Translations under genes and position numbers: made by a program
Shown: positions 1 to 64,000 of the stretch, piece after piece
How the letters are laid out: each line of letters starts with the position of its first letter
Numbering within the stretch: the first letter of the stretch is position 1
The notes under the pieces: generated by a model
The model's database searches: none
Seen by the model: only the letters and a program-made list of their open reading frames with translations
What the model was told of the DNA's origin: nothing
From: Pricia mediterranea
Lineage (GTDB): Bacteria > Bacteroidota > Bacteroidia > Flavobacteriales > Flavobacteriaceae
Assembly (NCBI RefSeq): GCF_032248455.1
Contig: NZ_JAVTTP010000001.1
Coordinates: 1,548,501-1,612,500 of the forward strand
Direction of reading: 5' to 3'
DNA: 64,000 bases

Positions 1-165
1 ATAGCCGTTGCCGATGGGAAGGGCCTCCGTCATCCACGAATCGGCCGGTTCTTCATACCAAAGTTTCATCGGTGCTCGTTGAAGCTCCGTTTTTTGGGCC
101 AGGGCCGCAATCGTAAAAAGAGATGCCATGGAGGTAAGGTATATCGTAAGAAACCCTGATTTCAT
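1..165 (-). CDS. Glycoside hydrolase family 95 (alpha-L-fucosidase-like), N-terminal part only
   Basis: The frame is open from the ATG at 165 to the window edge, giving 55 codons. It begins with a signal peptide (MKSGFLTIYLTSMASLFTIAALAQ) and continues into LWYEEPADSWMTEALPIGNG, which matches the start of the N-terminal domain of GH95 enzymes (LWY.KPA..W.EALP.GNG). GH95 enzymes are exported exo-fucosidases or related galactosidases that trim fucose from glycans. The catalytic domain lies outside the window, so substrate cannot be judged. The divergent SDR gene at 784 would fit oxidation of released fucose, which is an inference from neighbourhood only. Confidence 0.72.
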   Translation of the reverse strand, partial: MKSGFLTIYLTSMASLFTIAALAQKTELQRAPMKLWYEEPADSWMTEALPIGNGY

Positions 166-783
166 AGTATGGTTTTTATGTTATTATTCGATGGATGTAA
201 TTGCGATGAAAACCTCCTTATCCATGTCTCTGGAATATATACTAACTTTAAACTTCCGAACCAGTGCTATTTCAAGATTTGGTCTTAGGGGATAGTTTGA
301 TGTTGAATTTTTTGAAAAATCCCAATTTAGGAATTTCTCCCGAGACGATTTCGCGCCAAACGGGATTTTCTTGTCGTTCGATTGTAATCCTGGCCGGCTT
401 TAAAACAACTTGTTCGTGTGCAAAATTGAGCTAATTTATCGCGATAATATACTATTTCGAACCAGAACCTTAAGAAAAAATGGTAGCCTTTCAAGGCTTC
501 ATGCCAATCAACTAAGTTGGACGCAACGTTATATCCACCTATATTTATACAGAATATTGTGTTGTGCTTGCACTTTGGACTTTTTTTGTTCCCACAAATT
601 GCCGGTCTCGTAACTGGAGGAAGGCGGAAACTATTCCGAACTGCAAGCGCATGTAGTCAACTACTCCCGGCAATGCCATGAGGCCTTCGTAAAGAAAAAA
701 CATTAGAATTGCGAGGCAAGCCTCGGAGTGTTTACATCCTGATTATAAAGTAGAAGAAACTAACGAAATAATAATAAAACACT
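166..783. other. Intergenic region between divergent genes, with a short palindrome
   Basis: 618 bp without a recognisable gene. A 67-codon frame at 410-613 and a 31-codon continuation to 706 in the same frame have no family features and are not called. The only structured element I see is a perfect palindrome at 712-725 (CGAGGC-AA-GCCTCG), 58 bp before the SDR start. It could be an operator or a small hairpin. Confidence 0.4.
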
Positions 784-1578
784 ATGGATTTAGGATTAAA
801 GGGAAAAGTAGTCGCCATCAGCGGAGCTGCCGGGATGAAGGGCAGTATCGGGGAAACCATACTGCAGGCATTGGCCAAGGAAGGGGCCATACCCGCCGTT
901 ATCGATCGTAATGCAAGGGGGTTCGAATATATCGCGGGACTTCAGGACCAAAATATAGATGCCTCCTTTTTCCAGACCGATGTCACCGATCCCGAACAAA
1001 TTAAAACGGCAGTAGATGGCATCATCGAAAAATATGGTCGTATCGATGTAGTGATCAACAATGTAGGGGTCAATGACGGGGTAGGATTGGATGCATCCTA
1101 CGACGAATTTATGAATTCTTTAATGTTGAACGTGGTCAGCTACTTTATGATCGTAAAATATGCGCTTCCTTTTTTGAAAAAATCCAAGGGAAACATTTTG
1201 AATATCGGTTCAAAAGTGGCCCTTACCGGGCAAGGGGGAACTTCGGGATATGCCGCTTCCAAGGGCGGTGTTTTGGGATTGACCCGGGAGTGGGCGGTCG
1301 ATTTGGTTCCCTACGGTATCCGCTCAAACGCGATTATCATCGCCGAGAGCTGGACACCATCCTATGATACCTGGATCAAGACCCTGCCGAACGGCGAGGA
1401 GAAGTTAAAATCTATCATCAAAAAGATCCCCCTTGAAAAACGCATGACCACCACCGATGAAATAGCGAACGTCTGCCTGTTTACAATTTCCGACCGATCG
1501 TCGCACACCACAGGACAGTTTATTTTCGTCGATGGCGGCTACGTACATTTAGACCGGTCGTTGCTGACCGAAGAATAG
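784..1578 (+). CDS. Short-chain dehydrogenase/reductase, possibly L-fucose dehydrogenase-like
   Basis: 264 aa, normal length for a classical SDR. It is a soluble NAD(P)-dependent alcohol or sugar dehydrogenase. Rossmann glycines lie at 14-23 (SGAAGMKGSIG), with three extra residues compared with the usual TGxxxGIG. NNVG is at 92-95 and the catalytic tetrad is N116, S143, Y156, K160 (YAASK). The C-terminus has the usual FVDGG turn. Its position divergent from a GH95 fucosidase suggests oxidation of a released sugar such as L-fucose to its lactone, but no lactonase or dehydratase is in view. SDR family is certain; substrate is an inference. Confidence 0.85.
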   Translation: MDLGLKGKVVAISGAAGMKGSIGETILQALAKEGAIPAVIDRNARGFEYIAGLQDQNIDASFFQTDVTDPEQIKTAVDGIIEKYGRIDVVINNVGVNDGVGLDASYDEFMNSLMLNVVSYFMIVKYALPFLKKSKGNILNIGSKVALTGQGGTSGYAASKGGVLGLTREWAVDLVPYGIRSNAIIIAESWTPSYDTWIKTLPNGEEKLKSIIKKIPLEKRMTTTDEIANVCLFTISDRSSHTTGQFIFVDGGYVHLDRSLLTEE

Positions 1579-1912
1579 TTTGAAATCTATGAAGCTCGCC
1601 ACCAAATCCATGAACGGGTTTTCACAAAAATTTTGATAATGCTGCGGTAAAAATCATTTCGACCTTTTAAAAATTTGATTACGTATACTCGAGGGAATAG
1701 AGAATTCTTACACTATACATTTCATAAAATTTTCAAAGTTGAGAATACTATCGGAAAAGTGCTAAGGGTTAAAACGGTGCTTTATAGCTCTATAGATAAA
1801 TTAATTATATATATTTAACTGTTTCCTTGTTAATTCTGGAACGCCCTGTTTGTAGTTTCTTGAAGACAGTTTTTGGGATGGCAGATCCAGTACACAAAAA
1901 ATTTTCCGCGAA
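1579..1912. other. Intergenic region, nothing recognised
   Basis: 334 AT-rich bases between the SDR and the cytochrome gene. No ORF, hairpin or convincing TAnnTTTG promoter element was found. It presumably carries the promoter for the 1913-9724 block. Confidence 0.4.
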
Positions 1913-4270
1913 ATGAAATCAAAAATCGCCCTAGCCTTAATTCTCTCGGGTCTGGTAGCTTTGCTCTACGTTTATAAGAAAGGTGGTTTCGACCATGGAT
2001 ATGATGGGTACTCCAAGAGGGAACTGCCGGGGACGGTGGACTATAATTTCCATATCAAGCCCATACTTTCGGACAACTGCTATACCTGTCACGGTCCCGA
2101 TGCCAACAAGCGCAAGGCCGGGTTGCGTTTGGACCTTGAGGAGACCGCGTTCGGGGAACTCCCCGAATCGCCCGGACGGTTTCCCATTGTCCCCGAAAAT
2201 CCCAATAAAAGCTCGATCTACCAGCATATAATTTCCAAGGATGCCGGCCAGTTGATGCCGCCGCCCGACTCCAAATTGTCGCTGAACGCCTACGAAAAAA
2301 GGTTGATCAAAAAATGGATCCAACAGGGCGCGCCGTTCGAGAAGCATTGGGCCTATCTGCCCCCCGAAAAATCCGAAGTCCCAAAAGCGGAATCCGCCGA
2401 AGAGGTTTCCGGAAACTGGGGCAATAACGAGATCGATGCCTTTGTTTTGGCCAAACTGGGGGAGAACGGCCTTCGGCCCTCGGAAAAGGCGTCCGACGAG
2501 ACCTTGATCCGTAGGATAAGCCTCGACCTTACCGGGCTGCCGCCCAAACCGGAAAAAGTCAGGGAACTACTCGATAAGGGTGCCGACAGCGATATTCCGA
2601 GGATGATCGACGAATTTCTGTCCTCCCCGGCCTACGGGGAGCGTATGACACAGTCCTGGCTCGATGTGGCCCGCTATGCGGATTCCCACGGATACCAGGA
2701 TGACAGTTACCGCACTATGTGGCCCTGGCGCGATTGGGTCATCCACGCTTTCAACGAAAACATGCCGTACGACAGGTTCCTGACCTGGCAGCTCGCCGGC
2801 GACCTCCTGCCCGGTGCCGACAAGGAACAGGTCCTGGCGACCGCCTTCAACAGAAACCACCCCATTACGCAGGAGGGAGGGGTCATACAGGAGGAATACC
2901 GCACCAATTACGTGCTGGACCGGACCAATACCCTGGGAAAGGGCATACTGGGCATTACCCTGGAATGCGCCCAATGCCACGACCACAAGTACGATGCCAT
3001 TACCCAGAGGAACTATTTCGAGATGTTCGCCTTCTTCAACCAGGTCGACGAGAAGGGGCTGCAGATGGACGCCGTGCAGGCAAAGAACAAAAAGTTTTTC
3101 GCGGACCCCCCTTTTATGACCATTTCGCGGGAGGATACCGAGGGCGTACTCTCCTTTGTGAATCTCGGGGAAAAGGAGAAGATCAACGTGATGGTCATGA
3201 ACGATTCCGCGCCCAGAACGACCTACCTTTTGAACAGGGGCGAATACGACCGGCCGACGGATTCCGTCCAGCCCGGAACACCTTCCTCCATTCTTGCCTT
3301 TCCCGATGAATTCCCGAAAAACCGGTCGGGACTTGCCCGGTGGCTGACCGACAAAGACAACCCATTGACCGCGAGGGTCTACGTGAACCGGCTTTGGGCC
3401 ATGCTCTTCGGCAAGGGCATTGTCGAAACCTCCGGGGATTTTGGGGTACAGGGCAGCCTGCCGACCCACCCGAAGCTGCTCGATTGGCTTGCGGTAGACT
3501 TTATGGAACACGATTGGGACACCAAATACCTGCTTAAAAAGATCATGCTCTCGGCGACCTACCAGCAGAAATCCATAATGCGGCCCGAGCTCGAAACGGC
3601 CGACCCGGAGAACAGGCTACTGGCAAGGGCGCCCCGCTTTAGGATGAGCGGCGAGATGATCCGTGACTACATCCTGACCACCAGCGGACTGCTCAACCCC
3701 GAGATCGGCGGACCGAGCGTAAAACCCTACCAACCGGCAGGGCTCTGGGAAGAGACCAATGCCGGCGAGGACCGTGGTATCCTGACCAGATACGTTCCCG
3801 ACAAGGGCGAGGACCTCTACCGCCGTTCGCTGTACACTTTCTGGAAGCGCACGCTACCGCCGCCGAGCATGACCATCTTCGACGCCCCCACACGGGATTT
3901 CTCCGAGGTACACCGCCAAAAAACGAATACGCCCCTACAGGCCTTGGTGCTGCAGAACGATGTTCAGGTACTGGAGGCCGCAAGGGTCATGGCCCAAAGC
4001 ATGTTGACGGCCGGACCGGACAGTCCCGATCTGGTAAGGGACGTGTTCCGGCGCATTCTGATCCGGACCCCCGGGGAAGAGGAACTGTCGACGCTGAACG
4101 ACTACTACCACGATACGGTCGAGCTGTACCGGGGCAATATCGGGGATGCCGAAAAACTGGTCGCCGTAGGGGAGTACGAACAGCGGGAAACCGACCCCGC
4201 GAAGACCGCCGCCCTCATGCTGACGGCACAGATCATCTATAATCTGGACGAAACGATAACAAAGGAATAG
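1913..4270 (+). CDS. Planctomycete-type cytochrome c / DUF1549 / DUF1553 (PSD1) protein
   Basis: 785 aa, anchored by an N-terminal hydrophobic segment (residues 4-21). Domain order is a PSCyt1 c-type heme site CYTCH at 56-60, then a DUF1549 region with a second CxxCH at 352-356 (CAQCH), then DUF1553 (about 420-760, including NRLWAMLFGKGIVETSGDFG). This family is abundant in Planctomycetes and marine Bacteroidota and is nearly always paired with DUF1501, as here, 3 bp downstream. The biochemical role is not settled; periplasmic redox chemistry linked to carbohydrate use has been suggested. No carbohydrate-binding insert is evident, so the protein is shorter than many relatives. Confidence 0.88.
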   Translation: MKSKIALALILSGLVALLYVYKKGGFDHGYDGYSKRELPGTVDYNFHIKPILSDNCYTCHGPDANKRKAGLRLDLEETAFGELPESPGRFPIVPENPNKSSIYQHIISKDAGQLMPPPDSKLSLNAYEKRLIKKWIQQGAPFEKHWAYLPPEKSEVPKAESAEEVSGNWGNNEIDAFVLAKLGENGLRPSEKASDETLIRRISLDLTGLPPKPEKVRELLDKGADSDIPRMIDEFLSSPAYGERMTQSWLDVARYADSHGYQDDSYRTMWPWRDWVIHAFNENMPYDRFLTWQLAGDLLPGADKEQVLATAFNRNHPITQEGGVIQEEYRTNYVLDRTNTLGKGILGITLECAQCHDHKYDAITQRNYFEMFAFFNQVDEKGLQMDAVQAKNKKFFADPPFMTISREDTEGVLSFVNLGEKEKINVMVMNDSAPRTTYLLNRGEYDRPTDSVQPGTPSSILAFPDEFPKNRSGLARWLTDKDNPLTARVYVNRLWAMLFGKGIVETSGDFGVQGSLPTHPKLLDWLAVDFMEHDWDTKYLLKKIMLSATYQQKSIMRPELETADPENRLLARAPRFRMSGEMIRDYILTTSGLLNPEIGGPSVKPYQPAGLWEETNAGEDRGILTRYVPDKGEDLYRRSLYTFWKRTLPPPSMTIFDAPTRDFSEVHRQKTNTPLQALVLQNDVQVLEAARVMAQSMLTAGPDSPDLVRDVFRRILIRTPGEEELSTLNDYYHDTVELYRGNIGDAEKLVAVGEYEQRETDPAKTAALMLTAQIIYNLDETITKE

Positions 4271-4273
4271 ATC

Positions 4274-5737
4274 ATGGAAACGGACAAAAAGAAAGACGAG
4301 AATCCCCTAAAGGTAAACCGCCGCCATTTTTTCTCGCAGCTGAGCGTAGGGATCGGGTCGTTGGCCCTCGGTTCATTGCTGATTCCCGATCTGTTCAAGG
4401 GAGCCGGCACCAAGGATGGGGCGGCCCAGGCCCTGGGCATCCCACATTTTGCGCCCAAGGCGAAGCGGGTCATATACCTGTTCCAGGCAGGGGCGCCCTC
4501 GCAACTTGAATCCTTCGATTATAAGCCCGCCCTCCAGAAGCGCATGGGCGAGGACCTGCCGGAATCGATCCGCGGCGGACAGCGTCTGACCGGGATGACG
4601 GCCGACCAGGACAAGTTCCCCTTGATGCCCTCGGCGGCCGGGTTCGGGCAGTACGGTCAGAGCGGTACCTGGATCAGCGACTACTTTCCGCACATCGCCG
4701 GAATAGCCGACGAGATTACCGTGGTGCGGAGCATGCATACCGAGGCCATCAACCACGATCCGGCCATTACTTTCTTCCAGACCGGCAGCCAACAGTCCGG
4801 GCGTCCCAGCATGGGGTCCTGGATGAGCTACGGGCTGGGCAGCGAGAACAAGAACCTGCCTTCCTTTGTGGTGCTGACATCCCGGGGCAAGGGCAACAGC
4901 CAGGGCCTGTACTCGAAACTGTGGTCGAGCGGGTTCCTCGATTCCAAGCACCAGGGGGTGCTGCTCCGCTCCGGCAAGGACCCCGTGCTCTATCTCAACG
5001 ACCCGGACGGCATCTCCCGCTCGGACAAGAAACACCTGTTGAACGAGGTGTCCTCCCTCAACAGGTTGCATCACGTCGAGACGGGGGACGACGAGATCGA
5101 ATCCCGTATCGCACAGTACGAAATGGCCTATCGGATGCAGATGTCCGTTCCAGACGTGATGGACATCTCCAAGGAGCCCCGATCCATCATCGAACTGTAC
5201 GGCGAGGACTGCCAGGTCCCCGGCACCTACGCGGCGAACGCATTGCAGGCGAGACGGCTGGCCGAGAACGGCGTCCGCTTTATCCAGCTCTACCATCAAG
5301 GCTGGGACCAGCACGGCAACCTTCCGAACGAAATGGCCGGGCAGGCCAGGGACGTCGACCAGGCCTCCGCCGCCCTGGTCATGGACCTTAAGCAGCGGGG
5401 CATGCTCGAGGATACGTTGGTGGTGTGGGGCGGCGAGTTCGGCCGCACGAACTACTGCCAGGGCAAGTTCGATCCCAAGGACTACGGGCGTGACCACCAC
5501 CCCCGTGCCTTTAGTATCTGGATGGCCGGTGGCGGCATCAGGCCCGGGCTGAACTACGGACGGACAGACGAGTTCGGCTACAATGTCATAGAAAACCCGG
5601 TCCATATCAACGATTTCCACGCCACTTTGATGTATGCCCTGGGCCTGGACCATGAACGGTTGACCTACAAGTACCAGGGCCGTCGCTTTCGTCTGACCGA
5701 CGTGGCGGGCAACGTGGTCGAGGACCTCCTGGCATGA
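4274..5737 (+). CDS. DUF1501 domain protein with Tat signal
   Basis: 487 aa. NRRHFF at 15-20 followed by a hydrophobic stretch (SVGIGSLALGSLL) is a twin-arginine export signal, so a folded, probably cofactor-bearing protein is sent to the periplasm. The body is DUF1501, a relative of the sulfatase/alkaline phosphatase fold: FQAGAPSQLESFDYKP near the start, HQGWDQHGN, VVWGGEFGRT, and GRDHHPRAFS with paired histidines as likely metal ligands. It begins 3 bp after the DUF1553 gene, the standard pairing of these two families. Function is unknown; it probably acts with its partner. Confidence 0.88.
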   Translation: METDKKKDENPLKVNRRHFFSQLSVGIGSLALGSLLIPDLFKGAGTKDGAAQALGIPHFAPKAKRVIYLFQAGAPSQLESFDYKPALQKRMGEDLPESIRGGQRLTGMTADQDKFPLMPSAAGFGQYGQSGTWISDYFPHIAGIADEITVVRSMHTEAINHDPAITFFQTGSQQSGRPSMGSWMSYGLGSENKNLPSFVVLTSRGKGNSQGLYSKLWSSGFLDSKHQGVLLRSGKDPVLYLNDPDGISRSDKKHLLNEVSSLNRLHHVETGDDEIESRIAQYEMAYRMQMSVPDVMDISKEPRSIIELYGEDCQVPGTYAANALQARRLAENGVRFIQLYHQGWDQHGNLPNEMAGQARDVDQASAALVMDLKQRGMLEDTLVVWGGEFGRTNYCQGKFDPKDYGRDHHPRAFSIWMAGGGIRPGLNYGRTDEFGYNVIENPVHINDFHATLMYALGLDHERLTYKYQGRRFRLTDVAGNVVEDLLA

Positions 5738-5822
5738 TATGGCCGAACGCAGAACAAACAACAAGGTTCAGACCAGAACACTTTAAGAACTTAGAATCCC
5801 CACTGGGGAATTATTCAACGTT

Positions 5823-6845
5823 ATGGATTTTTTTGAAACACTCTATGAGGAAATTATCGGTTTTCTGGGCATCGGGAATGCCTGGGAAATACTGCAGGGG
5901 GGCGATTATAGCGTTCTTGCTACTTACGAGGGTATTACCGCTTTTATCCTCCCCATAATCCCATTGTTGGTGCTTTTGGAATTTGTCCTTGGCCTTGTCT
6001 ATAAAAAACCGGACACCAAGGTCTATAAGGTCAACTTCCTTATTTATGTCTTTAATCGGTTCGTAGGCCGTTTTATCGCTATCGCGATGGTAGTCCTGAT
6101 CATCGGCTGGCTACAACCCTATGCGCCCTTTCAGACCTCCCCGACCTGGTACTGGTTCATATACGGCTATATCGTTTGGGAATTCGGACATTTCCTGTAC
6201 CATTATTGGGGCCATAAGGTACGGCTGTTCTGGTGCCTGCACTCCACACACCACGCGCCGGAGAACATGAACCTATCGGTAACATACGCCCATTTTTTTC
6301 TCGAGGCCCCCTATGCGGATACCATCAGGACCACGATCTGTATCCTGGCAGGGGTGGAGCCGGCAATGTTGTTCGCCATCATGTTCATAGACGGAACCTA
6401 TGGGGCCTTCATACATGTCGGGGAAAACATGATAAAGGATGCCCGCTTCGGCGCCCTGGGCAAATTCATCCTGACGCCTTCGCACCATCGCGTGCACCAT
6501 GCGAGGAACCCATTATATATGGATACCAATTTCTGTAACCTGTTGAACATCTGGGACCACGTTTTCGGCACGTACCAAGAAGAAAAAAGGGACGTAAAGG
6601 TAGAATACGGCATCACACGGCCTATGGATTCGGGTAACTTTATCGATGTATATTTCGGGGAGATCATTGCCCTGGCCAAGGACGTGTGGAACGCCCCGGG
6701 GTTAAAGAACAAGCTTATGTATATCTTTATGCCACCTGGCTGGAGCCATACCGGCGACCATCGGACCGCCAAGACCGTAAGGGAGGATTATTTCAAAAAG
6801 ACATCGACAGTCCCGAGCGTCGACGAGCAAATTATAAGTAAGTGA
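5823..6845 (+). CDS. Sterol desaturase / fatty acid hydroxylase superfamily membrane protein
   Basis: 340 aa with several membrane helices (about 37-59, 82-97, 108-120). The di-iron histidine boxes are complete: H123xxxH127 with H131, H140xxH143H144, H198, and H221H222xxH225H226. Members hydroxylate or desaturate lipids, carotenoids or alkyl-glycerols using oxygen. The start at 5823 leaves 85 bp after the DUF1501 gene. Its company (cytochromes, MauG peroxidase) suggests an electron-transfer supply, but the substrate cannot be read from sequence. Confidence 0.85.
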   Translation: MDFFETLYEEIIGFLGIGNAWEILQGGDYSVLATYEGITAFILPIIPLLVLLEFVLGLVYKKPDTKVYKVNFLIYVFNRFVGRFIAIAMVVLIIGWLQPYAPFQTSPTWYWFIYGYIVWEFGHFLYHYWGHKVRLFWCLHSTHHAPENMNLSVTYAHFFLEAPYADTIRTTICILAGVEPAMLFAIMFIDGTYGAFIHVGENMIKDARFGALGKFILTPSHHRVHHARNPLYMDTNFCNLLNIWDHVFGTYQEEKRDVKVEYGITRPMDSGNFIDVYFGEIIALAKDVWNAPGLKNKLMYIFMPPGWSHTGDHRTAKTVREDYFKKTSTVPSVDEQIISK

Positions 6846-6970
6846 CCGCTGGATAGTGGAAGCCGGCACCAATTGAACCAGTTTACAAGCAATAGGTTTT
6901 GATGACCAAAAATATATGCCCACCGGTACATGAACCATACACCTTCTGGGCACCCAGACATTCCTCGTAG

Positions 6971-8401
6971 ATGACAGAACCGACTAAATACCGCTGGGCC
7001 GATTATGGCGTTTTGGGGCTATCCATTTTTCTGGTTTTCTGCCTGCTGTTCGAACCCTATATCGAGCTTCCGAACTTAGTGGCCTGGTCGGGCCGGCTGC
7101 ATCCCTTGGTACTTCATTTCCCCATCGTCCTTTTGCTGGTCGCCGTTCTATTGGGACTAACCAACAGGCCGATCCCCAAATTGCTGCTGACCGCCGGCGT
7201 ACTGTCCGCTCTGATAACCGCCGTTTCGGGATTTTTCCTGGGCAAGGACGTGCCCATCAAGGGGGAACTGCTCTTTTGGCACCAATGGCTTGGCGGGGCT
7301 ACCGCGCTTATTGCGGCTTTGTGGTACGCACTGGAGAGAAACAAATTGACCGCGGCCCTTTTTTCAAAGATCCTTCAGGTCGCCGTATTGGGACTGATCG
7401 TGGTTACGGGGCACTATGGCGGCATGGTTACCCACGGCGAAGGGTTCTTGGCATTTCCTGCGCAGGAATCGAGGGACGTGATACCTGAGAACCCGGTAAT
7501 CTATAAAGATATCGTAGCGCGTATCCTGGACGACAAATGCGTTTCATGCCACAACCCCAACAAACAGAAGGGCGAGCTGGTGATGACCGGTTTCGACGAG
7601 CTGGTGCGGGGCGGGGAAAACGGCGATATCTTCGTTGCCGGAAACCTTGTAGAGAGCGAAATGATAAGGAGGTTACATTTGCCGTTGGGGGACGAGGAGC
7701 ATATGCCACCGGAGGGAAAGAGTCAACTCGGGGAAAACGAAATAGCCATTTTGGAACAGTGGATCGCAACGGGAGCATCCGATACGGTACGTTTGGACCA
7801 ACTGTCCGAATCCGAGCCCTTGGTAGCGCTGATAAAGGCAATGATGGCCCCCGACCCCTCCGAAAAATGGGCAGAGCTTCCCAAGGTGGCGGACACTGCC
7901 CTCCAGGCCATGGCCTCCGATTATCTGAGCATTTCACGTATCGCGGATGGCTCCGAGGCACTGGGCGCCGTTCTCTTTCCGCCCCCGGGGTACGACCCGA
8001 AGACCGTTCTCGCACTCGAACGGGTAGCGGAGAATATCGTGCACCTGGATTTGAGCGGAATTCCCATCGGCGAGGACGAGATCGATTTGATTTCCACCTT
8101 TGCCAATCTCGAACGGCTCGAGCTGGACAGGACCCCGATCGGCGATTCCGATGTGCGAAAATTATCCTCATTGAACAGATTGAGCCTGTTGAAAATCTAC
8201 GATACGGCGATTACCGACGAAAGCCTTTCCGCCCTTAAACAAATGTCCGCCCTGAAAAGCCTGTATCTTTACAGGACCGAAGTGTCCGAGGAAGGAATAG
8301 CGTCATTGAAAAAAGAGAGACCGGACCTTCTCGTTGATAACGGCATTGACCGGGCTACCAACGCTTTTTTTGTAGCGAACGATACCGTACCAGAAAATTA
8401 A
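6971..8401 (+). CDS. DUF2231-like membrane protein with c-type heme domain and leucine-rich tail
   Basis: 476 aa. The N-terminal 155 residues hold about five membrane helices and the GRLHPLVLHFP motif of DUF2231-type proteins. A planctomycete-type cytochrome domain follows with C190VSC193H194 and a downstream HMPPEGKSQL segment. The last 130 residues form leucine-rich-repeat-like units (LERLELDRTPIGDSDV, LSLLKIYDTAI, LKSLYLYRTEV). This fused arrangement is common in Planctomycetes and marine Bacteroidota next to DUF1501/DUF1553 pairs. It may pass electrons from the periplasmic cytochrome to the membrane; that is an inference. Confidence 0.82.
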   Translation: MTEPTKYRWADYGVLGLSIFLVFCLLFEPYIELPNLVAWSGRLHPLVLHFPIVLLLVAVLLGLTNRPIPKLLLTAGVLSALITAVSGFFLGKDVPIKGELLFWHQWLGGATALIAALWYALERNKLTAALFSKILQVAVLGLIVVTGHYGGMVTHGEGFLAFPAQESRDVIPENPVIYKDIVARILDDKCVSCHNPNKQKGELVMTGFDELVRGGENGDIFVAGNLVESEMIRRLHLPLGDEEHMPPEGKSQLGENEIAILEQWIATGASDTVRLDQLSESEPLVALIKAMMAPDPSEKWAELPKVADTALQAMASDYLSISRIADGSEALGAVLFPPPGYDPKTVLALERVAENIVHLDLSGIPIGEDEIDLISTFANLERLELDRTPIGDSDVRKLSSLNRLSLLKIYDTAITDESLSALKQMSALKSLYLYRTEVSEEGIASLKKERPDLLVDNGIDRATNAFFVANDTVPEN

Positions 8402-8509
8402 CCCCAACCTACAAATGACCATAAATGCAAAAAAGGCTGTTTTGATTTTGCCGGCGACCAAGGGATGCCGGCCTAATTGTAAAGACTTCCTCTTGCCTTT
8501 TTAAATTCT

Positions 8510-9724
8510 ATGATTTTGTATATGTCCGTTTACCGACTTAGGATGCTAAAAGTAATCATATCGGGACTATTTCCTCTTTGGTCCTTCCTTCCGGTCGGTT
8601 GCGGCGATTCGGTACCGGAGCAAAAAAAAGGGATGAAAAAACCTAGGGTCGTTACCCGCCTGACCGCACTTCCGGAACAGGCAAAATCCCCGAAGGACAA
8701 CCCTACGACCCCGGAAAAAGAACTGTTGGGCAGGCTCCTTTTTTACGATCCGATTCTTTCGGGGGGCAAGGACGTCGCCTGCGCCACTTGCCATCACCCG
8801 GACAATGGTTATGCCGAGTTTTTGGATATCAGTATCGGGCCCAATGCGCAGGGCCTCGGCAGCAAGCGCAGATTCAACCCCGACAACGACATTCCTTTTA
8901 TGAAGCGGAATGCCCCGACGATCATCAATACCGCTTTCAATGGTATCGACCCCTACGGTCGCCATGATCCCGAAACGGCCAGTATGTTCTGGGACGACCG
9001 CGCCAAGAGCTTGGAACTACAGGCCTTGGAGCCCATCAAGGCCTTTGAGGAAATGCGGGGCCATGGACATGGGGAAACGGATATCCTCCGAACGGTCATC
9101 GAGCGACTGAAAAAAATACCGGCATATCAAGAACTGTTTACACAGGCCTTCGGGAACTCGGAAGCGGTGTCGATCGACAACCTTGGCAAGGCCATTGCCG
9201 CTTTCGAACGGACGATCATAGCCAACAACTCCCGTTTCGACCAGTATATGCGGGGCGACAAGGATGCAATATCCCTTTCGGAAAAGGAGGGCCTTAAACT
9301 CTTTAAGTCCGTTGGCTGCATCAACTGCCACAACGGCCCGATGTTCTCCGACTATAAAATGCATGTATTGGGTGTGCCGGAAAACGATAAGCTAGCTGTG
9401 CCAGATGCCGGGGTGCAGGATACGTTCGCCTTTCGGACGCCATCGTTGCGCAATCTACGGTTTACGGCCCCGTACATGCATAACGGAAGTCTCTCGAATC
9501 TTAGACGTGTCCTGGAATTCTACGAGGATATTTCCGACGGAAAAGAACGGAATGCCAATGTGCCCAAAGGAAAATATGACCCCTTTGTCCGCGAAATCGA
9601 GCTGAGCGTTAAGGAAATGTCGCAGATTATTTCTTTTTTGGGCACGCTGAACGATAACGGGTTCGATAGGGAAATTCCTGACACGGTTCCAAGCGGACTT
9701 CCGGTCGGAGGCAATATCAACTAA
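8510..9724 (+). CDS. Cytochrome c peroxidase / MauG family lipoprotein
   Basis: 404 aa, di-heme. The lipobox FLPVGC places the lipidated cysteine at 31. Heme sites are C91ATCH95 and C270INCH274, spaced as in bacterial cytochrome c peroxidases. FRTPSLRN and YMHNGSL are typical C-terminal family motifs. Bacterial relatives reduce H2O2 or, as in MauG, oxidise a protein partner. Alternative ATGs at 8522 and 8543 are possible, because the first ten residues are atypical of a lipoprotein signal. It is the last gene of the five-gene block and could protect the di-iron hydroxylase from peroxide. Confidence 0.87.
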   Translation: MILYMSVYRLRMLKVIISGLFPLWSFLPVGCGDSVPEQKKGMKKPRVVTRLTALPEQAKSPKDNPTTPEKELLGRLLFYDPILSGGKDVACATCHHPDNGYAEFLDISIGPNAQGLGSKRRFNPDNDIPFMKRNAPTIINTAFNGIDPYGRHDPETASMFWDDRAKSLELQALEPIKAFEEMRGHGHGETDILRTVIERLKKIPAYQELFTQAFGNSEAVSIDNLGKAIAAFERTIIANNSRFDQYMRGDKDAISLSEKEGLKLFKSVGCINCHNGPMFSDYKMHVLGVPENDKLAVPDAGVQDTFAFRTPSLRNLRFTAPYMHNGSLSNLRRVLEFYEDISDGKERNANVPKGKYDPFVREIELSVKEMSQIISFLGTLNDNGFDREIPDTVPSGLPVGGNIN

Positions 9725-9742
9725 ACCCATTTTGATTTTTAC

Positions 9743-10153
9743 TTAGCATGTGTTCAACTTTTCGTCTTGGCTGTAAACGACTAATTCATACGAAACTTCA
9801 TCGATTCTTGGCGGATTCTCCAATCTTGTTGCTTTGACCAAAAGGGAAGTTTTACTGTAACTGAATTTCATCATTTCCGAAAAACGTTCCACGTTCTTGA
9901 GGATGCAGGAAGCAAAAGCCCCTAAAAACAATTCGGCGGGATTTGGCAGGCTTTCGGCCTTGTTCGGAGTTGTTCCAAATGGGATTTTCGATTGCTTAAT
10001 GGAAATATCCCCGTCGTTTCCCGCAATGGTTTCCGCTTTAATAATGTAGTCCATACCATTGACTTTTATTGTAGTTAGGTCAAGACTTCCGTTCAAATCA
10101 TTGTTCCACGCGAATTTACGATGGGTATTTTCACTGCTATATGACCAAAATCA
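9743..10153 (-). pseudogene. OsmC-family protein fragment
   Basis: The open frame keeps the OsmC core: NGMDYIIKAET, ESLPNPAELFLGAFASCILKNVERF with the redox cysteine, and a following strand region. It ends at DEKLNTC, short of the usual C-terminal part with the second cysteine. The frame is open upstream to a TGA at 10151-10153 with no ATG; the first candidate start is TTG at 10096 and the first ATG would remove 14 core residues. Both ends therefore look lost. OsmC proteins reduce organic peroxides. It lies 70 bp past the ars operon and may have arrived with it. Confidence 0.6.
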
Positions 10154-10166
10154 TCTAACGTTCATT

Positions 10167-11210
10167 TTATGTTAAATAGTATTTCTTCCGTAGCCAAAAG
10201 GAAACCCTGACTAATAGAATCAATGCCGGAACCTCCACCAATGGACCGATTACACCCGCGAAGGCTTGTCCCGAATTCAATCCGAAAACTGCAATGGCGA
10301 CCGCAATGGCCAATTCAAAATTATTTCCCGCTGCGGTAAATGCTACGGAAGCTGTCTTGTCGTATTCCGCGCCCATCGCCTTGGTGAAGAAAAAACCGAT
10401 GATGAACATTAACGTAAAATACATAAGTAGCGGTACGGCAATAATAAGAACGTCCATCGGGATTTCTACGATTAATTCCCCTTTTAACGAGAACATCACT
10501 ACAATGGTAAATAATAGGGCGATCAATGTCATCGGCGAAACAATCGGAATGAACTTTTGAGTATACCATTCCTCGCCTTTGAGTTTTACTAAAATCAATC
10601 GGCTTAAAACGCCCATCAAAAACGGAATACCCAAATAAATAGCCACGCTTTCGGCAATCGTTCCGATTGAAATGTCAACGATGGCTCCCTCAAATCCAAA
10701 ATATGGGGGAAGCACGGTTATAAAAATCCAAGCATAAAAGCTGTAGGCAAAAACTTGAAAAATACTATTTAACGCTACTAATCCGGCACCGTATTCGCTA
10801 CTGCCCTCGGCGAAGTCGTTCCAAACCAAGACCATCGCAATACAGCGGGCCAGACCGATCAAAATCAGTCCGACCATATATTCAGGATAATCTCGCAAGA
10901 ACGTAATTGCCAAAATGAACATTAAAACGGGACCGATTATCCAATTCAGAATAAGTGAAATCGAAAGGATTTTTATGTTACGGAAAACCTTGGGCAACAA
11001 AGCGTAGTTCACTTTCGCCAAAGGCGGATACATCATTAAAATTAAACCAATAGCGATCGGTACATTGGTTGTTCCACTATTGAACGAATTTATAATATCG
11101 GGAAATGTTGGAATAAAATATCCAAGCCCAACGCCGATTGCCATGGCGACAAATATCCAAAGCGTCAGGTTTCTGTCAAGAAAGCTTAATTTTTTGGTTG
11201 TCATTTTCAA
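10167..11210 (-). CDS. acr3: ACR3-family arsenite efflux transporter
   Basis: 347 aa with about ten membrane helices. The conserved cysteine lies in [20 protein letters not shown] (C123), and the [22 protein letters not shown] segment is the family signature. It exports arsenite across the inner membrane. Its ATG overlaps the stop of the upstream phosphatase gene by 4 bp (ATGA), so the two are translationally coupled. It is the last gene of the arsR-DUF6428-phosphatase-ACR3 operon. Confidence 0.95.
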
Positions 11211-11839
11211 GAATTGATTTGAGAAAACACATAAAATAGTTCGGTTGCGATCTGAAGACTTCTTTCGTTGTATTTTTCGGCTTGCTGCGGTGTATTATCA
11301 AAAGCCTTTGGGTCTTCGAAAGTTATGGGAATTCGTTTTTCGGCCCCTGCAACAAAAGGACATGCTTCATTTGCCGAATCACAAGTCATGATCGCTATGA
11401 ATTGGGATTTGGGGTTAAAGGCATCATCCAGTTTTTTTGAAAATCCAATTATTGGATGCTCGTTATCGGAATATTTAATACTGTAAATAGGATTCTTGCC
11501 TTCGGAAAGCGATTTGATTTCAAAACCAGAATTTCGTAACGTTTCCGCCGCCATTGGGAAAAGTGCCGTGCTTTCCGTACCGCCTGAATAACAGAAGACA
11601 TTTTTGATATTGAAATGGTAGGCCATAGTTTGTGCCCAAACTTGTGACAAATGGCTTCTGCGTGAGTTATGGGTACAAATGAAGTTGATACGGATTTCTT
11701 GGTTATTTGAAACTTTTGACTGGATAAATTCGGTAAGCGGTCGCAAAAGGCCCTTGCGGTCATCCGGAATAGTTTCAGGCTTTAAATTCTTGATTTGCTT
11801 CGCTATTTCTTGAAATATGGTCGGTTTTGTCGTTGTCAT
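11207..11839 (-). CDS. arsC: Low-molecular-weight phosphatase-like arsenate reductase
   Basis: 210 aa. The phosphate-binding loop is C55THNSRR61 (CX5R) after a beta strand (RINFI), followed by [34 protein letters not shown] matches the ArsC/LMW-PTP family, and [10 protein letters not shown] provides further cysteines for thiol relay. A helical extension of about 45 residues precedes the core. It converts arsenate to arsenite for export by the next gene, with thioredoxin or a similar donor. The 4-bp overlap with acr3 supports coupled expression. Confidence 0.88.
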
Positions 11840-11860
11840 TGTTTTTGAAGTTATATTATT

Positions 11861-12328
11861 CTAGCAACAATTCCCACCCGGTGTACAGCAGGGTTCATTA
11901 TTTACATCGGATAGTTTTACCCTCGGTTTTTCCGCAGGAATAACACATTGATCTTTTGCCAGACAATCGGTATGTTTCGTGGTCAACAAGAAATGTTGCC
12001 CGTCATAATCAAGTCCGAATTTCCCGATGGTTTCTGATTGATGTTCCAATTCGATTTCCAGGTCTCCAATGCCCAGAACTTTCTCTGAAAGCTCAATGAT
12101 TTTCGTCAATTTTTCGGGATGCAATCTATGGTCATAATCGTTCGCGTTCCAAAGTTGGAAGTTCACGACTTCTTCATTACGTACCGTTCCGCCACAATCG
12201 ATGAAGTGTTTCGTGATTTTGCCTACTTCGGTAACATGAAAGTGATTGGGTACCAACGTACCGTCCGGTAGTTGAAAGGTAATGGTTTCCAATTGATTTA
12301 ACTTTGATTTGATTTCTGAGAGTTTCAT
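11861..12328 (-). CDS. DUF6428 family protein of the arsenic operon
   Basis: 155 aa, soluble. This family occurs almost only in Bacteroidota arsenic operons. It has a conserved PDGTLVPNHFHVTEVG segment, an IDCGGT turn and YDHRLHP. The C-terminal tail is cysteine-rich (EPCCTPGGNCC), and two more cysteines stand in TDCLAKDQC, which suggests binding of trivalent arsenic or antimony. It could act as a metallochaperone or arsenic buffer; that function is an inference. A palindromic site resembling that of arsR precedes it at 12354-12375. Confidence 0.85.
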   Translation of the reverse strand: MKLSEIKSKLNQLETITFQLPDGTLVPNHFHVTEVGKITKHFIDCGGTVRNEEVVNFQLWNANDYDHRLHPEKLTKIIELSEKVLGIGDLEIELEHQSETIGKFGLDYDGQHFLLTTKHTDCLAKDQCVIPAEKPRVKLSDVNNEPCCTPGGNCC

Positions 12329-12353
12329 ATTTTATTTTTTGTTCTAAGTTTCT

Positions 12354-12375
12354 TTAATCGCAATAACACGATTAA
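12354..12375. promoter_or_regulatory. Candidate ArsR operator 1
   Basis: Perfect inverted repeat TTAATCG-N8-CGATTAA, 26-47 bp upstream of the DUF6428 start. The spacer CAATAACA and the right arm recur in front of arsR at 12736-12757, so one regulator probably binds both. Confidence 0.6.
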
Positions 12376-12389
12376 TTGATTCAAATTTT

Positions 12390-12722
12390 TTAACAACAAT
12401 CTTCGTTATTGGAAATGTCTTGATTTAGGAATTGCGACATTGTTTTTTTCATTTTCGTCCAATTTTCGGTGTTGATACAATAGCAAACGCTTGTTCCTTC
12501 TATCTTTCCTTTTATCAGGCCCAAAAACTTAAGTTCCTTTAAATATTGGGAAATTGTCGGTTGTGCCAATCCGATTTCATCCACCAAATCTCCGCAGTAA
12601 CAAGCATCTATCTTAAAAAGTTGCTGTAAAATAGCTACTCTGGCAGGATGTCCAAAGGCCTTTGCGAACAAGGCAATTTCATTTTGTTGGTCGGTAAACA
12701 TTTCGGTTTTGGCCAGTCCCAT
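12390..12722 (-). CDS. arsR: ArsR/SmtB-family arsenic-responsive repressor
   Basis: 110 aa winged-helix repressor. FAKAFGHPARVAILQQL is the family N-terminal signature, and the recognition helix is LAQPTISQYLKELKFLGLI. Cysteines at the start of the DNA-binding helix (ACYCGDLVDEIG) stand where As(III) binds in the classic ELCVCD motif. Two more cysteines at the C-terminal end (EDCC) may add ligands. It heads the ars operon and a candidate operator lies 14-35 bp upstream of its start. Confidence 0.92.
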   Translation of the reverse strand: MGLAKTEMFTDQQNEIALFAKAFGHPARVAILQQLFKIDACYCGDLVDEIGLAQPTISQYLKELKFLGLIKGKIEGTSVCYCINTENWTKMKKTMSQFLNQDISNNEDCC

Positions 12723-12735
12723 TTTTCTTTATTCC

Positions 12736-12757
12736 TTCATTGCAATATTACGATTAA
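12736..12757. promoter_or_regulatory. Candidate ArsR operator 2
   Basis: TTCATTG-CAATATTA-CGATTAA, an imperfect version of the 12354-12375 site, with identical right arm and a spacer matching at six of eight bases. It lies 14 bp upstream of arsR, as expected for autoregulation. Confidence 0.55.
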
Positions 12758-12933
12758 TGATTTATTATGCAAAATATCTATTACCTAAACGAAAAAAAAT
12801 GTCAGCCCTAAAAAATTCCATTGATAAAATTGCTGTCTTCGTCGAGTCAAATTCCCACAAAGTCTATTTCACTTTTGTATCGATTCAATCCGTTGAATAT
12901 TTCGTCTAAATTTCATTGAATGGCTAAATAATC

Positions 12934-13410
12934 ATGAAGCAACTCATCATTTTGGAGTTCGCCTTCCTAACAAGTTCCCTGCAAGCACAGGAGCCTACCG
13001 TTTCCCCCCAAAAGGCCTAGACCTTGGAGGAGTGCATCCCCTATGCCCTGGAAAACAACATCACCGTAAAACAGGCGGAACTGTAAAAGAACGGTACGGA
13101 AACCGATTATATGGCGGAGAAATCATCAAGATGGCACGATCTGTACGCCAATGCATCCTAAAATCTGACGAACGGTAATTACATAGACCCTATTACCAGC
13201 GATTTTGTCTCCCAGCAGATCAATGCAACCAGTTTGGGGCTGAATTCCCAAATAACCCTCTTCCAGGGAAACCAGATCAACAACCAGATCAAGCGAAGCA
13301 AATTTTTGGTAGATCAATATTCTCTTTTCGAAAAAGAGGCCAAGAACGATATTACCTTGGGCATTACCGAAAGTTATATCCAATTGCTGTACGCTGCAAA
13401 AAACGGGCAT
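12934..13410 (+). pseudogene. TolC-family outer membrane protein, broken
   Basis: Translation from the ATG at 12934 gives a signal peptide and the TolC N-terminus: TLEECIPYALENNITVKQAEL, then LGLNSQITLFQGNQINNQIKRS and ESYIQLLYA. The frame is kept throughout but interrupted by TAG (13018-13020), TAA (13084-13086) and TAA (13159-13161). The two TAA codons probably replace glutamine codons. Homology stops near 13405, where an IS21-type end begins; the remaining roughly 300 residues are absent. The intact gene would have been an efflux outer membrane channel. Confidence 0.82.
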
Positions 13411-13417
13411 AGTATAC

Positions 13418-14283
13418 ACTGCGGGCGGGTTAAACTGAACCACCCGGGGCGGGCCAAAGTGAGCCACCAAAAAATCGATTCTATTTGAGTGTTGCCATTT
13501 GTTGTTTTGTAAAAAAACAACATGGCGAACAAACAGATAGACATGCGAAAGGCAAAAAGGATTTACAAACTACACGGAGAGGGTGCCAGTAAACGGCGTA
13601 TCAGCAAAGAACTGGGCATCTCCCGTAACACGGTAACCAAGTATATCGACTTCTTCAAGCGATATAAGCTGACGGCCTATGAGGTGTCGGAGATGACCCT
13701 GGAGGAGATCCACAGGCTCTTCAAGGCGGACCAAAAGCCCAAGAGCGATCAGCTGAAGACCCTCGAGAAGTATTTTCCCTATTTTGACAGGGAGCTTCGC
13801 AGGACGGGTGTTACCAAGCAACTGTTATGGGAGGAATATTACAGGCAGCATCCCGACGGGTTCAAACTATCGCCGTTCAGGTACTGGTACCGCGAATGGG
13901 CAAAGGAAACCTCCCCCGTAATGCACTTTACCCATAAGGCGGGCGACAAGCTGTTCATAGATTTTTCGGGCAAGAAACTCAGCATAACGGACAGGCATAT
14001 GGGCGAGATCCAAGATCTCGAGGTATACCTGTGCCTACTGGGCAGTAGCCAGTACACCTACGTAGAGGCCTGCGCGAGCCAGAAACTGGAGGGCTTCATG
14101 CGCTGTACCGAGAACGCACTGTGGTTCTATGGCGGGGTTCCCCGTGCACTGGTGACCGACAACCTATAGTCGGCCGTTACCAAGAGCAGCCGTTACGAAC
14201 CCAAGGTCAACGAGACCTTCGCCGATTTTGCCGAGCACTACGAAACGGCCGTACTGCCCACGAGGGCATATAGGCCGCGGGAT
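13418..14283 (+). mobile_element. IS21-family insertion sequence, left part only
   Basis: The element interrupts the TolC pseudogene. Its left end carries two related sequence blocks (GGTTAAACTGAACCACCC at 13428 and GGCCAAAGTGAGCCACC at 13452), typical of the repeated transposase sites at IS21 ends. The istA frame follows, but istB and the right end are missing; sequence changes abruptly at about 14283. Confidence 0.75.
13522..14283 (+). pseudogene. istA: IS21-family transposase IstA, truncated
   Basis: The first 215 codons are intact: helix-turn-helix (GASKRRISKELGISRNTVTKYI), then the start of the DDE catalytic core (KLFIDFSGKKLSI) and the second catalytic aspartate region (YGGVPRALVTDNL). 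A TAG at 14167-14169 replaces the lysine codon expected after TDNL. The frame then continues as SAVTKSSRYEPKVNETFADFAEHY to YRPRD and is cut at about 14283. No active transposase can be made. Confidence 0.85.
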
Positions 14284-14295
14284 TATGTGCACAAA

Positions 14296-14368
14296 AACAT
14301 TATGTAAACTTTAGATCGTAACCTATTGGCTCACAGCTAGGATATGCCCATTTTATTTACATAATGTT
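14296..14368. repeat. 13-bp inverted repeat beside a tyrosine recombinase fragment
   Basis: AACATTATGTAAA at 14296-14308 and its exact reverse complement at 14356-14368, separated by 47 bp. It lies between the cut IS21 element and the recombinase fragment, about 30 bp past that gene's end. This is consistent with a terminal or attachment site of the element that brought the recombinase. Confidence 0.55.
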
Positions 14369-14398
14369 CCGATGGCCCTATCTGCCCAGACGCTCGAG

Positions 14399-14757
14399 TC
14401 AGTGAAGGAGCCCGTTGTCCCTTTGCCAGGAAGGAAGTCCATCATCGTCGGGTGCCAAGGAGGTTGCGTTGATCGCCTCGAGCTTCTGTTGGTTGTCTAT
14501 CCTCGCATATATCTCCGTTGAAACGACGGACCGGTGCCCCAGAAAGTCCCGGATGCAGATCAGATTGATCCCGGACTTCATCATGAGTATCGCCTTGGAA
14601 TGCCGCAACGAGTACGGCGTCATACCTGCAGGTATAAGTTTGGCATCGATCTTCCGGACACTGCCGGCATACTTTTTGACCATGGCGGATACACCCATCC
14701 TGGACAGTTTCCCGTGCCTTCCGTTCCCGAAAAGGGGATATTCGTTGGCTATCGTTC
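14399..14757 (-). pseudogene. Tyrosine recombinase, C-terminal fragment
   Basis: Read on the minus strand, the fragment begins near 14755 (NEYPLFGNGRHGKLSRMGVS). It keeps the catalytic end: TPYSLRHSKAIL with the H-x-x-R box, IRDFLGHRSV, and tyrosine in TEIYARID. About 200 N-terminal residues, including the first catalytic arginine, are missing. Upstream sequence is replaced by the end of the Lrp/AsnC gene, whose last two codons overlap the junction. It may derive from a multi-recombinase element; only one fragment remains. Confidence 0.75.
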
Positions 14758-15219
14758 AAAATCAAGAGGCAAACTTGTGGTATTCACTACTTCCTTCATC
14801 ACGAAGTAACTTTCCATTTGGCGTATGCTCTTGATGGCCGCCAATTTTTTAAAGTTAAATTCATGATAATGATCAATATCTTTCGTGTAAACCTTTAGTT
14901 GAAAATCAAATGCCCCTGTAATATGTAAACATTCAACTACTTCCGGAATCTTCTTGATTTCATTCATAAAGTTCTGAGCTTCCGTACCTGAATGTTTTTC
15001 GATGCTCACCATAACCAATACCATGACATTTAAACCGATTTTTTTCCTGTTCAATAAGAACACCTTTTTCTGTAGAAGCTTAGATGCGTTCAGTTTCTTA
15101 ATTCGCTCATACACAGGTGTGACGGTAAGATATGTAGCCTCTGCAATCTTTTTATTACTAATGTTGGCGTTTTCCTGTAAAAGCGACAATATTTTAATGT
15201 CTTTATCATCAAGTTTCAT
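14749..15219 (-). CDS. Lrp/AsnC-family transcriptional regulator
   Basis: 156 aa, full length. The N-terminal winged helix runs LDDKDIKILSLLQENANISNKKIAEATYLTVTPVYERIKKL; the RAM effector domain follows (VMVLVMVSIEKHSG, VVECLHITGAFDFQLKVYTKD). Such regulators bind DNA as octamers and sense amino acids. It is divergent from SusC (225 bp between starts) and next to a catabolic operon that would yield glycine and glutamate, so it probably controls that operon. Its last two codons touch the recombinase-fragment junction but the fold is complete. Confidence 0.92.
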   Translation of the reverse strand: MKLDDKDIKILSLLQENANISNKKIAEATYLTVTPVYERIKKLNASKLLQKKVFLLNRKKIGLNVMVLVMVSIEKHSGTEAQNFMNEIKKIPEVVECLHITGAFDFQLKVYTKDIDHYHEFNFKKLAAIKSIRQMESYFVMKEVVNTTSLPLDFER

Positions 15220-15444
15220 TATTCAGTAGTTTTAAACTAAAAACTTTATTATTTTGATAGGGAACAGAATAAATATAGTGTTTTATTAGTCGTATTTCAG
15301 TTTTATTTCTAAAAATTAAATTTTACAAGGATAAATATATCGTATAAATCAATTTTACGGTATATTCGTACGGATAATGCATCAAATATCAGTATTAAAC
15401 TATCTACTTGAATTGATCGATTAACCAACTAAAACTCTATAGCC

Positions 15445-18400
15445 ATGAGAACATTATTTATACACAGGGAATGCGAGTCTTTCCTAACAGCATTCTTTTT
15501 GAAAATAAAGCTCACGACAGTTTTAGCAGCTGCTACTTTGATGCAAGTTCACGCTATTGGGGTAGCCGGTGAAACGTCAGGAAGTAACTTGGATATCGAT
15601 AATGTTGTTCTCGAAATTGCTTTGAATCAACAATTTGAGGTCAGTGGCACGGTCTTAGACCAAGCAGGTCAGCCGTTACCTGGTGCAAATGTTCTCGAAA
15701 AAGGCACTTCAAATGGGGTGCAGACCGATTTTGATGGCAATTTTTCACTGATGATAGCCAATCAGAATGCTACATTGGTATTTTCATATATTGGTTTTAC
15801 GACAAAAGAGATTCCTGTAGCTGGTCAGACAGACCTAAAGATAATTTTGAAAGAAAGCGCAACTGGATTAAGCGAAGTGGTTGTTACCGCCCTGGGCATC
15901 AAGCGCGAAAAAAAATCCTTGGGCTATGCCTCCCAAGAATTGGACACGGAAGAGGTTACCTCTGCTAGGGAGCCCAATTTACTGAACGGTATTTCAGGCA
16001 AGGTAGCAGGACTTCAAATAACGAACAGCCCTTCCGGCGTAGGAGGCTCGGCAAGAGTTTCTATCAGGGGCGATGCCTCTTTGAACATAAACGGAAACTC
16101 ACCTCTGTTCATTGTAGATGGTACCCCGATTAGTAATGAAATCGTAGGTTCCTCCGGTTCGGGCACCCAAGATGTTGATTACGGCAACGGAGCATCGGAA
16201 ATAAATCCTCAGGATATAGAATCGATAAACGTACTGAAGGGGCCAGCTGCGGCGGCTCTATATGGCTCACGTGCCGCAAACGGTGCGATTATTATCACTA
16301 CAAAAAAAGGCAGCAGTAAAAATGGAAGACTTGGCATTTCAATAAACTCAGGAGTAACTATAGAAAGCGTAATGATGATGCCGGACTGGCAAAATGTATA
16401 TGGTCAAGGAAATAGTGGGCAATTTGCTTTTGTTGACGGTAGTGGAGGTGGCACTGCCGATGGTGTTGATGAGAGTTGGGGTCCAAAGTTGGACACAGGC
16501 CTATTGATACCTCAATTTGATTCGCCACGTACCGACGGCACCCGAGGTGGAGATTTAGTGAGCGATGCACCGATCACCGCCACCCCGTGGGTCTCCAGGC
16601 CCGACAATACCAAAAATTTCTTCAATACCGGATTTACGAAAACCAACAGCATTGCGATTTCGAAATCAGGGGATTTGGGTAATATCCGTTTTTCCTACCA
16701 GAATTTAGATCAGGAGGGCATCGTTCCAAATACCGATCTCAAAAGAAACAGTTTCAGTTTGAGCAGCGGTCTGAACCTGACCGATAAGGTAACTATAAAT
16801 TCGAATATCAACTATATTAAATCCGATAGTGGAAACAGACCATCTATCAGCTATGGTACCGAAAGCGTCATGTACCTTTTTATATGGTACGGACGGCAAT
16901 TGAATACGGATAGTCTAAGAGATTACTGGATGGTCGGCCAAGAAGACCAACAACAGTTCAACTACAACTACAATTATCATGACAATCCCTTTTTCAACGT
17001 ATATGAGAACACCAATTCACAGGATAAGGACAGGGTTTATGGCAATGTAAGCATGAACTATAAGATCGATGAAAATTGGAATCTCATGCTTCGAACGGGA
17101 AGGGACTTCTATAGCGAACTCAGAGCCAAAAAACGTGCTTTCAGTACCCAGCGTTTCCCTTTGGGCTATTACAGGGAGGATGATGTATTTTTTGAGGAAT
17201 CAAATTCTGATTTCCTGTTGTCCTATGACAAAACTTTCAATGAAAAATTTAACATTAACATTTCTGCGGGAGGTAACCAGATGCGACGTAATCAGGATTA
17301 TAAGCAGACAGTAGCTCCCGAACTTATCAATCCGGGAATCTATTCCTTCAACAACACTCGCAGGCCCTTAGAAGTATCGGTCAACAATACCGAAAAACGC
17401 ATAAACAGTCTATACGGTTTCGCCCGTTTCGCCTACGACGATATGCTATATCTGGATCTAACCGGAAGAAACGATTGGTCCAGCACATTGCCTACGGACA
17501 ATAACTCCTATTTTTACCCTTCCGCAACATTGAGTGCCATTACCAACGACATTTTTGACATGCCGGAATTTGTTTCCTTTGCCAAATTCAGGGCCGCCTA
17601 TGCAGAGGTGGGAAACGATACCGATCCCTATAGACTGGCCAGCTTCTTTACCAATGAAACACCTTTTGGCGATAACCCGGTATTGACCGAATCGCGGTTA
17701 ATACCGAACGCTGATTTAAAACCCGAGATCACCTCATCCTATGAGTTCGGCGTGGATCTACGTTTGTTTCAAAGCCGAGTCAACCTCGATGCGACCTATT
17801 ACGATGGAAGGACCAAAAACCAGATCATTCCCATTAGCACCGATATTTCCAGTGGATATACAAGCAAGCTCATTAATGCGGGGGAAGTCCGCAATTATGG
17901 ATTCGAAGCCATTTTGAACCTGGTTCCGGTGCGTAACGATAATTTTACTTGGAACAGCATGTTCAACTTCTCCCAAAATAAGAGCGAGGTTACCGATTTA
18001 GGGGGCGTAAACTATACCTTGACCGAAAGAAATAATGTCTTTATTCAAGCTAGGGAGGGCGGTTCGATAAGTGCCATTTACGGTCGGGGTTTTCAAAGGG
18101 TCGAAGACCCGAACAGCGAATATTTCGGCCAGTTGATCATTGATAATAACGGTATTCCGTTACGTACCGATGATTTGGTCTATCAAGGCGATTATGCGCC
18201 CGATTATACACTTGGTATCCTGAACAGTTTTAAGTACAAAGCTTTCGATTTTGGCTTTTTGTTCGATATCAGGCAAGGGGGGATCGTTTCCTCTTTTACA
18301 AAGATCATAGGTTCCACTGCGGGACAGTTAAAAGAAACGCTGGAAGGGCGGGAGACGGGAATAGTGGCGGAAGGAGTACAGGAAACTTCACCGGGCGTAT

Positions 18401-18732
18401 TTTCGCCCAACACAATCAATGTCGATGCCCGAACCTACAATAACCGTTTTTACGAACGGGACAATATAGAAGCCGCCAAATATGACGCCTCCTATACCAA
18501 ACTGCGAGAGGTTACTTTAGGGTATTCGTTACCCGAACGTTTTATGGACAAACTCCCTATTTCGAAGGCCCGATTTTCCCTGACGGGAAGGAACCTATTG
18601 CTTTGGACGGAAAACCCTCACTTTGATCCCGAAACCTCCGCCCTTGCCGGGGGTACTTTACAACCAGGGATTGAAAACATGTCCTATCCCAGCACCAGGT
18701 CATACACCTTTAACTTACAAATTGATTTCTAA
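15445..18732 (+). CDS. SusC/RagA-family TonB-dependent transporter
   Basis: 1095 aa. A signal region is followed by a carboxypeptidase-regulatory-like domain (FEVSGTVLDQAGQPLPGANVLEKGTSNG at 51-80), the SusC signature YIGFTTKEI, the plug with LFIVDGTPI and IESINVLKGPAAAALYGSRAANG, and a beta barrel to the C-terminal phenylalanine (NLQIDF). It imports a ligand captured by its SusD partner 11 bp downstream, using TonB energy. No glycoside hydrolase is near; the adjacent phosphatase and amine genes suggest a phosphorylated alkanolamine or related solute. Confidence 0.95.
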   Translation: MRTLFIHRECESFLTAFFLKIKLTTVLAAATLMQVHAIGVAGETSGSNLDIDNVVLEIALNQQFEVSGTVLDQAGQPLPGANVLEKGTSNGVQTDFDGNFSLMIANQNATLVFSYIGFTTKEIPVAGQTDLKIILKESATGLSEVVVTALGIKREKKSLGYASQELDTEEVTSAREPNLLNGISGKVAGLQITNSPSGVGGSARVSIRGDASLNINGNSPLFIVDGTPISNEIVGSSGSGTQDVDYGNGASEINPQDIESINVLKGPAAAALYGSRAANGAIIITTKKGSSKNGRLGISINSGVTIESVMMMPDWQNVYGQGNSGQFAFVDGSGGGTADGVDESWGPKLDTGLLIPQFDSPRTDGTRGGDLVSDAPITATPWVSRPDNTKNFFNTGFTKTNSIAISKSGDLGNIRFSYQNLDQEGIVPNTDLKRNSFSLSSGLNLTDKVTINSNINYIKSDSGNRPSISYGTESVMYLFIWYGRQLNTDSLRDYWMVGQEDQQQFNYNYNYHDNPFFNVYENTNSQDKDRVYGNVSMNYKIDENWNLMLRTGRDFYSELRAKKRAFSTQRFPLGYYREDDVFFEESNSDFLLSYDKTFNEKFNINISAGGNQMRRNQDYKQTVAPELINPGIYSFNNTRRPLEVSVNNTEKRINSLYGFARFAYDDMLYLDLTGRNDWSSTLPTDNNSYFYPSATLSAITNDIFDMPEFVSFAKFRAAYAEVGNDTDPYRLASFFTNETPFGDNPVLTESRLIPNADLKPEITSSYEFGVDLRLFQSRVNLDATYYDGRTKNQIIPISTDISSGYTSKLINAGEVRNYGFEAILNLVPVRNDNFTWNSMFNFSQNKSEVTDLGGVNYTLTERNNVFIQAREGGSISAIYGRGFQRVEDPNSEYFGQLIIDNNGIPLRTDDLVYQGDYAPDYTLGILNSFKYKAFDFGFLFDIRQGGIVSSFTKIIGSTAGQLKETLEGRETGIVAEGVQETSPGVFSPNTINVDARTYNNRFYERDNIEAAKYDASYTKLREVTLGYSLPERFMDKLPISKARFSLTGRNLLLWTENPHFDPETSALAGGTLQPGIENMSYPSTRSYTFNLQIDF

Positions 18733-18743
18733 TACCAAAGAAT

Positions 18744-20327
18744 ATGAAAAACATACAGAAACGGACCGGAACATTTTTCATTGTGCTATTGGCGGTAGTA
18801 ACTTTTTGGGGTTGCACTGAAGACTTTGAAGAAATCAATCAAAACCCGAATTTCCCAGAACAGGCCTCACCGGAGCTTTTATTGCCGGGCGTCATCCGCC
18901 AAATGGCTTATAACTGGGGCGATCAGGGATGGGATGAAGGTTTTACGGTGGTACAGTACGGCGCTAGGCTTCAGTTCACTTCTGGAGATAGATACAACTG
19001 GTCGCCCACGAACGACCCATATTTCGATGCTTATGACAGTATGCGAGACGTGGAAAACATTCTAAGGGAGACTAAGGAAAATCCGAATTTGCAGAATTAT
19101 TACGGAGTAGGCCTAATCGTAAAATCGTGGATATATTCCTACTTGACCGACGCCTATGGTGCCGTACCATATACGAATGCCACAAAAGGGATTAGTGAGG
19201 GTAACATTACCCCGGAATTCACCCCACAGCAGGAAATATACAGCGGAATTCTTGCGGATCTAAAAAGTGCGAATCAGATTTTAACGGGTATGGACAATAT
19301 TTCAGGAGATATTCTCTACGGCGGTGATGTGAATAAATGGCGGAAATTTGCCAATTCACTGCGACTAAGACATTTGATGCGGATAAGCAATGTAGATAAC
19401 CAAACCGCGGTAGCTGGTATGAACGAGATAGTCAATGACCCGGATACCTACCCTGTTTTTGAGGGTAATGAAGATAATGCCGCCGTCCAATGGAATTCGG
19501 ACGACCCCCAACCTAAATTCGAGACCCGTTCCGGAAGCTTTGACGAAGTTAGGCTGAGCTTGACCTTGGAAACGCGTCTAAAGGAATTGAATGACAGACG
19601 TTTGATCGTATACGCGCAGCCTACATCCGCATCGGGAGAAGGTATTTATTCGGATAATTTGGATGACTACGTAGGGATGCCCAACGGGTTGGACGATGCC
19701 GCTGCACTGGCCTATAGTCCGTCCGGGAATCCGGCCGAGGCAGGTTCTAATTACATCTCCCGTTTGGGAGTTTTGTTGACTTGTCGGGCATGCGACGAGG
19801 AAAATGCTTCCCCTACGGCCTCACAGACCATACTAATGGATTATGCGGAACTTCAATTTATTCTGGCGGAAGCGAGGGAGCGGGGTTTTATTTCCTTGGG
19901 GGAGGCCGGACAATATTATGAAAAAGGAATACGAGCGTCGTTTGGCTATTATACCGATAGGATAGTCGCAGGGGGTTGGAACGAAATAGCGGCCAATCTT
20001 CAGAGCTTTGATCTTGATGGCTATATTGCCCAGAACGATGTGGTTTACGCAGGATCTACGGCTGAAAGGTTGGAAAAAATTGCCCTTCAAAAATGGATTT
20101 CGCTTTTTTACACAGGTTTTGAAGCGTGGTCCGATTGGCGGCGGACGGGTATGCCAGAAATTGTACCCGGTCAAGACGCCGCCAATAACGGACAAGTTCC
20201 CGTGCGGTTCCTGTATCCCAATGAAGTTAAATCCACCAATAATGCGAACTATCAGGAAGCCGTAAACCAAATTGGCGGAGATGATTTAAACACCAGGCTT
20301 TGGTGGGATACTACGGATAGCAACTAA
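18744..20327 (+). CDS. SusD/RagB-family lipoprotein (SusD-like type 2)
   Basis: 527 aa. The lipid-modified cysteine is C24 (TFWGC). The body has the SusD helical features: ENPNLQNYYGVGLIVKSWIYSYLTDAYGAVPYTNA is the typical TPR-like segment, and ALQKWISLFYTGFEAWSDWRRTG is a conserved C-terminal block. It is an outer-surface lid that binds substrate over the SusC pore. SusC and SusD lie 11 bp apart, the usual pairing. The ligand is not evident from sequence. Confidence 0.93.
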   Translation: MKNIQKRTGTFFIVLLAVVTFWGCTEDFEEINQNPNFPEQASPELLLPGVIRQMAYNWGDQGWDEGFTVVQYGARLQFTSGDRYNWSPTNDPYFDAYDSMRDVENILRETKENPNLQNYYGVGLIVKSWIYSYLTDAYGAVPYTNATKGISEGNITPEFTPQQEIYSGILADLKSANQILTGMDNISGDILYGGDVNKWRKFANSLRLRHLMRISNVDNQTAVAGMNEIVNDPDTYPVFEGNEDNAAVQWNSDDPQPKFETRSGSFDEVRLSLTLETRLKELNDRRLIVYAQPTSASGEGIYSDNLDDYVGMPNGLDDAAALAYSPSGNPAEAGSNYISRLGVLLTCRACDEENASPTASQTILMDYAELQFILAEARERGFISLGEAGQYYEKGIRASFGYYTDRIVAGGWNEIAANLQSFDLDGYIAQNDVVYAGSTAERLEKIALQKWISLFYTGFEAWSDWRRTGMPEIVPGQDAANNGQVPVRFLYPNEVKSTNNANYQEAVNQIGGDDLNTRLWWDTTDSN

Positions 20328-20431
20328 CACCTTGCTTACTATTGATTGAGAACCCTTTTGAGTCTTTATCGAACTCTGCCTGTAAAGCGCAACCTATTTT
20401 TTTTAAATTAAAATTCTGACACACCCTGACC

Positions 20432-21526
20432 ATGAAAATATTCTTTGCAACGTGTATTTTGTTTTTTAGCAGCTTTCCACTGTCCGAATTACAAGCGCAG
20501 ACCAATGACAACCCAAAGGTCATTTTGATAACCTTGGATGGATTTCGTTGGCAAGAGCTGTTTTCCGGAGCGGATTCCCTGCTTATCACGAACCAAAAAT
20601 ATGTTAGCGATACTACAGATTTGAAAAATAAGTATTGGCATGGAACAGCAACGAAAAGAAGGCAGAAATTAATGCCTTTCGTTTGGGATTGGGTTGAGAA
20701 AAATGGGCAGTTACACGGGAACAGACGGCTGGAAAGCAAAATGAACCTCACAAATACCCATTGGTTCTCCTATCCAGGGTATAACGAAATATTGACGGGG
20801 AAAGCCGATGATAAAAGGATTTCAAGCAATGATAAGATAGACAATCCGAATATGACCATCTTGGAAAAAGCGAATTCTACTCCCGAGTATAAAGGAAAGG
20901 TCAGTGCCTTCGGTAGCTGGGACGTTTTCCCATACATTATCAATGAGAAACGCTCAGGGGTTCCGGTGAATGCAGGGTTTGAAGCAGCTCGAGGCACCGA
21001 TTTGACCGAAAAGGAAAAGTTTTTGAACCGGATGCAAACTAGGGTCCCAAGTCCATGGGGCTCAGTGCGTCTTGACGCCTTTACCCATGGATACGCCATG
21101 GAACAAATGAAAAAAAACCATCCCGATTTAATTTACATTGCTTATGGGGAGACGGACGACTTTGCACATGACGGAAATTATCAGGCCTATTTGGAGTCGG
21201 CACACAGAACGGATGGTTTTATTGAAGAATTGTGGCAGTTTGTCCAAAGCGATCCCTATTACAATGGCAAAACCACGTTCATTATTACCACGGACCACGG
21301 GCGCGGAACCAATCCTTTAGAGACGTGGCAACATCACGGAGATGACGTTAAAGGAGCGGATGAAGTCTGGGTTATAGCTTTCGGGAAAGGAGTGGCAGCA
21401 AAAGGAGAGATTACTGCAAATGAACAATTATATACGAACCAGATCGCAGCGTCCGTCACAAAACTCTTGAACATGAAAACAAACCAAGACGAGATGGGCC
21501 CAGAGTTTGAATTCTTAGACTATTAA
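20432..21526 (+). CDS. Exported alkaline phosphatase-superfamily phosphohydrolase
   Basis: 364 aa with a cleavable signal peptide ending near LQAQ (residue 25). Metal-binding motifs of the superfamily are present: ITLDGFRWQELFSGAD near the start, GETDDFAHDGNY, TTDHGRG and WQHHGDDV. Bacteroidota homologues are often labelled phosphoglyceromutase or type I phosphodiesterase. It would act in the periplasm. Its place between SusCD and an ethanolamine-type permease suggests release of an amine from a phosphate ester, for example phosphoethanolamine. That substrate is inferred, and the nucleophile is not certain from sequence. Confidence 0.82.
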   Translation: MKIFFATCILFFSSFPLSELQAQTNDNPKVILITLDGFRWQELFSGADSLLITNQKYVSDTTDLKNKYWHGTATKRRQKLMPFVWDWVEKNGQLHGNRRLESKMNLTNTHWFSYPGYNEILTGKADDKRISSNDKIDNPNMTILEKANSTPEYKGKVSAFGSWDVFPYIINEKRSGVPVNAGFEAARGTDLTEKEKFLNRMQTRVPSPWGSVRLDAFTHGYAMEQMKKNHPDLIYIAYGETDDFAHDGNYQAYLESAHRTDGFIEELWQFVQSDPYYNGKTTFIITTDHGRGTNPLETWQHHGDDVKGADEVWVIAFGKGVAAKGEITANEQLYTNQIAASVTKLLNMKTNQDEMGPEFEFLDY

Positions 21527-21608
21527 ATATTTTTTAATTACCGGTCGGGTCAAAATCCGATTTCCAAAATCAATTCCATAATCGACCATTAATTTTTAAA
21601 CCACCAAC

Positions 21609-23090
21609 ATGGCAAAAGGCGTGAAGTATAAGAAAATGGACAAAAGCTACTTTGAGTCCAGAGAACTTAAACGCCATGCAGGGGTCTGGTCACTTTGGGC
21701 CCTTGGTGTGGGTGCAGTCATTTCAGGTCATTTTTCGGGATGGAACCTTGGTCTGGCTTCCGGTGGATGGGGCGGTATGTTCGTTGCCACTATTTTGGTG
21801 GCATTAATGTATGTCGGTCTTACCCAAAGTGTCGCCGAGATGTCGCCCGCCCTGCCGCATACCGGAGGGGCCTATTCGTTCGCAAGATCGGCAATGGGCC
21901 CTTGGGGCGGTTTTTTCACCGGCTTGGTCGAAAACCTGGAATTTATTTTGACCCCAGCGGTAATCGTCTTCTTTCTCAGCCATTATATGTCCGGCATCTT
22001 CGGAACCACTCCTGAAATGCTGCCCTTCTGGTGGTTTGGCTTTTACTTGGTATTCACCGGTCTGAACATAGTGGGCGTAGAGATGTCTTTTCGCTTTACC
22101 GTGGCACTAACATTGTTGGCATTAGCCTGTCTTATGGTCTATTGGGTATCGGCTGTAGGGAGTGTGGATTTTACCCGGTACGCATTGGATATAAAAGCAG
22201 GAGCGAACGCTCAAGCCGAACATTTGGAAGGTGGCGGAGGGGAAATGTTTCCATTTGGTCTGTCGGGGGCCCTAAAGGCGATGCCTTTTGCGGTTTGGTT
22301 ATTTTTGGCCATTGAGCAGTTACCATTGGCGGCCGAAGAATCCATGGATCCGGAAAAGGACATGCCTAAAGGACTAACCTATGGCATTATAACATTAATT
22401 ATATCTGCATTTTTAATGTTGTGGTTAAATGCTTCGACTCCTCTAGGGTCATATGCATTATCTCAATCGGGAGAACCTCTGTTAGACGGTTATAAGGTTT
22501 TATTCGGCGACAATATTGCCAAAATCCTGGCTCTTGTAGCCTCTATTGGATTAATAGCATCTTTTCATACTATAATCTTCGCGTTCGGGAGACAAATCTA
22601 TTCCCTGTCGAGAGCCGGTTATTTTCCAGTATTTTTTTCCGTCACACACAGTAAAAGAAAAACCCCCTATACAGCCTTGATTTTAGGTTCTGCCATAGGA
22701 TTCGCAGTTTTGTTGATAACACGGTTTCTGGCAGGTGAGGAAAGCGGAGTATTCATAGGCGGAGCCTTACTGAATATAGCGGTTTTTAGTGCAATGTTGT
22801 CTTATATCCTGCAATGTGGGTCGTTCATTTTACTGCGAAGAAGAAAACCTGATATGGAGCGACCTTACGTAAGTCCGCTCGGTAATCTTGGGGCATGGGT
22901 CACTATTTTTCTGGCCGCCTTGATTATTTATTTTCAACTCCAGGACAAGTCCTACAGAACGGCGGTGTTCATTGCCATGGCGTATTTGGCAATTGGGCTG
23001 ATATATTTTGCAATGAGAGGCAGACATCGTCTAATTCTTTCCCCTGAGGAGGAATTTGCGCTGGAGCATGGAACCAAAAAAAACAACTAA
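21609..23090 (+). CDS. APC-family permease, ethanolamine permease-like
   Basis: 493 aa, about twelve membrane helices. LKRHAGVWSLWALGVGAVISG and AEMSPALPHTGGAYSFARSAMGPWGGFFTGL are close in pattern to ethanolamine permeases of the amino acid-polyamine-organocation family. EQLPLAAEESMDPEKDMPKGL is the usual cytoplasmic loop. It imports the amine across the inner membrane. Gaps are 82 bp after the phosphatase and 89 bp before the ligase gene; the set reads as one operon. Confidence 0.85.
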   Translation: MAKGVKYKKMDKSYFESRELKRHAGVWSLWALGVGAVISGHFSGWNLGLASGGWGGMFVATILVALMYVGLTQSVAEMSPALPHTGGAYSFARSAMGPWGGFFTGLVENLEFILTPAVIVFFLSHYMSGIFGTTPEMLPFWWFGFYLVFTGLNIVGVEMSFRFTVALTLLALACLMVYWVSAVGSVDFTRYALDIKAGANAQAEHLEGGGGEMFPFGLSGALKAMPFAVWLFLAIEQLPLAAEESMDPEKDMPKGLTYGIITLIISAFLMLWLNASTPLGSYALSQSGEPLLDGYKVLFGDNIAKILALVASIGLIASFHTIIFAFGRQIYSLSRAGYFPVFFSVTHSKRKTPYTALILGSAIGFAVLLITRFLAGEESGVFIGGALLNIAVFSAMLSYILQCGSFILLRRRKPDMERPYVSPLGNLGAWVTIFLAALIIYFQLQDKSYRTAVFIAMAYLAIGLIYFAMRGRHRLILSPEEEFALEHGTKKNN

Positions 23091-23179
23091 ATTAAAGTGC
23101 TTGAGAAAAATTAACCCGTTATGGGTCGATTTGTCCCATTTTAGCAAACCACGGATAGTATGAAAAAAATGAACCAAGA

Positions 23180-24535
23180 ATGAATATCGAAACGGTCAAG
23201 AAATATATTGAGGACAATCAGATTAAAAATGTAAAATTGGCCGTCGTCGATATGGACGGCGTGCTTCGGGGCAAATATGTAAACAAAAACAAGTTTCTAT
23301 CTGCTTTAGATAAAGGTTTTGGATTCTGTAATGTGGTTTTCGGATGGGATTCCAACGATGAGTTGTACAGGGAAGATTCCTTCACGGGGTGGAAGGACGG
23401 CTTTACAGATACAATGGCTACAATTGACCCCTCCAGTTTAAGGATGCTTCCCACCGAAGATAACAAGTCGGTAATTCTTCTTGCGGATTTTTCGGATAGC
23501 GAAGCAGCCAAGGTCTGTCCCAGATCAATCCTAAAAAAGACCTTGTCCAGATTGGACGATTTAGGATATTCGGTTACGGCCGCCTTTGAATTTGAGTTTT
23601 TTCTATTCAACGAAACACCAAAATCCGCCAGGGATAAAAATTACAACAATTTAGAACCGATTACCCCAGGCAATTTTGGCTATTCCGTACTACGCTGCTC
23701 TTCCCACGCCAGTTTATACCATGAAATAATGACCCTGACCGAGGAAATGGGAATGCCCTTGGAAGGACTCCATACGGAAACCGGGGCGGGGGTTTTCGAG
23801 GGTGCCATTGAGCATTCCGAGGCTCTGAGATCCGCGGATAACGGAGTTCTTTTTAAAACATTTATTAAGGTCTGGGCGCAACAAAAAAATATTATGGCCG
23901 GTTTTATGGCCAAATGGTCGCCAAGGTATCCGGGACAATCCGGTCATATCCATATCTCTCTTCAAAGAAAGGATGGCACAGCAGCATTTTATGATAAAAA
24001 CAAAACCAATAATATGTCGGATGTAATGCGCTGGTTCATCGGCGGGCAGCAACATTTGATGCCCGAAGTCTTGGCTATGGTAGCCTCGACCTGTAATAGC
24101 TATACTCGGCTTATCCCAGGCTTTTGGGCCCCCACCGATGCATCCTGGGGAATCGATAACCGCACCTGTGCAATCAGGGCCATTCCCGGAAGCGCAAAAT
24201 CACAACGGGTAGAATACCGGGTCTCCGCTGCCGATATTAATCCACATCTGGCTCTCGCAGCGGCCTTAGGTTCCGGCCTATGGGGTATTGAAAACAAAAT
24301 AGAACCTTTGGAGCCTGTTTGCGGAAACGCTTATGATGTCAACTTTCCCGATAAGCTACAACTGCCAAGAACGTTGACCCAGGCCGCCGAGCAGTTTAAA
24401 AATTCAAAGGCTGCCCGTAACCTATTCGGGGATGCCTTTGTGGACCATTACGCGTACACCCGTGAATGGGAAGACCGACAGCAACGTATGGCCATAACCG
24501 ATTGGCAACTGAACCGATATTTTGAAATCATATAG
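23180..24535 (+). CDS. Glutamine synthetase-family gamma-glutamyl-amine ligase
   Basis: 451 aa, GS fold. The beta-grasp N-domain (KLAVVDMDGVLRGKYV) precedes the catalytic domain with AAFEFEFFLF, LHTETGAGVFEGAIEHSEALR, SGHIHISLQ, and the ATP/phosphate region DNRTCAIRAIPGSAKSQRVEYRVSAADINPHLALAA. These are the glutamate- and metal-binding motifs of GS relatives such as PuuA, IpuC and Streptomyces GlnA4. Such enzymes ligate glutamate to an amine with ATP. With an ethanolamine-type permease and an alcohol dehydrogenase in the same operon, gamma-glutamylethanolamide is the likely product. Confidence 0.85.
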   Translation: MNIETVKKYIEDNQIKNVKLAVVDMDGVLRGKYVNKNKFLSALDKGFGFCNVVFGWDSNDELYREDSFTGWKDGFTDTMATIDPSSLRMLPTEDNKSVILLADFSDSEAAKVCPRSILKKTLSRLDDLGYSVTAAFEFEFFLFNETPKSARDKNYNNLEPITPGNFGYSVLRCSSHASLYHEIMTLTEEMGMPLEGLHTETGAGVFEGAIEHSEALRSADNGVLFKTFIKVWAQQKNIMAGFMAKWSPRYPGQSGHIHISLQRKDGTAAFYDKNKTNNMSDVMRWFIGGQQHLMPEVLAMVASTCNSYTRLIPGFWAPTDASWGIDNRTCAIRAIPGSAKSQRVEYRVSAADINPHLALAAALGSGLWGIENKIEPLEPVCGNAYDVNFPDKLQLPRTLTQAAEQFKNSKAARNLFGDAFVDHYAYTREWEDRQQRMAITDWQLNRYFEII

Positions 24536-24537
24536 AC

Positions 24538-25920
24538 ATGAGGGACACTATTTCACCCATAGATGGCTCGGTATACCGCTCTACCACCGAACACGGCACA
24601 AGAGACATCGAAAATGCTATCAGCTTGGCCCACAGAGCATTTCCCGATTGGGCCGCTCTGTCCATTAATGAAAGAGCTACGTTCGTGACCTCTTTTGTAG
24701 CAGCGATCGTGGCCGACAAAGCGGATATCGCAACCGAGATTACATGGCAGATGGGAAGGCCCGTCGCCCAGTCTCCCGGGGAGATCAACGGGTTTAAGGA
24801 CCGTGCCGACTATATGATCGGAATCGCCGAAGAGGCTCTACATCCCTTTGTGCCGGAAGGGCAAAGCATGGGAAAACGATTCGTCGAACGGGTTCCCCTT
24901 GGTATAATAGGCGTAATGAGCCCTTGGAACTATCCCTTCCTGACCTCGGTAAACGCCATAGTTCCCGCTTTAATGGCAGGAAACGTGGTACTGTTAAAGC
25001 ATTCATTTCAAACACCCTTGGTCGCGGAACGCTATGCCCAAGCTGCAATTAAGGCAGGCCTTCCCAAAGGTGTATTCCAAATTTTACATTTAAACCATGA
25101 GAATACGGCCCGGCTGATTGCAGATCCCAAACTAGGAGGTGTTTGCTTTACGGGATCGGTAAAAGGAGGAATAGCGATACAGCACGCCCTGACCGACTCG
25201 TTCATCCCCTGTGGACTGGAATTGGGGGGGAAGGATCCCGCATACGTAAGGGCCGATGCCAACTTGGAGCACAGTATCGAAAATTTGTTGGACGGGTCGT
25301 TCTTTAACAGCGGGCAATCTTGTTGCGGCATTGAAAGAATTTATGTCCATGAGGCCGTTTACAATAGATTTATCGACGGCTTTGTTAGCTTGGCCAAGAA
25401 ATACATTCTGGGCAATCCTTTGGAGCAGGATACCGATCTGGGGCCCATGGTGAAAACGGAAGCTGCCGACTTTGTAAGGGCACAGATCGGACGGGCCTTG
25501 CATAAAGGGGCAAGATCGTTGATAGACGAAACCTTGTTTCCTTCTTCCAAAAAAGGGACTCCGTATCTATCGCCCCATGTTTTAGTAGATGTGAATCACG
25601 ACATGGCGGTGATGACCGAAGAAAGTTTTGGTCCGGTAGTGGGAATCATGAAAGTTAAGAATGATGAAGAAGCTATTGGATTGATGAACGATTCTAAATA
25701 CGGCCTTACCGCCTCCCTGTGGACAGACGATATGGACGAAGCACAAAGCATAGCGGGCCGGGTTGAGGCAGGTACTATATTTATGAATCGCTGTGATTAT
25801 CTAGATCCCGCCCTGGCCTGGACCGGCTACAAGAATTCGGGAAGAGGCGTTACTCTCTCGAAGTTCGGATACGACCACCTGACCAAGGTAAAATCTTTCC
25901 ATTTTCGCGAAATAAAGTAA
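24538..25920 (+). CDS. Aldehyde dehydrogenase, PuuC-like role
   Basis: 460 aa. Catalytic residues are in place: N131 in SPWNYP, K154, E228 in LELGGKDP, and C262 in FNSGQSC. NAD-binding FTGSVKGG is at about 204-211 and EESFGPVVGI near the C-terminus. It starts 2 bp after the ligase stop. It would oxidise gamma-glutamyl-aminoacetaldehyde to gamma-glutamyl-glycine, equivalent to PuuC in putrescine catabolism. The fold is certain; the substrate follows from context. Confidence 0.87.
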   Translation: MRDTISPIDGSVYRSTTEHGTRDIENAISLAHRAFPDWAALSINERATFVTSFVAAIVADKADIATEITWQMGRPVAQSPGEINGFKDRADYMIGIAEEALHPFVPEGQSMGKRFVERVPLGIIGVMSPWNYPFLTSVNAIVPALMAGNVVLLKHSFQTPLVAERYAQAAIKAGLPKGVFQILHLNHENTARLIADPKLGGVCFTGSVKGGIAIQHALTDSFIPCGLELGGKDPAYVRADANLEHSIENLLDGSFFNSGQSCCGIERIYVHEAVYNRFIDGFVSLAKKYILGNPLEQDTDLGPMVKTEAADFVRAQIGRALHKGARSLIDETLFPSSKKGTPYLSPHVLVDVNHDMAVMTEESFGPVVGIMKVKNDEEAIGLMNDSKYGLTASLWTDDMDEAQSIAGRVEAGTIFMNRCDYLDPALAWTGYKNSGRGVTLSKFGYDHLTKVKSFHFREIK

Positions 25921-25969
25921 TAAGAAGGGATTCCTCAATTTTTTTGAAAGTTTAAGCAAAGGGGTAATA

Positions 25970-27142
25970 ATGGAGTTAATGAATACAAATTGGAATTTTC
26001 CGACTACAATATGGTTCGGAGCTGGCAGAATAATAGACCTTCCTTTATCATGTCAAAAATCAGGAATCAAAAAACCCCTTTTGGTTACCGATAATGGATT
26101 GGTGAAATTGGATGTTTTTGAAGAGGTTAAACGAATACTAAGGGAAGCGAACATAGATTTTACCACATACAGCTCGGTACAGGGCAACCCTACGGAAGCC
26201 AATGTGCTCAAAGGGGTACTCCACTACAATAAAAATCGCCATGACGGGGTCATAGCATTTGGAGGGGGATCTGCACTCGATGCGGCCAAGGCTATTGCCT
26301 TTATGTCAGGACAATCCCGCTCCCTATGGGATTTTGAGGATGTGGGGGATAATTGGGCCCGTGCCGAAATAGACGGAATAGCCCCAATAATTGCCATTCC
26401 CACCACCGCGGGAACCGGATCTGAAGTAGGAAGAGCTTCTGTAATCTTAGATAAAAGATCACAGACGAAAAAGATAATCTTCCATCCCAAAATGTTGCCA
26501 GGAACAGTCATTGTAGATCCCGAACTGACCCTTGGGCTGCCCCCTCATATTACTGCTTGGACGGGAGTAGATGCCATGGTACATGCCATCGAAGCCTATA
26601 TTGCCCCAGGATATCATCCTATGGCCGAAGGAATCGCTATCGAAGCTATTAGGATAATATCAAAGTATTTACCAAAGGCATTTAACAATGGGACCGATGT
26701 CCAGGCTAGGGGCCAAATGTTAGTTGCCGCTTCTATGGGCGCAACGGCATTTCAAAAAGGACTGGGGTCCGTGCATTCGATCGCACATCAATTGGGAGCG
26801 ATATATAACAAAGAACATGGTCTGCTCAATGCAATTTTATTGCCTTATGCCCTAAAGCAAAATCAATCCGCAATTGAAGAAAAAATGGTGTACTTGAGCA
26901 AGGTGTTGGAACTAAAGAAACAGGGTACCGATGCAATAATTGAATACATTTTACAACTAAGAAAAGAGTTAAATATACCCCATACACTAAAGGAGATCGG
27001 AATTAACGACGATGAAGCCGAAAGAATCGGGAAGATGGCTTTCAAAGATCCCTCTACCCCTTCAAATGCCAAGCCTTTGAATGAGGATGATCTGGAGAAG
27101 TTATTTAAAGCGGCGGTAAACGGCGAGTTAAACATTTTATAG
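25970..27142 (+). CDS. Iron-containing alcohol dehydrogenase
   Basis: 390 aa, type III ADH. FGGGSALDAAKAIAF binds NAD and PTTAGTGSEV is a family signature. Metal ligands appear in VDAMVHAIEAYI (Asp and His), GSVHSIAHQLGAIYNKEHG (two His). It fits oxidation of the hydroxyl of a gamma-glutamylated alkanolamine to the aldehyde used by the preceding enzyme. Polyamine (Puu) operons have an amine oxidase at this step instead, so an alcohol dehydrogenase points to ethanolamine or another amino alcohol. It lies 49 bp after the ALDH gene and 1 bp before the hydrolase. Confidence 0.88.
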   Translation: MELMNTNWNFPTTIWFGAGRIIDLPLSCQKSGIKKPLLVTDNGLVKLDVFEEVKRILREANIDFTTYSSVQGNPTEANVLKGVLHYNKNRHDGVIAFGGGSALDAAKAIAFMSGQSRSLWDFEDVGDNWARAEIDGIAPIIAIPTTAGTGSEVGRASVILDKRSQTKKIIFHPKMLPGTVIVDPELTLGLPPHITAWTGVDAMVHAIEAYIAPGYHPMAEGIAIEAIRIISKYLPKAFNNGTDVQARGQMLVAASMGATAFQKGLGSVHSIAHQLGAIYNKEHGLLNAILLPYALKQNQSAIEEKMVYLSKVLELKKQGTDAIIEYILQLRKELNIPHTLKEIGINDDEAERIGKMAFKDPSTPSNAKPLNEDDLEKLFKAAVNGELNIL

Positions 27143-27143
27143 C

Positions 27144-27935
27144 ATGAAGCTACTCATTGTAGAGGGCAATAATAAAGAAGCACGGGCGCAAAGGCAAGCT
27201 TTTGGTATAAAGCCCTATCACGTTATTTTCAAGGAAATGCTCGACTTTTTATGTCCTAACGTACAAACAGAAGTGGCCTTTCCCGCCGACGGCCCCAAAA
27301 GTTTACCAACTGCTATACAGTTAACAGGATATGATGGGGTTCTATGGACCGGAAGTGCTTTAAGCGTAACAGAAAATATACCTTCGGTTACCGATCAACT
27401 TGATTTTGCGGAGACCGTTTTTGAAAGTGGGACACCTATTTACGGAAGTTGTTGGGGATTACAGATAGCCGTAACGGTAGCAGGTGGCGAGATAAAACGT
27501 GGTGAAAACGGATTGGAGTTTGGAATCGCCAAGGAAATCATGCTGACAGAAGCCGCTACTGACGGTCCATTTTTTCCGAAAAGAAATTCAAACTACTCAG
27601 CACTCTGCATTCATTTTGATGAAGTAGTAAAAATTCCCGAAAACGGCGTAGTTTTGGCCTATAACACCCATTCTAAGGTACAGGCATTGACTTTTGATTA
27701 TAAAAAATCGTCGTTTTTTGGGGTACAGTACCACCCGGAATTCAAAGCTTCCGATTTAGCCAAAATCGCCACTCTTTTATCAAAAAAGCTTATTCAAAAT
27801 GATTATTTTTCTTCGGTGACCGAAGCGAACAAGTTTATTTCTCAATTTTCCGATGTAAAGAGTTTGCCTCAAGAAATCGTAAATTACCGTATCCACACCC
27901 AGGAAATAACTGCATGGCTGGAACATATTGAGTGA
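27144..27935 (+). CDS. Class I glutamine amidotransferase-like gamma-glutamyl hydrolase
   Basis: 263 aa. The catalytic triad is C103 (YGSCWGLQ), H197 and E199 (VQYHPEF). GVLWTGSALSV forms the oxyanion region, close to GMP-synthase-type amidotransferase domains. It stands alone, without a synthetase domain, so hydrolysis of a gamma-glutamyl bond is likely, as in PuuD. It would split gamma-glutamyl-glycine into glutamate and glycine and end the pathway. A 60-residue C-terminal extension (IHTQEITAWLEHIE at the end) is typical of this subgroup. It starts 1 bp after the ADH. Confidence 0.82.
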   Translation: MKLLIVEGNNKEARAQRQAFGIKPYHVIFKEMLDFLCPNVQTEVAFPADGPKSLPTAIQLTGYDGVLWTGSALSVTENIPSVTDQLDFAETVFESGTPIYGSCWGLQIAVTVAGGEIKRGENGLEFGIAKEIMLTEAATDGPFFPKRNSNYSALCIHFDEVVKIPENGVVLAYNTHSKVQALTFDYKKSSFFGVQYHPEFKASDLAKIATLLSKKLIQNDYFSSVTEANKFISQFSDVKSLPQEIVNYRIHTQEITAWLEHIE

Positions 27936-28255
27936 AATTTAGTTTTTAAAAACCAGTTTCACCCAGCTAATGATAAGCCTGCCCTAAATTAGGATTGTCG
28001 ATCATTCGTTTCATGGTATCAAAAAAAGGCTTGATAGAAAGAATCATCCTTAGCATAGAGCTTGTATAAGTGTTCTCTTAGTTAACCCAAAACTTTTAAA
28101 TAAAACCTTTTCGCCACTTTAATAGGGAAAAATTAGATGAGTGAGTCCTAAAAGTGTTCTATGATTTTTTCAAACGAAGCTAGTCCCATATTTAAGCCTG
28201 ATTTTTGAATTGGGATGGAATAGAATATAATTAATCTAGAAAAGATCAAAAAACC

Positions 28256-28277
28256 GCGTGCAATCTGCGTGCAACCC
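28256..28277. repeat. Paired 11-bp direct repeat left of the attachment core
   Basis: GCGTGCAATCT followed directly by GCGTGCAACCC. It resembles an integrase arm-site pair and lies outside the island, 45 bp left of the tRNA core. It could belong to another element that once ended here. Confidence 0.5.
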
Positions 28278-28309
28278 AAAAATAAAAAAGCTTCCAATTT
28301 CTTGGAAGC
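28278..28309 (-). terminator. Rho-independent terminator of the former tRNA-Asp gene
   Basis: Eight-bp perfect stem GCTTCCAA / TTGGAAGC (28290-28297 and 28302-28309) with a TTTC loop. On the minus strand it is followed by a T-rich run (complement of 28278-28289). It is correctly placed to end transcription from the tRNA read on the minus strand. Confidence 0.65.
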
Positions 28310-28322
28310 CCTTTATTTACTT

Positions 28323-28338
28323 GGCGGTCTGGACGGGA
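28323..28338 (-). other. Left attachment core: 3' end of a tRNA-Asp gene
   Basis: GGCGGTCTGGACGGGA on the plus strand is the reverse complement of the last 16 nt of a tRNA. Fifteen of these bases recur at 51673-51687 within a longer tRNA-Asp fragment. The two copies bound the island. Confidence 0.72.
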
Positions 28339-28451
28339 TGCTTCCATAGCAATTTAACTTTTCATTAACATACATTATTTTACTGATTATCAGTATATTA
28401 AATGTATATAGATTTTTATTTTACACTATAAAACACTACTTTTCATGAAAA

Positions 28452-28473
28452 ATGCGGCACGAATGCGGCACGC
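28452..28473. repeat. Paired 11-bp repeat at the left end of the island (arm-type site)
   Basis: ATGCGGCACGA followed by ATGCGGCACGC. The same pair, with two or three changed bases, lies just inside the right end at 51563. This is expected of arm-type binding sites of the island's own integrase. It overlaps the first ATG of the integrase frame and favours the later start. Confidence 0.6.
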
Positions 28474-28475
28474 TG

Positions 28476-29714
28476 ATGTACAATTATAAGTTTTACATAT
28501 CTGATAAACCGAACTTAAACGGAAACCATAGTGTCAAATTACGATACTATGAAAATCGCAATTCCAGAATTCAAATCGATACAGGAATTGAGATTCCAGC
28601 CAAGTATTGGAACAAGGAAAAATCATTCCTTAAAAAGTCAAAAGAAGTGGGTTCTGAATTTGTTCAGTTGACACAAATGGACAGCTTGGCCAGCCAAATC
28701 GTTTCTACTTATCAAAACCAAAACAAACCGCTTTCTAAAAAACTCTTTAAAAAACAGTTCGAAGATGGCGAACCCTCGATCAACCAAAAACCGCTACAGG
28801 ACTTCTTTGACGAATTCGAGGACTATTTAGAAAGTAAAAGGGGTAAGGTGGTCAAAGATGTCATTAAAGATTATAATTCCCTTACAAAGCATCTAAAAGG
28901 ATTTCAGGAGTTCTCGGGCGTCATCATTGACTTTAATGCTTTTGATTATAATTTTTACCAGGAATGGACGGATTACCTCGCTTATCATGCCCCATTAAAA
29001 AACGGCGGTATTGGCATGAAGAACAATACCATTGGTAAATTGGTCAAGAACCTGAAGGCCTTTCTAAACGACCGTATGCGCAGAAATCGTATTCAGCCTA
29101 TCGATTTATCGGCATTCAAGGTAGTTCAAGAAGAAGTAGACCATATTTATTTATCCGATGATGAAATTCAGGCTATTGCAAATGTGGATTGTAAAGAAGA
29201 GAAGGAACTTGAAAAAGTTAAAGATTTTTTCGTCATCGGTTGTTTGACCGGACTTCGATTTTCGGATATTTCAAGAATCCGACCTGAGTATTTGGACAAC
29301 GAAGGATTTTTAAATATCCGGCAAAAGAAAACCTCTGGACGAATTGTGATACCACTTCGAAAGCAAGTCAAAACAATATTGAAAAAATACGAGGGGTATG
29401 CACCCGATATTGATTCTTTCACCTTTAATAGACGAATAAAGGAATTGGGCGATGCGGCAGAGCTGCACCAAAAAGTTGAAATCGAACACAAACGGGGAAC
29501 CATCAAAGAGGCGCAGCTTTTAGAAAAGTATAAGCTTATAAGTTCACATACCTGTCGTCGCTCATTTTGCACCAACGCCTATTTGAATGGTATTGATGTA
29601 CAACTTATTATGAAAATTTCAGGGCACAAGTCTGAAAAGGCCTTTCGACGTTACCTGAAAATATCCAATTATGAGGCTGCTCAAAAATTGAAGGAAGCTT
29701 GGGGGTTAGCCTAG
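28476..29714 (+). CDS. Tyrosine-type site-specific integrase of the island
   Basis: 412 aa from the preferred ATG at 28476 (MYNYKFYISDKP); the ATG at 28452 falls in the repeat pair. The N-terminal part has the Arm-DNA-binding domain of Bacteroidota integrases (KLRYYENRNSRIQIDTGIEIPAKYWNKE) and a SAM-like core-binding domain. Catalytic residues are R in TGLRFSDI, H-x-x-R in SSHTCRRSF, GH in ISGHKSEKAF, and the tyrosine in RRYLK. It lies 137 bp from the left att core and would integrate and, with a helper, excise the element. Confidence 0.92.
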   Translation: MYNYKFYISDKPNLNGNHSVKLRYYENRNSRIQIDTGIEIPAKYWNKEKSFLKKSKEVGSEFVQLTQMDSLASQIVSTYQNQNKPLSKKLFKKQFEDGEPSINQKPLQDFFDEFEDYLESKRGKVVKDVIKDYNSLTKHLKGFQEFSGVIIDFNAFDYNFYQEWTDYLAYHAPLKNGGIGMKNNTIGKLVKNLKAFLNDRMRRNRIQPIDLSAFKVVQEEVDHIYLSDDEIQAIANVDCKEEKELEKVKDFFVIGCLTGLRFSDISRIRPEYLDNEGFLNIRQKKTSGRIVIPLRKQVKTILKKYEGYAPDIDSFTFNRRIKELGDAAELHQKVEIEHKRGTIKEAQLLEKYKLISSHTCRRSFCTNAYLNGIDVQLIMKISGHKSEKAFRRYLKISNYEAAQKLKEAWGLA

Positions 29715-29949
29715 ATGTGTTGGAACGGTTTAATTGCTTATACTTTTAAAGTAGCCCGGTAAAACGTTCCCTTTACAACACTTTTGATAAAAATAAGATT
29801 TTAACGGCCTCGGCTCGAGTAGTTGCGTGGGTCAGCAATAAACTTTGCAAGTACACACCAAGCTAAAAATCCGTGAGGATTTTCAGAAGTAGGCGAGAAC
29901 AAGCAATTACTTATAGTTATTAGCAACTGGTTTTATTAATTTTAATTTA

Positions 29950-30834
29950 TTAGTCAATTCCAAGTCTTTTTTCCATTTCTCGCCATTGTTTACCGAACTC
30001 AATTTTTTCCTCTACCGCTTTTCGTTTTTCTTCTGGCAAACATTGAATACAAGTTGGATATTGAATTCCCTTGTAGTGCTCCTTACATTTTGGGCATAAT
30101 TCCATTTTGTACAAGTCATAGTTAGAAGCACATTTTTTACAAGCTGTTATTGTATCTTCAAAGGACAGGTATTTAATGTTATCGTTTAGATAAAGTATAA
30201 ACGCTTTTTTTTCAATAGATTCAGCGTCTTTATTCTTTGCTATATTTCTTTGAAACCAATACTTAATATTTGATAGGTTATGTTTGTTTTTCCATTTATC
30301 ATTTGAAACAAAGCACTTATCTCGCACTTCATATGCGTCCTCATCTTTGAAGAAAATAGAAATCAGTTCGATTGCCGACCTATAAATCGCTTCTTCAAAT
30401 TCGTGCTTACAATCCGCACATCGATATTTTGGAATTTTTCTTACCCTTTCGCCCGGGTTTTTATTCATACAATTTGGACACAATGGAATCGGCACATATT
30501 CATAATTGTCTAATATGTGATTTCTATATGGGGATTTATCAATTTCGGAATTGCTATTTATGTAGTGATTTGTGTAGGTTCTAGTTATCTCTCTTAAATA
30601 TTCGTTGTATTTCTTTGGATGAGACAGATGCTGTAACGTTAAAGTTTCTGTACTACTGCATATTTGGCATTTTTCTTTAATGAATTTCAGCCTTCTTTCT
30701 TTCCAGTCTTTTGTATGCCAAGAACGTTGTCCTTCTTTGAAGTCTTTCCAACATCGCTCTTTTGCAAGTTCTATCCCAATCTCATTATTTATGAGTTTGT
30801 CTCTTAATTCTATAAGCTCAACGTACGTTAACAT
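29950..30834 (-). CDS. Multi-zinc-ribbon protein with HNH-like motif, function unknown
   Basis: 294 aa, soluble, low GC. It contains at least four CxxC pairs: C56/C59, C119/C122, C139/C142, then CKKC and CPKC further on, and CIQC near the end. C56-x2-C59 followed by LTLQHLSHPKKY resembles the first half of an HNH endonuclease (CxxC ... LxxH). The other pairs look like rubredoxin-type zinc ribbons. No family was recognised. Its place between the integrase and a dual-nuclease gene in a defence-rich island suggests nucleic acid binding or cleavage, which is an inference. Confidence 0.6.
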   Translation of the reverse strand: MLTYVELIELRDKLINNEIGIELAKERCWKDFKEGQRSWHTKDWKERRLKFIKEKCQICSSTETLTLQHLSHPKKYNEYLREITRTYTNHYINSNSEIDKSPYRNHILDNYEYVPIPLCPNCMNKNPGERVRKIPKYRCADCKHEFEEAIYRSAIELISIFFKDEDAYEVRDKCFVSNDKWKNKHNLSNIKYWFQRNIAKNKDAESIEKKAFILYLNDNIKYLSFEDTITACKKCASNYDLYKMELCPKCKEHYKGIQYPTCIQCLPEEKRKAVEEKIEFGKQWREMEKRLGID

Positions 30835-31084
30835 TCAAATTCTATAATTATGTGTTTATGAACGCAATGTCAGTTTAACTTGCTGCTAACCGCTCGTATA
30901 AGAAAAGTAGGACAAGTGGTAAGCGATGTTCTTTCCGTTTCGCCAGAAGCCGAATCTTTTGTATTTTGTTTTTACCTTAATTTTCTAAAAGCCAAATCTT
31001 TGGCGACTTTGCAAATACGCCCAACACATTATTTAAGCACCTTCCTGCCCTATTTTTTTTACATTGTTATCTCTCGTTTTTTCT

Positions 31085-32977
31085 TCACACGGTTTCCAAT
31101 ATGTGTTCAATTTCAGCTTTAAGATAAGGAACCTTTATTTTGTAATAATTATCATTTTCAGGGTACATTACAATCAAATACATACTATCAATCCTTATCC
31201 CATAATTTTTTTCAAGAATGTATTTATAGAGACTCTGTTGCAAACAATATCGGTTATAGCTTGTGTCGTCAACATGGCTTAAACCACCTACACCTTGTTG
31301 CCATTGATTTTGCTCAATAGGTTGCCCGTTATAAGTGTTTACCACTTTTTTACTGCGTTTCCAATCGTAAATGTCGTGAGTAATTCCATTATGAACAATT
31401 AAGTCAATAGTTCCTGCAATATTTAAATCATCGTCATAAACTCTCCATTCTGAACGATAAGGTTGTAAACCTTCGTGGTCATTAATAAAATTCCAAAATT
31501 GGTCAAATTCTTCTGTTTCTTCATAGTCAATACCCAAGTAGTAATTTTCAATTTGTTCGTGAAGGAATGTGCCTTCGTCTCTCGCTTTTTTTCCTTTGTC
31601 TGCCCACATTTTTGCAACCTCACTAGGTGTCATTCCTAATTCGGGTGCTTTACGTATAGACCAATAGATCGAATCAAATTCAGGAAAAAATCGGCTAATT
31701 ATTGTGCTTGCCGATGGTGCGGGTACTCCATCGATAGTATAAACGTGCTTTTCAGAATAGAACTTGATTCGGCTGTCGTGTGGATGCTTATTGATTTTGT
31801 TAAAGCTAATATTTTTACCAATATCTTCCTTTCCAAATGAGGTTGGATTAACCAGTTTTTCTTCTTCTCTTTCTTGGTTATCAAAGTCCCGTTTTAATGT
31901 TTCCGTTTGTTCCTCTGTTATCTTGAATACGTGATTTAGATATTCTTCTCGATATTTTGCTTTTTCCCACTTTTGGGCTTGAACAATATCCCAAACTTTC
32001 TGTTCTGTTATTTTCCCAGTTAATTTTAATTCTTCTGGAATGTTCAGTTCTGGATTAATTGAGTGAATAATTTCTGCTATATATTTTAGGCATTCTTTTT
32101 CTTGTGTATGAACCTGATATTCTGAAAATCGTATTACAATCCAACCTCTGTCTTTGAAGTAATTATCTCGATTTATATCATCGCCTAAGCAATGTGTGGG
32201 TTGTCTCGTTATTCCTGCGTATGGTTCGTCAATTTCTATATCAATTCTAATATTATGGTTTGAACGACCAATAAGAGCAATATCTGGTTCAAAAGGTCTT
32301 GTTTTTTGTCCTGTGTTTAATCTGATATTGCCTGAAATATCAAAATTATCGGCAAAAAAATACTCAATTGCTCTTTGAAAAGAATCTTCTTTAAAACCAC
32401 GTCTCTTGGTTGAGCCAAACCTATGAGAACGTACAACGCAATTTTCTGTCGGTACTTTAATAATCGGAAAATTAGATTCGCTTTCTGGAAAGGTTAAATT
32501 GTAATTGACATATTTAACATTAGATAATACCGACTCTACCTCTTTTGAAGGGCTTGGCAGAATTTCTTTTGCTACTTGTTTTGGTGTTTGTTTTATTTCT
32601 GAAGTATTCTCTTTTACCTTATATTCTATTTTAGGTTCTTCGACAGAATCGGTTTGTTTTTCAGTAATTGTTTTTTTGGTTTCAAATTCGTTGGTTTTGG
32701 GAGTGTATTTATTATGATTTGAAGGTTTATGGACTTTCGGTGTTTGGTCTTTCCGAATGAAAACTGGTTGTGATATTTTTTCTTTAGGTTCTTCGTAGAA
32801 GTATGAATTTAAAACGTAGTCCATAATCAACCCCAAAATCCAACCCCAAAAAGCTCCGTTTACAACCCCAATATAAATCCAAGTTTCATTTCCCTGTCCT
32901 TTAATTAATCCGAGAATTAGTCCTGTGATTCCAAGAATCCACCAACTATGTTTTGCGATTTTTGATTTCTTGGTCAT
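31085..32977 (-). CDS. Membrane-anchored protein with two PD-(D/E)XK nuclease domains
   Basis: 630 aa. Residues 11-25 and 33-56 form two membrane helices. A charged linker (70-150) leads to a first nuclease-like domain (195-305) with RPFEPDIALIG, RIDIEIDEPY and DRGWIVIRFSE, the pattern of DUF559/Vsr-related restriction-like folds. A second RecB-like domain (410-610) has H473 in GTFLHEQIE, E510, D525 in AGTIDLIV, D538-W-K540, and a QxxxY motif (QQSLYKYIL). I know no named family with this exact arrangement. It is probably an anti-phage or DNA-processing protein. Confidence 0.7.
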   Translation of the reverse strand: MTKKSKIAKHSWWILGITGLILGLIKGQGNETWIYIGVVNGAFWGWILGLIMDYVLNSYFYEEPKEKISQPVFIRKDQTPKVHKPSNHNKYTPKTNEFETKKTITEKQTDSVEEPKIEYKVKENTSEIKQTPKQVAKEILPSPSKEVESVLSNVKYVNYNLTFPESESNFPIIKVPTENCVVRSHRFGSTKRRGFKEDSFQRAIEYFFADNFDISGNIRLNTGQKTRPFEPDIALIGRSNHNIRIDIEIDEPYAGITRQPTHCLGDDINRDNYFKDRGWIVIRFSEYQVHTQEKECLKYIAEIIHSINPELNIPEELKLTGKITEQKVWDIVQAQKWEKAKYREEYLNHVFKITEEQTETLKRDFDNQEREEEKLVNPTSFGKEDIGKNISFNKINKHPHDSRIKFYSEKHVYTIDGVPAPSASTIISRFFPEFDSIYWSIRKAPELGMTPSEVAKMWADKGKKARDEGTFLHEQIENYYLGIDYEETEEFDQFWNFINDHEGLQPYRSEWRVYDDDLNIAGTIDLIVHNGITHDIYDWKRSKKVVNTYNGQPIEQNQWQQGVGGLSHVDDTSYNRYCLQQSLYKYILEKNYGIRIDSMYLIVMYPENDNYYKIKVPYLKAEIEHILETV

Positions 32978-33531
32978 AGGTTGATTTAAATGAGAGACAA
33001 CATAGGCATAATAAACATATGTTCATTGTGCACCAAATATAGCGGATAAAACATATACGTGTTTTATGCAGCTATGATGATTCAACTTAACTTTCAAAGA
33101 ATTGGTCGAAAAAATAACTGTCTCATAAAAAGGTCGTTTTTTAATCGCAATTTCGCATTTTAAAAAATCCATTGTCAATTAGTCCCGTTTGTGGTCTTTT
33201 TTATTATTCTCGTAAATTGACCTTTTTTGGGACAATATCGATTCGTTTCAAGAAGAAATATATGCCGTTGCAATTTGAATTTCAATGGAATTCGGTAAGC
33301 AAAATCTTCTTCTTGACTTTTCCCATTGCTATATGGCTTCAATGCTATATAAGATTATATCTTCATATGAACATATGACTATAGCAATATATAATACAAT
33401 ATTGCAATTCTTGGCTTTCTAAAACCTGACCTTTGTGGTTAGGGGAAGGAGAACTTCGATTTAGTATCCGCAAACTTTCCGGCATAAAGCCAATTTCTTT
33501 TCTTTCCCCTAACAACATCCTTTCTGCGGAA

Positions 33532-33561
33532 GTGGTCAAAAAACTATCGTTTTTTGACCAC
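33532..33561. repeat. 13-bp perfect hairpin, mobilisation-region candidate
   Basis: GTGGTCAAAAAAC and its exact reverse complement with a TATC loop. No T-run follows on either strand directly, so a simple terminator is unlikely. Confidence 0.55.
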
Positions 33562-33657
33562 CCCCTCGAAAAAAAACGATAGCGATAAAAAAGCTTTTTG
33601 GCTTTTTCATCCCTATCTTTCACATTCCCCGACCGATTCACACTCTTCTTTCTATCT

Positions 33658-33689
33658 GTTTGCCGTACATAATTGCATGTACGGCAAAC
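33658..33689. repeat. 13-bp perfect inverted repeat upstream of the HTH gene
   Basis: GTTTGCCGTACAT, 6-nt spacer AATTGC, then the exact complement. It ends 64 bp before the start of the excisionase-like gene. It could be an operator or a relaxosome/replication site. Confidence 0.55.
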
Positions 33690-33753
33690 GGATAAAATAC
33701 CGTTCAATACTGCTAGGTTTGTTCAATAAAGTAAACCTTAAAATCATAGCATT

Positions 33754-34044
33754 ATGAAACGAATATTTATTATGGATGATAGCGGGATAAAAGAATATGT
33801 ACCCGCTGAATTTTTTCAAAAGAGCAATTCTATTCCTGTTGAAAATTCCATTCAGGAAAATCCTTCTGAAGATAAATTATTGACCATTGCCGACTTGGTA
33901 AAGAAATTTCAGGTAACAAGACCTACAATATACGCTTGGATAGAAAAAGGGTTATTGAAAAAAATATCCCTTGGTGGAAGGGTTCTATTTCATCCTGATG
34001 ACATTGATACACTCATCCAAGAAATGAGGGGAATATCATCTTGA
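33754..34044 (+). CDS. Excisionase-like helix-turn-helix protein
   Basis: 96 aa. The C-terminal half is a MerR-like HTH_17 domain: LLTIADLVKKFQVTRPTIYAWIEKGLLKKISLGGRVLFHPDDIDTLI. Such proteins act as excision factors (Xis/RDF) or control mobilisation genes in Bacteroidota elements. The first 40 residues are low-complexity and unlike the domain. It is preceded by a TAnnTTTG element at 33714 and lies 136 bp before mobC. Confidence 0.82.
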   Translation: MKRIFIMDDSGIKEYVPAEFFQKSNSIPVENSIQENPSEDKLLTIADLVKKFQVTRPTIYAWIEKGLLKKISLGGRVLFHPDDIDTLIQEMRGISS

Positions 34045-34111
34045 GGGCATCAAATAAAAACCTAAATGCTGTTCAAACTAAATTTTAATCGGAGGTCATG
34101 TAGCAAGCCAT

Positions 34112-34129
34112 GTTTTTGTATACAAAAAC
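34112..34129. repeat. 18-bp perfect palindrome upstream of mobC, candidate oriT element
   Basis: GTTTTTGTATACAAAAAC, 52 bp before the mobC start. Nearby GCAAGC occurs twice (34103 and 34145). oriT sites usually lie just upstream of mobC-type genes, so this is a reasonable oriT or MobC-operator candidate. Confidence 0.45.
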
Positions 34130-34180
34130 TGCGCACTTTGTTTGCAAGCTTGTTGGGTATTCTCCCCACAATTATAAAAT

Positions 34181-34519
34181 ATGGCAAGACCAAAAAAAGA
34201 CATAGAATCGCTAAAATCGATTCATATTAGTTTTAGAACTACGGTAGATAATTATCTTATTGTGGCTCATAATGCAGAATCATGTGGACTCTCAATTGCA
34301 GATTACATACGGATGCGAATAACTTGTAAACCATTACCTAGGTTTAAAGTTTCCCCTTATGAACGAAAAGTTTACGTTGAACTAAGTAGATTGGGCAACA
34401 ACATCAACCAGTTGACCAAAAAAGCCCATTTGGGGCAAAACCAGCCTGACAAATTGAAAATTCAACTTGTTGATTTACAAAAATTGTTACATGAAGTAAA
34501 ACAGGCTGTTGTAAAATAA
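34181..34519 (+). CDS. mobC: MobC-like mobilisation accessory protein
   Basis: 112 aa. The N-terminal ribbon-helix-helix (SIHISFRTTVDNYLIVAHNAESCGLSIADYIRMRIT) and the VYVELSRLGNNINQLTKKAH segment match the MobC/BmgB relaxosome family. These proteins bind oriT and help the relaxase open the strands. The relaxase gene that normally follows directly, often overlapping, is missing: 34520 onward leads to unrelated small genes. The mobilisation module is therefore incomplete. Confidence 0.85.
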   Translation: MARPKKDIESLKSIHISFRTTVDNYLIVAHNAESCGLSIADYIRMRITCKPLPRFKVSPYERKVYVELSRLGNNINQLTKKAHLGQNQPDKLKIQLVDLQKLLHEVKQAVVK

Positions 34520-34656
34520 GGTCAACTCTTTTCTGGCGTATTATAGCCCACGAAGAAAGCTGCAAATAGTGATGATTAGAACGAATTAAAGATTAGCTTC
34601 GTTTGAGAAATATAAATCTTCACACTAGGTTAATTTTAAAATATACCAATAGTATC

Positions 34657-34767
34657 ATGATTACGATTGACGATCAATTATTAGTAACAGAGGAAATGAA
34701 TGCCGTCGTAATCGATTACACTCAAAAAAATAGTCCTGAAAAAATTATTGATGAAATTTGCTTTTAA
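34657..34767 (+). CDS. Small ORF (36 aa) overlapping the next gene, unknown
   Basis: ATG at 34657 encodes MITIDDQLLVTEEMNAVVID and continues acidic to a TAA at 34765-34767. It overlaps the next start (34751) by 17 bp, an arrangement suited to translational coupling. No family recognised; it could be a leader peptide or a small antitoxin. Confidence 0.3.
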   Translation: MITIDDQLLVTEEMNAVVIDYTQKNSPEKIIDEICF

Positions 34768-35188
34768 GTCAGGGAACCAAGCTGAAGTTGTCACCGATTT
34801 AATTCAAAGTGTCAATTACTATGGCATGGATACCAAACCCCCTGAAATTGAACTTGAGCTTTCAGCGTATGTATGGAATTTCTTTGCAGCTCTCAAAAAA
34901 GAAGAACGTACCGCTCTATACTTTTGGGTGCTGAACCAAAAATACCTACGCTATTTAGACGAATTTGAATGTGATGACAACACGTTCAACGAGAGTGAAT
35001 TCGACAAAAAATTTGGCAGGGAGTTAGCCTATAAAATTTACGAACCTAACGACAGCAATTTAACACAAGACACCATTCATGAGCTGAAGAACTTTTTAAT
35101 CAATTTTGCTACGGAATTGGATTTATCTCTAATCGATAAATACAGCTCAGAACAAATACTTGAAGAAATAGATGATTATTGTTTGTAA
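34751..35188 (+). CDS. Hypothetical acidic protein
   Basis: 145 aa from ATG 34751 (MKFAFKSGNQAEV); a TTG one codon upstream is possible. It is acidic and helical, with FFAALKKEERTALYFWVLNQKYLRYLDEFECDD in the middle and a C-terminus rich in Glu and Asp. There is no signal peptide or membrane segment. It overlaps a small upstream ORF and precedes an AbiEi-like antitoxin gene. I do not recognise the family. Confidence 0.55.
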   Translation: MKFAFKSGNQAEVVTDLIQSVNYYGMDTKPPEIELELSAYVWNFFAALKKEERTALYFWVLNQKYLRYLDEFECDDNTFNESEFDKKFGRELAYKIYEPNDSNLTQDTIHELKNFLINFATELDLSLIDKYSSEQILEEIDDYCL

Positions 35189-35213
35189 TCGAATATAATT
35201 ATTGACCAATTAT

Positions 35214-35251
35214 CGGCAGTATTTTGGCTTTGCTGCCGTAATATAGTTTTG
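35214..35251 (+). promoter_or_regulatory. Promoter with overlapping inverted repeat for the AbiEi-like gene
   Basis: TTTG at 35223-35226 and TAGTTTTG at 35244-35251 match the Bacteroidota -33/-7 pattern with 17 bp between. CGGCAG (35214-35219) and CTGCCG (35233-35238) form an inverted repeat over the promoter. That suits autorepression, as shown for AbiEi antitoxins. Another CGGCAGTA half site follows the gene near 36010. Confidence 0.55.
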
Positions 35252-35270
35252 TATTTTTATGCGAAATTAA

Positions 35271-36008
35271 ACAATCATCGCTAACGCTAAATTACAAATT
35301 GACCAATTACAGGAACATTTCAAAACTCATGAGGCTTTTAAAACAGCCGATATTTCGGCCTTTTATCGAAAATTGGAGCCTGAATTAAAGCAGACTACCA
35401 TTAACTGGAGAGTATACTCCTTGGTTCAAATGGGGGTTCTTAATAGGATTGGTAGGGGAAAGTTTGAAACCGGAGAAGGGAAAAATTATATCCCAGAAAT
35501 TACTTCGAAGTTGAAATCGATTTATTCCAAGATTCAAAAGGAATTTCCTTATTTGGAAATTTGTATTTGGAACACCTCAGCTTTGAACGAATTTATGCCC
35601 CACCAATCGGGCAGCTTTTATATATTGGTTGAAGTTGAAAAAGAAGCCACGCAATCTGTATTTTACTTTCTAAAAGAAGCGAATTATTCAGTATTCATTG
35701 ACCCGACGAATGACATACTCGACAAGTATCTTCCCGATAATAAAGATTCAATAATCATTACATCTTTAGTAACGGAAGCCCCTACTCAAACCATCAATGG
35801 AGTGAACACTACTTCAATAGAAAAAATGTTGGTAGATATATTTTGTGACGACGTAATTTTTTCTGCGCAACAGGGAGCAGAAATGAGAACGATTTTTATG
35901 GCAGCAATTTCAAAGTATACCGTCAATGAAAGCCGAATGCTACGATATGCTGATAGAAGACGTAAAAAGGAAATTCTCAAAAAGTACATAAATTCAATAT
36001 CAGATTAA
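35271..36008 (+). CDS. AbiEi/DUF6577-type antitoxin-like protein, N-terminus damaged
   Basis: The frame is open from 35271. It starts NAKLQIDQLQEHFKTHEAF, a winged helix (TADISAFYRKLEPELKQTTINWRVYSLVQMGVLNRIGRGKF) follows, then an AbiEi-like C-terminal domain ending RRKKEILKKYI. The only in-frame ATG that includes the whole winged helix is at 35259, but a TAA (35268-35270) is its fourth codon. A TTG at 35373 would give 211 aa and cut into the helix. No AbiEii nucleotidyltransferase toxin follows, so it is an orphan, perhaps decaying. Confidence 0.65.
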   Translation, partial: TIIANAKLQIDQLQEHFKTHEAFKTADISAFYRKLEPELKQTTINWRVYSLVQMGVLNRIGRGKFETGEGKNYIPEITSKLKSIYSKIQKEFPYLEICIWNTSALNEFMPHQSGSFYILVEVEKEATQSVFYFLKEANYSVFIDPTNDILDKYLPDNKDSIIITSLVTEAPTQTINGVNTTSIEKMLVDIFCDDVIFSAQQGAEMRTIFMAAISKYTVNESRMLRYADRRRKKEILKKYINSISD

Positions 36009-36137
36009 CGGCAGTAAATTGTAATAGAGAATAGCAATTATTTATGCTTTTACTAAAACTTGTAGAAAAGCCAGAATGAAACCTGAAGAATATTTTATGA
36101 AAAAGGTCTTGGGGATTAACAGTATTAGTCAATCAAT

Positions 36138-36195
36138 CAATTTATCCTGCAATTTATCCTGCAATTTATCCTGCAATTTATCCTGCAATTTATCC
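36138..36195. repeat. 12-bp tandem repeat (CAATTTATCCTG), about 4.8 copies
   Basis: Four exact copies plus a 10-base partial copy. On the minus strand it encodes DKLQ repeats, a known low-complexity spacer in AlbA_2/COG2865-type regulators. It is thus probably the remnant of a second such gene. Confidence 0.7.
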
Positions 36196-36199
36196 AATA

Positions 36200-36746
36200 T
36201 CAATTTTTGGCAGCATCGAGTAATTTTTTAATGCTATTTTTCAAATGATATCCCCCTGTTTTTTTACTTCCTTTATAATCAAGATAACCTTCCAATCGCT
36301 TAAGGTCGGATAATATCGTTCGTTCTGAAACATCCAGAGTTTTCCTAAGTTCAACCGCTTTGATACTGGGTTTGTCATAAATTTTAGATATTACTGAAAC
36401 AAGACGTTTTTTTACCCCCTCAGTTGCTCCCTCAATTACTCCTTCAATTGCTCCCTCAATTGCTCCGACATTTACTCCGACAATAGCTCCGTCATCACTT
36501 GTAAGTGCATTTGCCACCGCGGTAACTGGTATTATAGTTTTAAACGTAGCACCTTCAATAAACTGGGGATTGTCTTTACCCGAATAGGCTTTGATATACT
36601 TGTTTTACATTAAGGATTCCCGAACCCAATTCATCGAATCTATCAAATTGTATAAAGAACTTGGCAAAGGACGGATTTTTCAGGAAGGGCGAAAAATTAG
36701 TCGGCGATATCACTCTACCGCCTTGTGGTTTGTTGCCATTTTCAGT
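36200..36746 (-). pseudogene. COG2865-type ATP-binding/AlbA_2 regulator, C-terminal fragment with frameshift
   Basis: From 36746 the minus strand reads ILETENGNKPQGGRVIS, then FSPFLKNPSFAKFFIQFDRFDELGSGILNV. An extra A in an A-run near 36605 shifts the frame, which resumes as NKYIKAYSGKDNPQFIEG. It continues into a GAIEGAIEGVIEG repeat and a winged helix (AVELRKTLDVSERTILSDLKRL). The N-terminal domain is gone; the fragment starts right at the stop codon of the upstream ATPase gene. These proteins are putative regulators. Confidence 0.75.
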
Positions 36747-36755
36747 TTCTAAAAT

Positions 36756-38183
36756 TTATTTCTTTTTGTCCAAGGTGTTCTTTCCAACATTATACGCATA
36801 GGTAGCACAAGGCACGTATTGCAAGGTTACGCCTTGAAACTCCTTCTGGGTTTTGACATCAATTGTTGTAACCAATGCAGAAGTTAATTTATTCGAGTTA
36901 CAGAAATCAATAAGGCTTTTTAACTCGCTAGGTTTTTCTTCATATCTATTGCTCCATTTTATTTCCAAAGCCCAAATAGGTTGTAATGTGCCTTCATCAA
37001 TTCCCACCATGTCCACCTCTCCTTTTCCCCAACGGGCATAATACGGATTAAACCAATCACGGTGCATCCATTGTGAGTAAATTGCTGTTTCCACCAAGTC
37101 GCCCATTCGTTTTTCATTGGTAATCGCCAATGGTGTAAATAGCGCGGCGTACAAGGATGGGTTTGAGAGGTACATTTTAAACTTTACCTCTCTTTTGAAA
37201 CGTTTTCCGCTCTGGTCCACCCTACTAATTTTTTTGACCAAAAAAGCGGACTCTAAATATTCAATATAAGTTTTTATCAGGTGTTTCTTTACACCAGAAG
37301 TTCTACTCAATTCTTCATATTCAAACTCATGGGCCGTATTAAAACAAATAGTAGTGAAGAGCCTATTCAATTCTTGCACATCTTTAATACCATACAAACT
37401 AGGTAGGTCGCGTAACAGTACTTTATCCACAATATCCTGTTTTATGTAGCGCCCTGGGTTCTTTTGCATTTGAGGAGAGAATATGATTTCAGGATACCCT
37501 CCGAAATTGATGTACTTCACAAAATGCTCGTTCAACAATTGAGAGTTTACGGTATCATAAAAGTCTTGTTCCTTCCCTTTCCATAGCAAACTGCTTTCGA
37601 CCATCAGGTGCTGTAGGTTGTTGATGTGTATGTATTCATAGAAAGTAAGGGGGGGCAATAAAAAGTCCGTAAAACGCCCTGCACCGCTCTCGTTGCTTTT
37701 AAACTTTAGGGCCGCAGCGGCACTTCCGGATACTATAAATTTTGTGCCGCGGTAACTGTCCACCAATGTTTTTAAATGAATTTCCCAATCTTTCAAATAC
37801 TGTATCTCATCAAAAAACACGAAACAGTCTTTAGGGTTTTGGTTTCCAATAGCTTCCAAGGCATATTTGAAAAGCTCTTCTAATGCGATGTTCGTATATA
37901 TTGGATTCTCAACCGTAATGAAAATTATTTTTTGGGCGGGCACACCCTCTTCTATCAGCTCCTGAATGGTATGGTGTAGCATCACGGTTTTCCCGACCCT
38001 TCTTGGCCCCATTAGTACAACGGCCCTGTTAATGGATCGGTCAAATACCATAGGTTTGAAAATATCAAAGTACAATCGGCGTTGCATGGCATTATAATCT
38101 TCTTCAATACCGTTGTTACGCCACCAGTAATTTTCAAACTGAATACGTTCTAAAACTTGTGATTTAGATATTTTTTCAATCAT
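36756..38183 (-). CDS. ATP-binding protein, AAA_14 plus DUF4143
   Basis: 475 aa. Walker A is GPRRVGKT at 59-66, Walker B is CFVFFDEIQYL at about 120, and a sensor-like FIVSGSAAAAL follows. The C-terminal DUF4143 part carries GDLVETAIYSQW and a restriction-like motif (GEVDMVGID ... WALEIKWSNR, an E/D-x-K pattern). This large bacterial family is linked to mobile regions; its action is uncertain. It reads against the defence operon, with 199 bp between the two divergent starts. Confidence 0.85.
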   Translation of the reverse strand: MIEKISKSQVLERIQFENYWWRNNGIEEDYNAMQRRLYFDIFKPMVFDRSINRAVVLMGPRRVGKTVMLHHTIQELIEEGVPAQKIIFITVENPIYTNIALEELFKYALEAIGNQNPKDCFVFFDEIQYLKDWEIHLKTLVDSYRGTKFIVSGSAAAALKFKSNESGAGRFTDFLLPPLTFYEYIHINNLQHLMVESSLLWKGKEQDFYDTVNSQLLNEHFVKYINFGGYPEIIFSPQMQKNPGRYIKQDIVDKVLLRDLPSLYGIKDVQELNRLFTTICFNTAHEFEYEELSRTSGVKKHLIKTYIEYLESAFLVKKISRVDQSGKRFKREVKFKMYLSNPSLYAALFTPLAITNEKRMGDLVETAIYSQWMHRDWFNPYYARWGKGEVDMVGIDEGTLQPIWALEIKWSNRYEEKPSELKSLIDFCNSNKLTSALVTTIDVKTQKEFQGVTLQYVPCATYAYNVGKNTLDKKK

Positions 38184-38382
38184 TATTTTCTTATTTCATT
38201 CAAATATAACTAAATAAACAATATTTTTTGTCTTATTTAATCGAATATAAGCCTCATAAGAAAAAGTGTTAATAATTTTTCGCTTAGTTCGTAGGGTATT
38301 TTACACAACCGTTTCTTGTTAGATTTTTCCTTCAATCAGAAAAATAATCTATTTTTAAGAATCTAAACCTGACCAAAAATTA

Positions 38383-41300
38383 ATGCCACTATTTCAAACA
38401 TCGGTACTTAAAAAATACCTATCTCAACAGGATCCGACAGCAGTTGAAAAAGCTTATCGGAAATACTCAAAATATTTTCTCAACGCTGAGATACAAGAAA
38501 ATATACGTAGTAGCAAGGAAGAGCAATTTCAAGCTACTTTTCTTACCGAATTGTTTGTGAATGTGCTCGACTACACCATAAATCCGAGTCCCAAGTACAA
38601 TCTAACCACCGAGTATAAAAACGAAAAGAACAATCGCAAGGCAGATGGTGCCATCCTGAAAGATGATACAACACTTGCCGTAGTGGAACTAAAGGGCACT
38701 AATACAAAGGATTTGGAAAGTATACGCCGTCAGGCGTTCGACTATAAGGTAAACCATAAAGGTTGCCGGTATGTGATTACCTCTAATTTCGAAAAATTAA
38801 GGTTTTATATTGATGATGCCACAGAGCATGAGCCTTTCGACCTCTTCCAACTGACACAGGAAAGATTTGCCCTATTGTATCTGTGCTTGCACAAAGACAA
38901 TTTGCTCAACGCCTTACCTCTTAAAATTAAACAAGACTCCTTGGTCGAGGAGGAGCAGATAACCGAGGAATTTTACAAAGACTACTCACTTTTTAAAAGG
39001 GAGCTTTTCCGTGATTTGGTAAAACGGAATGTCAAGAAAATTAGAGCAGCAAGACAACAGGAACTAGAGGAGATAACAACCGACCTTGCCTATCAACAGG
39101 AATTACAAAGTCTTGACAAAAATGTAAAACTGGCCCTCTTTAAGAAATCACAAAAACTGATAGACCGCTTTCTATTTGTCTTTTTTTCGGAGGATAGAGG
39201 ATTGCTTACGCCCAATTCTACACTACAAATACTGGAAAAGTGGAAAGCCGACATGGACTTTGGTGATGAACGCCCTTTATATAATCTGTTCAAACAATAT
39301 TTTAACTATTTAGATACTGGTAGAAAGGGAACATCTAGCAGGGCGGAAATCTACGCCTATAATGGTGGACTTTTTAAACCGGATACGATTCTTGATGGTC
39401 TAGAAATCGATGATAATCTGTTGTACAGACATACGTTAAAACTGGCAAAATATGACTTTGAGAGTCAAGTAGATGTAAACATACTTGGTCATATTTTCGA
39501 AAATTCGCTGAACGAGATAGAAAGCGTCAACGCAGAGATCGAAGGTGCCGAGTTCGACAAACAAAAAAGCAAGCGTAAAAAGGATGGCGTCTTCTATACG
39601 CCCAAATACATCACAAAATACATCGTAGAAAATACGGTAGGTAAACTGTGTGATGAAAAGAAAATAGAACTTGATTTTAAGGAAGAAGAATATTTTAAAG
39701 GGCGTAAAAATCGAAAGGGATTCTTTATTCAAAAGTTGGTCAGCATTTTAGATGAATACCGTAATTGGCTGTTACAACTGACTATTTGTGACCCTGCTTG
39801 CGGATCTGGTGCATTTCTTAATCAAGCATTGGATTTTCTTATAAAAGAACATCAATATATAGACGAGCTTAAGGCAAAAGTTTTAGGTGGTGGTTTCCAA
39901 TTCCCTGATATTGAAAATACCATTTTAGAGAACAATATTTACGGTGTAGACCTCAATGAAGAGTCTGTTGAGATTGCCAAGCTTTCACTTTGGTTGCGCA
40001 CAGCCCAACCTCGACGGAAATTGAATGATTTGAGCAGCAACATTAAGTGTGGAAATAGCTTGATAAATAGTAAAGCTGTTGCCGGAGATAAAGCCTTTGA
40101 TTGGGAAAACGCTTTTCCAAAAGTGTTTATAAACGGCGGTTTCGATGTGGTTATTGGGAATCCGCCTTATGTGAGACAAGAGTTGTTCAAGGATGTTAAG
40201 CCTTATTTAGAAAAGCATTATGATGTCTATCAAGGGACAGCAGATTTATACACATATTTCTTTGAGTTGAGCGTTGAGAAATTAGTTAAGAATAAAGGTC
40301 TTTATAGCATTATTGTCGCAAATAAATGGATGCAGGCCAATTATGCCAAACCATTAAGAGATTGGTTAAGAACGAAACGCATCATTGAAATCATTGATTT
40401 CGGGGATTTAAACGTTTTTAAAAATGTAGCTGCTTATCCCTGTATCATTACAATCGCTCCAGAAAGTCCAACCAAAAAGTTTAGGGTAACACTACCTAAA
40501 AATTTAGATTTTCCTGATTTGAATTTGCTAGTAGATCAAACGCATTTTAATGTTATACATAATAACCTATCTGAAAGCTCTTGGTCTTTAGTTGATGAGT
40601 CTATCAGTAAGCTAACTAATAAACTAAAGGTAGTAGGCAAAAAATTGCTTGACTTCACTGATTCTAAAATTTTCTATGGAATTAAAACTGGACTAAACGA
40701 AGCTTTTGTGATTGATAAGCAACAGAAAAATCAGATTATTAGTAACAATTCCAAAGCAATTGAATTAATAAAACCATTTTTGGCAGGTAGAGACATTAAG
40801 CGGTATGCTGTTGACTTTAAAGACACATATCTCATTTTGATTCCTAGTGGCTGGACGAATGAAAACAGAATAGATGTTAATCCTTGGGAATATTTAAGGG
40901 CTAATTTCCCTGGAATTTCTAATCACTTGGAAACATTTAAAGAGAAAGCCGAAAAAAGATCAGACCAAGGAGATTATTGGTGGGAACTAAGATCTTGCGC
41001 TTATTATGATGAATTTAATAAACCAAAGCTATTATTACCAGATATTTCAAAGCAAGGGAATTTTGTTTTAGATAGGTCTGATAACTATTACCTTGTAAAT
41101 ACTGCTTACATAATCGGCAATGCAGATTTGTATTTACTCGGAATTCTAAACTCAAAGCTGATAACATTTTTCTACAAAAGTATTTCACCTGAAGTTAGAG
41201 GCGGCTATTTGAGGTTTATCTATCAATATTTATCATTGATCCCAATAGCATTACCAGATGATAAATCCAAAAACGACTTCGAGATTATTGTTGATAGATT

Positions 41301-41670
41301 ACAACATGCGCATAATTCACATAAAGAGTTAATCGATAAGTTTATTCGACACTTTATTTCTTCGTACAAAATTATAAAGACATCCAAAAATCTAGAAAAT
41401 TGGCAAGACTTGGATTTTGGGGAGTTCATCAAGGAATTGAACAAGGCCATAAAAACAACTAATAGGGATAGACAAAAAGAAAATCAACCTACTGTCGATA
41501 CTCTTACAAGGGCTGATGAATTTGAATGGCTCGATCTGTTCGAACAAAACAAGAAAAAGGCCCAAGACCTGCAAGCCGAAATTGACTCCCTTGAGCAACA
41601 AATCGATGCAATGGTGTATGAACTTTATGGACTAACTGAAGAGGAAATAAGAATTGTTGAACATAAATAA
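38383..41670 (+). CDS. Single-chain restriction-modification enzyme (Eco57I/type IIG-like)
   Basis: 1095 aa. The N-terminal part resembles type I HsdR N-terminal nuclease domains (DGAILKDDTTLAVVELKGTNTKDLE, a D-ExK pattern). The methyltransferase core has motif I DPACGSGAF at about 470 and motif IV NPPY at about 593, as in N6-adenine enzymes. A TaqI-like target-recognition region follows (FYGIKTGLNEAFVIDKQQKN, LIKPFLAGRDIKRY), then a C-terminal coiled coil. One polypeptide would both modify host DNA and cut foreign DNA. It is the first gene of the defence operon. Confidence 0.85.
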   Translation: MPLFQTSVLKKYLSQQDPTAVEKAYRKYSKYFLNAEIQENIRSSKEEQFQATFLTELFVNVLDYTINPSPKYNLTTEYKNEKNNRKADGAILKDDTTLAVVELKGTNTKDLESIRRQAFDYKVNHKGCRYVITSNFEKLRFYIDDATEHEPFDLFQLTQERFALLYLCLHKDNLLNALPLKIKQDSLVEEEQITEEFYKDYSLFKRELFRDLVKRNVKKIRAARQQELEEITTDLAYQQELQSLDKNVKLALFKKSQKLIDRFLFVFFSEDRGLLTPNSTLQILEKWKADMDFGDERPLYNLFKQYFNYLDTGRKGTSSRAEIYAYNGGLFKPDTILDGLEIDDNLLYRHTLKLAKYDFESQVDVNILGHIFENSLNEIESVNAEIEGAEFDKQKSKRKKDGVFYTPKYITKYIVENTVGKLCDEKKIELDFKEEEYFKGRKNRKGFFIQKLVSILDEYRNWLLQLTICDPACGSGAFLNQALDFLIKEHQYIDELKAKVLGGGFQFPDIENTILENNIYGVDLNEESVEIAKLSLWLRTAQPRRKLNDLSSNIKCGNSLINSKAVAGDKAFDWENAFPKVFINGGFDVVIGNPPYVRQELFKDVKPYLEKHYDVYQGTADLYTYFFELSVEKLVKNKGLYSIIVANKWMQANYAKPLRDWLRTKRIIEIIDFGDLNVFKNVAAYPCIITIAPESPTKKFRVTLPKNLDFPDLNLLVDQTHFNVIHNNLSESSWSLVDESISKLTNKLKVVGKKLLDFTDSKIFYGIKTGLNEAFVIDKQQKNQIISNNSKAIELIKPFLAGRDIKRYAVDFKDTYLILIPSGWTNENRIDVNPWEYLRANFPGISNHLETFKEKAEKRSDQGDYWWELRSCAYYDEFNKPKLLLPDISKQGNFVLDRSDNYYLVNTAYIIGNADLYLLGILNSKLITFFYKSISPEVRGGYLRFIYQYLSLIPIALPDDKSKNDFEIIVDRLQHAHNSHKELIDKFIRHFISSYKIIKTSKNLENWQDLDFGEFIKELNKAIKTTNRDRQKENQPTVDTLTRADEFEWLDLFEQNKKKAQDLQAEIDSLEQQIDAMVYELYGLTEEEIRIVEHK

Positions 41671-41671
41671 T

Positions 41672-42802
41672 ATGTTAGGAAATAGAAGAACTGGTCTTGT
41701 ACCTACTGAGGACGACATTATCAATAACTCAAAACCAAATCACTTGTACAGTCATGAGTTTGAGAAAGGAAGGTTTTTTCAAGTAGTACATGAAGATGAG
41801 GAAGGATTTGAAATAAGGCTGTCCACTAGAACCATGCTTAAGGCCGTATATATAAAAGAGAAAAATGATATTGAGGGAATTGAAATCATTAAACTTATTG
41901 GAAAGGATAAGAAGCAGAAAGTAGGTTTTAGCAAATTTAATTTAGCTCAACTCAAAGCTTTTTTGAGTTTTTTGAATCAAACTGATTTATCTGCGATTTC
42001 CGAGAAACGAATCAAAATTGCCGATTCTGAACTTACCCCTGAAAATATCAAACTTATAAAAACACTTCTTGCCAAAGAAGGCGGTCAACAGGTCGTTGAA
42101 TCAGTAATAGAAGAAGGAATCATCACATCTCGTGATATCGTAAATGTAGCATTTAGGAAAAGAGGCCTTGACTATTTTGAGAAATTACTATCAAATTCAG
42201 AATATTGGAAAGAGTATAGAGATCTTATTGACTTACCGAAGGCAAAGGAAGAAACCACTTGGCAAGCCTTTTTCGAACGTAATCAATGGATTTTAGGATT
42301 GGGAATAGACTATAAATTTCAAAGGATACTAGAAAAAGAGGGGAATGTTTCAGAACAAGATTTGTCTGGCGGCAATGCTGTTATCACAGACTTTTTACTA
42401 TCAGACTCTAAATTTGTAACCTTCATTGAGCTTAAAAAACCTACTACACCTCTTTTTGGAAAAGATAAGAATCGTTCAGGAGCCTGGTCACTTTCTAGAG
42501 ATTTACAAAACGCTTGTTCTCAAATTTTAGAACAAAAAGCGGCTGGACTAATAAAGTTTGACAAACCGCAGGAAGATAGCAAGGGAAATTTAATTGTTGA
42601 AAAAGCATATGATTCTAAGACTATTTTGATAGTTGGTAGTTGGACTGAATTAGAAAGTGCTGAAAATTATCAGGAAGCCAGAATCAAGAAGAAAACATTT
42701 GAACTCTACCGAAAGAACAGTCGAAATGTTGAAATATTGACCTACGATGAATTGTATAACCGTGCTGAATTCATCGTTAACAGGTTAATTAGAAAGAATT
42801 AG
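41672..42802 (+). CDS. sduA: Shedu-type nuclease (DUF4263)
   Basis: 376 aa from the ATG at 41672, 1 bp after the preceding stop; an upstream TTG at 41654 is less likely. The C-terminal DUF4263 nuclease has WQAFFERNQWILGLGIDY, AVITDFLLSD and TFIELKKPTTPLF (D ... E-x-K). An N-terminal domain of about 200 residues precedes it. Shedu proteins are single-gene anti-phage nucleases that form tetramers and cut DNA ends. Tight spacing shows co-transcription with the restriction-modification gene. Confidence 0.85.
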   Translation: MLGNRRTGLVPTEDDIINNSKPNHLYSHEFEKGRFFQVVHEDEEGFEIRLSTRTMLKAVYIKEKNDIEGIEIIKLIGKDKKQKVGFSKFNLAQLKAFLSFLNQTDLSAISEKRIKIADSELTPENIKLIKTLLAKEGGQQVVESVIEEGIITSRDIVNVAFRKRGLDYFEKLLSNSEYWKEYRDLIDLPKAKEETTWQAFFERNQWILGLGIDYKFQRILEKEGNVSEQDLSGGNAVITDFLLSDSKFVTFIELKKPTTPLFGKDKNRSGAWSLSRDLQNACSQILEQKAAGLIKFDKPQEDSKGNLIVEKAYDSKTILIVGSWTELESAENYQEARIKKKTFELYRKNSRNVEILTYDELYNRAEFIVNRLIRKN

Positions 42803-42834
42803 GGACCAAAAAAAATCAAAAGTATCCTTTAGAT

Positions 42835-44841
42835 ATGCGACTAGCATTAATTTATTTAGATTATCACGAATACTTAATTCAAAAACCTCAAATTATCAAT
42901 TTGGGTGGTCAATTCATCTACAGTCTTGAAAAGACTGGAAACAAAGTAGAGGTTGACAGAACCTTAAATGAAGATTATATAGAAGGCTTCTTCGACGTCA
43001 CCAATTTAGATTCTAAGCTTTTAAACGTAAATGCTATAGTGGGTCAAAACGGGGCCGGCAAATCATCAATATTTGATTCCATTAGGAGATTGTTCATTGA
43101 AAATCCTTATGCATTGCCTTCAAACAATATATACTTATTTTTTGAAACGGCTACCGGAAATGAATTGAAGACGGTGAGTTCTATTTGGGACGTTGATCAA
43201 GAAACGTTAAGTTTTGTGACCAGAGACGATACTTTTTCAATAAATCAAGAAAGGTCAAACAGCAAATTTAAAACTATATATTACTCTCCACACTTTGATT
43301 ATCGTTACAATCCAAGATTTGATAATGTTGATAACTACGATATCTCATTCGATAAAGTTTTACAAGAAGATATTCGTGATTTACAGAATAAAACTACCGC
43401 AGAATCCAGTTTGAACTATTCGGTCAATCAGGAGTTGACTTTTAAAAATTCGCTACGTCAAATCGCGTTCCTGTCTTCAGATTTAGTAAGTAAGGACAAA
43501 ATTTTTAAAAACCTATTTGATTTTCCAGAATTTGGCGAGGCTAGATTGTTGATTAACGGATACAAGGTTGGTGGGGAATGGAATACTCCCAGGGCATTTA
43601 GACCAGCTCTTAAAATAATAAAGGAAAAACTAAAAAAAGAACTAGATGATTGGCACCTAGTAAGAAAATTTAAATCTCAGAGTCGAGTCTCAAATCAAAT
43701 AGAGGTAAATAAATATTTATTGAAAAGGCATATATTAAGAGATGTTTTATCCGTGCTTGAGAGACAGATGGAGAAGCAAAATCATTACTTATCGGAGGGA
43801 GAATTCTCATACACAACATTTACCCGGGATAGCAATCATTTAGATGCTTATAACTCTTTTCTAACCTTTATCAATAATTCAAAATTGAAATTCGGATCTG
43901 ATGAGATACAACCTTTTCTAACGATACCAATTTCTAATCTTTTGGAAAAATTGTATTCCCTAATTGAAAATATTTCTGAAGAAGGCAAAGTTGAAACCAA
44001 TGTTTTCTTCGTGTCCAATGAACAGGCGGCGATTATACTCAAGTATCAAAGGGAATTCTTAATAAATGTTATTAACTACTATTCTTCTTTTATCAAAAAA
44101 AGCAAGAAAATAAATAAAGGAAGTTTAATTGATGGATTTATTAATTATATGCCATCAAGAAGAAGGCTGAGTTCGGGAGAGCTGGCTCTATTAAATTTTT
44201 ATTCTAGATTATATGATTTTCTATTTAACAGGTTAGGTGGTGAGACTAAAAGTTTAGATGAAGCTGAAAATTACATTTTGTTGTTAGATGAGGCCGACTT
44301 GGGGTTTCATCCCATATGGAAAAAGAAATTTGTTAATTCAATGGCTAAAACAATTCCATATTTTTTTAGTTCTCTCGAGAATTCCCCCACAGTTCAAATT
44401 TTATTTACGACTCACGACCCTTTAACACTGTCTGACCTACCGAACAAAAACATTATTTACTTGAGAAGAAATGCAATAACGGAAGAAACGGAAGTTTTGG
44501 AATATAGTGATTCATCACATCCGAATAAATCCTTTGCTGCAAATATAACAGACTTATTAGCAGATTCATTTTTTGTTGAAGATGGACTTCTTGGTGATTT
44601 CGCAAAAGAAAAGATTAATAAAACCATAGATTGGCTAAGAAATAAAGATGACTTGAACAATTCAAATTACCATAAAAAAATAATACAAATTATTGATGAG
44701 CCTATCGTTCAGCAAAAGCTCTCAGAAATGTATTCTGAGAAAATGGAAGTTGATTTTTCAAAGGAAATTCTAACTCAGCAAATCGAAAGTCTCAAACAAA
44801 AATTTAAAAATCAGACGGGCAACGAGTATGATTCACTTTGA
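42835..44841 (+). CDS. ptuA: AAA ATPase, Septu PtuA-like
   Basis: 668 aa. It has an SMC/OLD-like ATPase: Walker A IVGQNGAGKSS at 69-78, signature LSSGELALLNFYSRL, Walker B YILLLDEADLGFHP, and a TTHDPLTLSDLP switch histidine. The middle is long and helical. The next gene, overlapping by 14 bp, encodes an HNH protein, which is the PtuA-PtuB layout of Septu. No reverse transcriptase is near, so this is not a retron effector pair. ATP or nucleotide loss would release the nuclease. Confidence 0.8.
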   Translation: MRLALIYLDYHEYLIQKPQIINLGGQFIYSLEKTGNKVEVDRTLNEDYIEGFFDVTNLDSKLLNVNAIVGQNGAGKSSIFDSIRRLFIENPYALPSNNIYLFFETATGNELKTVSSIWDVDQETLSFVTRDDTFSINQERSNSKFKTIYYSPHFDYRYNPRFDNVDNYDISFDKVLQEDIRDLQNKTTAESSLNYSVNQELTFKNSLRQIAFLSSDLVSKDKIFKNLFDFPEFGEARLLINGYKVGGEWNTPRAFRPALKIIKEKLKKELDDWHLVRKFKSQSRVSNQIEVNKYLLKRHILRDVLSVLERQMEKQNHYLSEGEFSYTTFTRDSNHLDAYNSFLTFINNSKLKFGSDEIQPFLTIPISNLLEKLYSLIENISEEGKVETNVFFVSNEQAAIILKYQREFLINVINYYSSFIKKSKKINKGSLIDGFINYMPSRRRLSSGELALLNFYSRLYDFLFNRLGGETKSLDEAENYILLLDEADLGFHPIWKKKFVNSMAKTIPYFFSSLENSPTVQILFTTHDPLTLSDLPNKNIIYLRRNAITEETEVLEYSDSSHPNKSFAANITDLLADSFFVEDGLLGDFAKEKINKTIDWLRNKDDLNNSNYHKKIIQIIDEPIVQQKLSEMYSEKMEVDFSKEILTQQIESLKQKFKNQTGNEYDSL

Positions 44842-45766
44842 TTTAGCATCTAAACCTAAAGTCATTTCTATTCACTTTAATTCTCTATATAAAGATTACT
44901 TGATAGAAAATATTCATTCTTCTACAATAAATGAGGAGTTGAAAAAATTTATTGAAGATAATCTGTACGAAATTATTACTGGGACGCCTGAGATTCTTAA
45001 AAAATTAAATACCCGATTTAAAAGGCTTAACTCATATTCCACCAGTAAAATTATGCAGGGAAAGATTAGGAATATTTTTGATTATAAAGGTTTCAGAAAG
45101 AAAAGTGTAACGCTTTATGATGCTTATGATTTGGCAAAAAATCTTGGTATTCGTACTTGTCTATATTGTAATCGAATGTATACCATTACAGTAGCAAAAG
45201 GAACAAAAGCCAATCAGAAAATAACACGCCCACAGTTTGACCATTTTTTTGACCAGGCTAAAAATCCACTATTAGGATTGTCTATTTATAACTTGATCCC
45301 TAGCTGCACTATTTGTAATTCTTCTTTGAAGGGAAGAAAAGAATTTACACTAAGTAGTTATATGCACCCATATATTGACAATTATATTGATGAATATACT
45401 TATAGGTTTATCCCTCATGATGTTTCATCCATTCTTGGGGGAAAATCAAATTTAGAAGTTGAAATTGGTATTAAAACAAGTCAGTTGAGTGATTTAGGAA
45501 AAATTAAAAAAACGTCTGAGCTATTTAGGTTATCCGAAGTAATGTCTGGCCATTCTGAAGAGTTGAGGGATTTGTTTGATATTAGATACAGATTCTCGCA
45601 ACGATACTTCAAGGAGCTTTTTATAACTTATCATAAACTAGGACTTTCATATGAAGATGTTTATAGAATCGTCTTCGGTGTTCATTTAATCGAAGATCAT
45701 TTTAATCGAAGACCCTTTAGTAAGCTTAAAAAGGATATCCTTAAAGAATTAAATATTATAGCATAA
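44828..45766 (+). CDS. ptuB: HNH endonuclease, Septu PtuB-like
   Basis: 312 aa. HNH core: C111-x2-C114 (TCLYCNRMY), D138-H139 (FDHFFDQAKNPLLGLS), N155 and C160-x2-C163 (NLIPSCTICN), with the two CxxC pairs holding zinc. DHFF-x-K...LL.LS..NLIPSC is the PtuB pattern. The start overlaps the ATPase stop by 14 bp, so translation is coupled. It would cut DNA once released by its ATPase partner during infection. Confidence 0.82.
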   Translation: MIHFDLASKPKVISIHFNSLYKDYLIENIHSSTINEELKKFIEDNLYEIITGTPEILKKLNTRFKRLNSYSTSKIMQGKIRNIFDYKGFRKKSVTLYDAYDLAKNLGIRTCLYCNRMYTITVAKGTKANQKITRPQFDHFFDQAKNPLLGLSIYNLIPSCTICNSSLKGRKEFTLSSYMHPYIDNYIDEYTYRFIPHDVSSILGGKSNLEVEIGIKTSQLSDLGKIKKTSELFRLSEVMSGHSEELRDLFDIRYRFSQRYFKELFITYHKLGLSYEDVYRIVFGVHLIEDHFNRRPFSKLKKDILKELNIIA

Positions 45767-45815
45767 AAAATATTTCAATCATAAAAATTTTCAAAAGTCA
45801 ATTAAGTATTATATC

Positions 45816-46238
45816 GTGAGTAAACACATTTTTTTAAAAAAATTCATTAAACAGTTCTATAATAAGGGAGCTAATAAGAGAAGAACACAAGAAAGAAGTG
45901 CTCATAAAATTGCTTATACTGCCAATCTTTGCTTATCTACTTTTGATAAAAAAATACACTTTGAAGATCAAGAAATTTTTAAAGCTTTTGAAAAATGTGG
46001 CTATACGCTAATGAATTCAGAGGGAGAATTTACATGGGAGCGTTTTCATTCGAATCATACACTTGTTTTAACAGATAAATTTTTAAATATCAATGTCCAA
46101 TCCAACAAAGATTTAAGGTCTTCTAGAATAAATAGTTACCCGCCTAACTGGAGTAAAGAAACTAAAGTTAGAATAGACAATTTAAAAACTGATTTACAAG
46201 AGTTTTGGTTACAAAATAACCATTTGCTTGAGAATTAA
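45816..46238 (+). CDS. Small basic protein of the defence operon, unknown
   Basis: 140 aa from GTG at 45816. Basic N-terminus (FIKQFYNKGANKRRTQERSAHK), then a mixed domain with GEFTWERFHSNHTLVLTDKFLNINVQ and a C-terminal helix. No signal peptide, membrane segment or catalytic motif. It sits 49 bp after ptuB and 12 bp before mcrB, so it belongs to the operon. I do not recognise a family; it may be an accessory subunit of either neighbour. Confidence 0.6.
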   Translation: MSKHIFLKKFIKQFYNKGANKRRTQERSAHKIAYTANLCLSTFDKKIHFEDQEIFKAFEKCGYTLMNSEGEFTWERFHSNHTLVLTDKFLNINVQSNKDLRSSRINSYPPNWSKETKVRIDNLKTDLQEFWLQNNHLLEN

Positions 46239-46250
46239 ATACTAATATTA

Positions 46251-49200
46251 ATGGATTTCGAGCAAGTTACAGAGGAACATATACTTAAAGGGATAGCAGA
46301 TTTTAATCAAAAAGGTATGCCTAATGGCTTTGGTCCATCTTCAACATATGACTTAGTATATGAAGGCAAAAGATATCCGCCAAAGGCCGTTATGGCTTAT
46401 GCCAATTATCACGCAATTGGTAGAAAAATAGAGAGATACTTTAAAGGCGGCCTTGGTACAGATTGTTTCAATGCTTTTGAGCGCAATGGGTTTGATGTTG
46501 TTCCTAAAAATGAAGATGCAGAAAGCTTAACCGTTAAAAAGGAATTTGCTAGGTGGTTACTGGAAAATGCTACAGTTAATTATCAACCGTATTACGGTAG
46601 AACAATTGATTCTGTAACCGCTAAATTAAATGAGATAAATGAATTTTTCGATAAAGATTTGTTCTCAGTTAACAAGAACAATTATAAGGAAATGATTTCT
46701 TATATCAAGTTTAAAAACGGCAAAAAAGAACGCATAAAAAATAGGGTATTCTATGATTATGACAGAAAACATGGTAAGGGAAGACCTATTGCTATCTTAG
46801 GTCATGAAAACTATTCAAAATTTTTAAATGCATACTTTTCTGGAAAGAATGATAATTATATAGATTTAGAAGAAGCTTTACAACCATTTATTAAAAAATA
46901 TAAAAGCATAATTACAAGCTTAGAAGACTACAGCGAAATTTATAAGTGGGAAGCAATACAAAACTTTCAAAATCATTGGGATTTAGAATCAACTAATTTT
47001 ATCTCAATGTTGGAAACTTCTTTCCCTGGAAATGAAAATTTATGGGCGGGAAGTCATTTCCTGCCCATAAATATGCTTAAAGAATTTGCCAACATCGATA
47101 AGGATACCGTAATAGAGGCCTTAAAAGATCTGCTAGACGAAAAACAGGATCTTCAGCAACGCATACCAGCTTATATCTCTGTCATGGACCGCCTACTTAA
47201 TAGTAATAATGAGTCTTCGGGGAGAAATGATAAATCACATTATCAGGACGCAAGGGCTATAAGTTTACTATTGGCTTTCAAATATCCTACTAAACATTCC
47301 TTGTTTAAATATAGTGTACTTAAAAAGTTCTGTGAAGAATTTGAATTAGAGTTTCCAAAGGCTGGGCATGTTGTACAGCAAATTTTGGTCAATAATGAAA
47401 TCAATCGAGCTGTAAAGAAGGTTCTTGTCAAGGATGATGAGCTTATTCAAATCCACCAAAATAGATTAACACCTCATTCTTTTAAGGAAGATGATGATAA
47501 CATTCTTACACAGGATTTTATTTATTCTGTTTTTGCTTATGATAATCCACAGGTGAAATATTATCTAGGTGGATCATTTTGGAGTGATGAAAAACCCAAA
47601 AGTCAAACTGAAAGATTTGTTAAAGAGGGTATTTGGGTGAATGGTTATAAGGATAAGTTTACTGAATTTGTAAATGCAATTCCTGTAGGTAGTCAAATAG
47701 CTCTTAAAAGCACCCACAAAAGAAATAATATTCTAGAAATCTTTAATGTAGGTACAGTTTTAAAAAATTATAATGACGGACAAAAACTTGATGTGGAATG
47801 GAAAACAGATTTTAATTCGTTCAAGTTGCCCTTTACAGGTGGTTACTGGGAAACTATTGTTGAAGTAACAGATTCCGACCATATAGATCAAATATTTAAT
47901 CCCAATTTAAAAGCTATGAACATTAGTTCTATGGATATAAAAATTCCATCTAAAAAAATTCCACTAAACCAAATACTTTATGGTCCTCCTGGAACTGGTA
48001 AAACTTATAATACGGTAAATCTTGCCTTAGAAATATGTGGGGAGACGATTCAAGGTTTAGACAGAAAGGCGATTAAGAGAATGTATGATGAAAAGATAAT
48101 GGAAGCTCAAATAATCTTTTCCACCTTTCATCAAAGTATGTCTTATGAAGATTTTATAGAAGGTATAAAACCTATAGAACCCGAAAAAGATGGAGACCCT
48201 GTTATCTATACAGTAATAGAAGGCATCTTTAAAAAAGCTTGTATTGAAGCTTCATTCAATTTTGCACTAGATAATAATGATACAGAAACTGATAAGGTTT
48301 TAGATTTCTCTTTGGCATACGATAATTTCATTCAGAAATTAGAAGAGAGATTAGCTTCTGAAAGCGAGGTTGAACTTGAAATTAAAAATGGCGGTAAAGT
48401 ATATGTTGATAGTATTTCTTCACAAGGTAATATTCAAATTAAACATTTAGAGGGATTAAGAACATATACCGTATCCAAAACCAGGCTTTCGAAATTGCAA
48501 AAGGCAATTACCAATTTAGATGAAATCTCTAATATAAATGATTCATTTAGAGCGATTATAGGCGGTAGTAACTCAACTGCTTACTGGTCGGTTCTTAATG
48601 CCATTCAGAAAGAAAATCATTTTGAGAATAATTTAAACAACATAGAACGAAAGTACTCGCCAGAAGAAAAAAGAGAGGCAGTTAAAGAATTAGATAAAAA
48701 TATATATAAAGGCAATACCGGCAAACCTATTGTGCTGATTATAGATGAAATCAACAGGGGTAACGTTTCAGCTATATTTGGCGAATTGATAACACTAATA
48801 GAAAAAGATAAAAGACTTGGTGCCGATGAAGCATTACTGGCACAATTACCCTATAGTAAGGAATATTTTGGGGTGCCGCCAAACCTGTATATCATAGGTA
48901 CTATGAATACTGCTGATAGAAGTGTGGAAGCCTTAGATTCAGCGCTAAGAAGAAGGTTCAGTTTTACAGAAATGCCGCCATTACCAGAATGTATTAGAGA
49001 ATACGGAAGTGCTGATGATGGAAATATAGATGATATTGATTTGGTTAGACTTCTGCAAACCATCAACAATCGTATTGAAAAGTTGTTGGATAAAGACCAT
49101 GCTATAGGACATAGTTACTTTCTTAAAATAAAATACTTGAAAGGCCTCAAAGCAGTTTTTGCCAATAAGGTTATTCCTTTATTGCAAGAATACTTTTTTG

Positions 49201-49400
49201 GGGATTACGGTAAAATTGGGTTGGTTATGGGTTCTGGATTTGTAGAATCAGTCCAAGGTGATAATGATGAAAAATTTTTTGCACCTTTTGAAGATTACGA
49301 ATTAGGTTCATTAGTAGAGCGAAAAGTATATAGAATAAAAGATGCTAAAAAAATGAGCAATGAGGAATTTAAAAAAGCGCTACTGCAACTTTTAGGATAG
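46251..49400 (+). CDS. mcrB: McrB-type GTPase/ATPase of a type IV restriction system
   Basis: 1049 aa, more than twice E. coli McrB. The AAA+ motor is C-terminal: Walker A YGPPGTGKT at about 579, Walker B VLIIDEINRGNVSAIFGEL, sensor MNTADRSVEALDSALRRRF. The first 550 residues hold DNA-reader modules, including PNGFGPSSTYDLVYEGKRYPPKAV (ScoMcrA-like head) and an EVE-like region (GIWVNGYKDKFTEFVNAIPVGSQIALKS). It recognises modified DNA and drives McrC, encoded 4 bp downstream. Confidence 0.88.
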   Translation: MDFEQVTEEHILKGIADFNQKGMPNGFGPSSTYDLVYEGKRYPPKAVMAYANYHAIGRKIERYFKGGLGTDCFNAFERNGFDVVPKNEDAESLTVKKEFARWLLENATVNYQPYYGRTIDSVTAKLNEINEFFDKDLFSVNKNNYKEMISYIKFKNGKKERIKNRVFYDYDRKHGKGRPIAILGHENYSKFLNAYFSGKNDNYIDLEEALQPFIKKYKSIITSLEDYSEIYKWEAIQNFQNHWDLESTNFISMLETSFPGNENLWAGSHFLPINMLKEFANIDKDTVIEALKDLLDEKQDLQQRIPAYISVMDRLLNSNNESSGRNDKSHYQDARAISLLLAFKYPTKHSLFKYSVLKKFCEEFELEFPKAGHVVQQILVNNEINRAVKKVLVKDDELIQIHQNRLTPHSFKEDDDNILTQDFIYSVFAYDNPQVKYYLGGSFWSDEKPKSQTERFVKEGIWVNGYKDKFTEFVNAIPVGSQIALKSTHKRNNILEIFNVGTVLKNYNDGQKLDVEWKTDFNSFKLPFTGGYWETIVEVTDSDHIDQIFNPNLKAMNISSMDIKIPSKKIPLNQILYGPPGTGKTYNTVNLALEICGETIQGLDRKAIKRMYDEKIMEAQIIFSTFHQSMSYEDFIEGIKPIEPEKDGDPVIYTVIEGIFKKACIEASFNFALDNNDTETDKVLDFSLAYDNFIQKLEERLASESEVELEIKNGGKVYVDSISSQGNIQIKHLEGLRTYTVSKTRLSKLQKAITNLDEISNINDSFRAIIGGSNSTAYWSVLNAIQKENHFENNLNNIERKYSPEEKREAVKELDKNIYKGNTGKPIVLIIDEINRGNVSAIFGELITLIEKDKRLGADEALLAQLPYSKEYFGVPPNLYIIGTMNTADRSVEALDSALRRRFSFTEMPPLPECIREYGSADDGNIDDIDLVRLLQTINNRIEKLLDKDHAIGHSYFLKIKYLKGLKAVFANKVIPLLQEYFFGDYGKIGLVMGSGFVESVQGDNDEKFFAPFEDYELGSLVERKVYRIKDAKKMSNEEFKKALLQLLG

Positions 49401-49404
49401 AAAA

Positions 49405-50658
49405 TTGAACAAGAACAACCACATCATTGTATTTGAACATGAGATTCTAAGAATAGATAGAGGAGAAAAAAGGCTATCTGAAACTCAGTTAAAATCATTG
49501 CACCAATTTTATGGAGAGTCTGGTGTGCCCTATTATTCTTTGGTTCATAATGGCGTAAAGTTTTGTGAATACGTTGGGGTATTAAAAGTAGGAGACACTT
49601 TAATTGAAATCTTGCCAAAGATTGACAGAAGTATCACCGCATCTGAAGAGAGCTGGCGGAAGGTTTTAATAGATATGTTGCATGCCGTTGGTCTATTCCA
49701 ATTGAAAGCACCTACATCTGGCAGTCTCAAATTAAAAACGAATTCAATTCTTGATTTATATTTTGAACTCTTTGTGAGTGAGTTAAAATACTTACTTCGA
49801 CAAGGACTTGTCAAAAAATATAGAAAATCCGAAGGCAATAGTACGAGTCTAAAAGGCAACCTCAAATTTAGTAAGCATATAAATCAAAACTTGGTGCATC
49901 AAGAGCGGTTTTACATTCAATATACGACCTATGAAACCAATCATCAACTGCATTGTATTCTGTACAAAGCCTTAAAACTATTAGTTCATATAAACACCAA
50001 TGAAAGTATACAAGGCAGTCTCAAGTCTTTAGAATTAGATTTTCCAGAAATGCCCGATATAAAGGTCTCCGAAGCAACTTTTAATAAGGTAGTTTTGAAC
50101 CGTAAAACACAGGGTTACGAAAAAGCGATTCAAATAGCCCGTTTGTTATTATTGAATTATCACCCGGATGTAAGTAGGGGCTCCAATCATATATTAGCCC
50201 TAATGTTTGATATGAACTTATTATGGGAACAATTTGTCTATGCCAGTTTGAGAAGACATAAAAAAATAGAAACGACCATAGCTGCACAGAACACAAAGAA
50301 TTTTTGGAAGCCTACCGCTGGGTATAATTCAAGAATGAAACCAGATATTGTATTGAACAAGGGTAAAGAAAACTGTGTTGTTCTGGATACAAAATGGAAG
50401 AATATCAAGAACTATAATCCATCGCCAGAAGATTTACGGCAAATGTTCGCTTATATGAAATATTATAAGGCCAAGAAAGTTGCCTTAGTATACCCTGGCG
50501 TAAATAACAGCTTAAGTTATGGTCATTATTATGATCACTTAAATGCTCATGATGACAAATTGGGAGTAGAGGAATGTAGTGTTATTTCATTAGCCTATAA
50601 TACCAATGTAAAGGAATGGCAAAAAGATATAAATAGTCAAATTGAAAAGTGGGCTTAA
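49405..50658 (+). CDS. mcrC: McrC nuclease subunit
   Basis: 417 aa from a TTG start at 49405, 4 bp after the mcrB stop; no ATG fits before the conserved N-terminus (NNHIIVFEHEILRI). The family motifs are VGVLKVGDTLIEILPKID, the central EGNSTSLKGNLKFSKHI, and the C-terminal PD-(D/E)XK nuclease (SRMKPDIVL, VVLDTKWKN). McrC cleaves DNA when the McrB motor translocates. It is the last gene of the operon and converges on a phosphoesterase gene. Confidence 0.9.
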   Translation: MNKNNHIIVFEHEILRIDRGEKRLSETQLKSLHQFYGESGVPYYSLVHNGVKFCEYVGVLKVGDTLIEILPKIDRSITASEESWRKVLIDMLHAVGLFQLKAPTSGSLKLKTNSILDLYFELFVSELKYLLRQGLVKKYRKSEGNSTSLKGNLKFSKHINQNLVHQERFYIQYTTYETNHQLHCILYKALKLLVHINTNESIQGSLKSLELDFPEMPDIKVSEATFNKVVLNRKTQGYEKAIQIARLLLLNYHPDVSRGSNHILALMFDMNLLWEQFVYASLRRHKKIETTIAAQNTKNFWKPTAGYNSRMKPDIVLNKGKENCVVLDTKWKNIKNYNPSPEDLRQMFAYMKYYKAKKVALVYPGVNNSLSYGHYYDHLNAHDDKLGVEECSVISLAYNTNVKEWQKDINSQIEKWA

Positions 50659-50674
50659 GTTGTTTTTTCAACCA

Positions 50675-51439
50675 TTATACAATTTCAACAAAGCAATCCC
50701 TCGAAAAATCTAGATGCTCATTCAAATCAAGATATCCCAATTGGTTGCTAAGCATGGTAGTACCTCCTAGTTTGATACCGTTGCCAAGGTTCCTATGCAC
50801 ATGGCCGTAAATCCAGTAATCAATATTTGATTTTGTTATATAATCGGTTTTATCAACAATAAAGGCATCGTTAAGCAAACTGCCCTTGAATTCTGGGGAA
50901 TTACACAATGGCGTTGGTAAATGATGGGTAACCACAACCGTTTTACCGCTATGATTTTCGAGGCTTTGATTCAAAAAATCAAAAGCCTCCGCATGAAGCT
51001 GATTGAAATCATCGACGCTCAGCCGTCTATCACCCATTCTTATTTTATAGAAGTCATTGACCCCTCTAGATACCGAATTTCTATTTTCAGCATGTACATG
51101 GCTCCAAAATGTAGAAAAAAGTAGCGTTAGGTCGTCTATACGTACAGAATGATTATTTAGAAAGAACACGTTAGGCTGCAACTCCCATTTAAAAGGCTCT
51201 TTATGCAAAGCCAAATCATATCCGCCATAGTATTCATGATTACCGGCTATAACATAGGTTTGATTGTAATGGTCAGATGCCCATTTAAAAAAATCAAGAT
51301 GTTCAAAATCATTTCCTAGATAATAGGTATCACCAGCAACAATGAGAATCTCCCCTGAAGGTATTAAAGAGTTATTCGCTAGCCATCTTTTGTTTTTGGC
51401 AAACTCTAAGTGCAGATCGGAGCAGTATTGAATTCTCAC
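50675..51439 (-). CDS. Calcineurin-like metallophosphoesterase
   Basis: 254 aa. The full set of di-metal motifs is visible: YCSDLHLEF, LIVAGDTYYLGND, IAGNHEYYGG, VVVTHHLPTP and WIYGHVHRN. It is soluble, without a signal peptide. Family members hydrolyse phosphodiesters, including nucleotide second messengers and DNA ends. It converges on mcrC with 16 bp between stops and is the last gene before the right boundary of the island. The substrate is unknown. Confidence 0.88.
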   Translation of the reverse strand: MRIQYCSDLHLEFAKNKRWLANNSLIPSGEILIVAGDTYYLGNDFEHLDFFKWASDHYNQTYVIAGNHEYYGGYDLALHKEPFKWELQPNVFFLNNHSVRIDDLTLLFSTFWSHVHAENRNSVSRGVNDFYKIRMGDRRLSVDDFNQLHAEAFDFLNQSLENHSGKTVVVTHHLPTPLCNSPEFKGSLLNDAFIVDKTDYITKSNIDYWIYGHVHRNLGNGIKLGGTTMLSNQLGYLDLNEHLDFSRDCFVEIV

Positions 51440-51562
51440 TATATTTCAATTTAGAAAAAGAAAAGTAAGAAGATAAATTGATTTTATTTCATTTAACAAT
51501 GAATGCAAATATCAATTGTAGGGTATTGTAAAATGCTGTAAAGAAGTAAAAAAGAGGCAAAA

Positions 51563-51584
51563 ATGCAGCACGATTGCAGCACGC
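51563..51584. repeat. Paired 11-bp repeat at the right end of the island
   Basis: ATGCAGCACGA followed by TTGCAGCACGC, near-identical to 28452-28473 at the left end and in the same orientation. Interpreted as arm-type integrase sites. Confidence 0.6.
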
Positions 51585-51640
51585 TGATTAACTTTTATTT
51601 AACATTACCATTTTTATAACATTGAATATCAAATACTTAT

Positions 51641-51670
51641 AAATAAAAAAGCCTCGAAAAATCGAGGCTT
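51641..51670 (-). terminator. Rho-independent terminator next to the tRNA-Asp fragment
   Basis: Nine-bp perfect stem AAGCCTCGA / TCGAGGCTT (51649-51657 and 51662-51670) with an AAAA loop. A T-rich stretch follows on the minus strand. Same position relative to the tRNA end as the left terminator. Confidence 0.65.
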
Positions 51671-51672
51671 AA

Positions 51673-51718
51673 GCGGTCTGGACGGGACTCGAACCCGCGA
51701 CCCCCTGCGTGACAGGCT
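51673..51718 (-). other. 3' fragment of tRNA-Asp (GTC) at the attachment site
   Basis: Read on the minus strand, the fragment holds the end of the anticodon arm (GCCTGTCACGCAGG, anticodon GTC), the T arm (GGGTTCGAGTCCC) and the acceptor strand to ACCGC. The D arm and 5' half are missing. No intact copy is in the window. It shares 15 bases with the left core. Confidence 0.8.
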
Positions 51719-51832
51719 TCCCGTATACTGTTTATCACAGCCTATTTTGATATTTTACACTTTCTATTTTACTGTTTATCAATATTTTAATATTTTATGT
51801 ATTCATTTGAATTCAATTAGCCTCAACTATTT

Positions 51833-51854
51833 TCGAGAGTAAATCGAGAGTAGA
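51833..51854. repeat. Paired 11-bp repeat upstream of the second integrase
   Basis: TCGAGAGTAAA followed by TCGAGAGTAGA. Same 11-bp period as the first element's sites but a different sequence, matching a different integrase. Confidence 0.55.
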
Positions 51855-51894
51855 AATCAAATGGAATCGCTATCTTACATCCAAAATTGAGCTA

Positions 51895-53157
51895 ATGGCC
51901 AAGATAAGACTAATTCTCGACACTCGCACTCGGTCAAAAAGCCGGAAATCGGGACTCTACCCCGTAGTCCTAAAAATTATCCACCATAAGGTTGGTTTGA
52001 TTTATATGGGCGTGCGTACCTCAAAATCCGGATGGGACGATAAATATCACCAATTGCGCAAATCGGCTTATGAGAATAGGAATTTGAACTGTGATGATGA
52101 AAACAGACGGCTAAATGGGAAATTCTATCAAGCGAAAAGTGTCGTGGATGAATTGGGGGATAGTGTCGAGCATTTGGATGTCAAACGATTGAGGGAATAT
52201 ATAGAAAAAGCTTGGGACGAAAATCCAAATTCGGAGCTTAAAAAGAAAGTTGAAAATGAAATTTCCCTGGAAACGTGGGGCCAAAGATTGATACAGAGGA
52301 AACGGGCCGCAAATCTTCCGAATACGGCTAAATGGCTCCGTGGCGGAATTAATGCCATTGTTTCGTTCAATGACGGAAATGATATCATGTTATTTGATAT
52401 TACCGTAAGTTTTCTAAAGGACTTCGAGGCGTATCACCTGAGCAAGGGGAATTCCAAAAACACCATCAGCATCTATCTTCGGGCTGTCCGTTCAATTTAC
52501 AACAGTGCAATTTCGGAAGATCGGTTTACCCCTCTAAAGAATGTGTTCCAGCACTATAAAGTCCCGAGAACCAAACGTACCAAGAAAAGGGCATTGTTAA
52601 AAGAGGAACTCCGGAAAATCAAAGCATTGAAATATCCTGAGGGTACGGTGATGTGGCATGCATATAATTATCTTTTTATAATGTTCTACTGCAGGGGAAT
52701 GAATTTTATCGATTTGGTCAAGATAAAAACAAAGGATTTTAAGGATGGTAGGTTATCCTATGGCCGAAGCAAGACCGGTGAGCCGTTTTCCATATCTATT
52801 CCAAATGACCTTCAGAAAATAATGCAATATTACATTGAACGAAAAAAACCGAATGAATATCTTTTCCCCAACTATAATGATGGTAGCACCGAACAATTTC
52901 AAAAGTACAAATCCCAACGTCGAAGAATGAACGAACGCCTAAAGCTCATGGCGGAGGATGCAGGTATTACAACGGAGCTAACAACCTACTCCATCCGACA
53001 TTCTTGGGCCACAATAGCGAAGTACACCGGAATTTCCACAGCCCTGATAAGCGAAGGCTTGGGCCATAGTTCCGTGAAAACTACGGAGGTATATCTAAAG
53101 GATTTTGAGAATGCCGCTTTGGATGAAATTACGGAGAAGGTCGCTTCCATAATATAA
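51895..53157 (+). CDS. Second tyrosine-type integrase
   Basis: 420 aa. Arm-DNA-binding domain (GLYPVVLKIIHHKVGLIYMGVRTSKSGWDDKYHQ), SAM-like domain with SKNTISIYLRAVRSIYN, then the catalytic domain: R in FYCRGMNFIDL, H-x-x-R in YSIRHSWAT, LGHSSVKTTEVYL with the tyrosine. It is not closely similar to the 28476 integrase. It lies 176 bp right of the tRNA-Asp fragment and reads away from it, so it probably belongs to another element whose far end is outside the window or lost. Confidence 0.92.
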   Translation: MAKIRLILDTRTRSKSRKSGLYPVVLKIIHHKVGLIYMGVRTSKSGWDDKYHQLRKSAYENRNLNCDDENRRLNGKFYQAKSVVDELGDSVEHLDVKRLREYIEKAWDENPNSELKKKVENEISLETWGQRLIQRKRAANLPNTAKWLRGGINAIVSFNDGNDIMLFDITVSFLKDFEAYHLSKGNSKNTISIYLRAVRSIYNSAISEDRFTPLKNVFQHYKVPRTKRTKKRALLKEELRKIKALKYPEGTVMWHAYNYLFIMFYCRGMNFIDLVKIKTKDFKDGRLSYGRSKTGEPFSISIPNDLQKIMQYYIERKKPNEYLFPNYNDGSTEQFQKYKSQRRRMNERLKLMAEDAGITTELTTYSIRHSWATIAKYTGISTALISEGLGHSSVKTTEVYLKDFENAALDEITEKVASII

Positions 53158-53256
53158 CATCGTTCGGGCGATTTCATAGAAACCTATTTCGATGAGCTGG
53201 TTCGAAATACTATAATCCAGCCTAGGCATCTTATTTCCATTTTTCCCAGTTCATCG

Positions 53257-53517
53257 TTACTCTACCTTAATCCTTTCCCAGCCGTGTCGGGGCACGTTCT
53301 CGTACCTATCTACATCCATCAGCATTAGAACATACCTGCTTGGGTAACGATAGCAAAGTTTTAGGTAATATTGGCTGGCCTCCAGGTACCATCCCTTCAT
53401 TCCGAGAGGTTTCTGGGTCACTTTCATATTTTCAAGGGCCTGTTCATAGCGATGCCTACCGATTTCCTTTAAAAGTTTTCGGATTGTCTTTAGGTCATAA
53501 TTGCGGTAAATTATCAT
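53257..53517 (-). CDS. Hypothetical small protein
   Basis: 86 aa, basic and aromatic-rich: MKGWYLEASQYYLKLCYRYPSRYVLMLMDVDRYENVPRHGW. No signal peptide or known motif. ATG at 53517 is clear and no larger gene overlaps. Family not recognised. Confidence 0.5.
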   Translation of the reverse strand: MIIYRNYDLKTIRKLLKEIGRHRYEQALENMKVTQKPLGMKGWYLEASQYYLKLCYRYPSRYVLMLMDVDRYENVPRHGWERIKVE

Positions 53518-53573
53518 AGCAATAGGATTTAATCCAAAATTATGGAATTAATCCAATACCACATATTGCTAAC

Positions 53574-53762
53574 TCAACTTTTAGTGGGTTTATAGACCAG
53601 CATTTTTTTGGTGTCTGACCAAAGCAGAAAGCGTGGCACAGTAACGGCTACAAAACGCGGATAGTTGAAGGCGCAGTTTGGGCAGAGAGAGCTAGTGCTC
53701 AAACTTGATGTCTCTTCCATTTTATTGCACTCGATAAAATTAGAACAAGGTGCCCTGCTCAT
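53574..53762 (-). CDS. Small possible zinc-ribbon protein next to SRAP gene
   Basis: 62 aa. Two cysteine pairs (CSNFIEC and CPNC) suggest a zinc site, followed by an aromatic tail. It starts inside the SRAP gene end (TAATG-like overlap of 23 bp), which suggests coupling. A shorter start at 53720 (MEETSSLS) is possible. No family recognised. Confidence 0.4.
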   Translation of the reverse strand: MSRAPCSNFIECNKMEETSSLSTSSLCPNCAFNYPRFVAVTVPRFLLWSDTKKMLVYKPTKS

Positions 53763-54465
53763 TAATTTCGGGATAATTCACTCGTTCGATTGCCCGGGGT
53801 GTATTATGGTCGATACCCTTTTTATACATATCTCTGGTCACGCTGTAGGCTTCAAATTCCTTATTCGTGAAACCTGATTTCATTAGTTCCTTTACGTGCG
53901 GCTCCTGCAAATCCGGTTGGAGCCATTCCTCTTCGAAATCCTTATCAAGGACCAAGGGCATCCTTCTTTTTTTATTGTGTACTTCGGCAAAAAAGTCGTT
54001 GGCCTCAACGGTCAGGATAGTGGTGCTATATAGGCCATTATCCATTTCGGAGTACAGGCCAGCAAAGAAAAAAATACCATCATTCTTGTAGTGGCAGAAG
54101 TAGGGATAGGCAACCCCCTTGTGATGATGGGGCTCGAAGAATCCCGAAGCCGCGATCAGGCACCTATTGGTCAAGGGAAACTCCTTGAAGGAGCGTTTCT
54201 CGAAGATACTTTCCGACCGGGCGTTGTTGGTATAATTTTTCTTTAGAAAGCTATTTATATCCCGGCTCATGGCCCAAGAAGGGACCAGGCCCCATATAGC
54301 GGGAACGATTTTATCATTTTCCTGCTGTGGAACGATGTACAGGTTATGGTGGGTAAAAGCCGATTGATAATAATATGGTTCGTACACTTCGGGATTCGCG
54401 AACTTTCTTCGGATTCTGGCCTCTACCTCGTCGTATTTTTTGTCAAGCGTTGTTGTATAGCACAT
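53740..54465 (-). CDS. SOS response-associated peptidase (SRAP, HMCES/YedK family)
   Basis: 241 aa. The catalytic cysteine is residue 2 after Met removal (MCYTTT). NNARSESIFEKRSF binds the DNA backbone, SGFFEP carries the conserved glutamate, and HNKKRRMPLVL the histidine. SRAP proteins crosslink covalently to abasic sites in single-stranded DNA and protect them. Family members occur in both core genomes and mobile elements. It lies 1.3 kb beyond the second integrase. Confidence 0.93.
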   Translation of the reverse strand: MCYTTTLDKKYDEVEARIRRKFANPEVYEPYYYQSAFTHHNLYIVPQQENDKIVPAIWGLVPSWAMSRDINSFLKKNYTNNARSESIFEKRSFKEFPLTNRCLIAASGFFEPHHHKGVAYPYFCHYKNDGIFFFAGLYSEMDNGLYSTTILTVEANDFFAEVHNKKRRMPLVLDKDFEEEWLQPDLQEPHVKELMKSGFTNKEFEAYSVTRDMYKKGIDHNTPRAIERVNYPEINEQGTLF

Positions 54466-54717
54466 ATTAGAAAATTACTGCTCGTGCTCGAATTTACCAA
54501 AATAAACACCGAACTACCAAATTTGAATAAGGCTATTGTAGGACTGTCTGTCAAGTAAAGTGGTGGCCGAGACTTAGACATAAATTAAGATTCTTGGCCC
54601 AATCAGCGACCATTTTGTTGCTAGTAATAATATCAAAAAATTACGTTTACCAAAATTGTTTAATATTTCGTAATTTAGAAATATCAATTATCTGTTTAAC
54701 AGCAACATATATTTATT

Positions 54718-55137
54718 ATGGACGTAATACTACCAAAAGATTTACAATTGCGAGAAAATGCAGACGAAGAATTTCAGTACTGCATCAATGAGCTAGAATC
54801 GCATACAATTTTACCTATAACAATAACAAACATTGGTGGTGAAATAATTATCAAAGAATACTGTCTACGGTACCCGCCTGAGTGGGGCAAAATTGTTGAG
54901 TGCAAAGAAAATCGAAAAAACCCTATCAATCTCAAAATAAAAACCTCCGCTGAATTTACAATATCGTTCGTTATTCCTGAATTTGAAACATCAATAGGAA
55001 TATTTGGTATTAAAATTTACGATACTGAAAGCCAATGGGATACTAGGTTCAAAATTTTCAGTCCACCTTCTCTCATGTCCGAAGGAGAAGAATCAAATAT
55101 TAATTACAGATCTGATTATTATCTAAAAAATATGTAG
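54718..55137 (+). CDS. Hypothetical beta-rich protein
   Basis: 139 aa, soluble, acidic N-terminus. Alternating strands (TILPITITNIGGEIIIKEYCLRY, LKIKTSAEFTISFVIPEF) suggest an immunoglobulin-like or PEGA-type fold. It is 5 bp from a two-TM gene and probably co-transcribed with it. Low GC compared with the flanking chromosome. Family not recognised. Confidence 0.5.
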   Translation: MDVILPKDLQLRENADEEFQYCINELESHTILPITITNIGGEIIIKEYCLRYPPEWGKIVECKENRKNPINLKIKTSAEFTISFVIPEFETSIGIFGIKIYDTESQWDTRFKIFSPPSLMSEGEESNINYRSDYYLKNM

Positions 55138-55142
55138 ACACA

Positions 55143-55689
55143 ATGGCTATTCAGCAAGATTATCAAAATACTATTAATTCAATAATTTCGCGAGATGATT
55201 CAGTCGAAAAAAAAATGAACAAATTAAAATTTGAATCAAAATTTAGGAACTATCTCTCTAACGGTCTAAAATTTATAGTAGCAGCTTTAACACTGATTAT
55301 TGGATTTAAAATTTTTAATGAGGACACTTTGATAGAGAGTTAATTTCTTAGGAATAACTATTCCGGAACTACTTTCTCTTATTTCAGCAATTTTATTACT
55401 TCTAGAATCATACTTTATTGACCCTAATAAGAAAATAGAAATACTTACAGCAGCAAGTAATTCTTTATACCGCTTGCTAATTGACAGAGGAGTAATTTAC
55501 AACAATTTAGAAGCCGAAAATAAGCTCAGAAGTGTTAAAACAAATTTTCAAGGCTATGATCAAAAATATTTGAACGATTTAATTAAATTGAATAAAGGAT
55601 ATGGTGACGTTTATGGGGAAATAAATAAGGCAATCGCTACACGACAACCCGCATTAAATTTTGCTGAATTCAAATTAATCAGACAATGA
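55143..55689 (+). pseudogene. Two-TM protein (SLATT/DUF4231-like), frameshifted
   Basis: The first frame (66 codons from ATG 55143) ends at a TAA at 55341-55343 after one hydrophobic helix (FIVAALTLIIGFKIF). A +1 frame continues without a start: NFLGITIPELLSLISAILLLLESYFIDP, then a long helical tail (LINLNKGY-like, ending NFAEFKLIRQ). A one-base deletion near 55340 would split a protein of about 180 aa with two TM helices and a cytoplasmic tail, as in SLATT-type effectors. Alternatively these are two separate small genes. Confidence 0.5.
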
Positions 55690-55709
55690 ATTACTTGTGT
55701 AACCCAAAA

Positions 55710-55949
55710 TCATTTGCATATTTCTATTAGCGCGTTGAGACGGCTTCTAAGTGATATGATTTCGCTCCTACGTTCCTTTGAATTTACAAGAAATTCAGAT
55801 AAAGTTTTAAACGCTTCTAGTTCTTTTTTTATACTTTCCTTGCTCTCTGCTGGATTTTTAGAATGTTCGTGTAGGTTTTCAAGTTGGTCTGCATAAATTT
55901 CGATTACATCCTTTAATGACTTTATCTGTTTATCAATATTTATTTTCAT
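55710..55949 (-). CDS. Small coiled-coil protein, unknown
   Basis: 79 aa, highly charged and almost entirely helical (IDKQIKSLKDVIEIYADQLENLHEHSK, SKERRSEIISLRSRL). No signal or membrane segment. ATG at 55949. It converges on the two-TM gene. Function cannot be inferred. Confidence 0.45.
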   Translation of the reverse strand: MKINIDKQIKSLKDVIEIYADQLENLHEHSKNPAESKESIKKELEAFKTLSEFLVNSKERRSEIISLRSRLNALIEICK

Positions 55950-56068
55950 ATGTATGTATTAGAAGTTGATTTTCCTTACTCAAATTTATCAAAATCTCTT
56001 CCAGTAAAGTCCAATTATAAGCATCCACTAAAATCGCACCTATAAAAATACAAAATTGTTGCCTATTT

Positions 56069-58207
56069 TCACTTGGTAATATGCTCAGCAAACCCAAAAA
56101 CCATCCCATAAACATTGTAGATATCGGCAATCTCTGAATGGCCGGCATAAGGGTCGTTATAGAGGTAGGCACTTTCGGCGGCATCGAATTTCTGCAGCGT
56201 GGCCAGGTACTTGAACATTTGGAACCCGTCCACGCGGTCGTCGTTACCTGCCGATATGATGAGTGCGTTCGGAAGTTTTGTGTCCAGATCCAGGTTCAAC
56301 AAAGGATCCATGGCATATAGGTCGCTCCTTTCGGTGGAATCCTGTGCGCTCCCGAATTCGAGATGGTAGTTGTTGGAAAAATTGCCCTGCTCCAGTCGGG
56401 ACGGATTCAGGATGGGCATTTCGCCGATAAAACCGCTAAAAAGTTCCGGAGCCCCGTTAATGGCCATACCGCCCGCGACACCTCCCCCGCTCGGTGACAT
56501 CAGGACAATCCCGTCCGCGCTGGCGTAGTCCTTTTTTATCAGGAATTCCGCAGCGGCGATAATGTCCTTCCAACTGTTGCTTTTGGTGGCCTTTTTGCCC
56601 GCTTCGTACCAGTCCACCCCTTTTTCCCCGCCTCCCCTGATGTGTGGATAGACCAAGGTTCCCCCATTGGCCACCCATGGGAGGTACAGCGGACTGAAAC
56701 TAGGGGATATTTTCTCGCCAAAGGCGCCATAGGTCGTCATGATCGTGGGCCGGGCACCTCGGTACTCCGGATTCGTGATAATCGATATGGGGACCATGAC
56801 CCCGTCTTTGGACATATATTCCGTTTCCGTTACCCGTAGATCGTCGAACTCGGTATACACATTCTTGGCGCCGAAATTATCAAGTGCAAAAGAACCGTCG
56901 GGTTCCAATCGGTACCGTTTTAGATCGGATACCCATCCCGCGGAGTAGGCCCAAAGGATGTCCGCTTTCGGTGAGAGTATCTCCAAGTGGATTTCTCCCG
57001 ATTCCTGGGGCATCTTCAGCTCCACCGGATTTCCGGGCTCTTTTAGATGGTACAGTTTCGCCTTTACCCCGTTCTTTAGGGTGCTAAAGTAAAGTCCGTT
57101 GGAGTTGACGGCAAAATCGGATATGGTCTCCCCTTCAGGAGATTCCCTGACCAATTTAGGGTTCCAGCCGCGTTTGGTCAGATCCTCTTTTGAAAGGTTA
57201 AAACTCTTGGATGTGCCGGAGATGAAATAGAAGGTACCCTCGACCTGTTTAAAATTGGACGACAATACCTTGTCCGATTTGCGGTAAAGCGGCCTCCATT
57301 CCGGTGTACCCGCTTTAAGCGTTTCCCAATCGGCAATATAGGCATCCCAGTAATCGTCACTTGTCATCATCAATCCGATGGGATGGCTCTCATGGCTCGA
57401 AGTGGCTATAATCGATGGATAGGCCTTCGGATCGTCGGCATCGACCAGTTCCGAGCTAAGCACGGGAACTCCGAGCCCTTCACTGCCTATCAGGTACAGG
57501 TAGCTTTCGGCATTCTGTTTGTAACCGTCAACATCGCTATCTATAACCGGGAACCTGGTGTAGAGGAAACCGGAACTGTCCGGAAGCCAGCTGATCCCGC
57601 CAAAGCCCGATGGGGAGGAATTCGTAAATGGTTGGTGCAGCAATTCCCCGGTCTCCGCATCCAAAAGGAGCAACAGACCGGTCAGTCCGGAATAATCGTT
57701 GAACTCTACCCCCAAGTACCTCCCGTCCCATGAAGGAAGATAATAGCTGATGTAGTAGGAAGTGCCGTTCTTCCGGCCAAGGCTGTCCGTCGAGATCAAC
57801 AGTTTTTCGGTTCCATCCTTACGGTCGTAGGAATAGAGCGAAGTCACATCCCCGTCAATGGCATATTTAAGGTAAAAAGCACTCCCATCCTCACTATTTC
57901 TGAACATATACGGTGCACTCTCGTACCTGTTTCCGATATCCTCCAAAATGGAGGTCCATTTTGACTTTTCGGGAAGGGACCAAAGATCCTTCTTGGTTTG
58001 CCGGCTTTGGGCCTGTACCCAGTCCGACAAAAGGGAATCCGACATGGTCTCCATATTCCTAAAGTGGTCCTGGTAGGTTCTGTTCCCGTCCGACATGATC
58101 GCCATTTCATAGGGCAGCATAGGATTGTTTTGGCCTGTCCCGGATACGGACTTTTGGGCCGGACATGAACAAATCGATAAAACAGCTAGAATTGCGAATA
58201 CCTTCAT
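56069..58207 (-). CDS. Prolyl oligopeptidase-family (S9) serine peptidase, exported
   Basis: 712 aa from the ATG at 58207, which gives a signal sequence MKVFAILAVLSICSCPAQ with a lipobox-like end. The N-terminal half is a beta-propeller, the C-terminal third an alpha/beta hydrolase. The nucleophile region reads LMSPSGGGVAGG (a variant of GGSNGG), the aspartate is in SAGNDDRVDGFQ and the histidine in YAGHSEI. S9A enzymes cut short peptides after proline. It follows a proline-rich precursor gene by 51 bp, so it may mature or degrade that peptide. Confidence 0.85.
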   Translation of the reverse strand: MKVFAILAVLSICSCPAQKSVSGTGQNNPMLPYEMAIMSDGNRTYQDHFRNMETMSDSLLSDWVQAQSRQTKKDLWSLPEKSKWTSILEDIGNRYESAPYMFRNSEDGSAFYLKYAIDGDVTSLYSYDRKDGTEKLLISTDSLGRKNGTSYYISYYLPSWDGRYLGVEFNDYSGLTGLLLLLDAETGELLHQPFTNSSPSGFGGISWLPDSSGFLYTRFPVIDSDVDGYKQNAESYLYLIGSEGLGVPVLSSELVDADDPKAYPSIIATSSHESHPIGLMMTSDDYWDAYIADWETLKAGTPEWRPLYRKSDKVLSSNFKQVEGTFYFISGTSKSFNLSKEDLTKRGWNPKLVRESPEGETISDFAVNSNGLYFSTLKNGVKAKLYHLKEPGNPVELKMPQESGEIHLEILSPKADILWAYSAGWVSDLKRYRLEPDGSFALDNFGAKNVYTEFDDLRVTETEYMSKDGVMVPISIITNPEYRGARPTIMTTYGAFGEKISPSFSPLYLPWVANGGTLVYPHIRGGGEKGVDWYEAGKKATKSNSWKDIIAAAEFLIKKDYASADGIVLMSPSGGGVAGGMAINGAPELFSGFIGEMPILNPSRLEQGNFSNNYHLEFGSAQDSTERSDLYAMDPLLNLDLDTKLPNALIISAGNDDRVDGFQMFKYLATLQKFDAAESAYLYNDPYAGHSEIADIYNVYGMVFGFAEHITK

Positions 58208-58227
58208 AGTGGTAGCGATAAGATTAA

Positions 58228-58243
58228 GCCCCGTTTCCGGGGC
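58228..58243. promoter_or_regulatory. GC-rich stem-loop between precursor and peptidase genes
   Basis: GCCCCG-TTTC-CGGGGC in the 51-bp gap. No T-run follows on the minus strand. It could stabilise the precursor mRNA or partly stop transcription, giving more peptide than peptidase. Confidence 0.5.
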
Positions 58244-58258
58244 CAATAAACCCGTTCC

Positions 58259-58399
58259 TTACATCTTTTTGCCGAACGGAGGCCTTAACCCGCCCGTGGG
58301 TCTCCTGGGACGATCTATCGGGGGATGTCCTCCCCTCAATTCTTCCTTGTTCTTCAGTTCTTTGTTCTTCAACGCCGAAATCTTACTTGCATTTTTCAT
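58259..58399 (-). CDS. Double-glycine leader precursor of a proline-rich cationic peptide
   Basis: 46 aa, ATG at 58399, TAA at 58259. The leader (24 residues) begins MKNASKISALKNKELKNK and ends EELRGG, matching the L..EL..GG consensus cut by C39 peptidases and the Bacteroidota GG-leader precursor pattern. The predicted 22-residue core starts HPPIDRPRRP and ends PPFGKKM: six Pro, four Arg, two Lys, one Asp, no Cys, Ser or Trp. It resembles proline-rich antimicrobial peptides. A C39-peptidase exporter and adaptor lie in the same operon. An inner TGG could be a second cleavage point. Confidence 0.75.
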   Translation of the reverse strand: MKNASKISALKNKELKNKEELRGGHPPIDRPRRPTGGLRPPFGKKM

Positions 58400-58484
58400 A
58401 ACGCTAGGTTTTAAGTTAATACTAATTTATAGTGTAAGGTATTAAAAAACATGTATTTGGATTCGGCCATTTTTTAAATTCATG

Positions 58485-58504
58485 TGCCATTTTATAAAAT
58501 GGCA
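58485..58504. promoter_or_regulatory. Perfect 20-bp palindrome before the precursor gene
   Basis: TGCCATTTTATAAAATGGCA, one base past the regulator stop codon and 85 bp upstream of the precursor start. Either an operator for the precursor transcript or a hairpin ending the upstream message. Confidence 0.55.
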
Positions 58505-58505
58505 G

Positions 58506-60140
58506 TTATTGGCTTCCCCTTCTCCTACGTTTGATCTGGTCAAGGTAATCCCTCGGTTTGATCTTTAAAAACTTTTCAAAAGCCCTATTGAAGGCCCTCA
58601 ATGAGGTGAATCCATAGAGTTTGGCAATATGCTCGAGGGTGTATATCGATATCTTAGGATTTCCGGGCATATCGGCGAATGCAAAATGTACGCGCCGACT
58701 GTTTATATAATCACTATAACCTCCATGGTTGGTATTTAAGTAGCCTGAAAGGTAAGTAGTGTTGGTCTCCGCGGCGGCGGATAGCTTCTGCAGCGACAGT
58801 GTAGGATCAAGGAAATGCTTCGCATTTTCGAATTCCCTAAGAAAACTGTCCAGTTGCTGTGTCAGTTCAACAGGGAGGTCGTTTCTTTTTTGCCTCGATT
58901 TTTTGTTCCCGTCCATCGCCCTTAGGTAGGTTTCCGGATTTCCGATCGCTTCCTTTAAACGTTTTTTATGGTGGAAGTAGCGTCCCAAGAAGAACACGAC
59001 CGAAAAAATCAACAGAACGGACAGGGCAATGACAAGATAGGTCAGGTTTCTTTTCGTGGCCCGGGCGGCAAGAAGCTGGGCCCGTCTTTCCTCGAACAGG
59101 GGCAGATCGTAATTTTTGTCCACCATGGAAAGTAGTCCTTTTGATTTCGATTCCAGGATACTATCGGCATCCATGAACTTTTCGATATAGGTCAACTGTT
59201 TTTCCCCGTCGCCGTCATTCAAGGCATCCTTGTAGAGCCTGAACCAGACATTCTTTATTTCCGGAAAATATAGTTCGGGCTCCCGGTCCAGGGAAGCGAT
59301 TTTACCGAAATAGAGCAAGGTACTGTCCGGGTTCCCGATCGCTTCGTGCGCAAGGGCGGTATAATAAAAGGAACTGCCAAGGTTTATCGTATCGATGGCC
59401 AAGTCCCTGGCCTTTTTCAGGCTGTCCAACGATCTCCTCAGATTCCCCCGCAAATAGTGGGAGACCCCGTTCAGGCGTAAAAAGGAGTCGTAGTTGAAGG
59501 TATCCTGTTTTTTTAGTGATTCCCGTATTCCAAGAGCGCTGTAGTAGGACAATGAATCGCTGTTCTTCAATCGAAAATGACAGTTGGCTATGTTAAAATA
59601 TAGCGCCAGACTATCTTCCGGTCGCATCTTGCGATACCTGTGGAGCAGTGCCAAGGACTCCGAGAATTCACCGGTCATGAATTTGATCGACGCCAGGGAG
59701 GCGGTGGTCATCCTGATGTAATATTCGTTATTCGTCTTCAGGCTGATCCATCGGGCCTCGAGGTCATAGCTCAGGGCCTTATTGTAGTCCTGTGCCTCAA
59801 TGAAATAGTAATTTGCATTTGTGGTCAGTGCGAAAAGTTCCTCATCGTTGTTCAGGCCTTTCGTCGAATATACAAGAGAATCAAGGTAGGGGAGGTTCTC
59901 GGGAGGGCTCCTAAAAAGGTAGTTCCCATAATGGGCCCATGAGACCGAAGAGGAATCTTTTGCAAGCCGCGCCATTTCGGTCAAATAGTTAGATAGGGCT
60001 ATGGCATCGGCACTATCCTTCTGAACATATATCAGTTCCATGATACTGGCCAAAGACCTGCTCCTTAGCGTATCGGCCTGCCCCATGAGCTGCAAGGAGA
60101 TAAATAGTATCACAAAAATGCACACCTGAGTCCTTTTCAT
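58506..60140 (-). CDS. TPR-containing, membrane-bound AraC-family regulator
   Basis: 544 aa. Signal peptide (MKRTQVCIFVILFISLQLMGQ), then periplasmic TPR repeats (about 25-350), one TM helix at 367-389 (LTYLVIALSVLLIFSVVFFLG), and a C-terminal AraC HTH pair (LSLQKLSAAAETNTTYLSGYLN and HIAKLYGFTSLRAFNRAFEKFLKIKPRDYL). It can sense a periplasmic or extracellular signal and act directly on DNA. It lies between the exporter genes and the precursor, so autoinduction by the secreted peptide is plausible but inferred. Spacing to HlyD is 3 bp. Confidence 0.87.
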   Translation of the reverse strand: MKRTQVCIFVILFISLQLMGQADTLRSRSLASIMELIYVQKDSADAIALSNYLTEMARLAKDSSSVSWAHYGNYLFRSPPENLPYLDSLVYSTKGLNNDEELFALTTNANYYFIEAQDYNKALSYDLEARWISLKTNNEYYIRMTTASLASIKFMTGEFSESLALLHRYRKMRPEDSLALYFNIANCHFRLKNSDSLSYYSALGIRESLKKQDTFNYDSFLRLNGVSHYLRGNLRRSLDSLKKARDLAIDTINLGSSFYYTALAHEAIGNPDSTLLYFGKIASLDREPELYFPEIKNVWFRLYKDALNDGDGEKQLTYIEKFMDADSILESKSKGLLSMVDKNYDLPLFEERRAQLLAARATKRNLTYLVIALSVLLIFSVVFFLGRYFHHKKRLKEAIGNPETYLRAMDGNKKSRQKRNDLPVELTQQLDSFLREFENAKHFLDPTLSLQKLSAAAETNTTYLSGYLNTNHGGYSDYINSRRVHFAFADMPGNPKISIYTLEHIAKLYGFTSLRAFNRAFEKFLKIKPRDYLDQIKRRRRGSQ

Positions 60141-60143
60141 AAT

Positions 60144-61355
60144 TCAAAGATCATTGAGGTTTTTGCGCAGGCCCATGAACAGCTTTTTAAAGAGGGTATT
60201 CTCTTCAAGGACAATCTCGCAACGCCCCGATAAGGTTCCTTTCCCGCTCATCCTATTTTTGAGGGCATTCACTTTGGAATCTATTCGTACATATGCAGGA
60301 TAGTAGGGTCCGTCCGCCCGTTTGGGGGACGCCGATATTTCCGTAATGACACCTTCCAGAATCCCCCACTCCTCGAAAGGGAAGCTATGAAGCTTGATCA
60401 TGACCTTTTGGCCTTCCCGGACATTCCCGGCATTGCGGATCGGGACCTTCAGTATTCCGATAAGGGGTGATTCCTGATCCGGTAGGACCTGGAAGATATC
60501 CTCCCCATCATCGACCCATTGGTAAGGCGACCGAACGTCAAAGAAGGACACCTTGCCGTAAACGGGACTGACAACAAGATTCTTCTCCTCCCATAACGCT
60601 ATTTCCGACAGCACCTTTATCGATGAAATTTCCATCTCCGTAAAACGGCCCTTGAACTTCTCGTTGGTCCGATAGGCATCCGTAGTGTAATCGGAACGTA
60701 AGCGGTTTACCTCTTGAAGGCTCCGGTTGTATTCCAACTGTGATCTTTCCAGTTCGGATCTTGATATCACCCCCTTCTCAAATAGGATCTGCATCCTTGA
60801 GTGGTTCCGCGCTACCAAAACGTTCGTATGTTCTGCCGTCCGCATCCGTTTGAAAATATTCGAAAAGGCATCACTTTGGGATATCCTGATACTATCCTCC
60901 ATAAGGTTTGCAATGGTGTTGCCATAAAAATTCTCTATTGTCTTTATGTCGTTGTACGCCCCAAGGTATTCGCTGTACGCCCGCTGTAGGGAGCCGATCG
61001 ATACCGGCCTGGCGAACCCCAGTTCTTCCGGGACGGTCTGTTTGGAAACCGCCTCCTTGATCGCCTTCAGGTCTCCGTATTCGGCGGGGGTGTCGAACTC
61101 GGCCAATATCCGGCCGGGATAGACCGAATCGCCCTGCCCGACCAGGAACTCAGCGATCTGGCCGGTGCGTTTTGTTTTCAGGACAATTGGGGGAAGAACC
61201 GGCATGACCTCGATGCGTGCCTGCATAACGTCCCGGTACTCCACGATCAGGGAGGCAACGAGAACGATACACAGAATGCCTGCGACAATTTGGATCCCGA
61301 TCCTTGCAAGCCTACCGGGAGGCCTTCCTATAAAATCCTTGCTATCAAAGTCCAT
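60144..61355 (-). CDS. HlyD-family membrane fusion protein of the peptide exporter
   Basis: 403 aa. One N-terminal TM helix (IGIQIVAGILCIVLVASLIV), a biotinyl-lipoyl-like half (RTGQIAEFLVGQGDSVYPGRILAEFDT), a long coiled-coil hairpin (about 130-250) and the matching second half (VSPVYGKVSFFDVRS). It links the inner membrane ABC exporter to an outer membrane channel. It starts 1 bp after the ABC gene stop. No TolC gene is beside it. Confidence 0.9.
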   Translation of the reverse strand: MDFDSKDFIGRPPGRLARIGIQIVAGILCIVLVASLIVEYRDVMQARIEVMPVLPPIVLKTKRTGQIAEFLVGQGDSVYPGRILAEFDTPAEYGDLKAIKEAVSKQTVPEELGFARPVSIGSLQRAYSEYLGAYNDIKTIENFYGNTIANLMEDSIRISQSDAFSNIFKRMRTAEHTNVLVARNHSRMQILFEKGVISRSELERSQLEYNRSLQEVNRLRSDYTTDAYRTNEKFKGRFTEMEISSIKVLSEIALWEEKNLVVSPVYGKVSFFDVRSPYQWVDDGEDIFQVLPDQESPLIGILKVPIRNAGNVREGQKVMIKLHSFPFEEWGILEGVITEISASPKRADGPYYPAYVRIDSKVNALKNRMSGKGTLSGRCEIVLEENTLFKKLFMGLRKNLNDL

Positions 61356-61356
61356 A

Positions 61357-63525
61357 TTACAACTGGTTGCCGATCAATCGGTAATAGTGTCCCTTGGAGG
61401 CCAAAAGCTGGTCGTGCCGCCCTTGTTCCAGGACTCCCGTCGGACCGATGACAACGATATTGTCGGCGTTCCTTATCGTTGAAAGTCGATGGGCAATCGT
61501 TATTGCCGTTCTGTCCCCGAGAAAGTCCTTGAGGTTGGCGATGATCTGCCTTTCGTTTTCTGAGTCCAGGGCACTTGTCGCCTCGTCAAGAATTACGATA
61601 GGGGCATCCTTATAGATGGCCCTGGCAATAAGTAATCTTTGCTTCTCGCCCCCGCTCAGCTGTATGCCGTTCTTACCGACCTTGGTATGGATGCCATTCG
61701 GCAGGGAATTGACCATATCCCCGAGGTTCGATAGTCTTAGGCTTTTCAATAGTCTGGCATTGTCGACCGGTCGCTCAGAATCGGATTCCGTAAGGTTGTT
61801 CAAAAGGGTGTCGTAGAAAACATTTCCTTCCTGCATGACCACTGCCACCTTGTTCCTCCAATAGTCCTCGTTCAGTGCCCCCAAAGAAATATTGTCGATA
61901 AGGATCTCCCCCGTATCGGGCGGAGCGTATTTCAATAGCAGTTTTAGGATGGTGGTCTTCCCTGTCCCACTGGTACCTACTATGGCGGTGGTCTTATTGG
62001 GCGGGATGTAAAGGTTAAGACCTTCTAGCCGGAACCGCGAACCATGGTCGTACGAGAAGCTTACATTTTTAAATCGGATCGAGGGTGCGGCGGATATATA
62101 CTCGATCTCCTGCCGGTAGGTTTTAGGGGCGGTAGCGTGCACCTCCCTCAACCTGGCGTACGCCAGTTGCGCTTCCTGGTACTTTAGGACAAAATCGAAC
62201 AGTTCCCTTAGAGGGCCCTGGGTCTGGGCGAGAATATACTGGACGGCCAGGAGCGTACCTAACGAAAGTTCGTCCCTGACCACTGCCATGGCCCCGATGA
62301 CCATGATAATTATGTTCTTGGATTCATTGATAAACCGTGACCCGTTGTTTAGGTATTCCTCGATGGACAGGCGTTGGATGTTGGTACGGAAAATTTGACG
62401 CTGGAACCTTTGCCATATCCTCCTCCTTCTCCTTTGGGAACCATTGATCACGATGTCCTCGATATTGTCGAAGAGTTCCAGCAGAATATCGGTGTTCCTG
62501 ATATCGTTGTCGAAAACCGCGTTGTCGATTTTCTTCCGCTTCCTGACGAACAGGAGTATCCATAAAAAATAGGCCAGCGTCCCAAAGAAAAAGAACATAA
62601 AAATAGTCGTGTCGAAATAGGCCAGGATAAGGCCGAAGACCATCAGGTTGAACATCGCGAACAGGGTGTTGGCGGTATTGTTTCCGAGGAACGAGTCGAT
62701 GGTCTCATGGTCGAACACACGTTGCAAGAGGTCGCCGCTCCTTTTTCCCGCAAAGAATGAAAGCGGCATCTGAAAGAGTTTATAAAGATAATCCGTTACC
62801 ATTCTGTAATTTACCCGGCTGACCACGTGCAGGGTAATCCAGTTGCGGACCGAGCTGATCAAAATGGTGCAAGCGAAGAAAAATAGCTGGGCGATCAAAA
62901 CGGTGTAAACAAAACCCACATCCTTTGCCAGGACCCCGTAATCTACTAGTCTTTGGGTCAAAAAAGGCATGGCGATGTTGATCAAGGCGACCATCAACAG
63001 TCCGATCAATAGCTGCCGAACATGCGCCCGGTACGGGGCGATATAGTTCCAAAGAATGCCAAGGTTCCCTTTGGCGGGCCCGTTGCTGTCCAGGGAATAG
63101 AAATCCATGGTAGGCTCGAAAAGTATCGCGGTACCCGTAGAGGCCCCCGTCATCCAGCCTTTTATGAACCTTTCGTGGGACAGTCGCGAGTTACCGGATG
63201 CCGGGTCGCTAATATGTACGTGCCTACTACCTACCCGGTTTACGACGACGAAATGCTCCTGGCGCCAATGTGCTATTAGGGGAAAAGGGGCCTTTTCCTT
63301 CAGGTCATCGAAGGTGATCGATACCGGCAAGGTGTTGATGTGGTAGCTCTCCGCCGCTTTCTCCAATTCCAGAATGGACACCCCGTTCTTGGTCTGACCG
63401 ACCCGTTCCCGTATTTCGGCCATATCACGATACACCCCGTGCTGCATCATCACCATGGACAGGGACGAGGCGCCACAGTCGGAGGCGTCGAATTGTCTTT
63501 GTAAGGGATATCGTTGTCGGAACAT
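61357..63525 (-). CDS. Peptidase-containing ABC transporter (C39 peptidase, TM domain, ATPase)
   Basis: 722 aa. The N-terminal C39 domain has the catalytic C17 in DASDCGASSLSMV, histidine in QEHFVVVNRV and aspartate in HISDPASG. Six TM helices follow (about 165-440). The ATPase has GTSGTGKTT, LSGGEKQRLLIARAI and VILDEATSALD. Such PCATs cut after a GG leader and export the core peptide. Its predicted client is the precursor at 58259-58399. It is the first gene of the minus-strand operon. Confidence 0.93.
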   Translation of the reverse strand: MFRQRYPLQRQFDASDCGASSLSMVMMQHGVYRDMAEIRERVGQTKNGVSILELEKAAESYHINTLPVSITFDDLKEKAPFPLIAHWRQEHFVVVNRVGSRHVHISDPASGNSRLSHERFIKGWMTGASTGTAILFEPTMDFYSLDSNGPAKGNLGILWNYIAPYRAHVRQLLIGLLMVALINIAMPFLTQRLVDYGVLAKDVGFVYTVLIAQLFFFACTILISSVRNWITLHVVSRVNYRMVTDYLYKLFQMPLSFFAGKRSGDLLQRVFDHETIDSFLGNNTANTLFAMFNLMVFGLILAYFDTTIFMFFFFGTLAYFLWILLFVRKRKKIDNAVFDNDIRNTDILLELFDNIEDIVINGSQRRRRRIWQRFQRQIFRTNIQRLSIEEYLNNGSRFINESKNIIIMVIGAMAVVRDELSLGTLLAVQYILAQTQGPLRELFDFVLKYQEAQLAYARLREVHATAPKTYRQEIEYISAAPSIRFKNVSFSYDHGSRFRLEGLNLYIPPNKTTAIVGTSGTGKTTILKLLLKYAPPDTGEILIDNISLGALNEDYWRNKVAVVMQEGNVFYDTLLNNLTESDSERPVDNARLLKSLRLSNLGDMVNSLPNGIHTKVGKNGIQLSGGEKQRLLIARAIYKDAPIVILDEATSALDSENERQIIANLKDFLGDRTAITIAHRLSTIRNADNIVVIGPTGVLEQGRHDQLLASKGHYYRLIGNQL

Positions 63526-63865
63526 GGGTCGTTGGTTTGCTGCCGATTAGGCTTAATAAGGTACTGTCCACTAGATGGGATTTCCTAAAAAATTGGGTAA
63601 AATGCTACCAATCAGGGATGACCCGATCCTTTGCCTATCGCATTCCGTCTTAAAATGAGATGGAAATCAATGGTCTGTCAATTACCTCTTTATTGAAAAA
63701 CCGAGCAATTCGAACACAGATTTCCACAATTGTTCCTACCGATCCATAAAACTGAATCCTTTTTTATTGAAAGGGATTTGGCCGGTTTTTCAGGGTCGGA
63801 TGCAAACAGTATTTTAGGGAAAACCCGGTTCGCCATTGTTACCGGGACCTTGAACTTTTAAAGGG
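63526..63865. other. Intergenic region between divergent genes
   Basis: 340 bp. No further GG-leader precursor frame was seen on either strand. It must contain the operon promoter, but no clear TAnnTTTG element could be fixed. Confidence 0.4.
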
Positions 63866-64000
63866 ATGGTCTATCAAAAGTTATTGGAAGATTTTGAGGA
63901 CACGTTGAGGGAAGCGAAGAAAAAGGCTGCCGGAACGATGCAGGAGGCCGTGGCCGGAATCAAGGTTTGCCAAGATTTCCTGGATATGATGAGGGGGGCA
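63866..64000 (+). CDS. N-terminal part of an unknown protein (possibly RteC-like)
   Basis: The frame is open from ATG 63866 to the window edge (45 codons): MVYQKLLEDFEDTLREAKKK and a helical continuation with VAGIKVCQDFLDMM. The pattern of an amphipathic start with a LE-rich helix is reminiscent of RteC-domain proteins of mobile elements, but it is too short to be sure. Confidence 0.35.
   Translation, partial: MVYQKLLEDFEDTLREAKKKAAGTMQEAVAGIKVCQDFLDMMRGA

Follow-up and report, generated by a model that had tools for sequence, protein, structure and literature searches.

A GG-leader peptide gene in a candidate peptide-signalling cassette of Flavobacteriaceae conjugative elements

Described peptide-signalling and conjugation systems compared with the Pricia locus

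The genes plcR, papR and nprB are adjacent to each other. According to the accessible parts of the respective reports, NprB matures PapR in part (PMC4701985), while the receptors of RRNPP systems are cytoplasmic, their peptides are re-imported, and the systems belong to Gram-positive bacteria (PMC6540685, PMC9765709). The RRNPPA survey concerns Firmicutes, and the terms 'Bacteroid', 'Gram-negative' and 'transmembrane' are absent from its accessible text (PMC9765709). In the available sections of PMC6540685, two such systems are reported to act on excision or transfer of mobile elements, RapI-PhrI on ICEBs1 and PrgX with cCF10/iCF10 on plasmid pCF10. For the element CTnDOT, the available text of PMC1976400 reports that, in the presence of tetracycline, rteC is turned on by the two-component system RteA/RteB, RteB being the activator, and that RteC controls the excision and transfer genes (PMC1976400).

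The window, i.e. the complete stretch of 64,000 nucleotides from Pricia mediterranea analysed here, carries a small gene for a GG-leader peptide, which is accompanied by genes for a C39 exporter, an HlyD-type adaptor, a TPR-AraC regulator and an S9 oligopeptidase. We refer to the order TPR-AraC regulator, GG peptide, S9 gene as the cassette. It has in common with PlcR-PapR-NprB and other RRNPP(A) systems a TPR receptor, a small peptide predicted to be exported and a candidate maturing peptidase, and RapF and RapJ are matched by a profile of its regulators. A peptide gene beside the gene of a TPR receptor, which is an RRNPP(A) trait, is present at 19 loci. The soluble cytoplasmic receptor of RRNPP(A) systems, in contrast, is not what the cassette regulators appear to be, as judged from hydropathy (19 of 19): they have a predicted signal sequence, a TPR part predicted to lie outside, a transmembrane stretch and a C-terminal AraC-type HTH, and peptide export would be of the C39 type. 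By analogy, the cassette would work like an RRNPP system, yet it is not one.

With RapI-PhrI and PrgX, the cassette shares the combination of a peptide and a TPR receptor on a conjugative element, on the transfer of which it would likewise act; it differs from them in receptor architecture and in its putative target, which is rteC. The likeness to CTnDOT consists of an rteC from the same Pfam family and a traG on the same contig, whereas the peptide cassette beside rteC sets the cassette elements apart. Class I lanthipeptides of Bacteroidetes, as far as the accessible text of PMC7268733 describes them, also combine a GG leader with a C39 protease, but no dehydratase or cyclase gene was seen beside the window cassette, and its peptide core is devoid of Cys and Ser. 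The window locus has both the GG leader and the C39 exporter of C39-exported double-glycine peptides. A cassette of this kind was not described in the titles and abstract beginnings among the literature matches listed, a set that leaves most subscription journals outside and is weak evidence of novelty.

We consider it likely, with a probability of about 0.6, that an autoregulated signalling cassette on a CTnDOT-type conjugative element uses this peptide as its signal. The cassette may feed rteC, because at least two related elements have the palindrome that precedes the peptide gene in tandem before rteC as well.

The peptide gene and its neighbours

The peptide gene (58259..58399, minus strand) starts with ATG and comprises 46 codons and a stop codon. 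It codes for a leader of 24 residues ending in GG (MKNASKISALKNKELKNKEELRGG; 58328..58399, minus strand), after which cleavage is predicted from the C39 family, and for a core of 22 residues (HPPIDRPRRPTGGLRPPFGKKM; 58262..58327, minus strand). The core has a net charge of +5 and contains 6 Pro and 6 Arg/Lys as well as the motifs RPRRP and PPF; these residue counts and motifs had been claimed correctly in an earlier sequence-only reading of the locus. The window peptide has no family model in Pfam, NCBIfam or PHROGs, and a search of Rfam was empty.

An ortholog of the peptide is present in genome G002, where the upstream genes are as in the window. The G002 contig and DRGL01000030.1 are identical in sequence; the latter is from a MAG with the label Pricia antarctica HyVt-345. 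The two peptides are identical at 14 of 24 leader residues and at 17 of the 22 aligned positions of the core. At the codon level, 15 of the 22 aligned core codons are changed, 10 of them synonymously, and the overall values for the peptide are dN 0.25 and dS 3.7, the latter being saturated. Because of this ortholog, of the shared upstream genes and of the mostly synonymous core changes, the status of the gene is beyond chance: the frame of 46 codons represents a genuine gene that is conserved. The sequence-only reading, which had claimed such a gene and named conservation of the frame in relatives with the same operon as a test, is thus borne out by the G002 ortholog with its same neighbours and by 19 loci with the same gene order. 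That the frame has arisen by chance and is no gene would be compatible with its short length and with the family models that do not match, but is hardly credible in view of the synonymous changes and of the gene order at the 19 loci.

In the ortholog locus (L065, 3163-5332), the frame of the exporter is broken in the MAG, by either decay or an assembly error. The other Pricia genomes examined, G001 and G003 (the latter 79% complete), have neither a peptide nor a C39 match. When the single peptide was used as query (matches with E <= 1), 27 genomes beyond the Pricia ortholog were matched at E 0.017-0.93. These weak matches were treated as chance; the two loci on the right strand that were opened both lie inside a PheS-like protein, which we take to be PheS.

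Upstream of the peptide gene and on the same strand are the genes for the TPR/AraC protein, the probable receptor (58506-60140, minus strand; N-terminal signal, TPR region, transmembrane stretch at about 368-386, AraC-type HTH), an HlyD-type adaptor (60144-61355, minus strand; assigned by Pfam) and a C39-peptidase ABC exporter (61357-63525, minus strand; Pfam). The latter is the only C39 match of the window genome; among nine genomes with a cassette that were tested, seven have the cassette exporter as their sole C39 match. The exporter, adaptor and membrane-bound AraC regulator had been named in the sequence-only reading and are confirmed; the S9 oligopeptidase and rteC had been overlooked.

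The gene for the S9 oligopeptidase (56069-58207, minus strand) starts 51 bp downstream of the peptide gene, from which it is separated by a G+C-rich hairpin (58228..58243, minus strand) that is terminator-like by eye. The enzyme has an N-terminal export signal (by eye), the Pfam domains PF00326 and PF02897, and a catalytic triad. On the other side, rteC (63866..64000, plus strand; PF09357, E 2.9e-52) starts 0.34 kb from the exporter gene, is divergent from it and continues beyond the window. In the window genome, traG is found 26 kb further on, and the three genes that follow rteC recur beside other rteC copies. About 3 kb past the S9 gene is a tyrosine integrase (51895-53157, plus strand), which could be the conjugative element's own integrase. 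Neither LanB/LanC nor another modification gene was recognised among the frames flanking the window cassette.

The cassette in Flavobacteriaceae and the variation of its parts

The cassette order was found at 19 loci in Flavobacteriaceae: the window, G002, G266, G298, G413, G151, G362, G258, G185, G361, G501, G360, G393 (two loci), G179, G164, G218, G390 and G220. Two of the 19 are qualified: the S9 gene of G002 is truncated and located on another contig, and G390 has an extra gene in between. The count of 19 is a minimum and should not be read as a frequency, the genomes being samples from larger groups and only part of the matches having been opened. The searches covered 99 genomes with the exporter, 397 with the adaptor, 397 and 395 with the peptide profiles, and 397 with the S9 profile, for which at most two candidates per genome were scored. 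Among the best 33 of the 48 S9 matches listed, 20 belong to 18 cassette loci and 13 lie elsewhere; the 19th locus, G501, was obtained with an order-wide peptide profile.

The first peptide-profile search missed members, as its weaker rows G361 and G360 later proved to be real cassettes. The additional matches of the order-wide profile are mostly restricted to the leader and belong to one other family. Seven loci opened from this profile comprise two cassettes (G501 and G360), one tandem array (G592) and four non-cassettes. Peptide-profile matches in G264, G028 and G220:C5 were rejected, there being no cassette at these loci. The S9 matches in G403 and G036 stand outside the cassette count, since a TPR-AraC gene is present but a GG peptide was not found: in G403 (L220, 5109-10963) the TPR-AraC gene lies near the S9 gene together with a gene for 554 aa, and in G036 (L236, 2796-10118) three consecutive TPR-AraC genes do so.

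C39 and HlyD genes are located within the fetched stretch at 10 of the 19 cassette loci. Lantibiotic dehydratase genes precede four cassettes (G501, G360, G164 and G390; assigned by Pfam, N-terminal part, in all four). Related arrangements were seen outside the cassette family. The array in G592 (L187, 6938-7847, minus strand) comprises five GG-leader peptides in tandem, the leaders of which are almost the same; four of the peptides have cores like DDPVIDPNNQNEPKKTGGNGNP. In its vicinity are a TPR-AraC-like gene and a C39/HlyD pair. In G039 (L047, 8598-8759), a C39 exporter with 42% identity to the window exporter lies next to another kind of GG peptide, the core of which is basic and ends in NSGRRNGGRR.

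The cores vary strongly. The two Pricia cores contain 6 and 7 Pro, while those from the other 17 loci contain 0-3; the net charge of the 19 cores ranges from -8 to +5, and no Cys/Ser/Thr pattern is common to them. This bears on the sequence-only reading, in which the product was proposed to act as a proline-rich antimicrobial peptide, entering cells and blocking ribosomes. The two Pricia cores are indeed Pro-rich and cationic, and resemble the Pro/Arg-rich antimicrobial peptides of animals, but neither Pro richness nor positive charge is kept at the other 17 loci. This is the outcome that the same reading had named as refuting it, namely variation of the core in which proline and charge are not retained. 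On the basis of core composition across the family we thus reject the antimicrobial interpretation, which we consider very unlikely, whereas the signalling peptide offered as its alternative holds up.

A PIDRDK-like motif occurs in 11 cores, e.g. QDGPIDRDKVLRKGRRQG (G266), GDGPIDRDKIRTSERR (G151) and DDDDDPVDKDKTRPPTVDDDITND (G393). The 11 loci are on one side of a split in the tree of the 19 regulators, a side that includes the window (support 0.939; 0.855 without G393 and 0.785 without G393 and G185). The core from G501, DPIDIKTITTHVNI, contains DPIDIKT and thus has PID, yet falls outside the motif branch.

The regulator is predicted to be a membrane-spanning receptor with the TPR part outside and the AraC-type HTH inside. 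All 19 regulators have a hydrophobic N-terminus and an internal transmembrane-like stretch, as judged from hydropathy. The HTH_18 score of the window regulator, 24.8 bits, is below the Pfam cut-off of 33.6, and the relatives match at E <= 0.001 (19/19). Among 17 regulators (Pricia left out), mean identity is 28% in the TPR part and 47% in the HTH part. When the regulator profile was compared to solved structures, RapF (E 3e-10) and RapJ (5e-5), both of which are peptide receptors, were matched, as were AraC-type HTH chains; eukaryotic TPR proteins are matched with equal or better scores, one of them better. The matches to RapF and RapJ are accordingly evidence of fold and not of function. A structure model of the receptor, with a mean pLDDT of 45, is too poor for use.

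A Trp in the S1 position is typical of proline-specific S9 enzymes. The cassette enzymes share with prolyl oligopeptidase both Pfam domains and the residues Ser, Asp and His (the Ser and Asp columns are invariant in 8 of 8, His is present in 8 of 8 by eye), but the S1 Trp is replaced: the position aligned with that of the 2bkl chain is occupied by Tyr, Ser or Asn in all eight (by eye). Cleavage by the S9 enzyme at a conserved core Pro was considered and dropped, given the missing S1 Trp and a Val at the respective core position in G298. The signal may be either trimmed or degraded by this enzyme.

Palindromes, rteC and the role of the peptide

A perfect palindrome of 20 bp, TGCCATTTTATAAAATGGCA, is located at 58485..58504, its centre being 95 nt before the ATG of the peptide gene, and represents a candidate operator or RNA hairpin. 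It has one exact place in the window genome and three places at 3 mismatches, as compared to one for a reversed-pattern control. At 16 of the 19 loci (the exceptions are G185, G393 and G218), a palindrome centred on TTTATAAA lies 73-100 nt upstream of the start codon of the peptide gene, while its distance from the stop codon of the regulator varies from -3 to 54. In shuffled sequences the mean was 0.38 loci with the element, with a maximum of 4 in 1000 trials. The fetched stretches contain 904 further genes, of which 9 have TTTATAAA in the same range, and four of these nine are part of cassettes or of the clusters around them (the G298 exporter, both G393 regulators and the G164 dehydratase). 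The palindrome arms differ between loci and are mostly still complementary, as in TATCGTGATATTTATAAATATCACGATA (G220) and ATGTTTAGATTTATAAATCTAAACAT (G360); they are short in G361 and G390. Five of the elements, folded as RNA, form hairpins with z -3.2 to -7.3, and the palindrome may thus act as an RNA hairpin.

TPR-AraC/GG-peptide pairs also occur in lanthipeptide-type clusters that are devoid of S9 (L105 at 4918 and 7116; L112 at 6527), with TTTATAAA 76-78 nt before the ATG. Because the element precedes these three GG-peptide genes as well, the TTTATAAA signature may reflect a more general scheme by which secreted peptides of Flavobacteria are wired.

An rteC gene adjoins 10 of the 19 cassettes. 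At nine it is within about 0.5 kb (the window, G002, G266, G298, G413, G151, G362, G258 and G361), and in G390 it is about 2.2 kb away with one gene in between. The adjoining copy is the only RteC match of the genome in G000, G413, G258 and G390. In nine of these ten cases traG is on the same contig at a distance of about 5-28 kb; the G266 contig ends just after rteC. The other nine cassettes are not beside rteC: an RteC match was not found in genomes G393, G179, G164, G218 and G220, and is located elsewhere in G185, G360 and G501.

In the G413 genome, GTCATTTATAAATGRC has two exact sites, one upstream of the peptide gene and the other upstream of rteC. If one mismatch is allowed, the number of sites in this genome rises to four; three of these are in the cassette region, and two of the three are 20 bp apart before rteC. 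Sites for GTCATTTATAAATGRC were limited to 0-1 mismatch because at 2 mismatches they were not clearly above the reversed control in most of seven genomes. In G266, two palindromes are about 20 bp apart upstream of rteC. More generally, the 300 bp upstream of rteC contain TTTATAAA at 8 of 10 loci with an adjoining cassette versus 3 of 18 others (Fisher p 0.003, from a post hoc test on related loci with a motif chosen after seeing the data). The count is based on 32 RteC rows less four fragments, which leaves 10 cassette copies and 18 controls, one of the latter with an internal stop. Pairs of TTTATAAA spaced 20-21 or 31 bp occur before rteC at five of the ten cassette loci. Full palindromes like those before the peptide gene are not formed by the elements upstream of rteC in G151, G362, G258, G361 and G002. 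As the window and G390 have no TTTATAAA element within 300 bp before rteC, the link to rteC is supported in the relatives and extends to the window by analogy. One of the controls, a copy of rteC that adjoins no cassette (L274, G185:C13), has two TTTATAAA 32 bp apart upstream; in the same genome, a cassette that is not linked to this copy is found on a different contig, and action in trans is conceivable.

From the protein families and the gene order, we infer that the C39 transporter and HlyD adaptor would cut the precursor after GG and export the core. Either whole or trimmed by the co-encoded, putatively exported S9 oligopeptidase, the core would bind to the outward-facing TPR region, upon which the inner HTH of the regulator would act at the palindrome observed before the peptide gene. 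That the signal sets rteC, and thereby excision and transfer, is a more tentative proposal, for which we see slightly less than even odds; in the window, its trace is the adjacency of rteC.

Two other explanations have to be weighed. The peptide system might be self-sensing and rteC a mere neighbour, the cassette controlling itself or other cargo, and cassettes gathering at a cargo hot spot. The nine cassettes located elsewhere, the varying orientation of the cassette relative to rteC, and the rteC genes of the window and G390, which are not preceded by a palindrome, agree with this explanation; the tandem palindromes before rteC in G413 and G266 and the spaced TTTATAAA pairs at five of ten loci argue against it, and we consider it rather unlikely. 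The peptide might also be an effector, similar to bacteriocins or RiPPs, with the AraC protein switching the operon on and the S9 enzyme maturing the product or protecting the producer. A GG leader and a C39 exporter are the usual outfit of such products, and the dehydratase genes that precede four of the 19 cassettes suit a product as well as a signal; moreover, the accessible text of PMC7268733 has a protease of the prolyl oligopeptidase family, LanPB, proposed for some lanthipeptide clusters. However, no modification gene was seen beside the window cassette in the stretches read, no gene resembling an immunity gene came to notice, the cores share neither charge nor a Cys/Ser/Thr pattern, and the position of the palindrome is specific to the peptide gene. 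An effector role thus appears unlikely.

We therefore retain the autoregulated signalling cassette as the preferred interpretation. Extended to the family, it could mean that conjugative elements of Flavobacteriaceae carry a full peptide-pheromone circuit, composed of a GG peptide, a C39 exporter, an exported S9 enzyme, a transmembrane TPR-AraC receptor, and operators at the peptide gene and rteC, by which holders of the element would sense each other and set rteC, excision and transfer. The ligand and the operator arms would diverge from element to element. For this extended interpretation as a whole, the odds appear to be somewhat short of even.

As far as the accessible parts of the literature tell, peptide control of the transfer of mobile elements has so far been a Gram-positive story, and CTnDOT is known to be triggered by tetracycline. 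With its predicted ligand, receptor and operator, the compact, movable cassette would make peptide listening by elements of Bacteroidota directly testable. If true, this would be a counterpart of RapI-PhrI and PrgX in Gram-negative bacteria, with a distinct structure.
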